64,000 nucleotides of DNA. Source: a virus. Under the pieces are notes generated by a model. That model saw nothing but the letters and a program-made list of their open reading frames with translations. It did not search any database and was not told the origin of the DNA. Of the stretch, positions 1 through 64,000 are shown in pieces; the first letter of the stretch is position 1, and each line of letters begins with the position of its first letter. The position numbers were made by a program, and so were the translations under genes. The stretch spans positions 62,001 through 126,000 of the IMG/VR virus record IMGVR_UViG_3300042549_005931. One strand, given 5' to 3'.

Positions 1-1047
1 TGCGTTATCAAAATCTAATGGAGTGTAGAACTTATTGAATGGTGTATTAATTGCTGAACAGTTTTGTACATATGGTGATGTTGAAATGTATGCACCGGGT
101 GCAAATGCGAAGAAGAAACCACTTCTTGGGTCTTCTAAATCATCAATTTCACAACCTTCCAATCTTAATCCTTGTGCATAACAACCATTATTCATTAAAA
201 ATAGATTATTACCTTTTGTTCCATTAGTAGGTCGTACAACTACAGACCTTAAATCATCACCTAAAAGTGAAACATTACTTACTAATGTAATTGGTGCCTC
301 TTCAACATAGTATCCACTTTTAACACGGATACTTGTTCTGTAAGGATAAGGATTTGGTGGATTTAATGCGAGTGATGCGGAAGCCGCTTGTGCCGCCACT
401 TTAATTGTTCTAAATGGTGTCGATAATGTTTTTCCATCATTTGAATCACTACCATCTTCACTAACATAAAATACTTTTTCAGTATAACCTACGTTAGTTA
501 AATTACTTCCATCACCATAAATTGAACCTGATACCTTTAACGAACCCGTAATTTCTGTTTTAGTGTTTATTCTTAAACCTTCGGTATTTGATATTGAAGC
601 CGTTGCGTTACCATCGGCAATTCTTGTTGTATTTAATCCGGTAACTCCACTTATTGGTATATTAATTAATTGACTACCGTCACCTCTAAATGAACCACTA
701 ATGTATCCTGTATCTTGTACGTGTAGATTACTACCACTTGTTAATATTAAATCACTATTTTGTGCAATTAAACCAGTATCAATATAACCAATTCCATCGG
801 TAACTATCAATGAACCTGTTATTCTTTGAGTACCTTCTAATCTAATACTACCACTAAGATTTATAGAACCCGTATTCGATGCGTTGGTGATAATTAGTTC
901 TTCAATCGATGTTCCTAATGAACCCGATTTTGCCATGAACGCCTTACCGTCAGTTGTGTTTAATGCTAATTCACCTAATTCAAGATTTGAATTTGTTGGT
1001 TTTTGACCTGATACACTACTCCTACGCAGTCTAATGATTTGTGCCAT
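1..1047 (-). CDS. Tail-fibre-like protein, 3' part missing (cut by window edge)
   Basis: The reading frame is open from an ATG at 1047 to the window edge, so about 349 N-terminal residues are present and the C-terminus lies outside. The start MAQIIRLRRS followed by a 'LGELALNTTDGKAFMAKSG' stretch resembles the N-terminal domain of phage tropism-determinant and fibre proteins, and the same MAQII start opens the gene at 4113-5777. Residues about 50-180 hold short Gly-Ser beta repeats of the 'ISGSFRGDGSQLINI' and 'VSGSIYGDGSNLTNV' kind. After that, 'FYVSEDGSDSNDGKTLSTPFRTIKVA' is the typical entry into a pectate-lyase-like right-handed beta-helix. It probably forms part of a tail fibre or tailspike. 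Whether it has enzyme activity cannot be judged without the C-terminus. Confidence 0.75.
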   Translation of the reverse strand, partial: MAQIIRLRRSSVSGQKPTNSNLELGELALNTTDGKAFMAKSGSLGTSIEELIITNASNTGSINLSGSIRLEGTQRITGSLIVTDGIGYIDTGLIAQNSDLILTSGSNLHVQDTGYISGSFRGDGSQLINIPISGVTGLNTTRIADGNATASISNTEGLRINTKTEITGSLKVSGSIYGDGSNLTNVGYTEKVFYVSEDGSDSNDGKTLSTPFRTIKVAAQAASASLALNPPNPYPYRTSIRVKSGYYVEEAPITLVSNVSLLGDDLRSVVVRPTNGTKGNNLFLMNNGCYAQGLRLEGCEIDDLEDPRSGFFFAFAPGAYISTSPYVQNCSAINTPFNKFYTPLDFDNA

Positions 1048-1076
1048 ATATATGGTTCTATTTTATATAAAATCTT

Positions 1077-1113
1077 GTGATATATATCACATTTAATTTG
1101 ACCTATATAGGTC
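1077..1113. promoter_or_regulatory. Two perfect 14-bp palindromes, candidate operator
   Basis: GTGATATATATCAC at 1077-1090 and GACCTATATAGGTC at 1100-1113 are each perfect 14-bp palindromes. Their centres are 23 bp apart, about two helical turns. They lie between two fibre genes and 30-66 bp upstream of the start at 1047, and a TATAAATA box on the plus strand follows at 1118-1125. They could bind a dimeric regulator or form weak RNA hairpins. Function is inferred from symmetry and position only. Confidence 0.4.
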
Positions 1114-1164
1114 TCTATATAAATACACAAAATTTCTATTTAAATAAATAAAATGTGAAAAAAA

Positions 1165-2934
1165 TTATAAACCGTATTTAGATTTTGTAACGTTAAAATT
1201 ATTTGTTACATCCAACGCACTTAATCCTTTGGTGTAAAAATAAGCGGCTCCTATTTTACCATCTAAGAATGTGGAACTAATTCCAGTTCCAATGTATCCT
1301 AAATATAATGGATTGGTTTCACCATATCCGTCACTACCATGTGCGGTTGAAGATACTTCAGTTGTATTAATGTAAACTTTTGTAGTATTTACGGTTGCGG
1401 TTATTTGTGATATAAATGTATATAAATACCACGTATTAACAGATACTGGATTAGTGGTGGAATCGGTTATCTTTTGAACTCCAGTTCCATTTGTTACGAT
1501 TCTTGTCTTACCGGCATTTGAAAACAACCCACCCCAATACCCATCAAATCCAAACGAAGATGATAACTTTCCAAACACGGGTTGTCCTTGTGTATTTAGT
1601 GCGGGTAATGTATCAAACTTAACCCAAACTTGAATAGTTCTTTGAGTTGATGTGTTTAGTGAAAAATTTGATTTATGTGGAATTTGAATAGTATCGTTTA
1701 CACCATCTAAATCAAATATACCACCATTGTCACTCAACCAAGTTGCACCATTTATAGTTGCATTATTTCCATTAACCGTTCTATCATTCCAATTACCCGA
1801 TATATAATCCGTAGCATTCAATTCCATGAATAATCCATCAGTTATAAGTGTTGAAGTAACCGTTGTTGGCGTTATACTTGGTGTAACACTATTTGTTGGT
1901 GTTATTGTTGTAGTAACACTTGGAGTTGGTGTAACACTGTTTGTTGGTGTTATTGTTGTAGTAACACTTGGAGTTGGGGTAACAGTGTTTGTGGGTGTAA
2001 TAGTATTAGTAGGTGTTACACTATTTGTTGGTGTTGGTGTTGGTGTTGGGTCTATAAATCTTGAATTATATGTTGCGTGTAATGATTGTATTTCAGCCAA
2101 TGTTAATGCTCCATTATATACTTTTACAAATGCAACATCCGCAGTTACAGGTTCAGAATTTGTGGTAGAAGTTGAAAATCTACCAAATAATCTTAATCCG
2201 TTAAATCCACTACTTCCATTACGAGTTCCATTTGTAGTTGATGGTGCGGTGGTTGTTGCGATGTATGATTTTGTACTGTTAGTTGTATTTAACCCATCAT
2301 TAGTCATCCATATAAAATGCCAAGCAGTATCTGCAGCAGTTGTATTACTTCCAACAAATGCATCATTAAAGGCAATATTCATTCTCGATGCGGGTGAACC
2401 CCACAATCCCATTAAGAAATCGGGTGAAGCGGTATTGGCGTTTAATAATCTACCTGCAGTTCCACCATCCCATTTATAAGCCATAAATACCGTCCAAGGT
2501 TGAGATGACGTTGAGTAATTTAAACCACTCACATAGAACATATCGGATGTACCCGTTGATGATTTTCTAAACACACCACCATTTGCACCATTCCAAGCCA
2601 TACTATTACCCGTATTTGTCATTGTTATAGTATATGCACCTGTTCCCGCAATTGTTGAGCCATTTGTTGGCATTGCCGAATAGTTTGCACCATCCAAATC
2701 AAATACTAAAGTAGCACTAATTGATGCTGGTGTTTTGCTTGGTGTTGGTGTAACCGTTTTAGTAGGGGTAATAGTATTGGTAGGTGTTACACTATTTGTT
2801 GGTGTTATGGTTGGTGTAACCGTTTTAGTAGGGGTTATTGTATTTGTTGGTGTAACCGTTGGGGTGGGTGTTGATGGCGGTACAAACGCATCAAGACTAC
2901 CAACTACAAACCCATTTTTAAAAATTATACCCAT
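1165..2934 (-). CDS. Fibre/adhesin protein with two LamG-like domains and Thr-Pro linkers
   Basis: 589 aa, ATG start. A short N-terminal tip (MGIIFKNGFVVGSLDAF) is followed by a TPT-rich linker (about residues 20-70), a concanavalin/LamG-like domain (about 73-292; 'SQPWTVFMAYKWDGG', 'DVAFVKVYNGALTLAEI'), a second TPT linker (about 295-360) and a second LamG-like domain (about 366-585; 'TIQVWVKFDTL', 'GKIGAAYFYTKGLS'). LamG domains in phage fibres usually bind glycans, so host-surface recognition is the likely role. The linkers are built from the same repeats as those in the genes at 34811-42145 and 42465-47888. A TATTTATA box ends 6 nt before the ATG. The fold assignment is good; the ligand is unknown. 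Confidence 0.75.
   Translation of the reverse strand: MGIIFKNGFVVGSLDAFVPPSTPTPTVTPTNTITPTKTVTPTITPTNSVTPTNTITPTKTVTPTPSKTPASISATLVFDLDGANYSAMPTNGSTIAGTGAYTITMTNTGNSMAWNGANGGVFRKSSTGTSDMFYVSGLNYSTSSQPWTVFMAYKWDGGTAGRLLNANTASPDFLMGLWGSPASRMNIAFNDAFVGSNTTAADTAWHFIWMTNDGLNTTNSTKSYIATTTAPSTTNGTRNGSSGFNGLRLFGRFSTSTTNSEPVTADVAFVKVYNGALTLAEIQSLHATYNSRFIDPTPTPTPTNSVTPTNTITPTNTVTPTPSVTTTITPTNSVTPTPSVTTTITPTNSVTPSITPTTVTSTLITDGLFMELNATDYISGNWNDRTVNGNNATINGATWLSDNGGIFDLDGVNDTIQIPHKSNFSLNTSTQRTIQVWVKFDTLPALNTQGQPVFGKLSSSFGFDGYWGGLFSNAGKTRIVTNGTGVQKITDSTTNPVSVNTWYLYTFISQITATVNTTKVYINTTEVSSTAHGSDGYGETNPLYLGYIGTGISSTFLDGKIGAAYFYTKGLSALDVTNNFNVTKSKYGL
1846..2052 (-). repeat. Thr-Pro coding repeat, includes 48-bp tandem duplication
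   Basis: The coding strand encodes [16 protein letters not shown] units. A 48-bp unit (16 aa, [16 protein letters not shown]) is present twice in tandem at about 1892-1987 with very few differences. It forms the linker between the two LamG-like domains. Confidence 0.8.
2727..2880 (-). repeat. Thr-Pro coding repeat, N-terminal linker
   Basis: [14 protein letters not shown]-type units encoded by 18-bp near-repeats, the same family as those at 1846-2052, 37437-37951 and 43528-46225. Confidence 0.75.
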
Positions 2935-2940
2935 TATGTT

Positions 2941-2948
2941 TATAAATA
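2941..2948 (-). promoter_or_regulatory. Late-type box TATTTATA before 1165-2934
   Basis: Exact TATTTATA on the coding strand, ending 6 nt before the ATG at 2934. One of a recurring set upstream of virion genes; promoter role inferred. Confidence 0.4.
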
Positions 2949-2986
2949 GAGAATTTTTTAATTTAAGTAAATTAAAAATTGAACCA

Positions 2987-3901
2987 TTATGTTATTTGAG
3001 TAACTGTTACAATTACCGATGGTGTTGCGGGTCTGGCAGGTGCCGATTGTGTTCCTTTATACTGTAATCGTCCATTTGCCGTTGTTTTTGACCAATACAA
3101 TTCTACATAACTACCAGATGAAATTGGAGTTAAAAAGTTTAGTGCCGCCACCGAAAATCCACCACCACTTACCTTTTCAATAGAGAAATCGGTATTTGAA
3201 TTATCTATATTAGAACCTGTCATAGCAAACCAAACAGAAAAATCAACTGATTCGTTTGATGTGGTGTGCAATTGTGCTGAAAATTGAATGTTATATAATC
3301 CCGTATTTTGTACATAAATTCTAGTTGGAAATCCACTACCATTATTTCCAACGTACATACCAGATATATCGGAAGTCGGTACTTCAAATTTCATAGAATA
3401 TGCAGTATCCGCAGAACCAGTTTGATTTTCTAACGAATACCATTGTCCGTAGTTGAATTGTTTGTTTCCGTTTTTATATATTGAACCATTTACATTTAGG
3501 GAACCTGACATGTTAATTGAACCCGTTATCCACTGTGAACCTGTTAGGTATTGTGAACCTGTCACGATGAATATTGAATTGTGAAAATTAGAACTACCAC
3601 TCACATCAATACTACCACTAATTGTGGTGTTACCCACAATTGTGTTTGTTCCTGTCATAAGAGTATTACCCACGATTGTGTTACTACCACTTAAATTATG
3701 GACACCTTTAAATGTTGTTGAACCACTCACATTAAAAGAACCGGTTACTACTTGGTCTCCGTGAAAATTATTATTACCATCTAATAATGTCTCTTTTGTT
3801 ACAGTATATGTTGTTGTGTTACTTGCGTTGTTCATTACAACATGAACACCACTGGTATCTCCACTAAATTGTGGTAATTGGTCTATTTTTCTATTTGACA
3901 T
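2987..3901 (-). CDS. Tail-fibre-like protein with Gly-Ser beta repeats and C1q/TNF-like tip
   Basis: 304 aa. Residues about 45-150 contain short repeats with a GS pair every 8-12 residues ('VVTGSFNVSGSTTFKG', 'ITGSINMSGSLNVNGS'), typical of trimeric fibre shafts. The C-terminal ~150 residues ('GLYNIQFSAQLHTTSNES', 'SSGSYVELYWSKT', 'PSVIVTVTQI') resemble the jelly-roll C1q/TNF-like tip found on many phage fibres. The ATG overlaps the stop of the 40-aa gene upstream by one base (TAATG), so the two are probably translationally coupled. Likely a fibre or fibre-tip protein. Confidence 0.7.
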   Translation of the reverse strand: MSNRKIDQLPQFSGDTSGVHVVMNNASNTTTYTVTKETLLDGNNNFHGDQVVTGSFNVSGSTTFKGVHNLSGSNTIVGNTLMTGTNTIVGNTTISGSIDVSGSSNFHNSIFIVTGSQYLTGSQWITGSINMSGSLNVNGSIYKNGNKQFNYGQWYSLENQTGSADTAYSMKFEVPTSDISGMYVGNNGSGFPTRIYVQNTGLYNIQFSAQLHTTSNESVDFSVWFAMTGSNIDNSNTDFSIEKVSGGGFSVAALNFLTPISSGSYVELYWSKTTANGRLQYKGTQSAPARPATPSVIVTVTQIT

Positions 3902-4023
3902 TATTCGTTAGGTTGTAATTGTTCATCATCTTGACTTGTTACTATAACATTATCTTCGGTTAATAGTAATCCATTAACTTCTGTTATTGTTAAAATAAAT
4001 CCTTCTGTCATTATTATTGCCAT
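3901..4023 (-). CDS. Small hypothetical protein (40 aa)
   Basis: ATG at 4023 to TAA at 3901-3903, giving MAIIMTEGFILTITEVNGLL and an acidic, Gln-rich tail. It fills the gap upstream of the fibre gene at 2987-3901 and shares a base with its start codon. An AATAAATA-type box (plus strand) lies 3 nt upstream of the ATG, as for neighbouring virion genes. Function unknown; it may be a small fibre-associated protein or a coupling leader peptide. Confidence 0.55.
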   Translation of the reverse strand: MAIIMTEGFILTITEVNGLLLTEDNVIVTSQDDEQLQPNE

Positions 4024-4026
4024 AAC

Positions 4027-4034
4027 AATAAATA
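4027..4034 (-). promoter_or_regulatory. Late-type box TATTTATT before the 40-aa gene
   Basis: Coding-strand TATTTATT 3 nt upstream of the ATG at 4023, preceded by TTCTAAGG as in the copies at 34151 and 47899. Role inferred. Confidence 0.35.
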
Positions 4035-4060
4035 CCTTAGAAAATAGAATTAGTAAATAA

Positions 4061-4088
4061 AAAAGGAAGGATTTGAATCCTTCCTTTT
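4061..4088 (-). terminator. Rho-independent terminator after the 4113-5777 gene
   Basis: Perfect 11-bp stem (4061-4071 with 4078-4088), 6-nt loop, followed on the minus strand by a T-rich tract. It lies 25 nt downstream of the stop at 4113. AT-rich runs on both sides could let it work in either direction. Confidence 0.85.
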
Positions 4089-4112
4089 AATTAATTACTA
4101 TTATACTTTAAA

Positions 4113-5777
4113 TTACACATAAGAACCCCCGTCAATCACTGTCGAGAATACCAATGCACCATTTGAATTCTTATAACCTAAAATTCCATCCATAACATCT
4201 GTTGTTGATGTTGTTGAAACATAACCTAAAATGTTAGATGAATTTCTAAATACGATTGCAGATGAACTTAAAGCGTTATCGGTACCACCTGAATATGATA
4301 ATGTTAAATTACCTGTTATCGTAGCATCACCAGTTCCTGAATCAACACTAAATTTATTAGTGTTAAGTGCCAATGTTGTACCATTATATGTTAACAAGCT
4401 ATTACCAATCGTACCATTAGATGTTGCAATAGGGAATGTTCCGTCAGTTAAACTTGTTTCAGAGCCCATTGAACCAGTTGTTACACTAACAATTTTACCT
4501 GTGTTTCCGTTACTATATTGAACCAACCAATAATCATTTATTGCATCCCATAAGAATGAACCTGACAATCCTGCAGAACCTGAATCATATGCAGATAAAC
4601 CAGCATATCTATCAAATGGTGAATAAGCGTTAACTTGAATGATGTTATCACCGATATTAACTGTATTAGATTCTAAATTAACATTGGTTGCAGTCCCAAA
4701 AACTTCTAAATTACCTGATACATATAAATTACCGTTTACACTTGTATTATTATCCAAATAAATTCCATTTGTACTATCAATTGTTACTGTTTGTGCACCA
4801 TCGTCAATTTTTAAATAATTTGTATCATCACCAAAGAAACTATATGATGCATTACCTTTAATATGAATATCAGAAGGGGCCGTATTATATATTCTAAAAT
4901 CTCTACCATCGTTTAAATCTGGTTTCAAATATAATGAACCCGTACCTTGAATATTTGTTACTTCAAGTGCACCTGATAAATTTAAATTACCGTTATCAAA
5001 TGTTAATCCACTGTAATTTGTTAATAAACCATTAGCACCCGCAACAACTAATCTTTTTTCGGTTAAATCTTCTACATACACAGAACCTGATAATATGGTC
5101 GTACCACTTACAATTAAATCCCCCGGTAATGAGATTGAATTAATAGCAATACTCTCCAAATTAATGTTTTCAATATACGCAGTTCCACTAACATACAAAT
5201 CATTCCATGCATTATCGGCACTACCTAAATCGAAAGTATTATTTAACGCCGGAATCAATGATGAACTAATTTCACCATTAATGTTAACAGTATCACCCGT
5301 TAAGTTATCACCGATATTGATATTACCTCTTAAAGTAACATCACCTGTTAATGTGATAGAACCTGTTTGGTAAGTGTTACCGGTCATGTTTAAATCACCA
5401 TCTAAACCTAAAGTTCCTGTTAATTTATTAATTGTAAGTCCTGAAATTGTATTTCCTTCAATATTACCTGTTAAATCGATATCACTATTACCATCCTTAC
5501 TTAAGATGTATAATGTTTTGTTACCTGTAGCGTAAAAAGGTGTTCCGTCAATTACAGAACCGTAAGAACCAACTGAAATTGTTGGTGCGGTTGAACCTTG
5601 AAAAATTTTAGAAACTGGTCTATACGCACCAGCAACACCTTCAGATTCACCAATGAACACCATTGGTCCGTTTAGGTCGTTGATGGAACCGGTAGCCATT
5701 ACAAATTCACCAACCCTTGCGGTAACGTCTTTTAGAGTACCAATTCCACCTCTTCTGTGTTTAATTATTTGTGCCAT
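4113..5777 (-). CDS. Large tail-fibre-like structural protein
   Basis: 554 aa. The N-terminus MAQIIKHRRGGIGTLKDV plus 'RVGEFVMATGSINDLNGPMVFIGES' resembles the tropism-determinant N-terminal domain and pairs with the same start in the 1-1047 gene. The shaft (about 95-350) is made of repeats such as 'ITLTGDVTLRGNINIGDN' and 'LYVSGNLEVFGTATNV'. Residues about 362-432 ('LESNTVNIGDNIIQVNAY', 'LSGSFLWDAINDYW') form a module that recurs at residues 78-152 of the next gene upstream, showing internal paralogy. Probably a long or short tail fibre. It has its own upstream box and downstream terminator, so it may be a single-gene unit. Confidence 0.75.
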   Translation of the reverse strand: MAQIIKHRRGGIGTLKDVTARVGEFVMATGSINDLNGPMVFIGESEGVAGAYRPVSKIFQGSTAPTISVGSYGSVIDGTPFYATGNKTLYILSKDGNSDIDLTGNIEGNTISGLTINKLTGTLGLDGDLNMTGNTYQTGSITLTGDVTLRGNINIGDNLTGDTVNINGEISSSLIPALNNTFDLGSADNAWNDLYVSGTAYIENINLESIAINSISLPGDLIVSGTTILSGSVYVEDLTEKRLVVAGANGLLTNYSGLTFDNGNLNLSGALEVTNIQGTGSLYLKPDLNDGRDFRIYNTAPSDIHIKGNASYSFFGDDTNYLKIDDGAQTVTIDSTNGIYLDNNTSVNGNLYVSGNLEVFGTATNVNLESNTVNIGDNIIQVNAYSPFDRYAGLSAYDSGSAGLSGSFLWDAINDYWLVQYSNGNTGKIVSVTTGSMGSETSLTDGTFPIATSNGTIGNSLLTYNGTTLALNTNKFSVDSGTGDATITGNLTLSYSGGTDNALSSSAIVFRNSSNILGYVSTTSTTDVMDGILGYKNSNGALVFSTVIDGGSYV

Positions 5778-5798
5778 TCTTTGTTGTTTGTTTTATAT

Positions 5799-5806
5799 TA
5801 TAAATA
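5799..5806 (-). promoter_or_regulatory. Late-type box TATTTATA before 4113-5777
   Basis: Exact TATTTATA preceded by AAAG, 21 nt upstream of the ATG at 5777. This spacing would leave a leader of about 15 nt. Role inferred. Confidence 0.45.
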
Positions 5807-5818
5807 CTTTATTTTTGT

Positions 5819-6634
5819 TTAGAAAAACCCATCCCCACAGTCAATTATATTCACATTTGTTTTATGTTCAGCCAATATAATATTTTGCATTTTAATTGAC
5901 GCCGATACTATCTGTGCATTTATTTGGTTTTCAACTATACTCATAGCTCCTGAAACTACTAATGATTCCATATTAGGGTTTAAAGTTTGAACCAATGTAG
6001 TCATACCCTCAACTCTTAAATTACCTTTAATAGTTACCGAACCACTAAGTAACATTGAACCAGTGTCAGTGGTGTTAATGATAACATTTGTACCGTCATC
6101 ATAAATCCTTGAATCGACTAAAATACCACTACCTGAAGATTTTTGTATGTAATTTAAATTACCACTACCAGTTTTTTGTAAAACAATTTTTTGTTCAGAA
6201 CCCGCAGGACCCGCTTTCCAATAATCACCGGTAGAATCCCACAATAAAGAACCTGAAATGGTATTTGGTGCGGTTGGGTCTCTTACGATTAGACCACCAT
6301 TCATTTGACCATTACCGTTTAATTCGATAATGTTGTCACCTAACTGTATTGTATTTGAATTTATTGAGGTGGTGGTTCCTAAAACTAATAAATTACCCTT
6401 TACTGTTAAATTGGACCCCGTGGTTTGAATTGCCTCTTTTATTGATGCGGAAAATAAATTTAATTCCTCCGTACCCTGAGTGTTTAAGAAATTTGAGAGA
6501 TTTAAACCAGATACAAATACCTCATCAAAATAACCATTTCTTAGAGCACCGCTAGGTGAACCCAAATTTATAATCGAACCTGATGGTACTTCGGCTGTAT
6601 TAATTTGCAGCCAATTTATCTGTTGTAATGCCAT
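5819..6634 (-). CDS. Tail-fibre-like structural protein
   Basis: 271 aa. Residues 78-152 ('LGTTTSINSNTIQLGDNIIE', 'SGSLLWDSTGDYWKAGP') repeat the module at residues 362-432 of the 4113-5777 protein. The motif pair 'T...GDNIIELN' and 'GSLLWD...DYW' is seen in T4-like fibre proteins. The remainder has GS-type beta repeats ('MLLSGSVTIKGNLRVEG'), and the C-terminus ends in a short Cys-containing tip (NIIDCGDGFF). It lacks the MAQII N-terminal domain, so it may be a distal fibre segment or a short fibre. Confidence 0.7.
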   Translation of the reverse strand: MALQQINWLQINTAEVPSGSIINLGSPSGALRNGYFDEVFVSGLNLSNFLNTQGTEELNLFSASIKEAIQTTGSNLTVKGNLLVLGTTTSINSNTIQLGDNIIELNGNGQMNGGLIVRDPTAPNTISGSLLWDSTGDYWKAGPAGSEQKIVLQKTGSGNLNYIQKSSGSGILVDSRIYDDGTNVIINTTDTGSMLLSGSVTIKGNLRVEGMTTLVQTLNPNMESLVVSGAMSIVENQINAQIVSASIKMQNIILAEHKTNVNIIDCGDGFF

Positions 6635-6653
6635 TAAAAAGTAAAGTCTTTTA

Positions 6654-6661
6654 CATAAATA
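6654..6661 (-). promoter_or_regulatory. Late-type box TATTTATG before 5819-6634
   Basis: Coding-strand AAAGTATTTATG, 19 nt upstream of the ATG at 6634 and nearly the same as the box at 5799. It sits just downstream of the terminator at 6684-6713, as expected for a new transcription unit. Confidence 0.45.
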
Positions 6662-6683
6662 CTTTTATCTTATTTATTGGCAT

Positions 6684-6713
6684 AAAAAAAGGGATAATTT
6701 TTATATCCCTTTT
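6684..6713 (-). terminator. Rho-independent terminator after the thioredoxin/glutaredoxin genes
   Basis: 10-bp stem (6687-6696 with 6704-6713), 7-nt loop, followed on the minus strand by a seven-T run. It starts 4 nt past the glutaredoxin stop and ends the 10129-6717 unit. Confidence 0.85.
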
Positions 6714-6716
6714 AAA

Positions 6717-6986
6717 TTAAACGTATTTTTTAATAATTTCTATACACTCTTCTTTACTATTGAAGTCCCTTTCAGGTACAAAGACCGGTCCTTCGTCTGA
6801 ACCATTTATTGAAATATATACTGTTGGTAGTGAATTATGACCTGTTTGGTTTATAACTTGGTTCCAAATTTCCTCATTATCATCAACAACAATTTCGGTG
6901 TAATCAATTTCTAATTCAATTAAACTTTTTTTAAGTTCAACACAATGGCCACAACCATTTAATGTGAAAATAATAATATCGTTCAT
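6717..6986 (-). CDS. Glutaredoxin-like protein
   Basis: 89 aa. The thioredoxin-fold start 'MNDIIIFTLNGCGHCVELKK' carries a CGHC redox motif (Cys12, Cys15), with 'LPTVYISING' as the cis-Pro strand. The length is typical of glutaredoxins. It lies 2 bp after the thioredoxin gene. Both would supply electrons to class I ribonucleotide reductase, which this phage encodes at 57226-60632. The motif is CGHC, not the CPYC of most glutaredoxins, so it could be a NrdH-like or disulfide-exchange variant. Confidence 0.85.
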   Translation of the reverse strand: MNDIIIFTLNGCGHCVELKKSLIELEIDYTEIVVDDNEEIWNQVINQTGHNSLPTVYISINGSDEGPVFVPERDFNSKEECIEIIKKYV

Positions 6987-6988
6987 TA

Positions 6989-7294
6989 TTATAGATTATT
7001 TAAAATATTTTTATAGTATGATTCTTCATTCACACCAGATGAACGGTCTACTAATTTATCACCATCGAAAATCATAACCGTAGGTACTGAACGAATTCCT
7101 GCACTCATTGCATGTTGTTGTTCACTATCTACATCTATCTTAACAAATTCAATATTTGGGTAATCTCTTTCAAATGATTCTAATCTTGGGATTAGGGTTC
7201 TACATGGTCCACACCATTTTGCCCAATAATCCACTAAAACTTTTTTTCCTTGTGATTGTAATTCTTTTACTTGTTCTGCTGTAACGTTTTCCAT
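6989..7294 (-). CDS. trxA: Thioredoxin
   Basis: 101 aa, full-length thioredoxin fold. It contains the canonical active site 'YWAKWCGPC' (Cys28, Cys31), 'IEFVKIDVD' and the cis-Pro strand 'IRSVPTVMIFDGD'. It is expected to reduce the phage ribonucleotide reductase or other disulfides in the cytoplasm. It lies 1 bp downstream of the AAA ATPase gene and 2 bp upstream of the glutaredoxin gene, so the three are very likely co-transcribed. Confidence 0.95.
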   Translation of the reverse strand: MENVTAEQVKELQSQGKKVLVDYWAKWCGPCRTLIPRLESFERDYPNIEFVKIDVDSEQQHAMSAGIRSVPTVMIFDGDKLVDRSSGVNEESYYKNILNNL

Positions 7295-7295
7295 T

Positions 7296-8363
7296 TTAAA
7301 ATCCTAATTTACTTGTTTTTATTGTTTTATGTACTTCTACATCTATATTATATATATCTGCCAAAGTCATTCCTTCTTTTACTTCGGTGTCCTTATTAAG
7401 ATGTTTTAATAATTTATTTGTATCTTCTACATTTAACTTATCAAATTTATGTTCGGCAATTAATCTACCCTTTCTTAATAATGCTTTATCAATATTTTCT
7501 TTTCTCATATTGAACGTTGCAATAATTTGAATTGATAAACAATCACCCAAAATACCGTCAGTTAAGTTAAGTACATTAGATACTCCGGCAGATGATACAT
7601 TACCACTCTCTCTATCTCCAATGACACGTTCCGCATCTTCAATGATAAGAATTGAATCCTTATGGTCCATTAAGAACGGAATCATTGATGGGTCGGATAA
7701 CATTTCAGCCATCGATGGTGGAATGAATAAAATATCCTTATCCTCAATTAAACTTGTTAAGTATTTGATATAAGATGTTTTACCGGTACCGTGTTGTCCG
7801 TGTAACAATATAATACCTTTATCATTTTTCTTATTAAGACGACTGATAATTGTTTGATGTACTTCTTTGAACGATTCACCATAGTTTAAATCCAATTCCA
7901 TTGGTGGGATAAACAAATCATACTCTTCAGTATCCAAATGTCCGTGTTCACTCTTTACCAAATGAATGTGTGAACGTTTTTTTGTTCTTACAAATGTTTC
8001 AATTTGAGTAAAATCTAATTGAATATTTAATTCACCATTCTTGACATTATAAAAAAACTCAACATTAACCAAGTTGTCTTTCTTTTTATTGATGTGACCG
8101 GTGATTCTTAATAGTATTTGTTTCTCATAGTTAATTAACATAGTTTGAGAACCAATTTCAAATCTTCTGTTGGTGGCATTAATTCTCATCTCTTCAACGA
8201 ACCCGATTCCTTTAAAATATTTTTCAATTTCAGGGTCGTAGTACTTTGAATCCGTATGTTTAGAAGGTAATGAATCAAAAAATAACACAAACAGTTGTTC
8301 TGTTGGCATATCTGAACCATATACGCTATCATAAATCGGATAAGATGATGGGAATTTTGTCAT
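7296..8363 (-). CDS. AAA+ ATPase (Bcs1-like)
   Basis: 355 aa. The C-terminal half is an AAA domain: Walker A 'GQHGTGKTS' (189-197), Walker B 'ILIIEDAE' (238-245), sensor-1 'IIATFN' (280-285) and a 'LLRKGR' arginine-finger region near residue 300. The layout and 'DKALLRKGRLIAEHKF' ending resemble the Bcs1/FtsH-like AAA branch. The N-terminal 170 residues are a substrate or partner domain I do not recognise. It is probably a protein-remodelling ATPase in the phage cycle; the target is unknown. It follows a 110-aa unknown and precedes thioredoxin in the same unit. Confidence 0.85.
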   Translation of the reverse strand: MTKFPSSYPIYDSVYGSDMPTEQLFVLFFDSLPSKHTDSKYYDPEIEKYFKGIGFVEEMRINATNRRFEIGSQTMLINYEKQILLRITGHINKKKDNLVNVEFFYNVKNGELNIQLDFTQIETFVRTKKRSHIHLVKSEHGHLDTEEYDLFIPPMELDLNYGESFKEVHQTIISRLNKKNDKGIILLHGQHGTGKTSYIKYLTSLIEDKDILFIPPSMAEMLSDPSMIPFLMDHKDSILIIEDAERVIGDRESGNVSSAGVSNVLNLTDGILGDCLSIQIIATFNMRKENIDKALLRKGRLIAEHKFDKLNVEDTNKLLKHLNKDTEVKEGMTLADIYNIDVEVHKTIKTSKLGF

Positions 8364-8398
8364 ATCAAAAAATAAGATAAAAATGTGATAAGTTAAAG

Positions 8399-8731
8399 TT
8401 ACTTAGTGGTTATTTTTTCGTAACCTCTATCATCTATGTAGATAATAGTCTCTAATTCGTAATCAAAGGACAAATCCGGTGGTAATTCACTTTCATCCAT
8501 TTCAGATATTTTCATGGCGATTAGTGTTTTTCTTAACAATTCAAATTGAACTTCTGTTAACATAACCTCACCACTATCCTCAAAGTTTTTTTGAGAAATA
8601 TTACCCAAATATCTAAAAAAAGTGTCCTCATCTATCTGTGATAGAAAGTATTCACGAGTTCCTTCGTTTTTACTAAAGAAATTTTTAACTGTCTGAATAT
8701 AGATGAGAACCTCGGGTGGAAAGTCTTCCAT
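8399..8731 (-). CDS. Hypothetical acidic protein
   Basis: 110 aa, acidic, with no recognised motif ('MEDFPPEVLIYIQTVKNFFS' start; C-terminal 'ETIIYIDDRGYEKITTK'). Mostly predicted helical. Its ATG overlaps the stop of the NusG-like gene by one base (TAATG), so the two are translationally coupled and may act together. No function assigned. Confidence 0.75.
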   Translation of the reverse strand: MEDFPPEVLIYIQTVKNFFSKNEGTREYFLSQIDEDTFFRYLGNISQKNFEDSGEVMLTEVQFELLRKTLIAMKISEMDESELPPDLSFDYELETIIYIDDRGYEKITTK

Positions 8732-9258
8732 TAAATCTTTTGAATTTGATTCATCGTCAATGAAATAGTATTTGACCTACCAAATATTTTAATTTCAATG
8801 TCAACTTTATCATCGTCTTTTAATTCGGATACGACTCCTTCAAATGTTGCAAATGGTCCATCATTAACTATGATGACTTCACCTACCTTATATTTAGTTA
8901 ATTTTGCATCAACATGTCTATCTAAGATATCATCCTTCAAGATTTTTGATATATCACTTTCACGTAATTGGATTGGAATTCTATTACCACCCATACCCAT
9001 AACGTTTTGTGTTAATGATATTGTTTTTAATTCATCATCATTTAACGGAACATTAGATTCGAAGTAAAGATATCCACTATATAACACCTTCTCTCTAATC
9101 ATTTTTTTATTTCTTACCGTTACCTGATGTTTTTCAGTTGGGCAAACGAATCTATTTACATTTCTCATTTTACCCAATGAAATCTGTCTATTAAACTCTT
9201 CAGCCATTTGTCTTTCCTTACCCGGTAAAACTTTTACCAAATACCAAGATGTTTTCAT
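8731..9258 (-). CDS. nusG: NusG-like transcription factor
   Basis: 175 aa from the ATG at 9258. A TTG six codons upstream (9276) is open but 'MKTSWYLVKVLPGKERQMAE' is the natural NusG start. The N-terminal NGN domain carries 'YLVKVLPGKE' and 'LYSGYLYFES'. The C-terminal KOW domain is at about 118-175 ('YKVGEVIIVNDGPFATFEG'). NusG/RfaH proteins ride on RNA polymerase to alter pausing and termination. A phage copy alongside a phage sigma factor (18206-19015) suggests control of late or operon-wide transcription. It lies 25 bp after the Dam gene. Confidence 0.9.
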   Translation of the reverse strand: MKTSWYLVKVLPGKERQMAEEFNRQISLGKMRNVNRFVCPTEKHQVTVRNKKMIREKVLYSGYLYFESNVPLNDDELKTISLTQNVMGMGGNRIPIQLRESDISKILKDDILDRHVDAKLTKYKVGEVIIVNDGPFATFEGVVSELKDDDKVDIEIKIFGRSNTISLTMNQIQKI

Positions 9259-9283
9259 AATATTATTTTTTAACAATATACTC

Positions 9284-10129
9284 TTAATAATTCATAATGA
9301 GAAGCTCAGTTCCCATATTTTGTGTTCCGTCTTTCTTAGCCGCCGCCGCTTTAGCGAAATCTTTTTGTTCCCATTTGTATTCATCCTTAGGAAACCATTC
9401 AGATAATTTAGGGAAGTCATAATAAGATAACCCAAATTTACCCTGAATGTTTTTAATACAATCGGCCAATCTTGTGTGGTCATTCACATCAAAATCGTGG
9501 TTGGAATAATAATTCTCAGTTTTCCAATATGGTGGGTCCATATAGAAATATGTCTTAGGAGAATCATATTGTAGAACAACACTTTGGAAATCCATATTCT
9601 CAACAAATGTGATTCTATCAAAATGTTCGCGATACTTTGGATTCTTTAACTTATCCATAAATATTAAAACCTTACAACGATACTTTCCTTTGTAGTCAGT
9701 GTATGCTGCAGTTTCAGGTTTAGACCCCGAAAATACTTGTGTCAATACATAAACATACTTGCCGGCGATATCTAAACTATTACTTTCAGTGATTACTAAG
9801 TTTGGGTCAAATACTTCTTTTTGATATTCTCTAAACATCACACTATATTCAGGTGGAGTATCAACTACACCCAATTGTTGACATGGGTATTTTGCGAGTT
9901 CATCCCATAATACGTCGTAATTTTTAGCACATTTAAATAGATTACTATTTAATCTATTGTAATCATTGTATACCACAGTTTTAAGATTAGGATACTTTGT
10001 CAAATCCATGTTAAAAAATACCCAAAACATACCGGAAAAACCTTCCACATATGTTTCAATGTCTGTTGGGATAAATGGTGTAATCCATTTACCGATACGT
10101 GCTTTACCACCAATGTAAGAAATTGCCAT
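9284..10129 (-). CDS. dam: DNA adenine-N6 methyltransferase (Dam/D12 class)
   Basis: 281 aa. 'MAISYIGGKARIGKWI' is the Dam-type N-terminus. 'YVEGFSGMFWVFF' (27-39) is the AdoMet-binding motif, with Gly-Met where many Dam enzymes have Gly-Ala/Gly-Gly. 'YFYMDPPYW' (194-202) is the DPPY catalytic motif. It would methylate adenine in phage DNA, protecting against restriction or marking replicated DNA. It is first in the leftward unit ending at 6684 and divergent from the plus-strand pair at 10225-11024. The target sequence cannot be read from the protein. Confidence 0.92.
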   Translation of the reverse strand: MAISYIGGKARIGKWITPFIPTDIETYVEGFSGMFWVFFNMDLTKYPNLKTVVYNDYNRLNSNLFKCAKNYDVLWDELAKYPCQQLGVVDTPPEYSVMFREYQKEVFDPNLVITESNSLDIAGKYVYVLTQVFSGSKPETAAYTDYKGKYRCKVLIFMDKLKNPKYREHFDRITFVENMDFQSVVLQYDSPKTYFYMDPPYWKTENYYSNHDFDVNDHTRLADCIKNIQGKFGLSYYDFPKLSEWFPKDEYKWEQKDFAKAAAAKKDGTQNMGTELLIMNY

Positions 10130-10224
10130 AATTAAAATTTTTGATTATTTGTTTGACAAATATATGTAAAAGAATCGAATTAAAAAATTATTGATAAATA
10201 TCTTTTTAATGTATATATTGTATT
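10130..10224. promoter_or_regulatory. Divergent intergenic region, probable back-to-back promoters
   Basis: These 95 bp separate the only plus-strand genes from the leftward Dam unit, so promoters for both directions are expected here. On the minus strand, TATATTTG fits the Bacteroidota -7 consensus (TAnnTTTG) at about 10158-10165, with no convincing -33 element. On the plus strand TATATATTG directly precedes the ATG at 10225. Confidence 0.4.
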
Positions 10225-10389
10225 ATGGCATGTAAAACTTGTAAACAAAAAAACGGAATACCAGATAATATCAAGGAAGATATTATGAATAATGTAGAAT
10301 CGACCGGTAAAATAGTTCTTTGGATTATTGGTATTTGGGGAGCTCTTGGATTATTTGGTTTGATATCGTTGTTTAGACTATTTCTATGA
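10225..10389 (+). CDS. Small single-pass membrane protein (54 aa)
   Basis: ATG at 10225, TGA at 10387-10389. The sequence has an N-terminal CKTC pair (Cys3, Cys6), a short charged stretch, then a strong transmembrane helix at about residues 30-54 ('IVLWIIGIWGALGLFGLISL'). The stop overlaps the next start (ATGA at 10386-10389), so the two genes are translationally coupled. One of only two plus-strand genes in the window. Function unknown. Confidence 0.65.
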   Translation: MACKTCKQKNGIPDNIKEDIMNNVESTGKIVLWIIGIWGALGLFGLISLFRLFL

Positions 10390-11024
10390 AAAATGGAAAA
10401 TATTTTATAGTTCTCTTCTGTAACAAGAAGAAAGTTAAAATATTATATAAGTGTATGAAACGTACCACTGTGTATGAGTATTGGCGTGAATTTAAAACAG
10501 AAAAGAAACCAAGATACGTAAAACAACAGGGTGGTAAACGTAATCGTGAACTAATATATGAGTTAGGTCTCATATTTCCAAACAATAGGTGGGCAACTCA
10601 AATATGGGTTAAAGATAGTTTAGGTCGTAATGAGCCAGCAATCATTGAAGACGACAAGTTTCGTATTAAAGAAATTGTACCATATTGGGAAGAAGAACTC
10701 ATCTACGATTATTCAATCAAAAAAAGAATTCGATACCATCAAATGATGGAATACATTGAAAGTGTTACAGAGATTGCCCAAATCTTTACACTTAATAATA
10801 AGTTATTTGTTCAAGTAGAGGAAGATGTTCGATTATTTGGCAATAAGAACATCAAAGATGCCGATAGGTTACTTGAATTGGTCAAAGAAGACTTATTAAA
10901 AAAGAAACGTGGTAACTTTATCTTTGTTAGAGATGTTACCACGCATCAAAGGACTTTATTATACAATTTACTTGAATCTAAAGGGTTCAAACGTCAAGAG
11001 TTGTTCAGACACTACTCTTATTAA
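10386..11024 (+). CDS. Hypothetical protein, plus strand
   Basis: 212 aa. Basic N-terminus ('MKRTTVYEYWREFKTEKK' from residue 24; the upstream ATG at 10386 is favoured by the ATGA overlap with the previous gene). The middle 'ELGLIFPNNRWATQIWVKDS' and C-terminus 'RTLLYNLLESKGFKRQELFR' look globular, but I do not recognise the family. Its 3' end overlaps the convergent gene at 11005 by 20 bp. The opposite orientation to the rest of the window suggests a separate, possibly early, unit. Confidence 0.7.
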   Translation: MKNGKYFIVLFCNKKKVKILYKCMKRTTVYEYWREFKTEKKPRYVKQQGGKRNRELIYELGLIFPNNRWATQIWVKDSLGRNEPAIIEDDKFRIKEIVPYWEEELIYDYSIKKRIRYHQMMEYIESVTEIAQIFTLNNKLFVQVEEDVRLFGNKNIKDADRLLELVKEDLLKKKRGNFIFVRDVTTHQRTLLYNLLESKGFKRQELFRHYSY

Positions 11025-11238
11025 AAACAATGTCCACAAATCCAATTGTTATAGAAAAAGAATCGTCCGGTTTATCCATTTTCCTACCATATTTTTTCTG
11101 AATGTGTTCAAATGAATAATTAAATTCATCGTTTGATAGTTCCAACACTACGGTATTTGATACTGTTTGTACCGACATCTTTTCGATTAAATCCGATATG
11201 ATTGCTAATTGATTTAATAAATCACCCTTTCTTTCCAT
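11005..11238 (-). CDS. Hypothetical small protein
   Basis: 77 aa from the ATG at 11238 (an in-frame TTG lies 6 nt upstream). It starts 'MERKGDLLNQLAIISDLIEK' and contains 'VVLELSNDEFNYSFEHIQKK'. The start overlaps the stop of the preceding small gene, and the 3' end overlaps the convergent plus-strand gene by 20 bp. It is part of a run of small overlapping genes (12145 to 11005). Function unknown. Confidence 0.6.
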   Translation of the reverse strand: MERKGDLLNQLAIISDLIEKMSVQTVSNTVVLELSNDEFNYSFEHIQKKYGRKMDKPDDSFSITIGFVDIVFNKSSV

Positions 11239-11347
11239 ATCCAAATATCTGTGCTATTTTTTTAATAAATGTTAATTTTTCTTTAGGTGTTGGTTTTGGG
11301 ATTATTTCATCCCTTTTAATTTTTTTTATTTCGTCAATCATCTTCAT
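11222..11347 (-). CDS. Hypothetical small basic protein
   Basis: About 41 aa starting MKMIDEIKKIKRDEIIPKP and ending FGYGKKG. The frame is open up to an ATG at 11428, but that longer form would overlap the acidic tail of the upstream gene by 95 bp. The ATG at 11347 (or 11341) overlaps the upstream stop only slightly and fits the tight packing here. Lys-rich. Function unknown; it may not be a real gene. Confidence 0.4.
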   Translation of the reverse strand: MKMIDEIKKIKRDEIIPKPTPKEKLTFIKKIAQIFGYGKKG

Positions 11348-11789
11348 CTTGTGACTCAGTATCTCCTTCTCGTCCTTCTTCATCTCCTTCGTCAACCAAT
11401 CCATACCCTGTTGTAATTTCTTGTCCATAATCAGTTAATAAGTTTATGTCTTTTAATTTGTCTAACGATTCCTTTTTAAATAGTTCTTGTAACTCTTTAA
11501 CTTTCTGTTGGAATAATCTTTGTTTCTCCTCTTCCTCTTTATTTTGATTGATTATCTCCAAAGCACAAGCAAAAGCGACTTCATAACCTTCTTGTGTTGC
11601 GTTTGATATTAATGATAATAATGTGAACCTCTCATTCTTATCTTGTATTTTCATTTTCAAGGAACGATACGGTTTTGCAATCTCCTCGTATTTCCAAGTT
11701 AATGGTAACTTTATATCTAAACTGACATTACTTTCAATCTCCCTAAGAGAATGAAAATATGGTCTTAATGATTTTATTGATTCAAACAC
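11334..11789 (-). CDS. Hypothetical protein with acidic tail
   Basis: 151 aa. Residues 1-125 are mostly helical ('MFESIKSLRPYFHSLREIES', 'EEEKQRLFQQKVKELQEL' likely coiled coil). The last ~20 residues are very acidic (DEGDEEGREGDTESQDEDD), as seen in proteins that bind basic partners or mimic DNA. The family is not recognised. It belongs to the string of small genes 12145-11005. Confidence 0.7.
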   Translation of the reverse strand: MFESIKSLRPYFHSLREIESNVSLDIKLPLTWKYEEIAKPYRSLKMKIQDKNERFTLLSLISNATQEGYEVAFACALEIINQNKEEEEKQRLFQQKVKELQELFKKESLDKLKDINLLTDYGQEITTGYGLVDEGDEEGREGDTESQDEDD

Positions 11790-11793
11790 GTTG

Positions 11794-11973
11794 TTAAATT
11801 AAAAAATAAGTTATTATGTATGATAACGATGCCAAATAAGATACTTGTTCCAATTTAGTTAGCGTTAGCGGTTTTGGGTCTTCTTCTGTTAGTCTTAATA
11901 CAAACTCAACAACAAAATGCAATATGTATAAAATACATAATACAAATAAAAATAAACTAATCTCTTCCTTCAT
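11794..11973 (-). CDS. Small membrane protein (59 aa)
   Basis: ATG at 11973, TAA at 11794-11796. An N-terminal transmembrane helix (about residues 6-26, 'SLFLFVLCILYILHFVVEFV') is followed by a charged loop and a second mildly hydrophobic stretch ('SYLASLSYIITYFLI'). It overlaps the 3' end of the histone-H1-like gene by 17 bp and ends 4 bp before the start of the 11334-11789 gene. Function unknown. Confidence 0.6.
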   Translation of the reverse strand: MKEEISLFLFVLCILYILHFVVEFVLRLTEEDPKPLTLTKLEQVSYLASLSYIITYFLI

Positions 11974-12145
11974 GTCTTTTTATTTCATCTAAAATTTCCT
12001 TACGGAATGTTGCAATAAGTGATTTAACCTCTTGTGCGTTTTTTCTTGCTCTGATTGATGCACTGTGATTTCCTTTCACAAAAACTTTCTTAGTATCTAC
12101 CGATATCTTCTCAACCAGGTCCTTTATTTTTATTAAGGTTTCCAT
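11957..12145 (-). CDS. Histone-H1-like small basic protein
   Basis: 62 aa. The pattern 'KKVFVKGNHSASIRARKNAQ' followed by 'EVKSLIATFRKEILDEIKR' closely follows the Bacteroidota histone-H1/Hc1-like family, which has a KGN(K/H)xAxxRxRKxxxELKxL core. Cellular members bind or compact DNA. A phage copy could act on phage or host nucleoid structure. The length is typical for the family. The family call is from motif memory, not alignment. Confidence 0.7.
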   Translation of the reverse strand: METLIKIKDLVEKISVDTKKVFVKGNHSASIRARKNAQEVKSLIATFRKEILDEIKRHEGRD

Positions 12146-12183
12146 ATTATTTTGGTTTTTGATAGCAATATAGGGAAAAATAA

Positions 12184-12639
12184 TTACTTTTTCAAGTTTT
12201 GTTCTAATAATTTGTAGATTTCTGTTAACATATCAAGTTCCGACCTTGACTTTTTGTATTTAAAATCGAATAACTTATAAAAGTATTCCGAAATTTTACT
12301 TGACTCATTATCTAATTGTACAAAATAATAAGCTTCTAAAAAGAAATTCCAAAAATATTGGTAGTGTTGACCTCTTTCTTTAAAGAATATTTTTTCTTTG
12401 TTAAAGTTTTCTATTGTTTTATCCCAACACCACGTGAAATGATTCTTTTGGTCTTCTTCTGTTTGGATTACATCATTACCTAAATAAGTTTCATCAATTA
12501 GAGAATGGAATGAATAAATAAAGTCGTAAAAGAGTTCAATTCTTTCACGACTTATATTATATGCTTTGTACCAAATATCAATTTGATTCTTGTAATTCTC
12601 CGAAGTAATAAACTCTAAATAACCTTCTCTATTTTCCAT
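12184..12639 (-). CDS. Hypothetical protein rich in aromatic residues
   Basis: 151 aa, mostly helical and unusually rich in Phe, Tyr and Trp ('HFTWCWDKTIENFNKEKIF', 'HYQYFWNFFLEAYYFVQLD'). No signal peptide or obvious catalytic motif. It sits between the virion-like genes at 12689-16010 and the small-gene cluster. Function unknown. Confidence 0.7.
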   Translation of the reverse strand: MENREGYLEFITSENYKNQIDIWYKAYNISRERIELFYDFIYSFHSLIDETYLGNDVIQTEEDQKNHFTWCWDKTIENFNKEKIFFKERGQHYQYFWNFFLEAYYFVQLDNESSKISEYFYKLFDFKYKKSRSELDMLTEIYKLLEQNLKK

Positions 12640-12688
12640 AATCCTACTTACTTACAATATAGGTATAAAAGAAAATAAAAAAAAGAAA

Positions 12689-13936
12689 TTACTGAGTTTT
12701 TTTGTTATACCCGTACATCTTTTTCATCTTTTCAATTTCCTCATTGATAAGATTTGTTTTTAATACTTCAGACTCATTAACCTCTTTTGTAGGTGCTGGG
12801 TCTTTTTCATACATTGGAGCCTTTTCTTGTTCTTTTTCTTTTTTATTTGCTCTGTCTGCTAATTTTTTTCCTGTGTTAGTTGGAATAACGTTTCCCGCAT
12901 CGTGTGAATTACCCATTGTAGTATCACCATCTAATGCTTTCTTTAATCTTGCTTTAAACTCTTCTGATGGTTCGCTATCATAATCTAAATCCAATAATGT
13001 ACCACCTCTAAAGTTACTTACAAATTCATCTTCTTTTTCATCATTGTTAACCACAACCTTTTCTCCCTTTTTATTTGCTTCAGGGAATTCAGGATTACTT
13101 CCACCAGGTATTTCTAACTGACCTTTGATTTTTTTCTTTACATCATTTAAGTTAGCATCGTTCTCTTTACCACTTGCAGTACGTACTTTCTTTTGAGTTT
13201 CGATACCCGGTACCGCAGCTTCACTAACCATTTTACTAATTAATGCAACTAACTCAGATTCAGTTAAACGTAAAGTTTTCTTTTTAGATTCCATCATATT
13301 ACCTGAACACTCCGTACACATACCTTCTTCATTCATCATACCACCACACTCGTTACAAGTTTGTGACATTTCGTTAATTTCTTCTTCCATGTATCCGCTA
13401 CCACATTCATCACATTCTTCCTCTTCTTCTTTGGTATCTTGTTTTTGACCTCTAAGAATTTTGAAATCTTCAGCATCTATTTCACCATTATCATTTTTAT
13501 CCAGTTTCTTTTGTCCACCGATTAATTCTTCTTTAGTATCTTTTTTGTTACCTCTAAGAATTTCAAAATCCTCAGCATCAATTTTACCATTGTGATTCTT
13601 GTCTATTTTTTTTTGACCACCTTTTAATTCTTCTTTCATATCGTTGTTTTCTGTTTCTTCTAAATCTTCACCCATTTTATCTAATTTTTCAATCATATCA
13701 CCATGAGACTCATAATTTGCTTTCTCAATGATAAATTGTTTTCCCGGGTGTTCTTTTGCCAATTTATCAACATGTTCTTCAGCTTCTTCTTGTGTGTCAC
13801 AAGTAACAACAGGTTCACCTTCACATGTTACATGATATTTTTCCATCATACCACCGGTAGATTCTTTAAGAATACTTTTCTTAATTTCATCAAAAACGAT
13901 GCTTTCCATGATTGCGTTTAATTCTTCAACTTTCAT
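12689..13936 (-). CDS. Virion-associated protein with two EF-hand-like loops and Cys knuckles
   Basis: 415 aa, highly charged. Residues 105-170 hold two copies of a ~34-residue repeat, each with a calcium-type loop: 'DKNHNGKIDAED' (112-123) and 'DKNDNGEIDAED' (146-157), as in EF-hand or dockerin loops. Three CxxC knuckles follow (175/178, 194/197, 207/210), resembling zinc ribbons. The C-terminal half is polar and low-complexity. A box at 13941-13948 lies 4 nt upstream of the ATG. Context and composition suggest a prohead, scaffold or internal virion protein, but this is inference. Ca2+ and Zn2+ binding are predicted from spacing only. Confidence 0.6.
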   Translation of the reverse strand: MKVEELNAIMESIVFDEIKKSILKESTGGMMEKYHVTCEGEPVVTCDTQEEAEEHVDKLAKEHPGKQFIIEKANYESHGDMIEKLDKMGEDLEETENNDMKEELKGGQKKIDKNHNGKIDAEDFEILRGNKKDTKEELIGGQKKLDKNDNGEIDAEDFKILRGQKQDTKEEEEECDECGSGYMEEEINEMSQTCNECGGMMNEEGMCTECSGNMMESKKKTLRLTESELVALISKMVSEAAVPGIETQKKVRTASGKENDANLNDVKKKIKGQLEIPGGSNPEFPEANKKGEKVVVNNDEKEDEFVSNFRGGTLLDLDYDSEPSEEFKARLKKALDGDTTMGNSHDAGNVIPTNTGKKLADRANKKEKEQEKAPMYEKDPAPTKEVNESEVLKTNLINEEIEKMKKMYGYNKKTQ

Positions 13937-13937
13937 A

Positions 13938-15260
13938 CTAAATAAATATCTGTTTTATTTCATTTAATACAATTTTTTGAATTTCATTTTTAGGAATACC
14001 CGTATTTTTTGAAACTTCATTAATTGCATCTTGTAATTCTTTATCTTCTTTAATAAATTCTAATGCTCCGGTGTTACCTTGATTACAATACGGGAACTTT
14101 TTACACTTTTCCTTTATCTTAACAAAAACACCACCGGGTCCACCCCATTTAGGAAAATTTTTATCTTTAACCGCTCTACCTTTGTAGATACTATCAGGTC
14201 CATCAATCTTCAATGGGTCCTTACGTCCACCCTTTGGTGTTCTACCAAATGCAGGAACATCATATGCTCCTGACGATGACGCATCCATTGCTTCTTCAAG
14301 TTCTTCTTCGTTCTCGTTTAAATTTGCATTATGTATTGTATGGATTTTTCTTTTTACCATACTACCAAATGCGGGACCTTCAAATGAACCAGATGAACTT
14401 GCATCTGTTTCATCAATATCTTTTTTACCGGATTTTAATCCTGACATTCTTGAAAATTCTTTTTCATTAAACTCCACATTTTCTTTGTGAAATTTATCTT
14501 TCATGTTCTTGAACACTTTTTTTCTGTTTTTGGTGTCTTCAATTTGTTTTAAAATTTCCGCAACACCTATAACCATATCATCATCATGTTCATGAGAATT
14601 TTTACCTTCTTCTATTTTGGATAGTTTACTGTAATATTTTGGGTCTTCCCATAAATGGTCAAACGCAATTTCTTTTGCCTTATCTTTATCATCGGTATGT
14701 TCGGTTTCCACCTTCATTCCCATTTCAAGTTGTTTTTTTAATGACTTAACCATATCATCCATCTGATAATAGTTTTTTGCATTATGTTTTTTAGCAATTT
14801 GAATCAACGATTTATTGTCGGCTAATCCACCCTCTAATTTGTTTGATTCGTTCATATTTTCTATTTTGGCAATAAACACTTTAGGACTTACACCAATTGC
14901 AGCTGCGGTACTTAATCTTGTGTTACCGGCTATTAAGATATATCTATCCCCCAATTTTAATATTAAGGGTCTATTATATTCACCTTTCATAATAGCCTTT
15001 GCTAAAATTTTCGGACTGGTCTTATTATACATTTTGGCAATCTTCATTACCGTATTTGTATCACCTTTTTGGATTTCATTAGATTCAGTGTTCTCTAATT
15101 TACCCCATATATCATTTGTTAATGTTTCTTCTTTAGAATTGTTGAAAGCATTAACCAATTGTTCTACACTAATTTTAATATTTTCGTCACGACTTAGGTC
15201 TTGAACAGCTCTTTGCAGTTCATCCATTTCACCTTCAATGTCGGGTCTTTTATTGTTCAT
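13938..15260 (-). CDS. ParB-like/DUF5661-like protein, probable virion or prohead component
   Basis: 440 aa. Residues about 85-130 ('YNRPLILKLGDRYILIAGNT' then RLSTAAAIGV) match the ParB/Srx-like nuclease fold with its GNTR motif. Residues about 158-220 ('VETEHTDDKDKAKEIAFDHL' and 'EDPKYYSKLSKIEE') match the DUF5661 pattern. The motif DASSSGSFEGPAFG occurs twice in similar form (about 286 and 326), as seen in some phage head-region proteins. It lies 2 bp from the next gene, and its ATG overlaps the stop upstream. It may be a multidomain packaging- or head-related protein. Confidence 0.65.
   Translation of the reverse strand: MNNKRPDIEGEMDELQRAVQDLSRDENIKISVEQLVNAFNNSKEETLTNDIWGKLENTESNEIQKGDTNTVMKIAKMYNKTSPKILAKAIMKGEYNRPLILKLGDRYILIAGNTRLSTAAAIGVSPKVFIAKIENMNESNKLEGGLADNKSLIQIAKKHNAKNYYQMDDMVKSLKKQLEMGMKVETEHTDDKDKAKEIAFDHLWEDPKYYSKLSKIEEGKNSHEHDDDMVIGVAEILKQIEDTKNRKKVFKNMKDKFHKENVEFNEKEFSRMSGLKSGKKDIDETDASSSGSFEGPAFGSMVKRKIHTIHNANLNENEEELEEAMDASSSGAYDVPAFGRTPKGGRKDPLKIDGPDSIYKGRAVKDKNFPKWGGPGGVFVKIKEKCKKFPYCNQGNTGALEFIKEDKELQDAINEVSKNTGIPKNEIQKIVLNEIKQIFI
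13941..13948 (-). promoter_or_regulatory. Late-type box TATTTATT before 12689-13936
   Basis: Coding-strand GATATTTATT 4 nt upstream of the ATG at 13936. It lies inside the 3' end of the preceding gene, so it could be internal to an operon. Role inferred. Confidence 0.35.
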
Positions 15261-15499
15261 TATTTAACATTCTTTAATGCACCCTCCCAAAAAGATTTAC
15301 GTTGCCATAATGTTTTGAACAATTCAACAACAACCTTGGTAGATAAATCAATTATTTTATCGTCAATATTTTTTGTACCCAATTCTTTTTGAACCATTTT
15401 AATTACTTGGCTATGAGCTTGGGTAGTGTCCAAGAAATCTTTAATTTCTTTTCTGGTGATTCTTTCGATTTCTTTTTTATCTTCGTTACTAAGTGCCAT
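15260..15499 (-). CDS. Hypothetical small helical protein
   Basis: 79 aa. Charged helices ('EDKKEIERITRKEIKDFL') with a Trp-containing C-terminus ('LFKTLWQRKSFWEGALKNV'). It overlaps its neighbour by one base and follows the 169-aa gene by 1 bp, so it is part of one operon with the probable virion proteins. Function unknown; a capsid- or scaffold-related role is possible from position. Confidence 0.65.
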   Translation of the reverse strand: MALSNEDKKEIERITRKEIKDFLDTTQAHSQVIKMVQKELGTKNIDDKIIDLSTKVVVELFKTLWQRKSFWEGALKNVK

Positions 15500-15500
15500 T

Positions 15501-16010
15501 TTAGTTATTATTTCTTTGACTAATTATTGGTTCCATTGAAGTTTTAAACACTTCGTTAAACTTAGCTAACTTCTCTAATGTGTTTGCAACGTTTTGTTCT
15601 AATTTTAACATATCCGCAATAACATATACACCACCATCTTTACCGGCAATAAAAACAAATTTCATATCTTCATCCGTTAATTTACCATCTAATCTAATTT
15701 GGTCAGGGAATATAGAAAACCCAGGTTCGAAGTTTACTATTTGTGAAACTTGTTGTTTGAAATTATCAATGATACCTGAAATTTCTTTCTTTTGTTCATC
15801 CATTAATTTCATATCGGCATCATCTTGTGAATTCATTTTAACGTCAACATCATTCACAACAAGAATATCATCTTTCATGCTTTGTTGTGGTTGAGGCTCA
15901 TCTTGTGCCATTTCAACTTGTTCTCTTAAAATTTTATTCGAAGCGGTTGATTCATTGAGTTTCCTCATCATGTTCAACATTTTCTTATCAAAGTCGTAAC
16001 TATTTTTCAT
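15501..16010 (-). CDS. Hypothetical protein, probable virion cluster
   Basis: 169 aa. A polar, Gln/Asp-rich N-terminal region (to about residue 75) is followed by a globular part ('FEPGFSIFPDQIRLDGKLTD', 'FVFIAGKDGGVYVIADMLKL') and a helical C-terminus. No family recognised. It is 1 bp from each neighbour in a tight operon with 13938-15499 and the amidase-like gene. Confidence 0.65.
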   Translation of the reverse strand: MKNSYDFDKKMLNMMRKLNESTASNKILREQVEMAQDEPQPQQSMKDDILVVNDVDVKMNSQDDADMKLMDEQKKEISGIIDNFKQQVSQIVNFEPGFSIFPDQIRLDGKLTDEDMKFVFIAGKDGGVYVIADMLKLEQNVANTLEKLAKFNEVFKTSMEPIISQRNNN

Positions 16011-16011
16011 T

Positions 16012-16617
16012 TTATCTTGGATTGCTAAAGAATACCCTAAAATTAAAAGAAGGGTTTATATCAGTATAAATACTTTCAAAATTGGATTTGCATACAATTC
16101 CGTTGAAATTAGATGCTTTTTCTAAGTATCCTTGTGACGGTACCGTTTGTTTATATATGTCATGTTTTTCACATAACATCTCACAGAGTTCTGCAAGTGA
16201 ATTTAATTGTGTTTCACCGTACTTATCCCAAAAATAATAGTTTCTCCAATTACGTATATGTGGTTCGGACCTATATGGGTCTCCAATCCAATTATGTAAT
16301 ATACCGGTGATTGTGTTTTTATTTAACCAACCCAAATTTTCAATGGCAATTTTTATTTGCTTTCTATCAACCTTAGGGTCGTCAAATGTATTTGAACTGT
16401 AGTCGGTGTCGTATAGTTGATAAACCATACCTAGCTTAGAAACAACAAAATGGGGTACGTCTTCGTACTTCCCATTTTTGCGATACTTTATCTTATTAAT
16501 AAAATCATCTACACGTCTTTGTGTATCATACAGTAAAATCTGTGTTTTTTTAGATTTTCTTTTATGTATGTTAAGTTGTTTGGTATCTAATGTTTCGACA
16601 TTAAAGATTTCTAACAT
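16012..16617 (-). CDS. Amidase-2/PGRP-like protein, possibly degenerate
   Basis: 201 aa from the ATG at 16617 (an in-frame TTG at 16638 is less likely; the ATG follows the frameshifted end of the upstream gene by 1 nt). 'DVPHFVVSKLGMVYQLYDTD' (54-73) resembles the first zinc-His strand of N-acetylmuramoyl-L-alanine amidases, 'IAIENLGWL' the central strand, and 'GIVCKSNFESIYTDINPSFNF' (173-193) the final 'GH...DPG.F' motif. The expected second-motif His is replaced by Lys177 while Asp186 is kept. It could be a cell-wall amidase (lysis or entry) with altered metal ligands, or a non-catalytic peptidoglycan-binding version. Confidence 0.5.
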   Translation of the reverse strand: MLEIFNVETLDTKQLNIHKRKSKKTQILLYDTQRRVDDFINKIKYRKNGKYEDVPHFVVSKLGMVYQLYDTDYSSNTFDDPKVDRKQIKIAIENLGWLNKNTITGILHNWIGDPYRSEPHIRNWRNYYFWDKYGETQLNSLAELCEMLCEKHDIYKQTVPSQGYLEKASNFNGIVCKSNFESIYTDINPSFNFRVFFSNPR

Positions 16618-16719
16618 TTTATGATTTTTTATCGTCAACTTCCCAATATATGTTCTTATATCCTACTGAATTTAACGTTTCCTCCCGGTGGTTTTCTATT
16701 ATTTCTTCGGATGGTTCTG

Positions 16720-17937
16720 TTATTTTTTTTTTTCGTCAATTGCTTCATCAACAATATCTAACATTTTATCTAATTCCTTGGAGTCCGTTTGATAAATTGG
16801 TTCGTCATCTTTATCAATTGGGTCAATACCAATATCCCAAGATTCATCAACTTCGGGTATCTCATCTTCACCCATCGAATATGTTTGTTCTAAAGTTTTT
16901 TTATCTAAATTTTCTAAAAGTTCAATAGCATTTAAATAAGATTCGGGTGAAGATTCTTCCATAGCCTCCAAAATTTCCATTTGATTAAATTCCGCAATTG
17001 CTTGGTCAATTTCTTCATCAGTTAAATCAATTTCATTACTTTCCCAACTTTCAATTTTTTTTAATACTTCATCTTGTTTATCAAGATTTACAATATTTTC
17101 TTTTTCATCCTCCAATCTATATTCACTGTTAGCTAACGCACCAACAGGGTCTTCACTATCATCCTCATATCCTCGTATTTCATTTTGAATTTCTCCAATT
17201 TTTTTCATACGTTCAGCAATTCTTTTAAATTCAATTTTTTGTGCGCGTTCCAATATTTCTTCATCACTTAAAGTCACTTCATCTTTTAAGGAAGCTTTTT
17301 GAAGTTTTTCATATTCTTCTTTCGGTTTTCTATGTAATAGACGTTCTTCAAGTAATGTCAAATCTTCTTCAGACAATCTAACTCTTGAAATCTCCCCAAT
17401 TAAATCAGACGCATCTACTTTTGTTGGTTCTTCTTTCTCTTTTTTATCATCAACAACTAATTCAACTTGTCTTTCACCTTCACTGAATTTTACTAACATA
17501 TGAAGGAATGATAATGATATTAGTGGTAACATACCACCTGAGAAGAACGCCAAGAATCGTTTGTGTCCTATGAAGTCCGTAGGCTCCACCCCCGTTATTT
17601 CTAACAATGGTGATACTAGCTCAACCCAAGATTTAAACGAACTGGCGGTTACATCAATAAATGAATAAGCAAAGAATATATTGCCTATAAATTGTATTAA
17701 TGTAACGATACCGAATGGGAAATAAATTTTCTTTCCCATATTTGCCGAAATTGCGGCAAGTGCTGACAACGCTGCAATTTCAATACCTACTGATAGATAG
17801 ATTGCCCACGTAAAAGGATTTGATATACCGTACCATTGAGTAACGTGTGATATTGAAACCACCGCTACCGTAATGATTGGTATCAAAAACGCTAATATGA
17901 TTATCGTTTTGTAATTATTATGAAACCAAACTTTCAT
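16720..17937 (-). CDS. Four-helix membrane protein with long acidic tail; -1 frameshift probably extends it to 16619
   Basis: 405 aa in frame 0. The N-terminal ~155 residues hold four transmembrane helices (about 10-30, 40-65, 72-95, 128-150). The rest is acidic, helical and probably coiled coil, facing the cytoplasm. The frame stops right after an A11 run (DEKKK then TAA). Shifting to -1 on the run gives 34 more residues ('ITEPSEEIIENHREETLNSV', then 'GYKNIYWEVDDKKS') ending at 16619, one nt before the next ATG. This tight junction suggests the extended form is genuine or that one A is missing in the assembly. Role unknown; it could be a membrane-anchored factor in lysis or phage-factory organisation. 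Confidence 0.7.
   Translation of the reverse strand: MKVWFHNNYKTIIILAFLIPIITVAVVSISHVTQWYGISNPFTWAIYLSVGIEIAALSALAAISANMGKKIYFPFGIVTLIQFIGNIFFAYSFIDVTASSFKSWVELVSPLLEITGVEPTDFIGHKRFLAFFSGGMLPLISLSFLHMLVKFSEGERQVELVVDDKKEKEEPTKVDASDLIGEISRVRLSEEDLTLLEERLLHRKPKEEYEKLQKASLKDEVTLSDEEILERAQKIEFKRIAERMKKIGEIQNEIRGYEDDSEDPVGALANSEYRLEDEKENIVNLDKQDEVLKKIESWESNEIDLTDEEIDQAIAEFNQMEILEAMEESSPESYLNAIELLENLDKKTLEQTYSMGEDEIPEVDESWDIGIDPIDKDDEPIYQTDSKELDKMLDIVDEAIDEKKK
16723..16733 (-). other. A11 slippery run, candidate frameshift/slippage site
   Basis: Eleven As on the coding strand directly before the in-frame TAA at 16720-16722. A -1 shift, or an mRNA or genome with 12 As, would read on for 34 sense codons to the TAA at 16619-16621. 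Confidence 0.6.
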
Positions 17938-18203
17938 TATTTGTTAGATTCTAATTTTTTTATTTCTTCGTCAATCTGTGTTTGTCTTTGAACATCTAAA
18001 ATTTTTCTATCAGATGCTTGGATTGAACGTTTCTCGGATTTTAATCCTTCGATTTGCATTTGTTTATTTAAACGGCCTTCTAATTCGGTCATTTCTTTTC
18101 TAACCTTAGTTATTTCTCTTGTGTCACCACAACTTTTTAAAAAACCTAATAATGATATCACTAATACAATCATAGTGAATTTTTCTTCGATAAATTTTTT
18201 CAT
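17937..18203 (-). CDS. Small membrane-anchored coiled-coil protein
   Basis: 88 aa. An N-terminal hydrophobic helix (about 8-25, 'FTMIVLVISLLGFLKSCGD') contains a Cys in a loose lipobox-like context (LKSC), followed by a charged coiled coil. Its stop overlaps the next ATG by one base, coupling it to the four-helix membrane protein. Size and layout resemble spanin-type (Rz/Rz1) subunits, but that is a guess from shape only. Confidence 0.6.
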   Translation of the reverse strand: MKKFIEEKFTMIVLVISLLGFLKSCGDTREITKVRKEMTELEGRLNKQMQIEGLKSEKRSIQASDRKILDVQRQTQIDEEIKKLESNK

Positions 18204-18205
18204 GT

Positions 18206-19015
18206 CTATAAATAGTTTAATAGATTGAAACTCTCGTTTCTTAATTTCTTTATTGCCTTGTCTCTCAACTGTCTAATACGCTCTTTGGTACATCCAAACT
18301 CATCACCTAAGTCGTCTAAATTACATTCAATACCGTTTAATCCATAATATTTCTCGATAATAACTTTTTCTCTATCATCAAGTACGTTTAACATTTGAGC
18401 CACACGTTTTTTGATTTCTTCAGGAGTATTGAATATTTCTTCAGGATTTCCCGCATCCTTGTTTGGTATTAAATCAATCAATTGGTCACCATCTTCATTG
18501 ATTTCCTTAAACAATCCAACACAATATGGTAATGTGGTCGTATTGTCATTATTATTATCAATGTGGAACTTATCAATTTTATTTGTTTCGTTCTTCTTAT
18601 TTTTTTGAGCCTCTTGAACTAAGTTAGATGGTAGTCTAATTGTTCTTGCATTATCATTTAATGAAGCCATGATAGATTGTTTAACCCACCACACCGCATA
18701 TGATATGAATTTTAAACCACTTTTAGGGTCGAAACGTTCTGTTGCTTTGATTAATCCGATATTACCTTCTGATATTAAATCTAACAAGTCTAAACCCTGT
18801 CCTTGGTACATTTTGGCAACAGAAATAACAAATCTTAGGTTACCTAATACAAGTTCTTCTAATAATTTATCCTTTTCTTTCTTGGTTGTATTAGAATCAA
18901 GTAACAATTTAAATATTTCGTCTTGTCTTTGGTGACTTACGATGGGTATTTTACGAATGTCTTTTATATACTGATTTATTTCATCGGTACTGATAAGAAC
19001 GGCAGGTTTTCTCAT
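18206..19015 (-). CDS. RpoD-like sigma-70 factor
   Basis: 269 aa. Region 2 is clear (about 55-125): 'LGNLRFVISVAKMYQGQGLD', 'LISEGNIGLIKATERFD' and 'FISYAVWWVKQSIMASL', close to Bacteroidota primary sigmas. Region 3 is shortened and replaced by an Asn/Lys-rich stretch (about 138-165). Region 4 ends the protein ('FGCTKERIRQLRDKAIKKLR', about 240-260). It should redirect host RNA polymerase to phage promoters, the job gp55 does in T4; gp55 is far more diverged from RpoD. The recurring TATTTATA boxes are candidate targets. Confidence 0.93.
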   Translation of the reverse strand: MRKPAVLISTDEINQYIKDIRKIPIVSHQRQDEIFKLLLDSNTTKKEKDKLLEELVLGNLRFVISVAKMYQGQGLDLLDLISEGNIGLIKATERFDPKSGLKFISYAVWWVKQSIMASLNDNARTIRLPSNLVQEAQKNKKNETNKIDKFHIDNNNDNTTTLPYCVGLFKEINEDGDQLIDLIPNKDAGNPEEIFNTPEEIKKRVAQMLNVLDDREKVIIEKYYGLNGIECNLDDLGDEFGCTKERIRQLRDKAIKKLRNESFNLLNYL

Positions 19016-19055
19016 AAATTTATGGTATTATATTATACAATATAACTAAAAAGTC

Positions 19056-19499
19056 TTAGTTTTCAAAATTATCTAAGAACTTTTTTTCTTCGGAGGTAAG
19101 ACTATCCATTCCGGTCTTTTCAATCTTTTCCAATAAATCATCTAATTCGAACACTTGTGATGATTCAGGTTTTACATACTCTAAATTCATAAACTTTGCG
19201 TTAGAAGGCTTGTAAATGAAATCTTTTATTTGTTGTGGAACGTGTGCACTAACTAAATTACTTCTGTCAAATATAAAATAAAACCTAACACTGTCATTTT
19301 TTAGAACATCAAACATATCTTTAGATAACTTTTGTAATTCACTATCTGAATCAAATATTACTATAATATTTTGAGAATTTTCAATCACGTATCTAACAGA
19401 TTTAACACAATCCATTTCACCGATGACATCCATGCAAAAATATTCTATATCTTCGTGGTCTTCAAACATCCCGAAAATAAATAAAATAAAGGTATTCAT
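19056..19499 (-). CDS. Hypothetical protein with DUF6576-like C-terminal motif
   Basis: 147 aa. The N-terminal ~110 residues form an alpha/beta domain ('MNTFILFIFGMFEDHEDIEY', 'NIIVIFDSDSELQKLSKDM') that I do not recognise. The last 27 residues ('LDDLLEKIEKTGMDSLTSEE' then KKFLDNF) follow the short 'LDKI...G..SLT..EK.FL' motif common at the C-termini of Bacteroidota proteins (DUF6576-like). It lies 5 bp upstream of the sigma-proximal gap. Function unknown. Confidence 0.65.
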   Translation of the reverse strand: MNTFILFIFGMFEDHEDIEYFCMDVIGEMDCVKSVRYVIENSQNIIVIFDSDSELQKLSKDMFDVLKNDSVRFYFIFDRSNLVSAHVPQQIKDFIYKPSNAKFMNLEYVKPESSQVFELDDLLEKIEKTGMDSLTSEEKKFLDNFEN

Positions 19500-19503
19500 A
19501 AAA

Positions 19504-20160
19504 TTACTTTTTAAGTTTTATTTTCCAATACATACCAAATCCAACATATGGTGACATTTTGTTACCGGTTGGTGTGTTACTATTGGCAACTCCAAGATTT
19601 AATTGAACTAACTTATCTCTCTTAGTTTTTAGTATTAAACCAGCAGATACGTTACTAACAACATCTTCTTTGTTAAATCCACCATTGAATCCCCAATATA
19701 CTTGGTTCTTTGGTAATTCTTTTACTATTGTTGTTTCTTTAACGGTTCTTTCTTTTAGATATGCGTTCCATTTTCTACCTAATACTTTATTCTTATAAAT
19801 TGTATCGGTAATTGAAATCATACCTAAATCATTATCTAATTTTAATGAATCTTTATAAACAACTTTCTTATAAAAATCTCTAAGAATTGTTAGGGTATCC
19901 ACTTTTGTTAATACGGGAACCTCGACATTCTTTTCAACAACCGTTTCATGATAAATGTCATCACCTTTAACGTACTTTGTTTTATAATGGTCTACAACAA
20001 ATGTATCAACCTTACGGCTTAACAGTTCGTATTTTTTACCGTTAACTTTTACGGTTTCACCAGGAATGTCACCACTTTTATCTGTGAAGTAGTAATAGGC
20101 AACAATGCATGCTAATATGATTAGGACGATTGTTTTGATGTCGAGTTTAAAAGTGTTCAT
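19504..20160 (-). CDS. Membrane-anchored protein with beta-rich C-terminus
   Basis: 218 aa. One transmembrane helix near the N-terminus (about 9-26, 'IKTIVLIILACIVAYYYF') is followed by a long polar stalk of 'KVDTFVVDHYKTKYVKG' type strands. A C-terminal ~60-residue beta-rich region ('YWGFNGGFNKED', 'VSAGLILKTKRDKLVQLNLG', 'SPYVGFGMYWKIKL') reads like amphipathic strands of an outer-membrane protein. The layout (inner-membrane anchor, periplasmic stalk, outer-membrane-like end) would suit a unimolecular spanin or envelope-spanning protein. This is inference. Confidence 0.6.
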   Translation of the reverse strand: MNTFKLDIKTIVLIILACIVAYYYFTDKSGDIPGETVKVNGKKYELLSRKVDTFVVDHYKTKYVKGDDIYHETVVEKNVEVPVLTKVDTLTILRDFYKKVVYKDSLKLDNDLGMISITDTIYKNKVLGRKWNAYLKERTVKETTIVKELPKNQVYWGFNGGFNKEDVVSNVSAGLILKTKRDKLVQLNLGVANSNTPTGNKMSPYVGFGMYWKIKLKK

Positions 20161-20175
20161 TATATCTATTTTATA

Positions 20176-20183
20176 TATAAATA
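20176..20183 (-). promoter_or_regulatory. Late-type box TATTTATA before 19504-20160
   Basis: Exact TATTTATA on the coding strand, 15 nt upstream of the ATG at 20160 and just downstream of the hairpin at 20189-20208. Confidence 0.45.
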
Positions 20184-20188
20184 TAATG

Positions 20189-20208
20189 AAGGGGACTTTT
20201 GTCCCCTT
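20189..20208 (-). terminator. Terminator-like hairpin after clpP
   Basis: Perfect 8-bp stem AAGGGGAC/GTCCCCTT with a 4-nt loop, 4 nt past the clpP stop. The T tract on the minus strand is weak (CATTATATTT), so termination may be partial. Confidence 0.6.
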
Positions 20209-20211
20209 TTA

Positions 20212-20883
20212 TTATTTCTTCTTAACTATCTCGTCAATGATACCATAAGCCAAAGCTTCGTCAGCACCTAACCATAAATCTCGACTTGCATCGTTCTTAA
20301 CAGTTTCCGCATCTTTACCACAGTATCCACCCAACAATTCAAATAATGTATTGTTAATTTTTTCCCACTCAACCATAGTGATACGAGCATCTTGAATATT
20401 ACCACCCGCACCTCCTGATGATTGGTGTAACATTGTACGAGAGAAACGTAATGAACCACGTTTACCTTTTGTACCTGCACCTAATAGAACGGAACCCATA
20501 GATGCCGCCATACCTGTGTTAATTGTACGAATGTCTGAACCAATGTAATCCATAACATCAACCATTGATAAACCCGACTTCACACTTCCTCCTGGTGAGT
20601 CGATATGCATCGTGATGTCTGTACTATCCAAACTGTCTAAGAACATTAATTGTGCTTGAACTATGGTGGACATATGGTCATTTACCTCGCCAGCAACCCA
20701 AATAATTCTTTCCATCATCAAACGTGAGAAAACATCCATTACAGTTACATTCATACTTCTTTCTTCAAGAATATATGGTGTCATACTATTTTCAATGTTT
20801 GTGTTGAATCTGTGTAAATCTAACGAACTGATTTTGTGGTCTTTAGCGTATAGACCAAAACTATTTAATTCTTTCGGTGTCAT
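20212..20883 (-). CDS. clpP: ClpP-like serine protease
   Basis: 223 aa, full ClpP length. The catalytic triad is visible: Ser128 in 'TGMAASMGSVLLG', His153 in 'RTMLHQSSGG' and Asp198 in 'VKNDASRDLWLGADEAL'. 'ITMHIDSPGGSVKSG' (90-104) is the oxyanion-strand motif. It may mature prohead proteins (the role of gp21 in T4), or join host Clp ATPases to change proteolysis. No partner Clp ATPase is in this window. It follows the SbcC gene. Confidence 0.93.
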   Translation of the reverse strand: MTPKELNSFGLYAKDHKISSLDLHRFNTNIENSMTPYILEERSMNVTVMDVFSRLMMERIIWVAGEVNDHMSTIVQAQLMFLDSLDSTDITMHIDSPGGSVKSGLSMVDVMDYIGSDIRTINTGMAASMGSVLLGAGTKGKRGSLRFSRTMLHQSSGGAGGNIQDARITMVEWEKINNTLFELLGGYCGKDAETVKNDASRDLWLGADEALAYGIIDEIVKKK

Positions 20884-20913
20884 ATATTTATTATTTAGGT
20901 AACAAAGATAGTA

Positions 20914-20938
20914 AAAAATTTCAGACTACGAAATTTTT
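20914..20938 (-). terminator. AT-rich hairpin overlapping the sbcC stop
   Basis: Perfect 9-bp stem (20914-20922 with 20930-20938), 7-nt loop containing the stop codon, then a short T run on the minus strand. The low GC makes it a weak terminator candidate. Confidence 0.35.
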
Positions 20939-23259
20939 GTTGTGATAAAATCAATTGACGAGACATTCTCATCTTTCTTAATCATAATAAGATTATCCGA
21001 CCAGTTACGAATCAATGGATTATGAGAAATAACGATAATATGTTCAAAGTAGTTTTTAATCTTCTTAAAAAATTCACCAACCATTTCAAGGTTTTCATCC
21101 GCAATTTTGCCAAAGACTTCATCCATTACAACGATATTAGGCTTTGGTAATGATGAGATTTTGGTCAACACACTACGAAGTGCTAATGACGAAATTGTTC
21201 TTTCATAACCTGAACCGGCATTAAGAGGTTTTGCAATTCGTGATTCATTGTCAATCATAATGAATTCAACCTCATTCTTATCGTTAATGTTCATCTCCAA
21301 AATGAAATGACAACTATCAACTAATAAACGATATAGTTCTTGGTTAATTAACGGAACCATATTTTTAAGTATAACTTTTGAAATACCATTCTTACCATAA
21401 ACTGTAAGATATACTTTAAACACTTGCATCAATTCTTCCTCCGATTTAATTTTCTTGATTAAATCTTCGTTCACACCAATCTTTTCTTTCATATTGGTGA
21501 TGTTGTTCTTATGTTTCTCAGTATTTGTACCGTTTAAACGAATGTCAGCGTTTGCCGTTTCAATCTTGGTTCTAATACCAACAACCTCCGCGTCGATTTT
21601 ACGATTATCCTCAAGTTTCTTCTTGTTGTTCTCGTAATTGTCTAACTTTAATTGTTTTGCATCAATCTCAACTTGTTTTTGTTCAACCTCCAATTCATAA
21701 CGAGCTTGGATTAACTTATTTCTTTCATAAGCATCGAACTCATCTTTCAAACTTTTAAATGACTTATTCTTTTCTTCTAAATCATCTTGTTTGATTTTAC
21801 GTTCTTCACGTTTGTTTTTTAATGATTCAATAAGTTCTTTAATCTTATTAATCTCATCAGTATGGTCAACATCTTCAAGTGCTCTATTACATGTTGGACA
21901 TATAGAACCTTCCTCAAATTGTTTGATAAGTTTTTCATTTCTTGCAATGGCATCAACATCTAATTTATCCTCAACCAATAACGAGTTAATTTCTTTTTTA
22001 ATTAACTCATGTTCTTCTTCTAAATAATATTGAGATGGTTCTACAACGTTTACATTATTGGCGTTGGTTCTACTTGATGATTGTTTAGTTTTTAAATCCT
22101 TAATATCATTCTCAAGTTGATTTGGATTGGTATTAATTAGTTCGGTATCAATATTATTGTTTCTTGACCCGAGTAATTCATCTCTCCTATCCTCTAAACC
22201 TTTTAATGTTTTAGTATGTACATCTAGTTCATCAGCTAAAATAATTAGCAGTTCTTCTGAATTAGCTATACTATCACTATAAGTTTGGTTATCAATTTCT
22301 AATTGAGCAATGTTGTGAGTATTTGAAATTAATTTCTTACTCCAATCATTATAGATACCTTTAGCAACCTCTTCTTTTAATTTAAGAGACTCTAATCCCA
22401 TAAACTTAGTCAATATCTGTCCACGAGCGGTTGGCTTCGACTCAATCAATTCCTCGAGGTTATAACCGGTAGTTAAGATAGTTGACAAGAAGTCTTCCTC
22501 AGTACCAATAGCCGATTCAATAAACGCTTCGGTTTCTCTACGTTGTTCACCAGCTAAATTTTCAATTGTACCGTCTTCCTTACGTTTGTAAAACTCTAAC
22601 TTATTGGTAACGGTATAATCACCTGACTTTGATTTCTTTCTTAATGTTTTTCTTTCAATAACATAATCACCACCATCGATTGTAATTTCACCAGTTACAC
22701 TAACCTCATCTTTATCTGTGAATCGATTAAAGATTTCTGCATTGGTTTTGGTCTTAGTCGTTGAGTTAAAGAATAAGAACATTAATAGGTCTACGGTTGA
22801 AGTAGATTTCCCACCAAAGTTTTTAGGTGTGGACTCAACAACTGATATTCCATCCAAATTAGTAAAATCAATAACATTATTGTCCCCGAAAGATAGAAAA
22901 TTAGAAAACTCGACTTTCTTGATGAACCATTTGTTGTATCGTACTTTATTTTCATTTTGTTTTTCTATTTCTCCATTAACTCTATTATCTAATCTATCAA
23001 CAAGTTCCCATTTAGTAGTCATCTTATTCTCATCCATGAATTCCTTCATCAATGTTTTTTGATATTGACTATCTAAAATGTTATCCGAAACTTCTAATGA
23101 TTGTAATCGAGTATTTTGTACATTAGTTAAAGTCTTGGTAATGATTTGTACACTGGCTCCATTATACTTGTTCTGAAAGTATGACTTTACCCTTTTAATT
23201 TTCTCCGGTGTGAAATTTTCGGCAGTATCCTGCCAAGTTACCTTAATGAATGGACTCAT
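20926..23259 (-). CDS. SbcC/Rad50-like recombination endonuclease subunit (T4 gp46 type)
   Basis: 777 aa from the ATG at 23259, chosen over an upstream TTG because it forms an ATGA overlap with the previous stop. The N-terminal ATPase half holds 'NFGGKSTSTVDLLMF' (about 143-157, Walker A). Coiled-coil arms flank a zinc hook 'GSICPTCNRAL' (about 450). The C-terminal half carries 'LNAGSGYERTISSLALRSVL' (signature) and 'NIVVMDEVFGKI' (Walker B). With SbcD/gp47 (24859-25677) it forms the nuclease that processes double-strand ends for recombination-dependent replication. It is longer than T4 gp46 (about 560 aa). Confidence 0.95.
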   Translation of the reverse strand: MSPFIKVTWQDTAENFTPEKIKRVKSYFQNKYNGASVQIITKTLTNVQNTRLQSLEVSDNILDSQYQKTLMKEFMDENKMTTKWELVDRLDNRVNGEIEKQNENKVRYNKWFIKKVEFSNFLSFGDNNVIDFTNLDGISVVESTPKNFGGKSTSTVDLLMFLFFNSTTKTKTNAEIFNRFTDKDEVSVTGEITIDGGDYVIERKTLRKKSKSGDYTVTNKLEFYKRKEDGTIENLAGEQRRETEAFIESAIGTEEDFLSTILTTGYNLEELIESKPTARGQILTKFMGLESLKLKEEVAKGIYNDWSKKLISNTHNIAQLEIDNQTYSDSIANSEELLIILADELDVHTKTLKGLEDRRDELLGSRNNNIDTELINTNPNQLENDIKDLKTKQSSSRTNANNVNVVEPSQYYLEEEHELIKKEINSLLVEDKLDVDAIARNEKLIKQFEEGSICPTCNRALEDVDHTDEINKIKELIESLKNKREERKIKQDDLEEKNKSFKSLKDEFDAYERNKLIQARYELEVEQKQVEIDAKQLKLDNYENNKKKLEDNRKIDAEVVGIRTKIETANADIRLNGTNTEKHKNNITNMKEKIGVNEDLIKKIKSEEELMQVFKVYLTVYGKNGISKVILKNMVPLINQELYRLLVDSCHFILEMNINDKNEVEFIMIDNESRIAKPLNAGSGYERTISSLALRSVLTKISSLPKPNIVVMDEVFGKIADENLEMVGEFFKKIKNYFEHIIVISHNPLIRNWSDNLIMIKKDENVSSIDFITTKIS

Positions 23260-23864
23260 ATGTTTTTGTTTTCTATCCAATTACCATTTACTAAATCTAA
23301 TGTTTCAACATCTGAACGTTGAAAACATCTGAATGGTTCGTATTTTCCTGAATTGTGGGCGTAAATCATTTTTTTCTCAAATTTTCCATCAAAAACAGTT
23401 TTGGGTCTTATAATAATCATTTGAGTTAATTGTCTATTTGTCCTAATATATATATTGTTTTTATATGTTGGGTTGTCTTTTTGTTTAAAGATTGGTTTTT
23501 TATTTTTATCAGGTTCTAAATTAACCCAATAAGTTGGTTTGTACCATTTATCTTTTCTTTCCGGCATATTAACATGTGGGTAATCTAATTCTTTAGATTT
23601 ACGTGAATAATATTCATCCTCCCAAAAATTATTATCCCAACCACCATGTTCTAATTCAACACCAAATGTTCCATCAACCGATAATAAATCAACACCCATT
23701 TCATCGGGGTTAATATATAAATCCCAATTAAATAATCTTTTTAAAATTATTATCATTTGTTCTTTCACATACGAATCATCATATGCTATTACATTTTTTG
23801 AACCATCTTCATTGACCAGATTATTATGATAATTCTCTGCGGTTCTCGCTTCCGTATTTGACAT
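23256..23864 (-). CDS. Hypothetical protein, possible nuclease fold
   Basis: 202 aa. 'EMGVDLLSVDGTFGVELEHG' (about 57-76) has the Asp and Glu-x-Glu spacing of some PD-(D/E)XK-like nucleases, and many aromatics follow ('WDNNFWEDEYYSRKSKELDY'). It overlaps SbcC by 4 bp (ATGA). Its position within the sbcC-sbcD unit suggests a role in DNA processing, but the nuclease reading is weak. Confidence 0.6.
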   Translation of the reverse strand: MSNTEARTAENYHNNLVNEDGSKNVIAYDDSYVKEQMIIILKRLFNWDLYINPDEMGVDLLSVDGTFGVELEHGGWDNNFWEDEYYSRKSKELDYPHVNMPERKDKWYKPTYWVNLEPDKNKKPIFKQKDNPTYKNNIYIRTNRQLTQMIIIRPKTVFDGKFEKKMIYAHNSGKYEPFRCFQRSDVETLDLVNGNWIENKNI

Positions 23865-23867
23865 AAA

Positions 23868-24179
23868 CTATTTGATTCTACTCTCTTCGAAAAATTCAAC
23901 GATAGCGTTAACCATCCAAACTGCTCCGGCGGTAAACATCCCATCAAAAAATATAGTAGGCATCATAGGTAACTCAATATAAGTATTTACTAATCCACCT
24001 AAAATTATTGACATAAAGAAACCGACCCAAGTTCCTGTACATAATGTACATGATATTAAGTCACCGAAAAACTTTGAGTGTTTCTTTATAAAATTACGAG
24101 CCTTTTCAAAAATAGACCCCCAAACAAGGATGGAGGTCATACCATAACCTGCCAAAATCCAAAAAATAATTAGTTCCAT
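23868..24179 (-). CDS. DUF1360-like membrane protein
   Basis: 103 aa with three hydrophobic helices. 'GDLISCTLCTGTWVGFFMS' holds the CxxC-x-G-x-W motif typical of DUF1360-type membrane proteins (family motif like CPxCLGFWVG). It is the third gene between SbcD and SbcC, 3 bp from its neighbour. Inner-membrane location expected; function unknown. Confidence 0.65.
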   Translation of the reverse strand: MELIIFWILAGYGMTSILVWGSIFEKARNFIKKHSKFFGDLISCTLCTGTWVGFFMSIILGGLVNTYIELPMMPTIFFDGMFTAGAVWMVNAIVEFFEESRIK

Positions 24180-24215
24180 ATTGAAATATAGATAAAAAAA
24201 ATGAATTAAAAAAAT

Positions 24216-24890
24216 CTATTCGTCATAAAGTGAATTTAAATTACTATTTTTCATATACTTGGCTCTATTAATTTTACCAAGACTTTCTGTAATAGCATCC
24301 AATTCTTTTTGTAATTTTTCATTTAGCCCTTTTAGACGAATAATTTCAGTTTCGTCTATTTTAACGATTTCTTTTATAACTTCAACAGGTACTTCTTTGA
24401 TAACCTCTTTGATTACTTCGATTGGTACTTCTTTAATAACTTCAATAGGAACCTCCTTTATTACTTCAACCGGTACCTCTTTGATTATTGTTTTGGTTTT
24501 CGATTTACCCTGTACTTCTTTTATAACTTCAACCTCGATAGGAACTTCTTTTATTATTTCCTTAATGACCTCGACTTCAATGGGAACTTCTTTGATGACT
24601 TCCTTAATAACCTCGACCTGTACTTCTCTAATAACTTCCCTAATAACCTCAACTGGTACTTCCACAAGCTTTTCAACTGTGACTTCAACGATTTTTTCGA
24701 CTTCTTTGATGATTTCTTTTTCAATTGTTACCTCCTTTCCTTTTATATGTGATGGAGTCTCACCATACTTTAAAAGTGTGAAACCCCTGTTAAATGTTTC
24801 TTTAGCTTTCTTATCTACGTCTTGAATGTTATTTAATTCACAATATTGTATGAATTCTTTATCCAAGGTTAAGGTGTACTTCTTTACCAT
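24216..24890 (-). CDS. Protein with long Glu-Val-Ile-Lys-Pro repeat
   Basis: 224 aa. Residues 1-50 look globular ('MVKKYTLTLDKEFIQYCELN'). About residues 52-175 are a tandem repeat of EVPVEVIKEV/IKEVPIEV units with alternating charge and beta-branched residues. The tail is a helical, coiled-coil-like segment ('LKGLNEKLQKELDAITESLG'). Such repeats are expected to form an extended rod or coil. It overlaps SbcD by 32 bp. The repeat DNA (about 24365-24735) is also a potential recombination hot spot. Function unknown. Confidence 0.65.
   Translation of the reverse strand: MVKKYTLTLDKEFIQYCELNNIQDVDKKAKETFNRGFTLLKYGETPSHIKGKEVTIEKEIIKEVEKIVEVTVEKLVEVPVEVIREVIREVQVEVIKEVIKEVPIEVEVIKEIIKEVPIEVEVIKEVQGKSKTKTIIKEVPVEVIKEVPIEVIKEVPIEVIKEVIKEVPVEVIKEIVKIDETEIIRLKGLNEKLQKELDAITESLGKINRAKYMKNSNLNSLYDE
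24365..24735 (-). repeat. Tandem EVPVEVIKEV coding repeat
   Basis: Imperfect 24-39-bp units encode (I)KEVP(V/I)EV. Unit length is best defined at the protein level; DNA copies vary at third positions. Confidence 0.7.
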
Positions 24891-25677
24891 CCTCTATATC
24901 GGTTATATCTTTTATTTCAAAATGGAGAAATGGTTGTTCATTTGGTAAATCGTGAAATGTATATCCATCAGTCTCTACATTATATATACCATAACCATGA
25001 TGTTTCACCGTCTCACCAAAATTTTGTTGAATAAGACTTCCCGGCATTACCGCCTTTCCACCTTCAGGTAATGTAAATGTTTGTCTCTTATGAATGTCAC
25101 CACATAATAATAAATCCAAACCAACAAAGTTTAATCTATCATAAGCATCTTCAAACTCAAATCCCATATCCGTAGATAATCCTTGAATTGGTCCGTGGAA
25201 TAAACCTACATGAAATTTACCTTCTTCCTTCTCGTACTCAGGTTTTACATTATGTTGATACAATGAATAAACAACCCAATTGATATTCTCGTCAGGATAT
25301 ACACCACTATCTTTATAATATGTGATTGGTTCATCATATAATAGTTCAACAATTGGTGTGATACTATCTAAACGTTGTGTATTGTTCTCTAAGAAGTCGT
25401 GGTTACCCGGTATGATAACAACCCTACCAAACTCACCTAATTGTTTTAGGAACCAACTTGTTAACATCAATTGTTCATTGGAGATATTAATTTTTTGATG
25501 TGCAATATCACCCGCAACAACAATACGAATGTTTCCCCAACCAAGACCTTCATCCACCCAACCTTTATATTGGACTTTTAGTTCTTCAATTAATCTTTCA
25601 AATTGTTTTTTATACAATTCATGATATTGAAATGTTCTAATATGGATATCGGCAATGTGTACTATTCTTTTTATCAT
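24859..25677 (-). CDS. SbcD/Mre11-like nuclease subunit (T4 gp47 type)
   Basis: 272 aa calcineurin-like phosphoesterase with all metal motifs: 'HIADIHI' (7-13), 'VVAGDIAH' (about 53-60), 'IIPGNHDF' (about 90-97), 'GLFHGPI' (about 163-169) and 'LLCGDIHKRQ' (about 196-205). It partners SbcC (20926-23259). The T4 pair, gp46/gp47, resects DNA ends and degrades host DNA. Its ATG overlaps the stop of the PD-(D/E)XK gene by 4 bp. The pair is split by three unrelated genes. Confidence 0.95.
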   Translation of the reverse strand: MIKRIVHIADIHIRTFQYHELYKKQFERLIEELKVQYKGWVDEGLGWGNIRIVVAGDIAHQKINISNEQLMLTSWFLKQLGEFGRVVIIPGNHDFLENNTQRLDSITPIVELLYDEPITYYKDSGVYPDENINWVVYSLYQHNVKPEYEKEEGKFHVGLFHGPIQGLSTDMGFEFEDAYDRLNFVGLDLLLCGDIHKRQTFTLPEGGKAVMPGSLIQQNFGETVKHHGYGIYNVETDGYTFHDLPNEQPFLHFEIKDITDIEDGKEVHLNLG

Positions 25678-26531
25678 CGTTTTAAATATTTTTTTAAATC
25701 CATAGTTAAGATTGTGTCACTTATTTCTTTTGGTACTCTGAATTCTTCAAATGTACCATTTTCCTTTAAAAGAACAATAACACTACCCATTAATTTTGTT
25801 TTATCAAATTTGGTACCTTGTAACATTTTTAAAATCAATCTACCGTATAGTGGTAATTGTAAGTAATAGTGACCCAAGGCATTATCATGATAATTACCAA
25901 ATGGTGGATACAATCTACCAGTGTAATATTGAACTTCAAAGTTCTTTGGTTTATTAGTTTTCCAATCTGTGATAACTAAACCGTAATCAGTTTTTTGTCT
26001 GTTCATCATCAACCATACCTTATCGGGTTGACCGGTATATCCTTCTTCAGGGTCACCTAATACCATCTCAGTATCTAATAATACACCACCACGTTCCAAC
26101 ATTAAATCAAGAAACTCTTTACCTGCACCAATCATCGCATCACTCTTACGTTGTTGTTCCTCATTGATATCAAATATTGGTTGTCTCACATTTTTGTAGT
26201 TACCAAATCTATCAATGGTATCGGTTTCTAATTCAAAGTGAACACGACTACCCATATTGGTTGATAAATCACCGGCTTGTTTCCATTCCGCTAACAATTC
26301 TTTTGCACCTTCAGGGTCACCTTTACACATCTGTAATGCCTTACCTTCTGAATCAAAGTGTTTATGGAACTTGGATATTAGTCTTGAAACTGACGGGAAA
26401 TTACTTTTAATTTCACCGTTAAGGTCTCTCATATAATAAATGTGGTCTTCCTCAATAAAGGACAACTCTAATTGTTTCCTTTTTTCCTCCAACGTGTCTC
26501 TCATCTCTAACGAGATATCATATAAATTCAT
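25674..26531 (-). CDS. PD-(D/E)XK family exonuclease
   Basis: 285 aa. 'GYTGQPDKVWLMM' followed by 'YGLVITDWKTNKPKN' gives the PD...DxK catalytic core (about residues 166-198), and 'HYYLQLPLYGRLILKML' is the RecB/Cas4-type QxxxY helix. An N-terminal His/Glu segment ('NMGSRVHFELETD') matches the family's first motif. Likely a DNA exonuclease in recombination or DNA breakdown. It lies between the primase and SbcD genes with 1 and 4 bp junctions. Confidence 0.85.
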   Translation of the reverse strand: MNLYDISLEMRDTLEEKRKQLELSFIEEDHIYYMRDLNGEIKSNFPSVSRLISKFHKHFDSEGKALQMCKGDPEGAKELLAEWKQAGDLSTNMGSRVHFELETDTIDRFGNYKNVRQPIFDINEEQQRKSDAMIGAGKEFLDLMLERGGVLLDTEMVLGDPEEGYTGQPDKVWLMMNRQKTDYGLVITDWKTNKPKNFEVQYYTGRLYPPFGNYHDNALGHYYLQLPLYGRLILKMLQGTKFDKTKLMGSVIVLLKENGTFEEFRVPKEISDTILTMDLKKYLKR

Positions 26532-26532
26532 A

Positions 26533-27477
26533 TTAATCTAATTTAATTTCTTTATAACCACTTAAATCACCAGCCAAATCTGCAATGTCTTTATCACCCT
26601 CCAATTTAATGATGTTAACTCGACCCATTAACTTACCACAATTAATTCTATGATAAAGTCTTTCAGCATCGTTCCACGCATCAGGGTCCAAGACAATAGT
26701 GAGTTCCCCCTTTGCATCATCGTATAACTTATAAAAAAGGTGGTCTGACATAAATTTACCCAACATTGGTATTGAGTTGGGGATAAATATGCTATCGAAA
26801 GCACCTTCAACGATGTATATTTTTTCATTCCATTTAACTAATTTCTCATTGAAAATAATAATCTCCTTTTGTACCTCGGGATTTTTATACTTCAATTTAG
26901 TGTATGATAGGTATGACCTTGCAATAAAATAATTTAAATAACCTTCCTCATTGTAAGATGGAATAATAATTCTATTTGCAAAGTCTCCTTCGTAACAAAA
27001 TCCAATGTTATATCTCTCTAACATTTCATCTGTAATATTTCTTTTCTTAATATAAGCCCACGCTTGTTTGAATTGTGATGTTAACCTCAATCCTCGACTT
27101 GCGTCTTTAAATAAGATAAACTCCTTTGGTAATTTTACATTTTTATAGACTCGTTTTGGTGCTTCACCATCCTCATCAGGTCTCAATATGATATATTTCT
27201 TGAGTTGTTTAGGATTACCGTGTTGTTTTATTAACTTATATAACGTACCATGAGTTCCGTGAGTCTCAGAACACGACCAACATTTAAAAACACTTTCTTT
27301 GTAGTTGATTTCAAGGTTTCCTTTCCCATCTCCGTGGTCAAGTTCCTTAATATCATATGAACAAACAGGACAATCAAAAGATATTTGTCCTTTGTAATCG
27401 TTGTGGAGTTTAGGTTCCCCTAAAATGTCCTCAAGGATATCAATTACCGGTGAATAATCTACTTTTTGGTCAGTCAT
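26533..27477 (-). CDS. DNA primase with zinc finger and TOPRIM domain
   Basis: 314 aa from the ATG at 27477 (MTDQKVDYSP). The longer frame begins at a TTG inside the upstream terminator and is rejected. The N-terminal zinc finger has C36/C39 and C66/C69 ('FDCPVCSYD', 'FKCWSCSETHGT'). The TOPRIM fold is at about 218-285 ('KIYIVEGAFDSIFI', 'ELTIVLDPDAWNDA'). It would prime lagging-strand synthesis with the phage helicase (60636-62015). A 6-bp hairpin (27479-27504) touches the start codon and may control translation. Confidence 0.9.
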   Translation of the reverse strand: MTDQKVDYSPVIDILEDILGEPKLHNDYKGQISFDCPVCSYDIKELDHGDGKGNLEINYKESVFKCWSCSETHGTHGTLYKLIKQHGNPKQLKKYIILRPDEDGEAPKRVYKNVKLPKEFILFKDASRGLRLTSQFKQAWAYIKKRNITDEMLERYNIGFCYEGDFANRIIIPSYNEEGYLNYFIARSYLSYTKLKYKNPEVQKEIIIFNEKLVKWNEKIYIVEGAFDSIFIPNSIPMLGKFMSDHLFYKLYDDAKGELTIVLDPDAWNDAERLYHRINCGKLMGRVNIIKLEGDKDIADLAGDLSGYKEIKLD

Positions 27478-27478
27478 A

Positions 27479-27504
27479 CTCGAAAGGTAAGGAAAATATT
27501 CGAG
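27479..27504 (-). promoter_or_regulatory. Hairpin abutting the primase start codon
   Basis: CTCGAA/TTCGAG 6-bp stem with a 14-nt loop, ending 1 nt before the ATG at 27477. It could hide the ribosome-binding region. Inferred from position. Confidence 0.35.
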
Positions 27505-27520
27505 AAAAAAAAATTGAGCA

Positions 27521-27556
27521 TAAAAAAAGAGAGCCGAACACCACCCCGACTCTCTA
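27521..27556 (-). terminator. Rho-independent terminator upstream of primase
   Basis: 9-bp stem on the minus strand (27528-27536 with 27547-27555, one G-T wobble), GC-richer than its surroundings, then seven Ts. It ends transcription arriving from the RuvC-like gene and/or the candidate small RNA. Confidence 0.85.
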
Positions 27557-27590
27557 CCAACCAAGAATGTATTTCTACATTCCCGACCTA
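27521..27590 (-). ncRNA. Candidate small structured RNA (about 65-70 nt)
   Basis: A tandem late-type box (27595-27608) lies just upstream. The next 70 nt contain a 7-bp hairpin GAATGTA/TACATTC (27565-27582) and then the terminator hairpin. There is no ORF in the 150-nt gap. It is not a tRNA, although TTGGTTGGTAGAG looks like a D-loop, because no anticodon or acceptor stem forms. It could equally be the 3' UTR of the RuvC-like gene. Confidence 0.4.
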
Positions 27591-27594
27591 CATT

Positions 27595-27608
27595 AATAAA
27601 TATAAATA
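27595..27608 (-). promoter_or_regulatory. Tandem late-type box TATTTATATTTATT
   Basis: Two overlapping copies of the TATTTAT motif on the coding strand, 13 nt upstream of the hairpin at 27565-27582 and with no ORF following. This placement is better explained by a promoter than by a translation signal. Confidence 0.45.
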
Positions 27609-27629
27609 AAAGAATTTAAAAAACAAAGC

Positions 27630-28244
27630 CTACTTCGTATTTTTTTCAGTTTCTTTTATCATATTTACATATCCTATCACACAACACGCAGCATCTGCCA
27701 TGTCGTAGTTCTCTTTCTTTAAAGCTCCTGTCTTTCCGTATAACCAATTAATGTCAGGACAAACCTCATTAACGTGTTCCCATATAACATGTTTTTTATC
27801 GATGTCTTTTGGGTATCCACCAAACAAAACATTACGACCTTTGTCATTTGGTCCAACTAAATCAGGAAAAGCGTATTTTCTTGAGTTGTATGTTGAAATA
27901 AATGTTGGTAAGATTCCTAATGCGTCATAACATACTTTAAGAATTAAAGTGTTGTAACGTAACAATGTACCAATTGTGTAAATGTTATTAGATTGAAGTA
28001 ATGGTTCTTCTATAATGACACGGGTGATACCCATTCCTTTATAATTTTCGATGTGTGTCTTAAACGCATCAGCCTTCTTAATTAATTCTTCGATTTTATC
28101 TTCGGGTTGTGGTTTAATTTTTGGGGAAAAGTGTGTTAACTCCAATAATTTTGACCCTGAGATATCAAATAACGCAAACCCAATTGTTTTGGTGCTGATA
28201 TCTAAACCAAGAATTTTAGCCGACTCAAGTATTTTTTTGCTCAT
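27630..28244 (-). CDS. RuvC-like Holliday-junction resolvase
   Basis: 204 aa RNase-H-fold resolvase. Acidic catalytic residues are in 'ILGLDISTKTIGFAL' (Asp15), 'VIIEEPLL' (Glu79/80) and 'YDMADAACCVIGY' (Asp181/Asp184). It likely resolves branched DNA before or during packaging, the task of endonuclease VII (gp49) in T4, which belongs to a different fold. A late-type box is 9 nt upstream, which fits late expression. Confidence 0.85.
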   Translation of the reverse strand: MSKKILESAKILGLDISTKTIGFALFDISGSKLLELTHFSPKIKPQPEDKIEELIKKADAFKTHIENYKGMGITRVIIEEPLLQSNNIYTIGTLLRYNTLILKVCYDALGILPTFISTYNSRKYAFPDLVGPNDKGRNVLFGGYPKDIDKKHVIWEHVNEVCPDINWLYGKTGALKKENYDMADAACCVIGYVNMIKETEKNTK

Positions 28245-28253
28245 GTAAACTAT

Positions 28254-28261
28254 AATAAATA
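28254..28261 (-). promoter_or_regulatory. Late-type box TATTTATT before the RuvC-like gene
   Basis: Coding-strand TATTTATT 9 nt upstream of the ATG at 28244, in a 39-bp gap. Confidence 0.4.
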
Positions 28262-28283
28262 ATTTAACATGAAATGTAAAGTC

Positions 28284-30227
28284 TTAGAAATCTAACTGTA
28301 CATCAATTGTTTGGTCACCAGTTCTTTCTAAAGGTTCAGACATCTTAGCCATTATTAATGTTTCTTTGTTTGAATTTAATAATGCCACCTCAGTTATCAT
28401 TGGATTACCTGATTGATGAGTTGGGTTTACTGATGTTGTGAACTTATCTGCCGGTAAATTTGCTCTAAATGTCAATGTTTGTATTTCAGTACTTCTAACT
28501 ACATTAACACTACCGGGGAATGGTTGTTCATCACCAAAATATGGACCTGAAGACGTAGTAAAATCACTTGTCATGAAGTCACCTAAATTAAATGAACTTG
28601 TTGCACTTGATACATCACTTTCATTTATTGTAAATGTTTTGTTCGATAATTCTGTTGATTCAATTAATCCCGCACCATTTAATGTGATACCAGTTTGTTT
28701 ATAATAACTCCAAGTGTCCGAATCAGGATACTCACCATTATTTGTTATTTGGAATAATAAATAAAATTCATTTGCTATGTGTCCATTAATTGTGTTACCT
28801 GTAGTTGTTTGTAAGTATTGGAATTCATCACTACCAAATTTAACTGAAACACTGTGTGGTGTTGTTGAACCTGTTAATTTAGTGTAGTAGTTACAAGGTA
28901 AACTATTAGTATTTGTATCTCCCGAATAACTTAACATATATGTAATCCACATAGTTTTACCAGTGGTTAAATCAGTTATTGGGTCATTGGTAATAATTGC
29001 ACTTACCTTTGGTGCCGGTAATGTGAACTTTCTATTTGATTTATAATCTAAAGCCGCAACGATTTCTTCATCATCAAATACAATTACTTGTTGATTGTAG
29101 AATATTTTACCTACTCTCACATCTTGCTCGTCAAGTAAATCTCTATATTTCAAAACAAATCTTGAATTGTATGTAGAAACCATTTCTTTATCTGTAAGAC
29201 CCATATGGAATATTTCACCAACAGTTGAACCTGTTGGATTTCTATGGTACAATAAGAATGGTATGTTTATTTGGAAATACTCTTCATCAGATAAGTCAGA
29301 TGCGTTTGGTGATGTAAATCCTGTACTTGTACTTATGTGGTCATCGTATTTAAAGAATCTATTTGGGTCAACGTTATCACCATTTTTTGAATAATGAATA
29401 ATTGCAATTGCCTTTTGTTCTTCAGGTGTTATTGTTATTAATTCATCAACAGTATTTGTAATGGTGGTACCTGTATTATATGTTTGACCTTCAGATAATT
29501 TGTATCCAAAAAATTCTTTAGTTCCTACATAACCATTGCTTGCATAACCAGTGATACTTCTATCTGTGTTACCTAAACCAATTGGTTTTTGGTCCCAAAC
29601 TACATTTAATGTCCAAGGGTTATGTTGTTCGGTTGTGTCTGTCGGTACAGGGTTTTCAAACTCATCATCATTTTGAATTACAACAACATTAGTACTTGGT
29701 AATCTTGGAACCTCTCTATCTAATGTTATTGATGTTGAGCCAGTTGATACTACTTTATAGACATAACTATTAGTTTTACCTGTAATTAAATCATCGTCTA
29801 ATTTATTTGCATTTAATGCCAATGTAATGAAACTACCAGTTGCATAATTTGAACCGGCACCAACTGTAATTGTATCAGTGTTACCAACAAATGAACTAAC
29901 CGTTTCATAACCTGATTTAATATATGAACTTGATACAAATCCCGCAGGTCCCATAACATTTGAACATTCTGTCATTTCCATCAATGAAACAGGGATACCA
30001 TATGGTGAACTACCCGAAACATAAGAAAGTGGGTATTTTACATTACCATAATCATCAAATGGTGCCATTACTATTTGACCGGTGGTTGAATCCGTGTATG
30101 AATATTCTGAATCACCTACAGCAAAGTGTGTAATCACAAAATTACCATTTGCAATACTTTCTCTACCCTTTTGTGTAAGTCTCGTGGCTATTGTAAAACC
30201 TTTATAATTTGTATCTAAAAAACTCAT
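28284..30227 (-). CDS. Large tail/baseplate-associated structural protein
   Basis: 647 aa. The N-terminus 'FLDTNYKGFTIATRLTQKGR' continuing 'ESIANGNFVITHFAVGDSEY' matches the start of fibre- or baseplate-collar-type proteins ('TxxGxxxIAxG...FAxGD'). The rest is beta-rich with no enzyme motif. It is last in the tail/baseplate block and has its own late-type box 4 nt before the ATG. It probably sits at the baseplate-fibre junction; the exact T4 counterpart is not identifiable by eye. Confidence 0.65.
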   Translation of the reverse strand: MSFLDTNYKGFTIATRLTQKGRESIANGNFVITHFAVGDSEYSYTDSTTGQIVMAPFDDYGNVKYPLSYVSGSSPYGIPVSLMEMTECSNVMGPAGFVSSSYIKSGYETVSSFVGNTDTITVGAGSNYATGSFITLALNANKLDDDLITGKTNSYVYKVVSTGSTSITLDREVPRLPSTNVVVIQNDDEFENPVPTDTTEQHNPWTLNVVWDQKPIGLGNTDRSITGYASNGYVGTKEFFGYKLSEGQTYNTGTTITNTVDELITITPEEQKAIAIIHYSKNGDNVDPNRFFKYDDHISTSTGFTSPNASDLSDEEYFQINIPFLLYHRNPTGSTVGEIFHMGLTDKEMVSTYNSRFVLKYRDLLDEQDVRVGKIFYNQQVIVFDDEEIVAALDYKSNRKFTLPAPKVSAIITNDPITDLTTGKTMWITYMLSYSGDTNTNSLPCNYYTKLTGSTTPHSVSVKFGSDEFQYLQTTTGNTINGHIANEFYLLFQITNNGEYPDSDTWSYYKQTGITLNGAGLIESTELSNKTFTINESDVSSATSSFNLGDFMTSDFTTSSGPYFGDEQPFPGSVNVVRSTEIQTLTFRANLPADKFTTSVNPTHQSGNPMITEVALLNSNKETLIMAKMSEPLERTGDQTIDVQLDF

Positions 30228-30231
30228 ATAT

Positions 30232-30239
30232 TATAAATA
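30232..30239 (-). promoter_or_regulatory. Late-type box TATTTATA before 28284-30227
   Basis: Exact TATTTATA 4 nt upstream of the ATG at 30227, inside a 26-bp gap. Confidence 0.4.
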
Positions 30240-30253
30240 TTAATTTAATTTAA

Positions 30254-32665
30254 TTAGCACTCTGAATTTAAATTAGAATCTCCACCATAATTTGGTCTTA
30301 GATATCTATATTTGGACCTGTTAAATTTGGTATTCTTTAATAACACACCACCTGACCATAGAGTAGTTGCCGGAACAAATTGTTCAATAACTTTAACCCA
30401 ATATGGTGACATCTTTTTTATGTATTCAGTTAATGTTGTATATTTAAATGGGGTTATATCAACACTGTTAATATAATCTCTATAAATTTCATCCAATATA
30501 GTATATCCTCTATCAAATTTCATTGAACTACTATTAGTTAATACGTTTTTCAATGTACTATCCAAATATTCTGCAAATGTAAAACCAGTCTGTGGTGTTA
30601 AAGTACCAAATGTTAATTCCAAATTAGATGATTGTCTCCAAATATCGTATTCAATTGTTTGTGATGGTGATAAATGTACATTAAGATTTTTTCTATTTAA
30701 TGTTAAGATATTTAAATCATTTACAACGCTTACTTTCTTATTGTCGATTCTTGACTTTAAATCATAACCATAATCCAAACCTTGGAATGTTCTAAAACCA
30801 TCAAAATAATCCTCACCATATGTATATGGTTTATTCATAGTTTTAGTGTATTTGGTTCTACCAGTCAATACAGAGTTTTCATAATCAACTACTAATGGTG
30901 ACCTATGGTCTAATGTGATATCATACCATCCTGAACCTTGTTGGAAGAATACACTACCATCACTACTTGTTGCACCTTTTGGTACACCGTTTTCATCAAT
31001 TGGGTAATCTGCTCTTGTTAATGTTGTGGTAGTTGTTGCTGTAATACTATTTGTAACACCGGTAACATAACTTGGGAATGTACCACCTGTTATTATATCT
31101 GTAACAATCACACCGGTTTCAACACCATTAATATAGTTGTATAAATCAAAATTAACTTTTAAATCGGTGATGTCACCAACATCCACTAACGTAGTAGCTT
31201 CACTTGGTACTGAGGTGATATCATAAACATATTCATCAATCTTAATCATTGGTTCAGGTGCACCTAAGAATTTCAAAAAGAATTCTAAAGCTTTACGTGT
31301 GCCTTTTGATTTATATAGTTGTGCAAGATTAATTAAAATTCTTCTGTAGAATTCATATTCAGATTCTATTAGATTCTTTCCAACCGGTACTCCTAAGTAA
31401 TTACTATCTTGTCTTGTATAAAGAATATCATTTAAACTCTTCTCATCGAAAAGATTAACGGTATCAAGACCCAAGTTTTGTGATAGATTTTTTAATAACA
31501 TATCAGGTACATTACTAATACCATCATAACTCACATGTCTCATGTAAGCAATGTTGTCGATATATTTTTTTACACTATCAAAACTTTGTCCGTATAATTG
31601 AAAAACCGATTCAGCTCTTTTATCTTCCGTATCGAATTCAAATAATTGCGGTGCGGTTAAAAATCTAACAATTAAATTAGATTTGTAGTCATCAATCTCA
31701 TCTGATAAGTCATAAAGCTTTTGAATATATTGGTCATACTCAATACCAACAATTTGTGGATTCCATCCGTCTCTCGACACCGGCCATGTTGCGTCAACAC
31801 CAATTAAATCGGTTGCACTTTCATCTAAACTATCTCTCGGTACACTAAATGTTGCAGTATAGATTGGATTCGACTCCCTATCAATCAATAATTCCTCAAG
31901 GTCATCTAAATTCTTAAAGAACTCTTCAATGATACTATCATTTGGTTTGATTAAAAAATCAACATTAACATCTGTACTGCCGCTAAATAAATTACCTTCA
32001 ACCTCGAATGTTATAATAAAGTTATTGTCAAAAGTTGGTTCAATGTAATTTGTAATATCGTAAGAAACACCACTATAAATTAATGTGTAATTTTTATATG
32101 ATGAATAAAAATTTCTAATTTCATTACTTGTTTCTACTAAAGTGTTACTATTTGGTTTTGTTAATACAATTTCAAATGGATTATAAAAAATTGATTGTTG
32201 TGTTTCAAATTGGGTTGTATTGGTTCCACTATCGTAACTAATATTTTCCGCCGTATAGTTTGTTGTTCTACTTACTGTTGTACTATCCGCCAATAACGAT
32301 GCGGGAAACTTACTAATAATTCTACCAATTGATATATTGATTCTATCTTTTAATGAACCAAATAAAGACCTACCAGCATCTTTTCTTGATGGTTTGAATT
32401 TAATTGTATCATTTGTTGTTTTTGATGTGTTGGTTTTTGGTGCGTTAGTTTCTTCCTTTAATGTATCTAAAGTCAAGAAATCGGAAAACGGTGTTGTTGA
32501 AAAACTTTTACTATCTTTTTCGGGTGTAAGTCTATCAAGTACAAAGTTGGTATTGGTCAATTGACTACTACCGTCAGTTATTTGATTACCAACTAAACTG
32601 TCGCTAAAAGTTTGTGCCCCACTGGCAGCTTGACTTGGAACTTTATATTTTACTACTTTTGCCAT
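30254..32665 (-). CDS. Large baseplate wedge-like protein
   Basis: 803 aa. About residues 440-475 contain 'EYEFYRRILINLAQLYKSKG' followed by 'TRKALEFFLKFLGAPEP', the 'yr.kGT..al..ll...G.p' signature of tail protein I/wedge-type baseplate proteins (P2 GpI family). The N-terminal ~100 residues are polar and low-complexity; the rest alternates helical and beta segments. The start overlaps the stop of 32665-33588 by one base. It most likely forms part of the baseplate wedge that links to the fibres. Confidence 0.65.
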   Translation of the reverse strand: MAKVVKYKVPSQAASGAQTFSDSLVGNQITDGSSQLTNTNFVLDRLTPEKDSKSFSTTPFSDFLTLDTLKEETNAPKTNTSKTTNDTIKFKPSRKDAGRSLFGSLKDRINISIGRIISKFPASLLADSTTVSRTTNYTAENISYDSGTNTTQFETQQSIFYNPFEIVLTKPNSNTLVETSNEIRNFYSSYKNYTLIYSGVSYDITNYIEPTFDNNFIITFEVEGNLFSGSTDVNVDFLIKPNDSIIEEFFKNLDDLEELLIDRESNPIYTATFSVPRDSLDESATDLIGVDATWPVSRDGWNPQIVGIEYDQYIQKLYDLSDEIDDYKSNLIVRFLTAPQLFEFDTEDKRAESVFQLYGQSFDSVKKYIDNIAYMRHVSYDGISNVPDMLLKNLSQNLGLDTVNLFDEKSLNDILYTRQDSNYLGVPVGKNLIESEYEFYRRILINLAQLYKSKGTRKALEFFLKFLGAPEPMIKIDEYVYDITSVPSEATTLVDVGDITDLKVNFDLYNYINGVETGVIVTDIITGGTFPSYVTGVTNSITATTTTTLTRADYPIDENGVPKGATSSDGSVFFQQGSGWYDITLDHRSPLVVDYENSVLTGRTKYTKTMNKPYTYGEDYFDGFRTFQGLDYGYDLKSRIDNKKVSVVNDLNILTLNRKNLNVHLSPSQTIEYDIWRQSSNLELTFGTLTPQTGFTFAEYLDSTLKNVLTNSSSMKFDRGYTILDEIYRDYINSVDITPFKYTTLTEYIKKMSPYWVKVIEQFVPATTLWSGGVLLKNTKFNRSKYRYLRPNYGGDSNLNSEC

Positions 32666-33588
32666 TATACGTTAGTAATGTTATCTAATCCTAATGTTTC
32701 ATCAATATCCGTTCTCTCTTCACGAACCTCATATAGTGTCTCACTAAATTCGTCTTTAATTTCGTAAAGGTTGTATTGTTTGTAAATTTCATTATTCTCA
32801 TCGTAGATTGTGTAGATACCCGGAGTAATCGCCTTAGTTTGATTACCGTACAATGCATGTGCCAATGTGCTAGCATCGTGTTCTACCATATCAATCTCAA
32901 TAGTTGTTGGATTAACAAACGTATTGGTTAATATAACCTTTTGACCCGGTTGTCCAATAAAAGGAATAACGTTTGGTCTTGTTGATGGTGATGACGAAGG
33001 TGTTATCGTCATGAATATTAAATTTGTTACTTGGTCAGTATATTGATATCTAATTGCCTTATCTGTTGTGTTAGATAAATTAGATGTTATTGGTTGACAA
33101 TAAAATGAAGATGTTACAACTCTATAGAAATTTGGTATTTTTGTTTTGTTATCGTTAGTGTTAATATATTCAACACGATAACCTACCATTCCTTGTGGTG
33201 TAAATTTGTTTCTATCTTCAGCCGGTACATTTGATGTGTCAATTATCAATCCTCTTACTGATGGAAGTGATGCTAAAACACCACAATCCGTAATTGTTGT
33301 TCTAATTTGTTTTGGTCTTATATGTAATGTATAGATTCCCAATTCAGAAAAATCGTCAGCACTTAATTTTAAATTATATAAACCACCTAATATCTCAGCA
33401 TTCGGTGCCGATGCGTCATCCGTAGTATCGGAATTGTGGTAAACAGGTGTCAAAACATCTGTTGATATTAATTTTTTTAGTGTAACCGGTGTTGTAGACG
33501 TTCTATTTGATGTATAATGATAATATATCTCAACATCTCCTGGGGATACGTCTGCGGGTCTTACTATACCATATGAGCCAACTGCCAT
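32665..33588 (-). CDS. Tail/baseplate structural protein
   Basis: 307 aa, beta-rich ('MAVGSYGIVRPADVSPGDVE', 'GLYNLKLSADDFSELGIYTL'). The C-terminus is charged ('SETLYEVREERTDIDETLGL'). The TATTTATT box is 13 nt upstream. Operon position between the 171-aa and 803-aa proteins suggests a baseplate or tail component. Family not recognised. Confidence 0.6.
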   Translation of the reverse strand: MAVGSYGIVRPADVSPGDVEIYYHYTSNRTSTTPVTLKKLISTDVLTPVYHNSDTTDDASAPNAEILGGLYNLKLSADDFSELGIYTLHIRPKQIRTTITDCGVLASLPSVRGLIIDTSNVPAEDRNKFTPQGMVGYRVEYINTNDNKTKIPNFYRVVTSSFYCQPITSNLSNTTDKAIRYQYTDQVTNLIFMTITPSSSPSTRPNVIPFIGQPGQKVILTNTFVNPTTIEIDMVEHDASTLAHALYGNQTKAITPGIYTIYDENNEIYKQYNLYEIKDEFSETLYEVREERTDIDETLGLDNITNV

Positions 33589-33601
33589 TTCTTTTTTATT
33601 T

Positions 33602-33609
33602 AATAAATA
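33602..33609 (-). promoter_or_regulatory. Late-type box TATTTATT before 32665-33588
   Basis: Coding-strand ATATTTATT, 13 nt upstream of the ATG at 33588. Confidence 0.4.
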
Positions 33610-33615
33610 TAAATC

Positions 33616-34131
33616 TTATTGTTTTTTCACTTTAAAATAACCATTTCCATATACACTTAATTCTCCCATATTATCAATCTCACCCAATCTTAAGTTCATT
33701 TCCATTACACCCTGTTTTCCACGTTCAACAAAAACGTCAGAATAAATCTTTGGTTCATCAACAAATCCTAAAAAATGTTCATTACGAGATAACACCTCAA
33801 ATATTATTTCTTCTTTTGTAAAACCTACTGTGTTTCCTGTTAATACTGTATATCCCTCAGGATAATCAAGATAATAAACACCATCTATTGTATAACCGGT
33901 CGTGTTTGTTTCACTATCAATATTAATTGGGATTGTATATGTATCACTACCGTATTTTTTATATTCCGATAATTTACTTAATCCAATGGCATTATAATAT
34001 GTTATACCTGTGAAATTTGTATCACCGGTATATGCACTATAATCTAAATCATTTTGATAACCTTGTTCGTAACTCGTTTCCGGAGTTACATATGGTAATG
34101 TAAATGTTAGTGAACCTGAACCAAGTAGCAT
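33616..34131 (-). CDS. Conserved-looking tail/baseplate protein
   Basis: 171 aa. It starts 'MLLGSGSLTFTLPYVTPETS'. Its C-terminal 45 residues ('EPKIYSDVFVERGKQGVMEM' then NLRLGEIDNMGELSVYGNGY) read as a well-ordered, strongly constrained segment of the kind repeated in many flavophage structural proteins. No enzyme motif. It lies in the baseplate gene run with a late-type box 19 nt upstream. Exact role unknown. Confidence 0.6.
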   Translation of the reverse strand: MLLGSGSLTFTLPYVTPETSYEQGYQNDLDYSAYTGDTNFTGITYYNAIGLSKLSEYKKYGSDTYTIPINIDSETNTTGYTIDGVYYLDYPEGYTVLTGNTVGFTKEEIIFEVLSRNEHFLGFVDEPKIYSDVFVERGKQGVMEMNLRLGEIDNMGELSVYGNGYFKVKKQ

Positions 34132-34150
34132 AATTAATAATGTATTCTAG

Positions 34151-34166
34151 TAAATATCTTTAGAAT
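34151..34166 (-). promoter_or_regulatory. Extended late-type box ATTCTAAAGATATTTA
   Basis: The same 16 bases occur at 47899-47914, before another virion gene. Here they overlap an 8-bp inverted repeat (34142-34149 with 34161-34168) and end 19 nt before the ATG at 34131. Confidence 0.45.
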
Positions 34167-34210
34167 ACTTTTGGATTAATATAATGAATAAATTGGTGTA
34201 AATAAATCTT

Positions 34211-34798
34211 TTAAATTGTATCGCACTGAATAAATTCAAGCATTACCTTTTTATTAATAGTGGGTGATGCTGTGGTAATGTTAAAGGTAAAATTGTATTC
34301 ACCCTTACCCAATATTATTTTACCACTATCTGAAGTTGTTGTTGATACAGTAATACTTGATGGGGTTGGGTATGGTGTGTCATCAATATGTGTCACTGTT
34401 AGTGTACTTGATACGTTAACACTATCAAGGTCATCATTTGTTACTGTTAATTTTAGAACCGGAATACCATTTGCACCAATTAAATTCGAAACGTAACTTG
34501 TAAAACAAAAATCGGTAGATTGGAATGTAATAAAAGAATCGCCACATTTTATTTGATAAAATGTATAACCGTTAACCAATTGTTGATGTGTTAAATCTGA
34601 TTTTAAAATTGTATATTCAGGTCCAATATTTAAAACATCGACTATACCTGAACTTGTTCCACCTGTAATTTCAACACTACTAACACTAATCCCGCTCATT
34701 GTAATTCCTGAAGATTCATAATGTTCCAAAGTAGCAACAAATGGACCAATAATCTGATGTGGTATATTTTTATATTTTACTTTTACATTAACCGCCAT
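34211..34798 (-). CDS. Virion protein, beta-rich
   Basis: 195 aa. Almost wholly beta-type sequence ('MAVNVKVKYKNIPHQIIGPF', 'LTVTNDDLDSVNVSSTLTVT', 'KGEYNFTFNITTASPTI'), Ser/Thr-rich with few charges. It is 12 bp downstream of the 2444-aa gene and has a TATTTATA box 4 nt upstream. It may be an accessory tail or fibre protein. Family not recognised. Confidence 0.6.
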   Translation of the reverse strand: MAVNVKVKYKNIPHQIIGPFVATLEHYESSGITMSGISVSSVEITGGTSSGIVDVLNIGPEYTILKSDLTHQQLVNGYTFYQIKCGDSFITFQSTDFCFTSYVSNLIGANGIPVLKLTVTNDDLDSVNVSSTLTVTHIDDTPYPTPSSITVSTTTSDSGKIILGKGEYNFTFNITTASPTINKKVMLEFIQCDTI

Positions 34799-34802
34799 AT
34801 CT

Positions 34803-34810
34803 TATAAATA
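34803..34810 (-). promoter_or_regulatory. Late-type box TATTTATA before 34211-34798
   Basis: Exact TATTTATA, 4 nt upstream of the ATG at 34798; it fills the 12-bp gap after the giant gene's stop. Confidence 0.4.
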
Positions 34811-37800
34811 TTACACCGTTATTATATATGCAGTTGTTTCTGTACAACCATTATTATCGGTAACTTTAACATAATAATAACCTGCCGTAACACTACTAAA
34901 TGTTACATTTGATGTATCAGTTAATGTGTCAACTACACTACCTCCACCAACTTCGTATGGTGCTGAGAAATCTTGATACAATTCAAATGTTTTACCACCT
35001 GAAGCACCACCTGAAACGGATGCATAAATTTGGTCAAATGCAGTTTTTTGTGCAAATATTCCAAGTGCACTTGGTTGTGTTATTGTACGAGAATATTCTT
35101 CAACTTTACCCGCACTATCTTTAATATAAACAGTGTACGTACCTGCAGGTACATTATATGTTGTTGATGAGGTCCAATTTGTATATGTGGTATAAACACT
35201 ACTTAATTTAGTTTGGAAAGTTCCGCCACTTCCACCTGTTACGTTAGTGATAGTTATCGTACCGTCATTTCCATTACACGCCGCATTTGCACTTGATACT
35301 GTTGCGGTTATACAAATTGATTCATATAATGTTACGGTTTTGTCAGTATAAACACTAGTATTACAATTAGGACTTGCATTGTAAACCCTTACAGTGTATA
35401 CTTGACTACCGCCTAAACCGTTTATATATCCAGTATCAATTGTTGCATTTCCACTACCATTTATAGTTCCATCAGGTGATGTACAACCATTATTTGTACA
35501 TGAGAATGTTGCACCATTACAATATCTATAAAAGTCACCAGGGTTTCCACCTGTAATTAAAAGTTTACCAGTCGTACTTGTACCATTCGTAACACAATTT
35601 GGTTGTGTTGTACCCAAATTAAATATTGGGTATGATAAGATTGTTATATCGGTTGTTGTTGCGGCAGCACTTCCGCCAGTACCATTTAATACCACATAGA
35701 ATGATTCACTACCTTCAGATAATCCGTCAGATGAAATTGTTAATGTAAATGTACCCGTATTACTATTAATTGTAACATTTCCACTTGTTGCACTTGAGAA
35801 ATCGGCAGATGATGTTGTTCCATTATAACCAACATACCAACCAAGTGACGTTCCATTTCCAATATCTGTTGTATTAACTGTCAATGTTATAGTATCACCC
35901 TCAGCAACAGTATATGCCGATGATGTGATGCCATATGTTGGTTCCGCAACATTATTAACACTAATTGTAAATTGTTTTTCTGTGTATAGTCCACCTTGGT
36001 CAGTTGAACGAACTCTAATTGAGTATGACGATTTGGTTTCATAATCAAAAACAACTGAATTTCTAAGTGAGCTTCCTGAAATATTAAAGCTACTATTATC
36101 TCCACTACCTGTTCCCGCAACTAATGTATATGTAAATGAGTTACCTGAATCGGGGTCAATTGTTTGGAAGGTACCAATTGATGTGTTTATTGATGTGTTT
36201 TCATTTTGTGAACTATTACTTAATATAATATCTGTCGGTGTTTCATTAACATTATTTACATATATCGTAAAATCTTTCTCGTAATATAAACCACCTCCGT
36301 CTGTTGAACGAATTCTAATTGAGTAAGATGATTTTGATTCATAGTTAAATGTTCCGTTAGTGAATAAATCATCTCCCGTAATTGCAAAACTACCATTATC
36401 CACACCACCTGATGCAAATGAATATGTAAATATATTAGTACCATCAGGGTCAGTTGTTGAGAACGTTCCAACAAATGTTGTTGAACTTGAATTTTCATTA
36501 ACATATACATTAGTTAAACTAATATCTGTTGGCGATTCATTTACATTATTAACACCAATTGTAAATTGTTTTTCGTTATATAAACCTCCTTGGTCTGTTG
36601 AGCGAACTCTAATCATATACGCGGTTTTAGACTCGTAGTTAAAAACTATAGAATTTCTAAGAGCGTTTCCTGAAATATTGAAACTACTATTATCATCACT
36701 ACCTGTTCCCGCAACTAACGTATAAGTGAATGTGTTACCCACATCAGGGTCACTTGTTGAGAAAGTACCAATTGTAGTATTAATCGATGTATTTTCATTT
36801 TGTGAGGTATTACTTAAATTAATATCTGATGGTGTTTCATTAACATTATTAACAAATATTGTAAATTGAGCTTCTACATATAATCCACCTTGGTCTGTTG
36901 AGCGAACTCTAATTGTATATGATGATTTAGTTTCATAATCCAAAAATACAGTATTTCTTAGTGAGCTTCCTGAAATATCAAAACTACCATTATCTCCACT
37001 ACCAGTTCCTGTCACTAATGTATAAGTAAATGTGTTACTTGCATCAGGGTCAGTTGTTGAGAAGGTTCCAATTGTTGTATATTGTGCTGAACCTTCATTA
37101 ATATTGTTAGTACTTAACGATATTGACGCTGGTGTTTCGTTCACATTACTAATGGTTATAGTGAATATTTTTTCAAAAAATTGTCCAAGTGAATTGGTTG
37201 AGCGAACTCTAATTGAGTACGATGACTTAGCCTCAAAATTATAAACTTCAGAACTTCTTAACTGTGTTCCTGATATGTTAAAACTACCATTATCACCACT
37301 ACCCGTTCCTGTAACTAATGTATATGTATACGTCTCAGTAATTGGACTTGCGGTTTGTGATGAGAATGTTCCAATAACATAATTTATTGAACTATTTTCA
37401 GGTATTGATTCACTCGATAATGAAATACCATTTGGTGGGTATGGTGACGGTGTCGGTGTTTGTGTTGGTGTTCTTGTTGGCGTAACAGTATTTGTTGGCG
37501 TTTGTGTTCTCGTTGGCGTAACAGTATTTGTAGGCGTAACAGTATTTGTAGGTGTAACAGTGTTTGTTGGTGTTTGTGTTGGTGTTCTCGTTGGTGTAAC
37601 AGTATTTGTTGGTGTTTGTGTTGGTGTTCTCGTTGGTGTAAAAGTATTTGTTGGTGTTTGTGTTGTTGTTGGTGTAAACGTATTTGTAGGTGTAACAGTG
37701 TTTGTTGGTGTTTGTGTTGGTGTTCTTGTTGGCGTAACAGTATTTGTTGGTGTTTGTGTTGTTGTTGGTGTAAACGTATTTGTAGGTGTAACAGTGTTTG

Positions 37801-40800
37801 TTGGTGTGGTCGATGGCGTGAAAGTAGGTGTTGGTGTAACAGTATTTGTTGGTGTTTGTGTTCTCGTTGGTGTTACAGTTGGGGTAACCGTATTTGTTGG
37901 TGTTACAGTACTTGTTTGGGTTGGAGTTGGGGTTGGTGTAGGTGTTACACACGGTGCGGTTGATGTAACTTGAGAGTTACCACTAACATCGGTAATAGTT
38001 AATACATTACCACTACCGTCACTTTTTCTAATAAAAAACGTGGAAACTCCTGTAGTACCTAAAGTTGTATTTAATTCAGCAATAGTCCAAGCATCGGTAC
38101 CATCTGGTGACTGATATAAAAATTCATTTAATTCCAATGGTTGGTCAGCGTCATAAATTAAAATTTGTGTACTCGGTGAATAACAAACCGTATATGAATC
38201 TGTTGAAATATAGTAATATGCCCCATCAAGTGGATTAGACGTTGATGGTGTTATAGTAGGTGTAACGGTACTTGTAGGTGTAGGTGTTTGTGTTCTTGTT
38301 GGCGTAACAGTATTTGTTGGTGTCACCGTATTTGTTGGTGTTTGTGTTCTCGTTGGTGTAACAGTGTTTGTTGGTGTAGTTGATGGTGTAAAAGTAGGTG
38401 TTGGTGTAACAGTTGGGGTCGTAGTTGTAGTTGGTGTTGGTGTTGGAGTACGCGTAGGTGCGACATAACAACCACCAAGTGATAATATTGAAATTTGTGC
38501 AATGTTATTTTGGTCTTCAACTCTAGTTGACCCCTTTAACGTACCATAAAATACCCCCGTATTAATTGTATATATACCCTGAGATACTTCTTCATATATC
38601 GTTGTATATGTTTCATCAAAATATTCAATAAATCCACCTGAATTAACAATATACGTGATACCGGTATATGCATCACAAATTGTTGGTGGAACACATTCAC
38701 TATATGTACCTATATTAAATGTAACCCTATTAAATGGATTTGGGCTATTAAATGATGTAATTGTTACATTTGATATATCATTAAAATTCAAATCGGGTAA
38801 TGGTATAAATTTTTCACTTTCATCACTTAAAAAATTAACCGTTACCGTGGAATATAATACACTACTACCCGTATATATATTTGCATTAAAATTAACTCCA
38901 ACATATGAAACTGTTTGTCCGCTTTGCGAATCCTTTATTATAAATTTAACACCATTATCACTTAAATCACTACAAATTTCTTCTGAATCAATAACTAAAA
39001 TACTTGATTGAAAATAACTAAAAATTGTACTATCGAATGGATAAATTTCACGGTATAAACTATCGGCAGCTTCGGTGTAATCGTATGTTGATAGGTTATC
39101 ATCATACAAATAAAATGTTTCTTGGGTTGATAAATTATTTATAAATCCTCTAACAACGAGTGGGTCACTATAGAACGATGATTCATTCCAATTATTAATT
39201 ATATTGATGTTGGTATTACCGTCAAATATTAAATTATCTCGATTATTCGATGTTGCAAACCAAGCACTTGTATAATTTAAGTTTGTGTTTGAAACACTGT
39301 ACGTTCCGGTAGTTCCGGAAACTGAAGAATCCCCACTATTTACCCATAATAAAATATCCGTAACTATACCATTTGTTAATTCATAAATTTTTCTATAATA
39401 TGTTTCATCGATAACCGAATAATATCCATTTAACACACTATAAAATCCATCTCTTTCATAATATAATTTTTTACCAATTGTAACACCTTGTGTATCTGAA
39501 TTATCATAAAATAATGTATAAATATTTTGTATATTTTCTACTTTTATTTCATGTGTGAAATATGTGATAATACTGGTTACACCTGGTTTTGATTTAAATG
39601 GTAATTCTCCCGTTGTTCCAGTTAAAGATATTAAATAATTATTTGCTTGACTGTCAGCATCTTCAATTGAAATTGTTGATTCTATTAATCCACGAGGAAC
39701 AACAATTTTTTTAGGTATAAAGACATTTAAATCTCCAATTTTTTTAGTGGTAGTTGTTAATTCAAATGTTATTTCATTATTAGTATATCCACTAGCAGAT
39801 TTTTCAGGAACACCCATAGTATAACAAAGTAATATTTCACTATTATACTGTGTATCATAAAAAACCGGTGATGAATCGGGAACTGTTGATATTTTAAATA
39901 AATCTAAACTATATTCACGTACTGTATTTAAAGCATATGATACCTCTCTGGACGTTATGACTCCTGTATTTGAAATTGTATAAAAATAATCTCCGTCACA
40001 TAATGTGGTATAATAATTTTCATATGGAGTAGAACTATGTTCATTACCTGTAGTAAAATCGGCGTGTTTATAAATTGTTATTCCAGGTTTTAAATATGGC
40101 GTTGTTGTATATCGTCTTCTTAATACTTTAGAATCTTCAAACACATCTTTATTTGTTCCAAAAATACTATACAAAAATCCTAATAAAGCACCAACAATTG
40201 GTATTGAATTTAAAAAGCTAAAAATACCGAGTGCTAGAAATGCATCAGCTATATTGTCATATGTTGTTTTTGACTTAAATCCCTCACTATCACCCCCATA
40301 AAGAAAATATGACGCAATTGCTTTAACAACAGCATGTCTACTCCCCGGTATTGGAATATGTTTTTCCTCATTATAATTGTAAATTGTAAAAGCATTATTA
40401 CTGGCTAAATGTGGTGTTGAATTTGACACACCAAGAAAATATGAATAAACTATTGGTTGTGTTAAAGTACTTGGGGTAATAGTTTTAGTTATCGTTGCAT
40501 TAAATTCCGGAAGTTTAAAATCTATCGCACTCCAAAATGCCCTATCATATGAAGGTGTAATTGTTAAATCGGTGGTAAAAACATTTGTTTGTGGTATGAA
40601 TGTAAAATCTTTAGGCCCGTTATATATTGGTGTTGCTTTTAGAGGTTTAAGGAACTCATTTTTAAAATTATAATCAACTTTTGTTCCGTAAGTTCTTTTT
40701 ATGTCACCCAATCCAAGTTTATAAATGAGATTTGTATTATATATTGCGCCATAATAATATGGTAGGCATCCCCATTCAAAAAATGGGTCATTAAATACAA

Positions 40801-42145
40801 CACAATTTGACGTAAAGGTAAAGGAGGTTGGCCAATTCTCTATCAACACAGGTGTGTATACTCGTGTGATTACTTTTGGGTTATAGTATGAATCGTATGG
40901 TGAATATGGGTGAAGTCCAAGTCTATAATTATAAATTTCGGTACCACAAGGAGCATCAATTTCATAGGGTGTATTTGGGGGGTCAGCACAATCATCCCTT
41001 GTATTTATTGGATATTCAGTTGCCACTCTAAGATGAACCATTCCGGTTATGGTTACTATACTAACAGTTTCATTCGCTTCAAATAGTGTATCAAACCTTA
41101 CTTTATTAAAATCACAACCACCACCAACACTAAGTTGTCCAGGTTCATCTAAATTTAGACCATCACCAACTGTAAAAAAAACTCGACGAGTTCTTTGCGG
41201 AGTTGTTGGAATTTTATTTACACTTATTTGAACTAATCTATGATTTGTTGGATAATGAAAAATATAATCGACAATTTGATATTTGTATCCATTTGTTTTA
41301 ACGTTAGTGGCATTTCGATAATATGGATGTGGAACCATTTTACAAGGTATTCCACCACCACTAAAAGATTCATCCCTACATTGGTTTGAAAATCTATATT
41401 CGGTACTACATGTATAAGCCACCATGGTGTGTGATACATTATTATATACATAATAAAAAATGATAGGTGTGGCAACACTAGCCCTCAACTTTGAGTTATC
41501 GTAATGTGTTTTAGGTACAAAAGTGTCACCGTTAGATACTTCATTAGCCAATAAATCATCATAATACCACCTACTATTTATGTAACTGTTATTTGAAGAA
41601 CTATCTGTTTTTTCTTTATATAATGTGACAACTTGAGGACATGTTGTACATACATAATCATTATTAGTATATCCACTACAAAATTCTTCAAAGTATATCG
41701 GAGGGTCACAATCAAATTTTATTTTAAAACTTCCTGAAGTACCACCCGTGGTCTTAAAATCTATGGTAAAATAAATGTCATTTGTGTTATCGACATCTAC
41801 TGAAAAATGAAAGTACTTATTAACTGCAGTTGGTAAAGTATTAATGTCAATTGTTGAAATTACCAAATCTTTACCATTAACTAATTGTTTTATGTAAATA
41901 ATGGTATTTGCTCCACCCATACTTATGGGTGTCATTGTTAATCTAATTAATTTGCGTAAAGAAGGTGGGGTTGTTGATACGTCTTTTTTTAAATCTTTTA
42001 ATTCATTGTATTTTAAAAAAAAAGTGGTGCCTGACACATGTAATCCTTGAGTGCTCCATGTTAAAGTTTTTTCAACACCACATTCATTTGCTATGGGTGT
42101 TGAACTATCAATAGGTACCGGACAATTAAAATTAAATTCACTCAT
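34811..42145 (-). CDS. Giant adhesin-like fibre protein: TPT stalks, five cadherin-like repeats, Calx-beta and SprB-like modules
   Basis: 2444 aa. Residues 1-1225 are a unique, Cys-containing region with a hydrophobic hairpin at about 630-668 ('[20 protein letters not shown]'). TPT stalks lie at about 1227-1303 and 1398-1569, separated by a small domain. Five ~100-residue cadherin-like repeats follow (about 1570-2068; each with 'IGTFST.DPD', 'YE.KSSY.IRVRSTD.GG' and 'NNVNETP'), then a Calx-beta-like domain (about 2070-2168; '[12 protein letters not shown]', '[14 protein letters not shown]'). An SprB-like repeat (about 2275-2362) and a final '[20 protein letters not shown]' repeat end the protein. 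SprB repeats belong to Bacteroidota gliding adhesins. It is probably the main host-binding tail fibre, possibly Ca2+-stiffened. Confidence 0.8.
35940..37437 (-). repeat. Five tandem cadherin-like repeats (DNA copies about 300 bp)
   Basis: Units of roughly 300 bp encode PS/TDI.LSN...[18 protein letters not shown]... and RSTDQGGLY. Long stretches are nearly identical between units 2, 3 and 5, which points to recent duplication. Confidence 0.8.
37437..37951 (-). repeat. Thr-Pro stalk repeat of the 2444-aa protein (171 aa)
   Basis: [22 protein letters not shown] units encoded by 18-bp near-repeats. Two longer blocks ([16 protein letters not shown]) recur about 100 bp apart. Confidence 0.85.
38237..38463 (-). 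repeat. Second Thr-Pro stalk repeat of the 2444-aa protein
   Basis: 75 aa of [21 protein letters not shown] units, separated from the first stalk by a ~95-aa globular domain (37960-38230). Confidence 0.8.
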
Positions 42146-42157
42146 TCATTTTATATT

Positions 42158-42451
42158 TTATGATATTTTAAGACCATATATTGTACCCATTTTATTTGGT
42201 ACATGTATTATTTTTGTACTTTCAATAATTGTATTTGTATCTTGAGATTTATTATATGTTTTTTTAAATAAAGTTAATTTACTTATATAATTAAATATCT
42301 CAATATTAATATCTCTTGAGTTATTTGGTGTTATATAAAAGTTTATATCATATATTGAATTATTATCGTCAACGTTAAACCAAACTATTTTATTAATCTG
42401 ACCAAAGTTCACACTAAAAGATACATCAGGAATGTTAGTATATGTACTCAT
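42158..42451 (-). CDS. Small virion-cluster protein
   Basis: 97 aa. 'MSTYTNIPDVSFSVNFGQIN' start, beta-rich middle ('IYDINFYITPNNSRDINIEI'), C-terminal 'IIHVPNKMGTIYGLKIS'. It is wedged between the two giant genes with 12- and 13-bp gaps. Being co-expressed with the giants, it could be a fibre chaperone or a connector, but nothing in the sequence proves this. Confidence 0.55.
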   Translation of the reverse strand: MSTYTNIPDVSFSVNFGQINKIVWFNVDDNNSIYDINFYITPNNSRDINIEIFNYISKLTLFKKTYNKSQDTNTIIESTKIIHVPNKMGTIYGLKIS

Positions 42452-42464
42452 TTTATTTTTTTAT

Positions 42465-45400
42465 TTAAAGTAATTCATCATATATTATTCTAATATCATC
42501 TCCACTTGAGGTTGCACTACCAAATATACCCGGTGTTAAGAAATTTTCGTATGCACTAATACCTCTCTTTCTTTCAATACCATTACAATCAATCCAGAAT
42601 ATATTTCCACCCGTATAAGACGCGTTAAACGATATCATAACACAATCTCCAATTTGACCCGCATAATTGGTACATGTAGTACCACTACTTGTGATTGTAA
42701 ATGTTGCTTGATTGTCAAGAATTGAAGGTGATTTCAACGATTCAACTATAATACATTCAGAAATTGTGTATGTACCAAGAGGTGCAAAGAATGATTTTTG
42801 TCCATTTTCAGTATTATAGATAATGTAACCATCATCAATTATGTTTAATGTAACATTCTCTCTAAACGTTTCGGTACCACCTGTCACAACCTCATTACAA
42901 ATTAATGTAGTTGCACATGATGTTGTTGTTTTAATATCAAATGGTTGGAAAGTTGTAGTATTTTTTGAATAAACCACAATATCTAAAACTTTCGAATCGT
43001 CAGTTCCAATAAATCCAACTGTTTTTGTTATATTATTACTTCCATTATATAAAACAAAAATTTCACCAACTTTCTCAGCGTAATTACCAACAAACACTTC
43101 TGTTGTTGAATTATATGTTATTGCACTAATTGTTACCTCATAATTACCATAAGAATTGTCTAATATGAACGTATTATTAAGTATGGTCGTACCCGCATTT
43201 AATACAGTATTAGTCACATTACCTTCATTACATGCCGCAGTTCTTAATGTATTACCTGAACAATCACCTACTAATTCAACTAATCTTGAAGTTATATTTT
43301 GATAATGTGAACCACCGCTATAAAGTACATCAAAATATGGTTCCGTTAATGAACAGTTATCATAACAAATATCACTTGGATACGTACCCGCAACTTGATA
43401 ATCAATAGATGCTATGGTTGTAGTTCCACATGGGTAATAATATAACGTAACTTTTTTATCATCACTTACATCAATATCATTTTGAGTAATTATAACATCA
43501 TAGCTAGTACATCCCGTACATTCTCTTGGTGTGGTTGTTAATGTAGGTGTAGGTGTGTTTGTAGGTGTAATCGATGGTGTGAAAGAAGGCGTAACAGTAT
43601 TTGTGGGTGTAATCGATGGTGTAAAAGTAGGTGTTGCCGTTACGGTTACTGTTTGTGTTAAAGTAACTGTTGGTGTAACAGTATTTGTTGCAGTAACACT
43701 CGGTGTGATACTGTTAGTTGGTGTAATGGTATTAGTTGGTGTAATAGTATTAGTTGGTGTAATAGTATTGGTTGGTGTAATAGTATTGGTTGGTGTAATA
43801 GTATTGGTTGGTGTAACTGTTGGCGTTTCAGTAACAGTTGGTGTGTTTGTGTTAGTTGGTGTAACGGTACTTGTAGGTGTAACAGTTGGTGTCTCAGTAA
43901 CACTTGGTGTAACGGTATTTGTAGGTGTAACAGTGTTTGTTGGTGTTTGCGTTTGTGTTTCAGTAACACTTGGTGTGATTGTGTTAGTTGGTGTGATTGA
44001 TGGGGTAACCGTAGGTGTTTCAGTATTTGTAGGTGTTGGTGTATGAGTTAAATCAGTTGTTGACGTAATTGATGGTGTTGGTGTCGTTGTTGGTGTAACA
44101 GTTTCGGTAGCTGTTGGTGTAACAGTATTCGTTGGTGTAACAGTTGGTGTAACAGTATTTGTCGCCGTAACAGTTGATGTAACAGTATTTGTTGGTGTAA
44201 CAGTTTCGGTAATAGTTGGGGTTACTGTATTCGTTGGTGTAACTGTTGGGGTTTCAGTAACTGTAGAAGTAACTGTATTTGTTGGTGTAATTGTTGGCGT
44301 TTCAGTAACAGTTGGGGTAATACTATTTGTTGGTGTAATTGTTGGCGTTTCAGTAACACTTGGAGTAATTGTGTTTGTCGGCGTAACTGTTATCGTTTCG
44401 GTAACAGTTGGAGTAACAGTATTTGTTGGTGTAATTGTTGGCGTTTCAGTAATAGTTGAGGTAACAGTATTTGTTGGTGTAACTGTTGGAGTTTCAGTAA
44501 CACTTGGGGTAACTGTATTTGTTGGTGTGGTGGTGTTGGTAGTAGTTGGGGTAACAGTATTTGTCGGTGTAATTGTTGGGGTTTCAGTAACTGTAGAAGT
44601 AACGGTATTTGTTGGTGTTACAGTTTCGGTAACTGTATTTGTTGGTGTAATTGAAGGTGTAGACGTAGTTGTTGGTGTAACAGTTTCGGTAACTGTTGGA
44701 GTAACACTATTTGTTGGTGTAATTGTTGGCGTTTCAGTAACTGTTGATGTGGGTGTTGGAGATAAACCAGTGGTTGCACTAACACTTGGAGTAATACTAT
44801 TTGTTGGTGTAATTGTTGGCGTTTCAGTAACAGTTGGTGTAATACTATTTGTTGGTGTAACAGTTTCGGTAACTGTTGGAGTAACACTATTTGTTGGTGT
44901 AATAGTATTGGTTGGTGTAACTGTAGGTGTTTCAGTTACCGATGGGGTAATACTATTTGTTGGCGTTATCGTAGGTGTCTCAGTAATAGTTGGTGTAACG
45001 CTCGATGTTACAGTGTTGGTTGGTGTGGGTGTATGTGTTAAATCAGGTGTTAAAGTAACTGTTGCAGTAACGGTGTTTGTAGGTGTTACAGTTGGGGTTT
45101 CAGAATTTGTCGGTGTGATACTTGGTGTAACTGTTGTAGTTTCGGTATTTGTAGGTGTTGTCGTCATTGTTGACGTAACAGTTTCAGTAACACTTGGTGT
45201 AACTGTATTCGTTGGGGTTAAGGTAGGTGTTTCTGTATTTGTTGGAGTTACACTTGGTGTGATTGTGTTTGTAGGTGTTACGGTTTCAGTAACAGTTGGG
45301 GTAATAGTATTTGTCGGTGTAACTGTTGGTGTTTCAGTATTTGTAGGTGTTGGTGTAACGGTATTACTTGGTGTAACACTTGATGTGACAGTATTTGTAG

Positions 45401-47888
45401 GTGTTGGTGTATGAGTTAAATCAGGTGTTAATGTAACACTTGGTGTAATCGTATTAGTTGGTGTAACACTTGATGTAATCGTATTAGTTGGTGTAACACT
45501 TGATGTTACAGTGTTAGTAGGTGTGATACTTAAAGTAGGTGTTATTGATGGTGTTACAGTATTTGTAGGTGTAGCAGTTGGCGTCTCAGTAACGGTTGGT
45601 GTTTGAGTAACTGTTTGTGTTGGTGTTTCAGTTATTGATGTTGTAATGGTTGGCGTAACACTATTTGTTGGAGTTACACTTGGTGTAATACTGTTTGTTG
45701 GGGTTACACTTGGCGTAACACTATTTGTTGGTGTTTGAGACGGTACAAAATTCTCTGTTAGAGTTGGCGTGTTTGTTGGTGTAACACTATTTGTTGGAGT
45801 AGTGGTTGTGGTTGGTGTAATCGTCTTAGTAGGTGTTACCGTTGGTGTTGGTGTTTTAGTTAAATTAGGTGTCAATGTAACACTTGGTGTAACCGTTTTT
45901 GTTGGTGTGGCGGTTTGTGTTGGAGTTTTAGTTAAATTAGGTGTTAATGTAACACTCGGTGTAACTGTTCTTGTTGGAGTTACCGTGTTGGTTGGTGTTA
46001 CAGTTGGTGTAGTTGTTTTTGTCGCAGTAACACTAGGTGTAACTGTTCTTGTTGGTGTAGCACTTGGAACAATTGTTCTCGTTGGTGTAACACTCGGTGT
46101 AACTGTTTTTGTTGGTGTAATTGACTTAGTAATCGATGGTGTTACGGTATTTGTTGGTGTTAAAGTTACTGTTGGTGTGATAGTACTTGTTGGAGTCACC
46201 GTTGGTGTTGGTGTTGGCGTTTTGGTTAAATAATTTGGACATTGAACATTAAAATTCCATAATGTTTCAGGGTCAGTGCTAGCATTTACAACAACTTTTA
46301 CGGTATTTTCAACAGAGGTTGAACCTGTTATTAAAATGTTACTAATACCTGAACCGGTATATGTTCCAATTAAATTATTTATTGGGTAATAAACACTAAA
46401 TGAATCATTAATAGTATATGAGTTGTATTCAAATATAGATTCACCAGAATAAACATTACAATTTATAAAATATGTTTGTCCCGTACCCGGCCCACCATAA
46501 ACAGGAGCGTCACATAGATAATCTCTTGTTGGTGTAACAGATGGTGTTGCAGTTTTAGTAGGTGTAACAGATGGTGTCACAGTTTTAGTTGGTGTTACTG
46601 TTGGAGTTGTTGTTTGTGTTGTCGTTGGTGTTGGTGAATTTGTAGGTGTTGGAGTTGGTGTAAATGGAATAATACATTCAACCATAAACGACCATAATGT
46701 TTCAACTTCACCACTATCCACCGGATTAACAACAACTTTCACTACATCCGATGTACCATCAAGAGATAATGTATATGTCGATACACCCGATAATGATGTG
46801 AATCCTGTTAAATATGTGTTTATAGGGTAGTAAATGTCAACAGAATCAGATATCGTAAAACCACTGAAACTAAATACTGATGTACCAGGACTATTACCAA
46901 CATTGATATAATTCTCTAATGGCATTGGTGAATATCCACCCGAGTAAATAGTGTTACATTCTGTACCTTCAACGATTGGTATGATTTCAACATCGATTTC
47001 AAACGCACAAAGTATGGTTGGCGTCATTGTTGGTGTTGGTGTTAATGTTGGTTCCATGGTCACCGTAGGTGATACCGTCGGGGTTACACTTAATGTTGGG
47101 GTTGGTGTAAGTCTTATAGTTTTTGTTGGGGTTGGTGTTACCGTATTTGTTGGAGTTACTGTTGCAGTTATAGATGGGGTAACTGTATTTGTAGGTGTTA
47201 CGGTATTTGTTGGTGTTGGAGTTTGTGTTACAAACGTTTCACAATCAATCATCATCTCTTTAGACAACGAATTGTTAGTCCAAGGTGAATCTAATTTAAT
47301 TGTTACGTGTTTTGTTCCAACCGTATCATATGATTTATATGCTTTGTAACAATTAACACCACTACAAACACCTTCAACACCAATAGGGGATGTTGTTCCA
47401 TCACCCCAATCTACTGTAAATATAATTTCACCAACACCAGCAATATTTTTTAAATTAGTTGTGTTAGTTACCGTTACATTATTACAATCAACTTCGTAAA
47501 TAAAGTTCGCATTTATTTGATTTTGTGTTGATTCAACACCAACACTACCATCAAATGCCAACATGACACCATATTCATCGGCCGTAGATTCTAAAAATAA
47601 AGGTATTTGTTGTGTGTCGTATATTTGAGAATTAATTTCTGAGGGTGTTCCACTTATTAAATTCCAAGTACCGCTTGTTGGTTCTCCCCATCTGTAGTAA
47701 CCACTATCTTCTGTTCCACCTGAAACATTAAAAACAACTAAACCCACACTAACTTGACTGTCAGTTAAACCGGACCAATCAATGGTGGATGTGTAAGTAT
47801 CGTCAGCATACCATGTTTGACCGGTCAAAGAAACCAATCTAACATTCGCAATGTTTTTACGTCTAAGGGTATACTTATTTTTCTTCAT
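42465..47888 (-). CDS. Giant virion protein with 900-aa Thr-Pro repeat stalk and PKD-like domain
   Basis: 1807 aa. The N-terminal ~220 residues include a PKD-like domain (about 148-200; '[14 protein letters not shown]', '[13 protein letters not shown]'). TPT linkers alternate with a domain present twice (about 300-406 and 458-549; shared 'FS...YTI.DS..IYYPIN' and 'VKVVVN...ETLW.F.V.C'). Residues about 555-1455 are uninterrupted [13 protein letters not shown]-type repeats. A Cys-rich C-terminal head (about 1455-1807; '[15 protein letters not shown]', '[18 protein letters not shown]') follows. The Thr-rich stalk resembles mucin-like O-glycosylation substrates of Bacteroidota. Likely a long fibre; the C-terminal head would contact the host or the virion. 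Confidence 0.75.
43528..46225 (-). repeat. 2.7-kb Thr-Pro coding repeat array
   Basis: About 150 copies of an 18-bp unit encoding TPTNT(V/I), TPT(V/I)TE or TPSVTE. At about 43719-43818 five to six units are almost identical (TPTNTI), a VNTR-like spot. Occasional [13 protein letters not shown] blocks punctuate the array. The complementary strand is open in several frames (VGVTVFVGV) purely as a result of the repeat. Confidence 0.9.
46525..46662 (-). repeat. Thr-Pro linker between the duplicated domains
   Basis: 46 aa of [16 protein letters not shown] and [16 protein letters not shown] units. Confidence 0.75.
47020..47228 (-). repeat. Thr-Pro linker after the PKD-like domain
   Basis: 70 aa of [16 protein letters not shown] and [16 protein letters not shown] units. 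Confidence 0.75.
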
Positions 47889-47898
47889 CTATATAATT

Positions 47899-47914
47899 TA
47901 AATATCTTTAGAAT
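47899..47914 (-). promoter_or_regulatory. Extended late-type box ATTCTAAAGATATTTA before 42465-47888
   Basis: Identical 16-mer to 34151-34166, ending 10 nt before the ATG at 47888 in a 44-bp gap. Confidence 0.45.
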
Positions 47915-47932
47915 GGTTTTGTAGTGGACATA

Positions 47933-49126
47933 TTAAAAACATCCAACATCAAAACATCCACTTAGTGTACCCGAAATTACACCCGCACCAACAGGTAGAT
48001 ATACATTACCAGGACTTAAGAAAGTTGGGCCACCGTAAATTCCATTATCACCCGTTATAGTTACACAAAATTCACCTTGACTAACACCGTAAGAGTCGTA
48101 AAAAATAACTCTAACAACATCACCATTTGTATGCCCTAATAATGTACCATATGAATAAAATGATTGTACATTTATTGAGCTACTATCGCTACATTTAGTT
48201 GCAGTATATGAATAGTGTGTTGGATTTATGGGTGGTGTGGCTGACGGTGTTGGTGTTGGTGATGGGCCAGCTGATGATGCCGATGGGCTTGGTGGTGTAG
48301 ATTGTTGAGTTAAAAACTGTTTTTCATAAAATTTAATCGCATTATTCATACCTTTTCCAACTAAATTATCTTCAGTTGTCGTTTCACCCGAATATTGGTA
48401 GACTTTATAAGAATAATTTGTTTTATCTATATTGATTTTATAGTACATATCTCTTTCTTCAACAAGTTGTTGGTCAACAGTTAATTCGGTTGTTGTAAAA
48501 TCTAATATTGAACCGTCTAACGCGTTCATAAACTTTGCGGTCATGAAAAATGTATTACCACTCAATGTTGAATCACTTAAAACAGTATCATCTTGAAACC
48601 AAAATAGATACATATTTTCTTTGTTTTTATAATTCGAACCCATAAACACCGGAATATGGATATTTTGTCTAAGGGTATTATAATAAAATTTTTCCCCTAA
48701 TGGTAGTGATAAATTTTTTGAAAAAACCAATTTTCTATTTACCCTTGTAGGTGGTTCATTATTTGGTGTTTTGAAAAATTCTAATCTAAAAAAACTTTCA
48801 GAAGAAACTTTGGTCATTAATGCGTTGTCTTTTGGTGAAATACCAACCAAACTATAATCTAACCCATTAGTATATGTACCATTTGAATCAGTAAAATAAA
48901 ATTTATACCAAATATCACATTGGATATCATCACTATTACCAGTTAAACCAGAATATGATTCATGAATAAATCTTACAGTTTCGTAATTGTCAATTGGGTT
49001 TATAATTGTAGATAAAATCTCCTCTTCAAATATATCCATACCTTCTTCCCAACCTAAATTTGTTTGGAAGTCATTTTCTTGGTTAACAATTATGTTGTAA
49101 TCACCGGTTTTTCTTAAAATTTTCAT
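47933..49126 (-). CDS. Virion structural protein with short Ser-Pro linker
   Basis: 397 aa. The N-terminal ~285 residues are globular ('DIWYKFYFTDSNGTYTNGLD', 'LPLGEKFYYNTLRQNIHIPV'). A short linker 'PSPSASSAGPSPTPTPSATP' (about 290-310) leads to a ~85-residue C-terminal domain with several Cys ('YSYTATKCSDSSSINVQSFY', 'GCFDVGCF'). The linker is the smallest member of the Pro-rich linker set here. It lies between the 580-aa and 1807-aa genes in the tail block. Its stop-start junctions suggest co-transcription. Confidence 0.6.
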   Translation of the reverse strand: MKILRKTGDYNIIVNQENDFQTNLGWEEGMDIFEEEILSTIINPIDNYETVRFIHESYSGLTGNSDDIQCDIWYKFYFTDSNGTYTNGLDYSLVGISPKDNALMTKVSSESFFRLEFFKTPNNEPPTRVNRKLVFSKNLSLPLGEKFYYNTLRQNIHIPVFMGSNYKNKENMYLFWFQDDTVLSDSTLSGNTFFMTAKFMNALDGSILDFTTTELTVDQQLVEERDMYYKINIDKTNYSYKVYQYSGETTTEDNLVGKGMNNAIKFYEKQFLTQQSTPPSPSASSAGPSPTPTPSATPPINPTHYSYTATKCSDSSSINVQSFYSYGTLLGHTNGDVVRVIFYDSYGVSQGEFCVTITGDNGIYGGPTFLSPGNVYLPVGAGVISGTLSGCFDVGCF

Positions 49127-50868
49127 TAACAGATTATATTATTTGTATTTGTTCTTGAATTGAAACTAGCAACTCCATTTTGTTTATTGGTATAATATCT
49201 TTCGTTTCTTAGATAAAGATTAATTTCATTTTTTATGTAATGTATATTATTAACATACGGGAAATTTGTTCCAAAACCATCGGGGTCAATATAACCATGT
49301 GTATATAAATCTCTCCATCTCCAAACATTTTCATCTTTATCATAGACAGTGTTTTCAGGTAGGTTATAAATTTGATTTGTCTTTGCGGTTTCCAAATAAG
49401 GAGATAATTCTCTTAATTTAATCCTGTGATGTGCCTGATAATATAAACCAATTGGATTTGTTTCAGTTGCCCCCGAATAAATGGTATCATCTGTTTGTCC
49501 ATAATCAAACAATTCCGTTGAGTTATAGATTTTATGGAATGTATTGCTTACAATTCTTTCTTTTAATTCTTTTTTATTGTATTCCACAAAATCACCAATC
49601 AATTCACTACCAATTGATAATGTTTGACCCGGAGTAAATGTGTAACCGGATTTAGTAAATGTCGTTCCACTGATGTTTGTTTCTTTGGAAGTGTTACCAT
49701 CGAAATGTTCATCAACCCAAGTGTCATGAAAATTAAATTTATAACCAACTTTTGGTGGGTATTCAAAATAACCATTTCCGTTTCTAAAAATTGTGGTGAC
49801 AAAAACTTCTGTTGGTGTAAATCCTAAATTGTTTTTTAATCCATTTAATACAAATGGTTCTTTAAAATCAAATAAAACCGATTCGGGTCTATTTCTTTCA
49901 ACCAACACATCATTTGTACCTTTACTATTTTCAATTAATAATTTTCTTTCATGTTCAAATATTGGATTTTCAAACCCAACATTATCTAAAATGTAATCTC
50001 CAACATCTGTTAATGTTTTATGTTTTCTCACATAATATGTAGATGTTGCTCCGGTTACATTATTTACATCCAAACATCTTTTACCCAAAACAACAGTACT
50101 ATCATTAAATAAATCGACGGTTTTAAATTGTGATTTATTAATTACAATAACATAATTTTCGGAATCAAATATTTCATTTCCTACATTGTTAACATAGTAC
50201 GGTTTACCATTTATAACAATATATTCACCACTACTTAAACCGTGTGGTACGGGACTTATTAATGTAAATGTTTTGGTGTTACTCGTAACTCTAAAAGGAA
50301 TCCCATCAGATGCAACAAATTCATATGTTGTTCCACCACTTAAAGAATATTTCATGGGATATTGAGTATCACCGGTATATGCGTAACTTAAATAAATGTT
50401 CCAATTTTGATATGGTGCACTCATAGCGGTGATTGTTGTATGGTCAGTTGAACCTACAGTAGTTGTTATGGGACTATATTCACCACCTAATGTCGTACCT
50501 GTTGGTATAATTATGGTTTGTCGATATAAGTCTTTTCTTAAAAATGCAAATTCATCATAAGGAATGTACCCTGTAAAATCATTGTTACTTCCGTCACCAA
50601 CCAAATAAAGTCTTTCTTTAAGGTAATTATATTCAGTATTTCCACTGTACATATTACGAAACACCATATTCATTTTACCAAATATCTTATAATTTGTACT
50701 TTTGTTTCTTTCGTCATCATATAATTTCGCAACATCTAATATGATATCTCTTTCACCAACCCTTAATAGGGATTCAGATGTCTCAAGATTTAACTTAATC
50801 GATAATTCTTGTTCATCCGCATTTGCGAATCTTTTACTTGGTAATATAATTTCTTTTTTCTCTTCCAT
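49126..50868 (-). CDS. Large virion structural protein
   Basis: 580 aa, mixed alpha/beta, Tyr- and Asn-rich, with no enzyme motif ('VSNTFHKIYNSTELFDYGQT', 'YLRNERYYTNKQNGVASFNS'). It overlaps both neighbours by one base (ATG within the stop), so translation of 54794-47933 is probably coupled. Likely a tail or baseplate component. Family not recognised. Confidence 0.6.
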   Translation of the reverse strand: MEEKKEIILPSKRFANADEQELSIKLNLETSESLLRVGERDIILDVAKLYDDERNKSTNYKIFGKMNMVFRNMYSGNTEYNYLKERLYLVGDGSNNDFTGYIPYDEFAFLRKDLYRQTIIIPTGTTLGGEYSPITTTVGSTDHTTITAMSAPYQNWNIYLSYAYTGDTQYPMKYSLSGGTTYEFVASDGIPFRVTSNTKTFTLISPVPHGLSSGEYIVINGKPYYVNNVGNEIFDSENYVIVINKSQFKTVDLFNDSTVVLGKRCLDVNNVTGATSTYYVRKHKTLTDVGDYILDNVGFENPIFEHERKLLIENSKGTNDVLVERNRPESVLFDFKEPFVLNGLKNNLGFTPTEVFVTTIFRNGNGYFEYPPKVGYKFNFHDTWVDEHFDGNTSKETNISGTTFTKSGYTFTPGQTLSIGSELIGDFVEYNKKELKERIVSNTFHKIYNSTELFDYGQTDDTIYSGATETNPIGLYYQAHHRIKLRELSPYLETAKTNQIYNLPENTVYDKDENVWRWRDLYTHGYIDPDGFGTNFPYVNNIHYIKNEINLYLRNERYYTNKQNGVASFNSRTNTNNIIC

Positions 50869-53800
50869 TATTCAGCAGACGGGAATGCACCTAAAGGTCC
50901 AAATCTTTTTATAAATTTATCAATCGCGGTTTTACCCGGTTTCAATCCAAAATAATAAAGGTATGGTGTTGACAATATTTGTTTTGTTCCACTATAGTTT
51001 CTTGATGTTGGTGATAAAATATAATCAATTCCATTATCCCAATTTTTTACATCCCAATTTCCACTATCTCCAACTCTTGTGTATAATTTACCATCCGTAG
51101 CACCACTCAATGTTCCGTTACCCGATGTGATATAAAGAAAAGTAAAACCTTCTTCTTGATTATTGTAGTTTGTGTGCGACCCATCAATCACATTTACCAA
51201 ATTACCATATTCGTCATAATTAAAGTATTCTATATTAAATGTGGAAGCAACTAATGGGTTAGCTATTGCATTTAATTTAATAATATCGCCACTATAATCT
51301 TTAGTCATTGGTAATAAAAGATATTTGTGTGTTGAGTCTCCATTATAATTGTAATTGTATGTCATACCTTGTAATGGTTGAGCTTCAATTGTATTTTGAT
51401 TAAATATTGTTGGGTAATACCATGCTTGGTTAACACCAGTACCGAATCCTGTACCATTTTTCTCCCATAAATAAAATGGAACCACCTGTGACGATTCCGT
51501 TAATCTACCCGGTTCATTCAAACAAGCTCTAACACGATAACCATTATCTTCATCTAATTTTAATTGTACCGGTAATGGTCCGTTATTACTGCCCGAATCT
51601 GATTTAAAAAAGTTAACATAAGTATCCGGGTCCAAAACTATTGGATTGTACATTTCATATTTCTTACTTAATAAATCAAAACCATCGATACCCGCCTCAC
51701 TATTCATTGACATTAATTGTAAGATGTCACCATTTAAAACTTGACCTCTCATCTTTAATGGTAATCTTGAGTCAAATCCGTTGTTTCTAAAGAATGCATA
51801 TATGTCACCCGTAATAGATGGACTTGCAACATCCAATTTATAATTGATATATAAACCTAAGATACCTCTGATATCTTGATATGATGTTGGTCCAATATTT
51901 CTAACCACAGAACAGTTCGGGTCTAAGTTAGGGTCAATACATATCTCCTTAATAAATTCATCTCTAGGACCCAAATCTACTAGTGTGGTTGGGTGAGCTA
52001 ATGTACCTCTAGCGGAAGCAAATTTATTTGTTAATGGATTATACCAAGATGAACGATAATAGAAACGTTTATCGGGATTTCCTAATGTACCTGTCTTAAA
52101 ATAAACTAAATCTTCACAATATGATGTGGCGTAATCACTAATATCTAAATTCTCTTCATCGTCCCATATAATTCTTGATTTGAATGGAAAGAAGTATAAT
52201 GAACCGGATAACCAGTTATCTAAGAATGAATAGTTCACTAAACCTTCACAGAATAATTTACCAACTAATTTTCTTCTACAGTATTCATCAATTGCTGCGA
52301 TATTCGCTTCCCAATTTGTAGTGTTAGCTGCCGGTATAATTCTATATAAACCATTTCTAATTTCAGAATAACCAGACCAAGTTTCACATGTTTTACATTC
52401 ATTACCTTTTTCTTTGTAGATTACTTGACCGGCCGGATTTTTACCACCACTACAACTAAAACCTGTTGTTCTAGTGATTGTCTTTAAATCGTCATATTTT
52501 TTATTAAATCCATTTACACAATATGTTTCTTTTGCGTAAAATTCATTATATAATGTCATATATTGTCCACACCCCGTAGGTAATGATTCTCCAGTTACAG
52601 TTGAAGAACTCGAAAATGATGAATTTAAAGGCATCTGTGTCGTATCGAATAATTCATATGTTACTCCTTTATTATTACTCAATGGTGAGTTATAATCATA
52701 AGTTGTATTGGCAATGAAATAATATGTATTATTATCATATGGGTCTTTTTCTTTATTGTCATATGGATAGACATAAAAAGGATTACCAAAACCAACACCA
52801 TTCAATCTAATATAATATTTTGATGAATTTTGTGCAATTTGACTCCATGTTGGTTCGCCAGGAGCATCTGATGGTTTTGGATATACGTTATTTGGAACGG
52901 TTATATATAATTTTTTTATTGTTGCGTCACTATTGTTGATATTACTATCATATGAACCCGCATCAATTATTGAAGAATTTAATGTGTCAGGATAAATTGT
53001 ACCTTTTTTTACTATGGTGTATAATTGTGTTGGGTCGGATACACCAGGAGATGGAATAACAACATCTTCACCATTAACATTGTTACATTGTACACAATCA
53101 GGATATGGTGTAATACCCAATCTAACGGTTCCAAATCTTTGTAAAGGTTCAACCACCAAATCATCAAAAAATTTGAATGGTTGAAAATCTATACTTAACC
53201 AAGAAATTCGTAATCTCACCTTATCAATCATAAATTGAAATGGTATTATTAATACCTGAATAGCGGCTATAAAGACTTGATAAATAATCCTTTCAAATAT
53301 ATTAATTGTTATTGCAAGTAAAATTGCAAAATTAATATTCATCATACCCCAGTTAGCGGGAGGTGTAACGATTGAACTGTCACAATCATCTTCTTTTTTT
53401 GGTGCAATTTCTTTAATACCAAGATATGTATGTGTTCCAAGTCCATTTGAACTGAAATAAGAACCCATGAACGATGACAAGGTGTATACCTTATTGTATG
53501 TTAATCTAAAGAAATAATCTTTTGGATAAAATGAACCTTCTATGTTACTGAATACAACATCATTGGTAGTTGCACCCGTTGGATAATCCTCCCAATTTAA
53601 TGAGAAGTTATATGACAAACTAGTATCTTCGTTACTATATTCTCTAATGTTAGGAACCAAATAAGAACCCATTGAATGTTTACCACCCGTTTGTGTGTTC
53701 TTCATTGTTATTCTAAAACGATAACACGCCGAAGTTGGTACACCTTTGTTTGGGTCATTGGTAATTTCATTTTCACCAAATTCATTTGTATAAAGATACT

Positions 53801-54794
53801 CCATGTTCATAGGTAAATTCATAACAAATGAACCGTCCTCATCAATATCTTCTTTTAAATCAAACTCTTCAAGTATTGGACGATTTTGGGTGTCCATTGC
53901 ATTTTTAAATCGAATCGCTTCTATTGTTGCCCCACCTGTTACCAATGAACATTTTTCACCCATTCTATTATCAGCACCACATCCTTTACCCACAGCAACA
54001 TTTGCCGAATCGGTATAAACTGAACCAATGAAATAAGCCATAGGTTCTATCTTAATACCTAATGATGATAAATCAAAGTCTACTCTTGAGATTCCTAATT
54101 CACATAAATCTTGATTACCCCAAAATGGATAAACTGTAAATGACTTATCAAATGAGACTATCTGAGGTAAATCGTCAATATCAGACGATGACTTAAATTC
54201 GTATGTTGACTTAAAATCATCCACACCAGCACCTTTTCTAATAAAATCATCCGGTCTAAATGAAAAACAACTAATGTCAGATAAGTCAACATCCACGTGA
54301 ATGTTTTGCTCACCAACAGGTACACCCCATATCATGAAGTCACCAGCATCGTTTGTTCTTACTGTGTATTTATAATATTTTTCGTAAACTTCTAATATTT
54401 CTTCTCTTGTTAAGATATCTCTTTGGTCAGGAAATGTTCCAGTTGGTGTGTGACCACCATGTTGTTTTCTTGCCGGTAATAGATTGTAACGATAGTTATC
54501 CTCATTTCTCGTATCTACCGAAGTATATGGATATAATTTAGATATTACGGGGTCTTCAGCATCTTCAGTTGAAAGTGGGATAAAAATAGAAACTCTTGCA
54601 TTTGGAATACCCAATCCATTATTTGCAGTAATTCTACCACAAACAACACCATAGTCAGCACAAAGTGAAGTATATACGTCTTGTTGAGTAAATTTTAATG
54701 ATAAAATCTCAAGAAAATCGTAATCTTGTTTTAATTCGACAGTAACTAATTGGTCTTCCCCTATATTGGTAGAGATTCTATGTTTTTGTATCAT
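50868..54794 (-). CDS. Very large tail/baseplate protein with carboxypeptidase-regulatory-like domain and two membrane-type helices
   Basis: 1308 aa. Residues about 45-180 include 'GVVCGRITANNGLGIPNARV' and 'TNDAGDFMIWGVPVGEQNIH', the pattern of CarboxypepD_reg/Ig-like beta-sandwiches. About 483-530 hold two strongly hydrophobic helices ('INFAILLAITINIFERIIYQ', 'VFIAAIQVLIIPFQFMID'), odd for a virion protein and suggestive of membrane insertion at infection. Many Cys follow ('CSGGKNPAG', 'GNECKTCETWSG'). The late-type box is 5 nt before the ATG. It may be a central baseplate, tail-tip or DNA-channel protein (inference). Confidence 0.65.
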   Translation of the reverse strand: MIQKHRISTNIGEDQLVTVELKQDYDFLEILSLKFTQQDVYTSLCADYGVVCGRITANNGLGIPNARVSIFIPLSTEDAEDPVISKLYPYTSVDTRNEDNYRYNLLPARKQHGGHTPTGTFPDQRDILTREEILEVYEKYYKYTVRTNDAGDFMIWGVPVGEQNIHVDVDLSDISCFSFRPDDFIRKGAGVDDFKSTYEFKSSSDIDDLPQIVSFDKSFTVYPFWGNQDLCELGISRVDFDLSSLGIKIEPMAYFIGSVYTDSANVAVGKGCGADNRMGEKCSLVTGGATIEAIRFKNAMDTQNRPILEEFDLKEDIDEDGSFVMNLPMNMEYLYTNEFGENEITNDPNKGVPTSACYRFRITMKNTQTGGKHSMGSYLVPNIREYSNEDTSLSYNFSLNWEDYPTGATTNDVVFSNIEGSFYPKDYFFRLTYNKVYTLSSFMGSYFSSNGLGTHTYLGIKEIAPKKEDDCDSSIVTPPANWGMMNINFAILLAITINIFERIIYQVFIAAIQVLIIPFQFMIDKVRLRISWLSIDFQPFKFFDDLVVEPLQRFGTVRLGITPYPDCVQCNNVNGEDVVIPSPGVSDPTQLYTIVKKGTIYPDTLNSSIIDAGSYDSNINNSDATIKKLYITVPNNVYPKPSDAPGEPTWSQIAQNSSKYYIRLNGVGFGNPFYVYPYDNKEKDPYDNNTYYFIANTTYDYNSPLSNNKGVTYELFDTTQMPLNSSFSSSSTVTGESLPTGCGQYMTLYNEFYAKETYCVNGFNKKYDDLKTITRTTGFSCSGGKNPAGQVIYKEKGNECKTCETWSGYSEIRNGLYRIIPAANTTNWEANIAAIDEYCRRKLVGKLFCEGLVNYSFLDNWLSGSLYFFPFKSRIIWDDEENLDISDYATSYCEDLVYFKTGTLGNPDKRFYYRSSWYNPLTNKFASARGTLAHPTTLVDLGPRDEFIKEICIDPNLDPNCSVVRNIGPTSYQDIRGILGLYINYKLDVASPSITGDIYAFFRNNGFDSRLPLKMRGQVLNGDILQLMSMNSEAGIDGFDLLSKKYEMYNPIVLDPDTYVNFFKSDSGSNNGPLPVQLKLDEDNGYRVRACLNEPGRLTESSQVVPFYLWEKNGTGFGTGVNQAWYYPTIFNQNTIEAQPLQGMTYNYNYNGDSTHKYLLLPMTKDYSGDIIKLNAIANPLVASTFNIEYFNYDEYGNLVNVIDGSHTNYNNQEEGFTFLYITSGNGTLSGATDGKLYTRVGDSGNWDVKNWDNGIDYILSPTSRNYSGTKQILSTPYLYYFGLKPGKTAIDKFIKRFGPLGAFPSAE

Positions 54795-54799
54795 ACTAT

Positions 54800-54807
54800 A
54801 ATAAATA
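54800..54807 (-). promoter_or_regulatory. Late-type box TATTTATT before 50868-54794
   Basis: Coding-strand CTATTTATT, 5 nt upstream of the ATG at 54794 in a 53-bp gap. Confidence 0.4.
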
Positions 54808-54847
54808 GAAAGCTAACGATTTTCTATTATTATAAACAAAAAACATT

Positions 54848-56680
54848 TTAATATGTAGTCGTTCCTAAAGTTTTAGTACGTACTTTTATGTCCACATTAG
54901 GGAATCTAATTTGAAAAATTTGATTAGATTTCATATTAATGGTCATATCAAATTGTTGAATTTCTTTTGTGGACGCAACTTTATATGTTTGAGAAACTTC
55001 AGAGAGTGAGTAATCTCCACCCGTTTTACCAAACACACGAATATCTACAATGTTTACAACACCGGTAACATTACCAATTTCTCTCATTAAATCACCAACA
55101 AATAATGGGTCACCCATCTTACGTTTTTCAATTGCAAAAAATTCAATAACATTTTGAATTGTGGTTTTAACAATATCTGTTGTGGTTGAATTTTTATCAG
55201 TAATCAAATCAATTTCTAATCCTAAGTCTATAACCTCACCACTTTGAATATCAATATAGTCATTAATCATTCTATACTCTGAAAGGTAGTTGATGATATT
55301 TTCTTTTAATGTATTTGATACCACGTCAGTTAAATTACCATTATCATCATATGATAATAATTTCACTCTAACTTTATTATCTTCTTCCATCACATTGACT
55401 TTAGCAGGTGCACCAAATGTTCCCGGCATAGATTCAATTAATGATTTGTAGTCATTTAATGTTACCGCTCTATTTTGTGCTGAGAAATTATAAGCAATCA
55501 TGTTTCTCAATTCTTCAATTGTTGGTTGGTCAGCACCACCAACTGCCGGTGTTACGTTACTTACACGTAATGATTGTTCTACTTGTAAATTAATTGTTGA
55601 TAATGGACCGGTGATATTGAATTCAACATTTTCCACATTTGTAATAACATCAACACCTAAATTAGAATCTTTTCCACCACCAATACGGTATCTTACAAAC
55701 AATGTAGTGTTTGCCTTAGGTATGGTTCCCAATGACATATTATTTAAATACGTTCCTAAATTAACTTTCATTGAACCATTCATGTAATCGTCAAGATTAT
55801 CCAATGGGTCAACAGTTCCCGAACCAAATGTTAATGAAAAGTAACTCTCAGGTGTAAATTCTGTGATAAATTTATTTTTTACCGGAACATATGTTCCTGC
55901 TTTAAAATTATCTTTATCTGAAGCCGTTGTTGGGTCAGGTAAAAATATCGTATCTTCAATTAAACTTTTAACCTCATACCATTTATTGGATGTTGATTCA
56001 AATTCTGAACTTGTTGGGTTAGCACCGAAGCTAGTTCCTTCTTTATGAATTACTGAAGTTACACCTAATATATTTTGTTCAGGTAAATAAATCTTTAAGA
56101 ATGGTTTTTGGTCTAAAGTTGTAATTACTCTTCTGTAAATTCTTGTAACACCGTTTACTACCGCATCTCTTTTTGTAATTGTATATGATATCAATGTATT
56201 ATTACTATCAAAATTTGGTATCTTTAATCTATTTGGTTCACCTTTACTATTAAAAGGATTAGAAAAATCAATATCTTCTAATGTTTCAAATATTTGACCT
56301 GCACCCGATACTTGAGCACCCGACTTTAAAATACCAAGATATCTTTCATCTTCTTTATCACCACGAACCGGTACATTTATTGAGAAATCACATAATGCAA
56401 CTGATGGTCTATTACCCGGTATCTTAATACCATATGTTTTTGCAATGTGAAATAACGATTGTCTTTGTTGTGCAAAATCCAACATAGTTTCTTGCCAAAC
56501 TCTATCAATATGAAAATGTAAGTTATCAGCAACGGCAGCATTTAAATCCAATAACACGGAGAATATTGATGCATCATTAGTATTTTTTACTAAGTCAGGA
56601 TAATATTCTTTTGTTAAGTTTACTAATTCTTGTCTTAATCCCGCAAAGTCTCTTGTTGCGTATGAAATCTTTTTTGCCAT
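54848..56680 (-). CDS. Baseplate wedge protein, gp6/J-like
   Basis: 610 aa. The N-terminus 'KKISYATRDFAGLRQELVNL' and 'NDASIFSVLLDLNAAVADNL' follow T4-like gp6 and Baseplate_J proteins. The C-terminal half carries the J-type core 'QPTIEELRNMIAYNFSAQNR' then AVTLNDYKSLI (about 390-420), and 'ELDLGL.IDLI' to 'GDLMREIGNVTGVVNIVDIR'. It forms the wedge ring around the tail hub. It follows the gp25-like gene by 1 bp, the standard T4-like order. Confidence 0.9.
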   Translation of the reverse strand: MAKKISYATRDFAGLRQELVNLTKEYYPDLVKNTNDASIFSVLLDLNAAVADNLHFHIDRVWQETMLDFAQQRQSLFHIAKTYGIKIPGNRPSVALCDFSINVPVRGDKEDERYLGILKSGAQVSGAGQIFETLEDIDFSNPFNSKGEPNRLKIPNFDSNNTLISYTITKRDAVVNGVTRIYRRVITTLDQKPFLKIYLPEQNILGVTSVIHKEGTSFGANPTSSEFESTSNKWYEVKSLIEDTIFLPDPTTASDKDNFKAGTYVPVKNKFITEFTPESYFSLTFGSGTVDPLDNLDDYMNGSMKVNLGTYLNNMSLGTIPKANTTLFVRYRIGGGKDSNLGVDVITNVENVEFNITGPLSTINLQVEQSLRVSNVTPAVGGADQPTIEELRNMIAYNFSAQNRAVTLNDYKSLIESMPGTFGAPAKVNVMEEDNKVRVKLLSYDDNGNLTDVVSNTLKENIINYLSEYRMINDYIDIQSGEVIDLGLEIDLITDKNSTTTDIVKTTIQNVIEFFAIEKRKMGDPLFVGDLMREIGNVTGVVNIVDIRVFGKTGGDYSLSEVSQTYKVASTKEIQQFDMTINMKSNQIFQIRFPNVDIKVRTKTLGTTTY

Positions 56681-56681
56681 T

Positions 56682-57134
56682 TTAAATGTTGATAATTACA
56701 AAATCCGAAGATGTAAATGCTCCGTTATTAACTGTATATTCTATTTTAACCACTGCAGTATATGGTTTACCCGACCCATCAGATACTCTGAATAATCTTT
56801 CATCTTCATCTTGATTAAATGAACGTGTTTCATCAGGGTCATCTTCAGCTGACATAACATCCAATCTTGTAATGTCAAGATTTGGAATGTATTTTTTAAC
56901 CGAGTCTCTAATTTCACCTTCAATTAAACCAAATGTTACCGCATCGTTTTGGTCAAAGATATATTGATATAGACGGGTACCAAAATCAGGTAAGAAATAT
57001 CTCGAACCTTTTTTAGTTAATAATAGATGAATAAGGTTTGTTCTAATTTCTCTTTCAGGTGAATTTGTCATTTTAACAAAACTACCATCACGACTTTCTC
57101 TGAAAGGAAATTCTATTCCATATTTTACTGCCAT
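56682..57134 (-). CDS. Baseplate wedge protein, gp25-like
   Basis: 150 aa from the ATG at 57134 (MAVKYGIEFPF); the frame extends upstream to a TTG, but TATTTATA sits just before this ATG. It has the gp25/IraD-like fold pattern: 'EREIRTNLIHLLLTKKGSRY', 'FLPDFGTRLYQYIFDQND', and a late 'ITRLDVMSAEDDPDE'. Together with the gp6/J protein it builds the sheath-initiating part of the baseplate. It is the first late gene after the nrd terminator. Confidence 0.92.
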   Translation of the reverse strand: MAVKYGIEFPFRESRDGSFVKMTNSPEREIRTNLIHLLLTKKGSRYFLPDFGTRLYQYIFDQNDAVTFGLIEGEIRDSVKKYIPNLDITRLDVMSAEDDPDETRSFNQDEDERLFRVSDGSGKPYTAVVKIEYTVNNGAFTSSDFVIINI

Positions 57135-57137
57135 ATC

Positions 57138-57145
57138 TATAAATA
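57138..57145 (-). promoter_or_regulatory. Late-type box TATTTATA before gp25-like gene
   Basis: Exact TATTTATA 3 nt upstream of the ATG at 57134 and 30 nt downstream of the nrd terminator; it would start the whole structural block. Confidence 0.45.
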
Positions 57146-57174
57146 TAAACAATATAGAAATGGTAATAAATAAA

Positions 57175-57200
57175 AAAATCCCGACATTCGCCGGGATTTT
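57175..57200 (-). terminator. Strong rho-independent terminator after nrdA
   Basis: 9-bp stem AAAATCCCG/CGGGATTTT with an 8-nt loop, then TTT-rich sequence on the minus strand. It is 25 nt past the nrdA stop and separates DNA metabolism from structural genes. Confidence 0.9.
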
Positions 57201-57225
57201 CTTTATACTGATGTATTATAATTTA

Positions 57226-59649
57226 TCAAGAACCACATCCTTCACACTCAAATGGTGAATCCGATGGTCGTTCAATTGTCATCTCAACCTCCGGTGTACT
57301 TTCACTAATCAACGAATTGTTAGTTGGTGTTGCGTAAACTTGTGGAGTTTCAACAGGTTTAACCGTTGATGTGTCAATACCTAATCCTTTCATCGCATCA
57401 ACAGCCGATGTTGAACGTAGATAGTACATACCCGTTTTTAAACCTAATTTCCATCCGTGTAAGTGTGCCGCCAATAACTTAGCTTTGTTTACACCACTAA
57501 TAAATAAATTCATTGATTGAGATTGGTCAATATAAACACTACGATTAGCGGCCATGTTTAATATTTTCTTTTGTGACATCTCCCATACTGTTTTATAGAT
57601 TTCTTTCAATTCAGTCGGAACCTCAGGGATGTTTTGGATAGAACCATTTTCCATAATGATTTTATTCTTAATCTCCTCATTCCATAAATCATGTTTAAGT
57701 AAATCCTTAACTAAGTGTTGGTTAATTACCACAAATTCTCCACCCAATGTTCTTCTTGCATATAGGTTTGTTGTGAATGGTTCAAAACATTCGTTGTTAC
57801 CCAAGATTTGTGCGGTAGATGCTGTTGGCATTGGCGCAACTAATAATGAGTTTCTAACACCATTGTTAACCACCTCTTTACGTAAGGATTTCCAATCCCA
57901 ACGACCTGAAGTATCTTCATCAGTTTTACCCCACATTTGATATTGGAATTCACCACGTGAAATTGGTGACCCATCAATTGATTCGTATGGACCATGTAGT
58001 TTAGCCAAATCTTTTGAAGATGTTAATGCTGCAAAATAGATTGTTTCAAAAATATCAGTTTGTAATGTGTCAGCTTCGTCCGACTCAAATGGTAATCCTA
58101 AAATACAGAACACATCTGCCAAACCTTGAACACCCAAACCAACCGGTCTATGTCTAAAGTTTGATAACTTTGTCTCCGCAGTTGGATAAAAGTTTAAATC
58201 AATTACGTTGTTTAAGTTCTTTACAATTTGGTATGTTGCATCATATAATAATTGATGGTCGAATTGTCCATCAACAATGTATTTTGGTAATGCAATTGAT
58301 GCTAAGTTACAAACCGCTTGTTCAGTTGGTGAACTATACTCAATAATTTCAGTACATAGGTTAGAAGACTTAATAGTACCTAAATTCTTTTGATTTGATT
58401 TATAGTTCGCAGCGTCTTTGTATAACATATAAGGAACACCGGTCTCAATCTGTGCCGTTAATATATCATCCATTAACTTTCTTGCCTTAATTGTTTTACG
58501 ACCTACACCTTGTTGTTCATATGATTCATATAACTCAGTGAATTTCTTTTCTTCCGGTGTATCATATACATCAGATAAACCCGGTGCTTCATCAGGTGAG
58601 AACAACGTCCAATTACCATCCTCTTCTACACGTTTCATAAATAAATCGGGTGTCCATAAAGCTAAGAACAAATCACGAGCACGTAATTCTTCCTTACCGT
58701 GATTTTTTCTTAATTCAATAAATTCAACAACATCAGCGTGCCATGGTTCCAAGTATACCGCAAATGAACCTTTACGTTTTCCACCTTGGTTAATCCAACG
58801 AGCAACTTCGTTATAAGTTTTCATCATTGGTAATAGACCGTCAGATTCTCCACCTGTTCCCTTAATATAAGAACCTTTAGCACGAACATCGTGTACGTGT
58901 AATCCGATACCACCAGCCCACTTAGAAATCTTTGCCACATCACCTAATGTATTAAACAATCCATCAATATCATCACCTTTGTTACCAATTAAGAAACAAG
59001 AAGACATTTGAGGTCTTGGTGTGCCGGCATTAAACAGCGTTGGCGTCGCATGTGTGTAATAATGCTTGGATAAATCATCATAGATTCTTAATCCTTCTTC
59101 AAGATTAAAGTTACAAATACCTAACGCGACTCTCATATAAAGGTATTGTGGTCTCTCTACAATTTTTTGTCCAATCTTAATAAGATAAGAACGTTCCAAA
59201 GTTTTGATACCGAAATAATCGAAATCAAAATCTCTATCCATAACAATTGCGGAATCAATCGCTTCTCTGTTTTCTAATACAAACTTATAAAGTTGTGTAT
59301 CAATTAATGATGATTGTTTTCCTGTTCTTGGCTCAATGAATGAATGTAATTCTTTAATACACTGTGAAAACTTTTTTGGTGTTGACTTGTGTAGACTTGA
59401 TACTTCAATTCTACCAGCCAACTTAGAATAGTCAGGGTGAGTTGTGGTCATTGCAACCGCAGTCTCTGCCGCTAACTTATCTAATTCAATTGTTGAAATA
59501 CCATCATAGATACCTTGTGTTACTTTTAATGTAACATAGGTAGGGTCAATGTATTCCATATTTAAATCATGACATAAAATACTAATCCGTTTAGTAATCT
59601 TGTCATATCTCATTTCCTCAAGGGAACCGTCGCGTTTTTTTACTTTCAT
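57226..59649 (-). CDS. nrdA: Class I ribonucleoside-diphosphate reductase, large subunit
   Basis: 807 aa, full length. N-terminal ATP-cone ('MKVKKRDGSLEEMRYDKITK', to about residue 90). Catalytic-site motifs: 'RPQMSSCFLIGN', 'SSNLCTEIIEYSS' (thiyl-radical Cys with its Asn and Glu), 'AVCNLASIALPKY', 'RNSLLVAPMPTASTAQILGN'. C-terminal redox pair CEGCGS. It makes dNDPs for replication with NrdB, and is reduced by the phage thioredoxin/glutaredoxin pair. The frame starts 5 bp after nrdB. Confidence 0.97.
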   Translation of the reverse strand: MKVKKRDGSLEEMRYDKITKRISILCHDLNMEYIDPTYVTLKVTQGIYDGISTIELDKLAAETAVAMTTTHPDYSKLAGRIEVSSLHKSTPKKFSQCIKELHSFIEPRTGKQSSLIDTQLYKFVLENREAIDSAIVMDRDFDFDYFGIKTLERSYLIKIGQKIVERPQYLYMRVALGICNFNLEEGLRIYDDLSKHYYTHATPTLFNAGTPRPQMSSCFLIGNKGDDIDGLFNTLGDVAKISKWAGGIGLHVHDVRAKGSYIKGTGGESDGLLPMMKTYNEVARWINQGGKRKGSFAVYLEPWHADVVEFIELRKNHGKEELRARDLFLALWTPDLFMKRVEEDGNWTLFSPDEAPGLSDVYDTPEEKKFTELYESYEQQGVGRKTIKARKLMDDILTAQIETGVPYMLYKDAANYKSNQKNLGTIKSSNLCTEIIEYSSPTEQAVCNLASIALPKYIVDGQFDHQLLYDATYQIVKNLNNVIDLNFYPTAETKLSNFRHRPVGLGVQGLADVFCILGLPFESDEADTLQTDIFETIYFAALTSSKDLAKLHGPYESIDGSPISRGEFQYQMWGKTDEDTSGRWDWKSLRKEVVNNGVRNSLLVAPMPTASTAQILGNNECFEPFTTNLYARRTLGGEFVVINQHLVKDLLKHDLWNEEIKNKIIMENGSIQNIPEVPTELKEIYKTVWEMSQKKILNMAANRSVYIDQSQSMNLFISGVNKAKLLAAHLHGWKLGLKTGMYYLRSTSAVDAMKGLGIDTSTVKPVETPQVYATPTNNSLISESTPEVEMTIERPSDSPFECEGCGS

Positions 59650-59654
59650 ATTTT

Positions 59655-60632
59655 TTAAAAATCTAAATCTCCACTAAAAGCATCTTCAATACTTTCGTCA
59701 CTTTTATTATTCACTCCTGCCTTTTGATATTCCGCAACACGTTTCTCAAAGAAGTTTGTTTTACCTTGTAATGCGATGTTCTGCATAAAATCGAAAGGAT
59801 TTTCGGAATTGTAAACCTTTGAACATCCTAATGCCATTAATAATCTATCCGTAACGAACTCAAGATATTGTGACATTAAATCGGCATTCATACCAATCAA
59901 ACGAACCGGTAACGCTTCCAAAATAAATTCTTTCTCAATTGCCAATGCACTTACAATGATTTCTTTAATCTGAGACTCAGATAATTTATTTTCAATGTGA
60001 TTGTTGAATAAGTGACAAGCAAAGTCACAATGCATCCCTTCGTCACGAGAAATTAACTCATTAGAGAAAGTTAAACCCGGCATTAAACCACGTTTCTTTA
60101 ACCAGAAGATTGAACAGAATGAACCTGAAAAGAAGATACCTTCAACCGCAGCAAACGCAATTAAACGTTCTGTAAATGTTCCATTTTCAATCCATCTTAA
60201 TGCCCATTCAGCTTTCTTTTTGATTGCCGGAATAGTTTCAATAGCATTGAATAGGTTTAATTGTTCTGTCTTATCTTTAATGTAAGAATCAATTAACAAC
60301 GAATATGTTTCACTATGGATATTCTCCATCATGATTTGGAAACCATAAAACATTTTTGCTTCAGTGTATTGTACTTCATTCACAAAATTTAATGCGATGT
60401 TTTCATTAACAATACCATCTGACGCAGCAAAGAATGCTAAGATGTGTTTAACAAAGTGTTTCTCATCATCATTCAATTTGTTATCCCAATCTTGAATGTC
60501 TTGAGCCAAATCGATTTCCTCAGCAGTCCAAAAACATGCTTCTTGTTGTTTATAGTATTTCCAAATATCGTTATGTTCGATAGGAAAGAGGACAAACCGT
60601 CCTGGGTTGTCTTGTAATATTTTTTCAGTCAT
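59655..60632 (-). CDS. nrdB: Class I ribonucleotide reductase, small subunit
   Basis: 325 aa di-iron/tyrosyl-radical subunit. Helices with iron ligands are visible in '[17 protein letters not shown]', '[20 protein letters not shown]' followed by HSETYSLLI, '[20 protein letters not shown]' and '[16 protein letters not shown]'. The '[20 protein letters not shown]' style is that of the eukaryote/Bacteroidota-like R2 branch. It pairs with NrdA 5 bp downstream. The C-terminus ends in an acidic SGDLDF tail that docks on NrdA. Confidence 0.97.
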
Positions 60633-60635
60633 AAT

Positions 60636-62015
60636 TTAAATTGTTTGATTTTCTCTTTGTTGTCTAGCCCTAAACGCTTCTACCGCTCTGTTTGCTCTGT
60701 CTTGTGTCTTTTGTTCTTCATGACCAAGTAAAGTATTTTGACTATCGGTATCAATAATTAACATTTTATTATCGAATTTACAATTTTGGAATATAATTCC
60801 ATCTTGTCCAATACGTGATTTTAATAAACTTAACGTTGCTAAGTTATGTTCTTTCTGTTCTAATGTCTTAGCTATAGAAATAATAACGTGTGCAATTTGA
60901 GCTTTCTTAATTGAACCACCCATTTGGTCACTTGTTACAACCTCTGATGAGATTGAATCTCTACTACCTTGTGTCGCCGTCCAAATCGCCATGTTAAACT
61001 CAGTTGTCATAGATTCAAGACTTCTCATAACAGAACCCTCGCCTTTCCATTCTTCACCGTTAACACTCTTATCTGTACTAACACAGTCAACATAATCCAA
61101 AATCAACATATCAGGTACAAATCCTTCTGAGATTAGTTTTCTAATTTTTGATTTAATCTTAGATACGGTTGCGTCATCACTTGACATCTTAATCATTTTC
61201 AAAACACCTTTAGAACGAGCCTGAGCTTCAAGTACCTTTTCTTTTACCTCCTCAGCGTATTCAGGTTGGTCATCCGGTTCAACATTTGTCCAAATGGTAA
61301 AGTGTTTTCTTCTTACGTTATCACGATTATCTTCAAAGAAGATTTGTAACACATTGAAGTCATTGTTAAATGCGGTGTTTGCAAACTTGGTTAAGATTGT
61401 TGTCTTACCGGTACCAGTCGGTGCCAAGATAATACCCAATTCACCACGTCCCAATCCACCTTTCAATAAATTATCAATACCCACAATACCTGTTGGGATT
61501 GGTAATCTAAAATCTTTTTCTAATGCCGAATCAATATCATGAAACACATCAACAATATCATTATCATCGGTACCAACTTGTAATGCCTTCTGAATGATTT
61601 GTTCTATTTTATGGTACTCCTCAAAGTTACCATTTTCAATAATGTGGTTAACGTTTTTTAATTCCTTTTTAAGATTTTGTTGCTTACAGAAGTTCAACGC
61701 TCTGTCTTTTACAAAGTGTGTGTCTTTGTCATCGTTTTTGATTTGCTCTAACGTGTCAATGTGAATACGGTTTGAATCCTTATTCCCACTTTCCGACATG
61801 ATTTTTTGAGCAATTGTATCATAATTTGGAATCTTCCCATAAGATGAATACAATTCTTTCACATTTTCGATAATATATCTAAATGAATTGTTATCAAAAA
61901 ACTTTGTTTCCAAAACTTCGATAATGGTATCACCATATTTTCTATCCTCAATAATCGCTTTTAACAACGATTGTTGAAAGGAAAATCCTAGGTGTCCAAA
62001 ATTTCTTTCTTCCAT
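60636..62015 (-). CDS. Replicative DNA helicase (DnaB/T4 gp41 type)
   Basis: 459 aa. The N-terminal helical domain (about 1-150) is followed by a RecA-like helicase domain: Walker A 'LAPTGTGKTTIL' (about 203-214), Walker B 'DMLILDYVDC' (about 310-319), 'TEFNMAIWTATQGSRDSISS' (motif H3/H4 region) and 'DQMGGSIKKAQIAHVIISI' with the arginine finger zone. It would unwind the fork with the phage primase. The gene lies 3 bp before nrdB. Confidence 0.9.
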   Translation of the reverse strand: MEERNFGHLGFSFQQSLLKAIIEDRKYGDTIIEVLETKFFDNNSFRYIIENVKELYSSYGKIPNYDTIAQKIMSESGNKDSNRIHIDTLEQIKNDDKDTHFVKDRALNFCKQQNLKKELKNVNHIIENGNFEEYHKIEQIIQKALQVGTDDNDIVDVFHDIDSALEKDFRLPIPTGIVGIDNLLKGGLGRGELGIILAPTGTGKTTILTKFANTAFNNDFNVLQIFFEDNRDNVRRKHFTIWTNVEPDDQPEYAEEVKEKVLEAQARSKGVLKMIKMSSDDATVSKIKSKIRKLISEGFVPDMLILDYVDCVSTDKSVNGEEWKGEGSVMRSLESMTTEFNMAIWTATQGSRDSISSEVVTSDQMGGSIKKAQIAHVIISIAKTLEQKEHNLATLSLLKSRIGQDGIIFQNCKFDNKMLIIDTDSQNTLLGHEEQKTQDRANRAVEAFRARQQRENQTI

Positions 62016-62036
62016 AATATTTTTTTAAAAAGTTAA

Positions 62037-62483
62037 TTAAAGTTGGTAATTTAAATAAGTTGTTTCCAATTCTTCAGATGATAATATGTCAGTAAGGTTG
62101 CCCAACATTCTCTTTAGTTTCGGACGAATATCCACGGTATATCTCACCTTTGGGTGAAAATAATGTGCCGGAAATATCCTTTCAATAAATACATCCTCAC
62201 CCAACTTTATTTGTAGTAAAAATTGTTCTTTATCCTTATCAGAATTTTCTTCCACATAATCAGAGGACTGGAAAAAATTTTGATTTTCACACATGTAATC
62301 GGAAGTTTTTATTTTCAAATCATTCGAAATTTCCTCACAAATATTTTTAACATAATCATAAAGGTCCAATGAACGACGTGATTTAGGGGTGTGTTCCATC
62401 ACATTAAAAAAACGTTGACATACAATATTTTTTTCTAATGTTAAGATGAATTCGAATTTAGTAATTGATTGCTCGTTACTCAT
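62037..62483 (-). CDS. Hypothetical protein in the replication cluster
   Basis: 148 aa. 'KFEFILTLEKNIVCQRFFNV' start, helical middle ('SLDLYDYVKNICEEISNDLK'), C-terminal 'HYFHPKVRYTVDIRPKLKRM'. It overlaps the stop of the 5' nuclease gene by 8 bp. Placed between nuclease and helicase, it may be a replication accessory (gp59-like helicase loader is one idea, without sequence support). Confidence 0.65.
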   Translation of the reverse strand: MSNEQSITKFEFILTLEKNIVCQRFFNVMEHTPKSRRSLDLYDYVKNICEEISNDLKIKTSDYMCENQNFFQSSDYVEENSDKDKEQFLLQIKLGEDVFIERIFPAHYFHPKVRYTVDIRPKLKRMLGNLTDILSSEELETTYLNYQL

Positions 62484-63495
62484 AGTTTTTGATTTTAATA
62501 ATTCTTTTATTTTTTTCTTTTCTTGTTAATCTTAGGAAAGGATTTAAGAATTTTGCAAATGCATCATCTGATTTTGGTAGGATATTATTAATCCCATCTT
62601 CCGTCATTAATTTTATTGCGTTCTTATACGACCTTCCTTCAGAGTCAAGATTCTCCCCTATTAACTGGTTAATATTTTCCTTAGCATCTTCAGTTAGTAA
62701 TGGTTCATCTAAATTAACGATTTTATTGTTAATTTCAAAAAACTCATCACCAAAAACACCATGTTTTGTTACACCGGTTAATAAATTTGTTATTAATTTA
62801 TTATTTTTATCTTGTTCGAAGATAACATTACTTTTTTTAATAATATCATCTAAAGATAATTGTTTTGTTTGTACTTCAGGGAAGAGAGAAATCAATCTTT
62901 TAATACCCATATTTTTAATACCTGAAATATTATCAGATGGGTCACCACATAATATCTTAATGATTTTTACATTTTCAATTAAGACATCTTCATGACTATA
63001 CTTAATAGTATCATTGACACTATAAAGTTTATGATGTGATGGATTATAAATTTTTGTGTTTTCGGAAACTAATTGAGTTAAGTCTCCATCTGAGGAATAG
63101 ACTATTTTCTTTTCCTCTGGTGAGTTCTTAGTGTAGTAAGCAATACAATCGTCAGTTTCACAGAATTCGTACTCTCCTTGACGAACAAATAACTCCTCAA
63201 GGTATTGTTTAACTCTATCTCTTTGATAATTGTATGAGTTTAATTCCTCATCACTACGAAGTCTGCTCTTTCTATTTTCTTTATAGAGATGATAAACTTT
63301 TCTTCGTGATGACGAACCTTCATGTCCATCCCAAAATACTACAATCTTGTCTAAGTGATATTCTTCGAAAGACCTTCTAAGGGTATTGAGGAAATGATAT
63401 ATTCCCCCAATATGATTTCCCCTATAAAAGAAGTTCTTACACCCGTAAAATCCGATTGTTAATAAATTGTCACCGTCGACAAGTAAAACGGACAT
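62476..63495 (-). CDS. 5'-3' exonuclease / RNase H (T4 Rnh, FEN-1 family)
   Basis: 339 aa. Typical FEN/PIN-type active site: 'VLLVDGDNLLTIGFYG' (first Asp), 'IVVFWDGHEGSSSRRKVYHL', 'FCETDDCIAYYTKNS' and 'IVYSSDGDLTQLV'. The helix-hairpin-helix region is 'ILCGDPSDNISGIKNMGIKR' with the conserved 'GDPSDNI'. It removes RNA primers and flaps from Okazaki fragments. The next gene downstream overlaps its 3' end by 8 bp. Confidence 0.9.
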   Translation of the reverse strand: MSVLLVDGDNLLTIGFYGCKNFFYRGNHIGGIYHFLNTLRRSFEEYHLDKIVVFWDGHEGSSSRRKVYHLYKENRKSRLRSDEELNSYNYQRDRVKQYLEELFVRQGEYEFCETDDCIAYYTKNSPEEKKIVYSSDGDLTQLVSENTKIYNPSHHKLYSVNDTIKYSHEDVLIENVKIIKILCGDPSDNISGIKNMGIKRLISLFPEVQTKQLSLDDIIKKSNVIFEQDKNNKLITNLLTGVTKHGVFGDEFFEINNKIVNLDEPLLTEDAKENINQLIGENLDSEGRSYKNAIKLMTEDGINNILPKSDDAFAKFLNPFLRLTRKEKNKRIIKIKNYE

Positions 63496-63518
63496 TTGTT
63501 TTAATTTAAAATGTGAAA

Positions 63519-64000
63519 CTATTCTTCGTCTGAATCTGTGGCATCTAAAACATCTTCGAATTTGATGTCTTTTAAGTCAGATACTTTTTCACCAAACAAC
63601 TTGCTAATATAATCTAAATTATCTTTAACATATTGTTCACGGGAAATTTTTTCTTCAGCCGTTTCTTTTGCTCTCAAGAATCCATGTGGTGTTACCATAA
63701 TCTTACCATCAGCAAACGCAATACCATTAACGTGATTTTTCATTACGGAAATTTTACTTCTCGTAGCCACACTAATAGTTCTTTTGTTTTTTGTGATAGG
63801 TATTTTAGTTGTACCCGCATTCTTTTGATTACCAAATAAGAAAACCAATGTTGAGTTCAAATAAATTGCCTCACCACCTTTTGCTTTAATCTTTGGTTGT
63901 CCATAGATATTGTCCGGTAATTCAACCCAAGGTTGATTAACAATAATCAATGTATTTGTGTGTGGTTTCTCAGAACGACGAGAACCTGAAATACGTTGAT
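63519..64000 (-). CDS. uvsX: RecA/UvsX-like recombinase, C-terminal part (cut by window edge)
   Basis: Open to the window edge; about 160 residues of the C-terminus are present. 'THTLIIVNQPWVE'-like strand followed by 'AKGGEAIYLNSTLVFLFGNQ' matches the RecA/UvsX core 'GG.A...S...L...'. The basic stretch 'IPITKNKRTISVATRSKISV' and 'VNGIAFADGKIMVTPHGFLR' follows, as in DNA-binding L2/C-terminal regions. The tail is acidic (DATDSDEE). It would pair homologous DNA in recombination-dependent replication. The N-terminal Walker motifs are outside the window, so the call rests on the C-terminus and the T4-like neighbours. Confidence 0.75.
   Translation of the reverse strand, partial: QRISGSRRSEKPHTNTLIIVNQPWVELPDNIYGQPKIKAKGGEAIYLNSTLVFLFGNQKNAGTTKIPITKNKRTISVATRSKISVMKNHVNGIAFADGKIMVTPHGFLRAKETAEEKISREQYVKDNLDYISKLFGEKVSDLKDIKFEDVLDATDSDEE

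Follow-up and report, generated by a model that had tools for sequence, protein, structure and literature searches.

A conserved A9-A11 run as a probable programmed slippage site in a membrane-protein gene of uncultured phages

An uninterrupted run of 11 adenines at the 3' end of a phage membrane-protein gene is probably a programmed slippage site from which two C-terminal forms of the protein would be produced. The run was found in a stretch of 64,000 nucleotides of IMG/VR record IMGVR_UViG_3300042549_005931 (hereafter, the window). The same arrangement, consisting of an unbroken A9-A11 run, a stop codon in the 0 frame 0-12 nt later, and a long tail in the -1 frame, was found in 43 distinct lineages. 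The initial annotation of the window had suggested that slippage on the As might yield two C-terminal forms, and this suggestion now has strong comparative support, including four lineages with inverse polarity that make the two-form reading stronger than it was from the window sequence alone. Programmed recoding of some sort at the run is almost certain.

The locus lies on the minus strand of the window. The 0-frame ORF (16720..17937) encodes 405 aa, predicted to form a four-helix inner-membrane protein whose long cytosolic arm is acidic, and would correspond to the short form. It ends ...GAT GAA GCA ATT GAC GAA AAA AAA AAA TAA. The candidate A11 slippage site (16723..16733) spans the codons GAA AAA AAA AAA, with its first A at codon position 2, and is directly abutted by the TAA stop (16720..16722). 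Past the run, the -1 frame reads ATA ACA GAA CCA ... AAA AAA TCA over 34 codons (ITEPSEEIIENHREETLNSVGYKNIYWEVDDKKS; 16622..16723), the putative C-terminus of the long form, and closes with a TAA (16619..16621) that is separated by 1 nt, a single A, from the ATG of an Amidase_2 (N-acetylmuramoyl-L-alanine amidase) gene of 201 aa (16012..16617; Pfam PF01510, E 1.3e-6, above the cut-off). The initial annotation had placed the A11 at 16733-16723 with the 0-frame stop adjoining it, which matches the sequence exactly, and had described 34 open codons in the -1 frame that end 1 nt before the amidase ATG, as we also found. ATG, GTG, and TTG codons are absent from the window tail, and four codons before it the -1 frame is already closed, indicating that the tail is not a separate gene with a standard start. 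Judged from sequence, the tail can only be translated by passage through the run or by initiation at a non-standard start. Upstream of the membrane-protein gene lies an ORF of 88 aa (17937..18203, minus strand), encoding a single hydrophobic helix and a coiled coil, whose TAA overlaps the membrane-protein ATG in the window (TAATG); the two are likely on the same transcript. This ORF matched no Pfam family, and its PHROGs matches were weak (E at least 0.01) and to groups lacking an assigned function.

Long A/T runs are depleted in this phage. The complete record has 269,133 bases and 32% G+C, and the A11 is its longest A/T run. Only two A/T runs of at least 10 were observed, compared with about 16.5 expected under a first-order Markov model (~8-fold depletion), and the other one, an A10, sits directly before a start codon, outside genes. 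The phage thus appears to avoid such runs, and the A11 stands out. A sense-strand A9 also occurs at 13606-13614 of the window, inside an ORF of 415 aa, and slippage there would end within six codons.

Relatives were collected by four scans of IMG/VR based on protein similarity, with the presence of an A-run not used as a criterion. These gave 192 scorable locus records, some from contigs fetched more than once, which were grouped into 79 clusters. The 43 slippage lineages comprise 41 scored clusters, one contig that ends early (L014/L015), and one lineage that was missed by the motif filter (L178). The 0-frame stop lies 0-12 nt 3' of the run in all 41 scored lineages, and across the slippage lineages the -1-frame tail stays open for 33-151 codons. 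The run is A9 in two of the 41 clusters, A10 in 30, and A11 in nine. None has a run shorter than nine and none an AAG interruption; AAG accounts for 18% of the Lys codons in these ORFs. The register of the run differs, its first A falling on codon position 2 in 32 clusters and on position 3 in nine, and the tail is in the -1 phase in all. A shift-prone sequence is thus kept at the end of the first ORF across diverged relatives. Comparison with related phages had been proposed in the initial annotation as a check on run length and on conservation of the shifted frame, and both proved conserved. Relatives devoid of homology in the tail, or of a conserved shifted frame, would have spoken against the proposal; neither situation was encountered. 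A short outgroup type is represented by L183. Outside IMG/VR, the membrane protein had no relative among 84,980 bacterial and archaeal genomes, and a scan of 50,697 phage records returned only one, which is distant and unannotated. These nearly empty scans indicate that uncultured phages are the only known source of the gene.

Long homopolymers are prone to sequencing error, and a single-base change would fuse the two frames of the window gene. The initial annotation offered a second option, in which one A was lost by sequencing or assembly error and the gene is in truth continuous. This option is excluded for practical purposes. The out-of-frame state was observed in 43 independent lineages from different, unrelated metagenome assemblies, none of which shows a one-base change at the run that restores the frame. 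Run length is uniform within lineages across 121 locus records, which include some contigs fetched twice (A10 in 100, A11 in 17, and A9 in four). In addition, random errors would give all three phases, and only the -1 phase was seen. Phase variation by DNA slippage, by which populations would toggle between a fused and a truncated gene, is known for membrane-protein genes with homopolymers, and the position of this homopolymer close to the 3' end of such a gene fits it. A phase-variable tract would give mixed phases, however, and none were seen: run length did not vary within lineages, no in-frame member occurred among the slippage lineages, and the four lineages in which the gene is fused differ in the sequence flanking the run and are not simply one-A variants of the same gene sequence. 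We therefore reject phase variation, which retains only a negligible probability.

Whether the tail is coding was assessed in the 41 slippage lineages. In most of them the last 11-12 codons of the tail overlap the amidase start by 32-35 nt, and this overlap alone would conserve the motif RNVGNSRRRxFR, so the last 14 codons were left out of the selection tests. For the same reason, conservation of RNVGNSRRR was dropped as proof of selection on the tail. In the remaining tail sequence, the -1 frame contains no stop in 2,618 codons, compared with 166 and 221 stops in 2,577 codons of the other frames. Tail dN/dS outside the amidase overlap is 0.30 (13 disjoint pairs, 805 codons), and substitutions at codon positions 1, 2, and 3 number 144, 162, and 269, respectively. 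These values, together with the -1 phase throughout, indicate coding selection in a uniform phase. YWE.DD and the sequence around it are found repeatedly in different lineages, and both YWE.DD... and RNVGNSRRR also occur at the in-frame end of unshifted relatives. The tails could instead be decayed 3' ends or separate small genes, with the long form never made, and two features point that way: tail sequences diverge fast, and the RNV motif has been lost in the window clade (four sequences, 34 codons), where the tail ends before the amidase gene. That explanation is very unlikely given the lack of stops and the dN/dS value, and given that a start codon is absent from the window tail and that 28 of 41 lineages have none close to the beginning of the tail. 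Pairwise dN/dS values within the window clade are noisy (0.42 and 1.33), and the tail there is too short and too similar among members to demonstrate purifying selection by itself, and it is the wider family that provides the proof.

Pro-Thr repeats (PTPTPT...) were observed in the slippage tails of L008, L016, L020, and L056 and in the 0 frame of L022 and L178. Similar repeats occur in large putative tail-fibre proteins of the window (42465-47888, 34811-42145, and 1165-2934).

In four clusters (L011, L022, L100, and L155), the tail is part of the 0 frame. All four retain an unbroken A10 at 54-98 codons before the end of the gene, and slippage on it leads to a stop within 0-24 codons. In these inverted lineages, the long form would be the default product and slippage would yield the short form. 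In a tree of the membrane domain, they are nested in the slippage clade, with L155 beside L149 (100/94) and L011 beside L054 (99/93). From this tree, which is midpoint-rooted, we infer that slippage is the older state and the inverted phase the more recent one. The A10 has been kept although the long form needs no run and despite the depletion of such runs, and this is the best evidence that two forms are selected; both products thus seem to be under selection. A second internal A10, within an EEKKN motif, lies upstream of the junction run in L022 (aa 255) and L155 (aa 270) and is possibly a former slippage end.

The same two proteins could arise if RNA polymerase or the ribosome slipped on the run. 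Where the initial annotation named a -1 frameshift or transcriptional slippage without choosing, slippage is supported and the sequence features favor the polymerase, which is probably the main slipping machine if the recoding is indeed programmed. In E. coli and Buchnera, most insertions made during transcription are single bases in A/T runs, with a frequency that increases exponentially as the run lengthens, whereas deletions are seldom found in A/T runs (PMC5574713). Mostly single-base insertion by the polymerase predicts exactly the -1 frame that is seen. An unbroken homopolymer of about nine or more is present in all 41 clusters, and transcriptional slippage would need no downstream RNA structure. 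Consistent with this, there was no excess of structure downstream of the run (mean z -0.20 at 50 nt and -0.21 at 80 nt, versus -0.15 for the control). The unbroken run of at least nine As, the lack of downstream structure, and the lack of Shine-Dalgarno usage described below together favor polymerase slippage over ribosomal frameshifting.

A -1 shift by the ribosome is a possible but less likely source of the two forms. Every run contains an in-frame slippery heptamer of the type X XXY YYZ (A AAA AAA). Bacterial ribosomes shift on A-rich heptamers (PMC3711429), and long A runs also move them: sliding in vitro is robust at A11 and slight at A9 or A10 (PMC4363877), yet 32 of 41 lineages carry A9 or A10. 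In addition, every lineage has AA(N) as the third codon of the run, which a heptamer does not need, and none of the runs is an A AAA AAG with 7-8 As. With regard to stimulators, the structure scan, which covered pseudoknot-free folds, gave no downstream signal. Shine-Dalgarno-like tetramers 5-18 nt upstream of the run were found in 15 of 41 lineages, versus 10.5% at control positions, and would suit a ribosomal shift; they may be due to local E-rich codons (GAG GAA). The phage itself appears not to use such signals, since a Shine-Dalgarno site was absent from all 35 window genes checked, and positions -20 to -1 are 83% A+T.

In the mechanism that we propose, RNA polymerase would add one extra A at the A9-A11 run in a fraction of transcripts. 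Unslipped mRNA would give the short form, stopping 0-12 nt after the run, and slipped mRNA would allow reading of the -1 tail, giving a long form that reaches the amidase start or extends 32-35 nt inside the amidase gene. A -1 ribosomal shift on the same run would give an identical protein. In the four inverted lineages the phase would be flipped, with the long form as default and slippage leading to the short form. We infer that both proteins are made, that it is the polymerase that slips, and that the short:long ratio matters. Because the amidase start overlaps or abuts the long frame, the ratio might in addition adjust how much amidase is translated. A more speculative idea, to which we assign a low probability, is a switch in the lysis region, in which the short:long ratio, together with the share of transcripts on which the last ribosomes terminate at the start of the amidase gene, would set the amount or timing of wall cutting, and the inverted lineages would represent another set point reached by flipping the default frame.

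The Amidase_2 gene lies directly downstream in all 41 slippage clusters (58-99% identical). The membrane protein thus adjoins an endolysin gene, a context shared with phage holins, and no known holin family or fold was recognized for it in Pfam, PHROGs, the PDB, or the viral library. The window protein had no match in Pfam and none in PHROGs below E 0.04; a Foldseek search with its AlphaFold model gave nothing usable in the PDB (best E 2.9), and matches in the viral fold library were only to uncharacterized or generic transmembrane proteins. From gene position only, a role in lysis or in the envelope is plausible. The AlphaFold2 model has helices at residues 2-36, 41-64, 68-93, 99-115 (amphipathic-looking), and 122-167, followed by a low-confidence arm. 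The most conserved part is the membrane domain (aa 2-167; 17437..17934, minus strand), which holds the most invariant alignment columns and was modeled with pLDDT of 74-96. In the sequence, lysine residues located at the N-terminus and between helices 2 and 3 point to a cytosolic position of both ends.

The toxin-binding half of TacA antitoxins, which is the C-terminal one, aligns with the cytosolic part of the protein in 23 of 60 relatives, counting matches with E up to 0.1 (best 4.2e-8). In L010, L021, L027, and others, residues ~175-217 (the region of window positions 17290-17415) match PF08681 TacA1 over profile positions 36-80 of 80 with 27-28 bits (cut-off 21), and the segment also has weak sequence matches to DUF1778 chains in the PDB. 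It comes without the DNA-binding half, and the window protein itself is below threshold. This segment is perhaps a membrane-held antitoxin-like decoy.

The arrangement resembles systems in which each step of the proposed mechanism has a precedent (tssM1/tssM3, spa13/spa32, and Thermus dnaX), and the type of device is thus already known. In Citrobacter rodentium, tssM1 carries an A11, about 20% of the product is the long form, and the ratio is essential; Yersinia pseudotuberculosis tssM3 is the mirror case, with slippage on an A run (PMC4256274). As in these genes for a T6SS inner-membrane protein, the phage run is situated close to the 3' end of a membrane-protein gene that is predicted to give two C-terminal forms, both polarities occur in homologous genes, and a stimulatory RNA structure is absent. 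The phage protein is unrelated, belongs to a phage and not to a T6SS, and is known from sequence alone, and its site is conserved over more than 40 lineages, compared with two genes for tssM (PMC4256274). In Shigella spa13-spa32, the slippage product overlaps the next gene and affects its expression (PMC5009743). The phage genes would share such a C-terminal extension ending across the start of the next gene, but the effect on the downstream gene was measured in Shigella, whereas the resemblance here is one of geometry only. Thermus thermophilus dnaX uses transcriptional slippage on an A9 (PMC3711429). There, too, a run of A9-A10 length allows one gene to encode two protein forms with no need for RNA structure, the products being two clamp-loader subunits instead of a membrane protein. 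Those of the phage gene would differ at their C-termini, as do gpG and gpGT. The latter, the tail assembly chaperone proteins of phage lambda, arise by a -1 ribosomal frameshift near the 3' end of the gene. That case likewise involves a phage gene with a -1 shift near its 3' end, but it is ribosomal, relies on a different slippery sequence, and belongs to a tail context before the tape measure, and the gene described here encodes a membrane protein beside an amidase.

In the literature searched, no conserved gene expressed by slippage came to light for double-stranded DNA phages, and the membrane-protein family and its inverted members appear to be undescribed. Slippage has been suggested from a single genome for a Campylobacter phage methyltransferase (PMC2853527). 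If the slippage reading is true, this is a gene expressed through slippage and retained in more than 40 lineages of large uncultured phages, both polarities occurring in one family, and gene callers truncate the membrane protein in nearly every such genome. The lineages also provide a comparative set for asking whether polymerase error serves as a fixed-ratio expression device.

A gp6-like baseplate protein of the window has a 27% match to Flavobacterium phage immuto. This match and the absence of Shine-Dalgarno sites hint at a Bacteroidota host. Elsewhere in the window, a protein of 224 aa (24216-24890) consists in part of tandem KEVPVEVIKEV-like repeats and is overlapped by a long antisense ORF.
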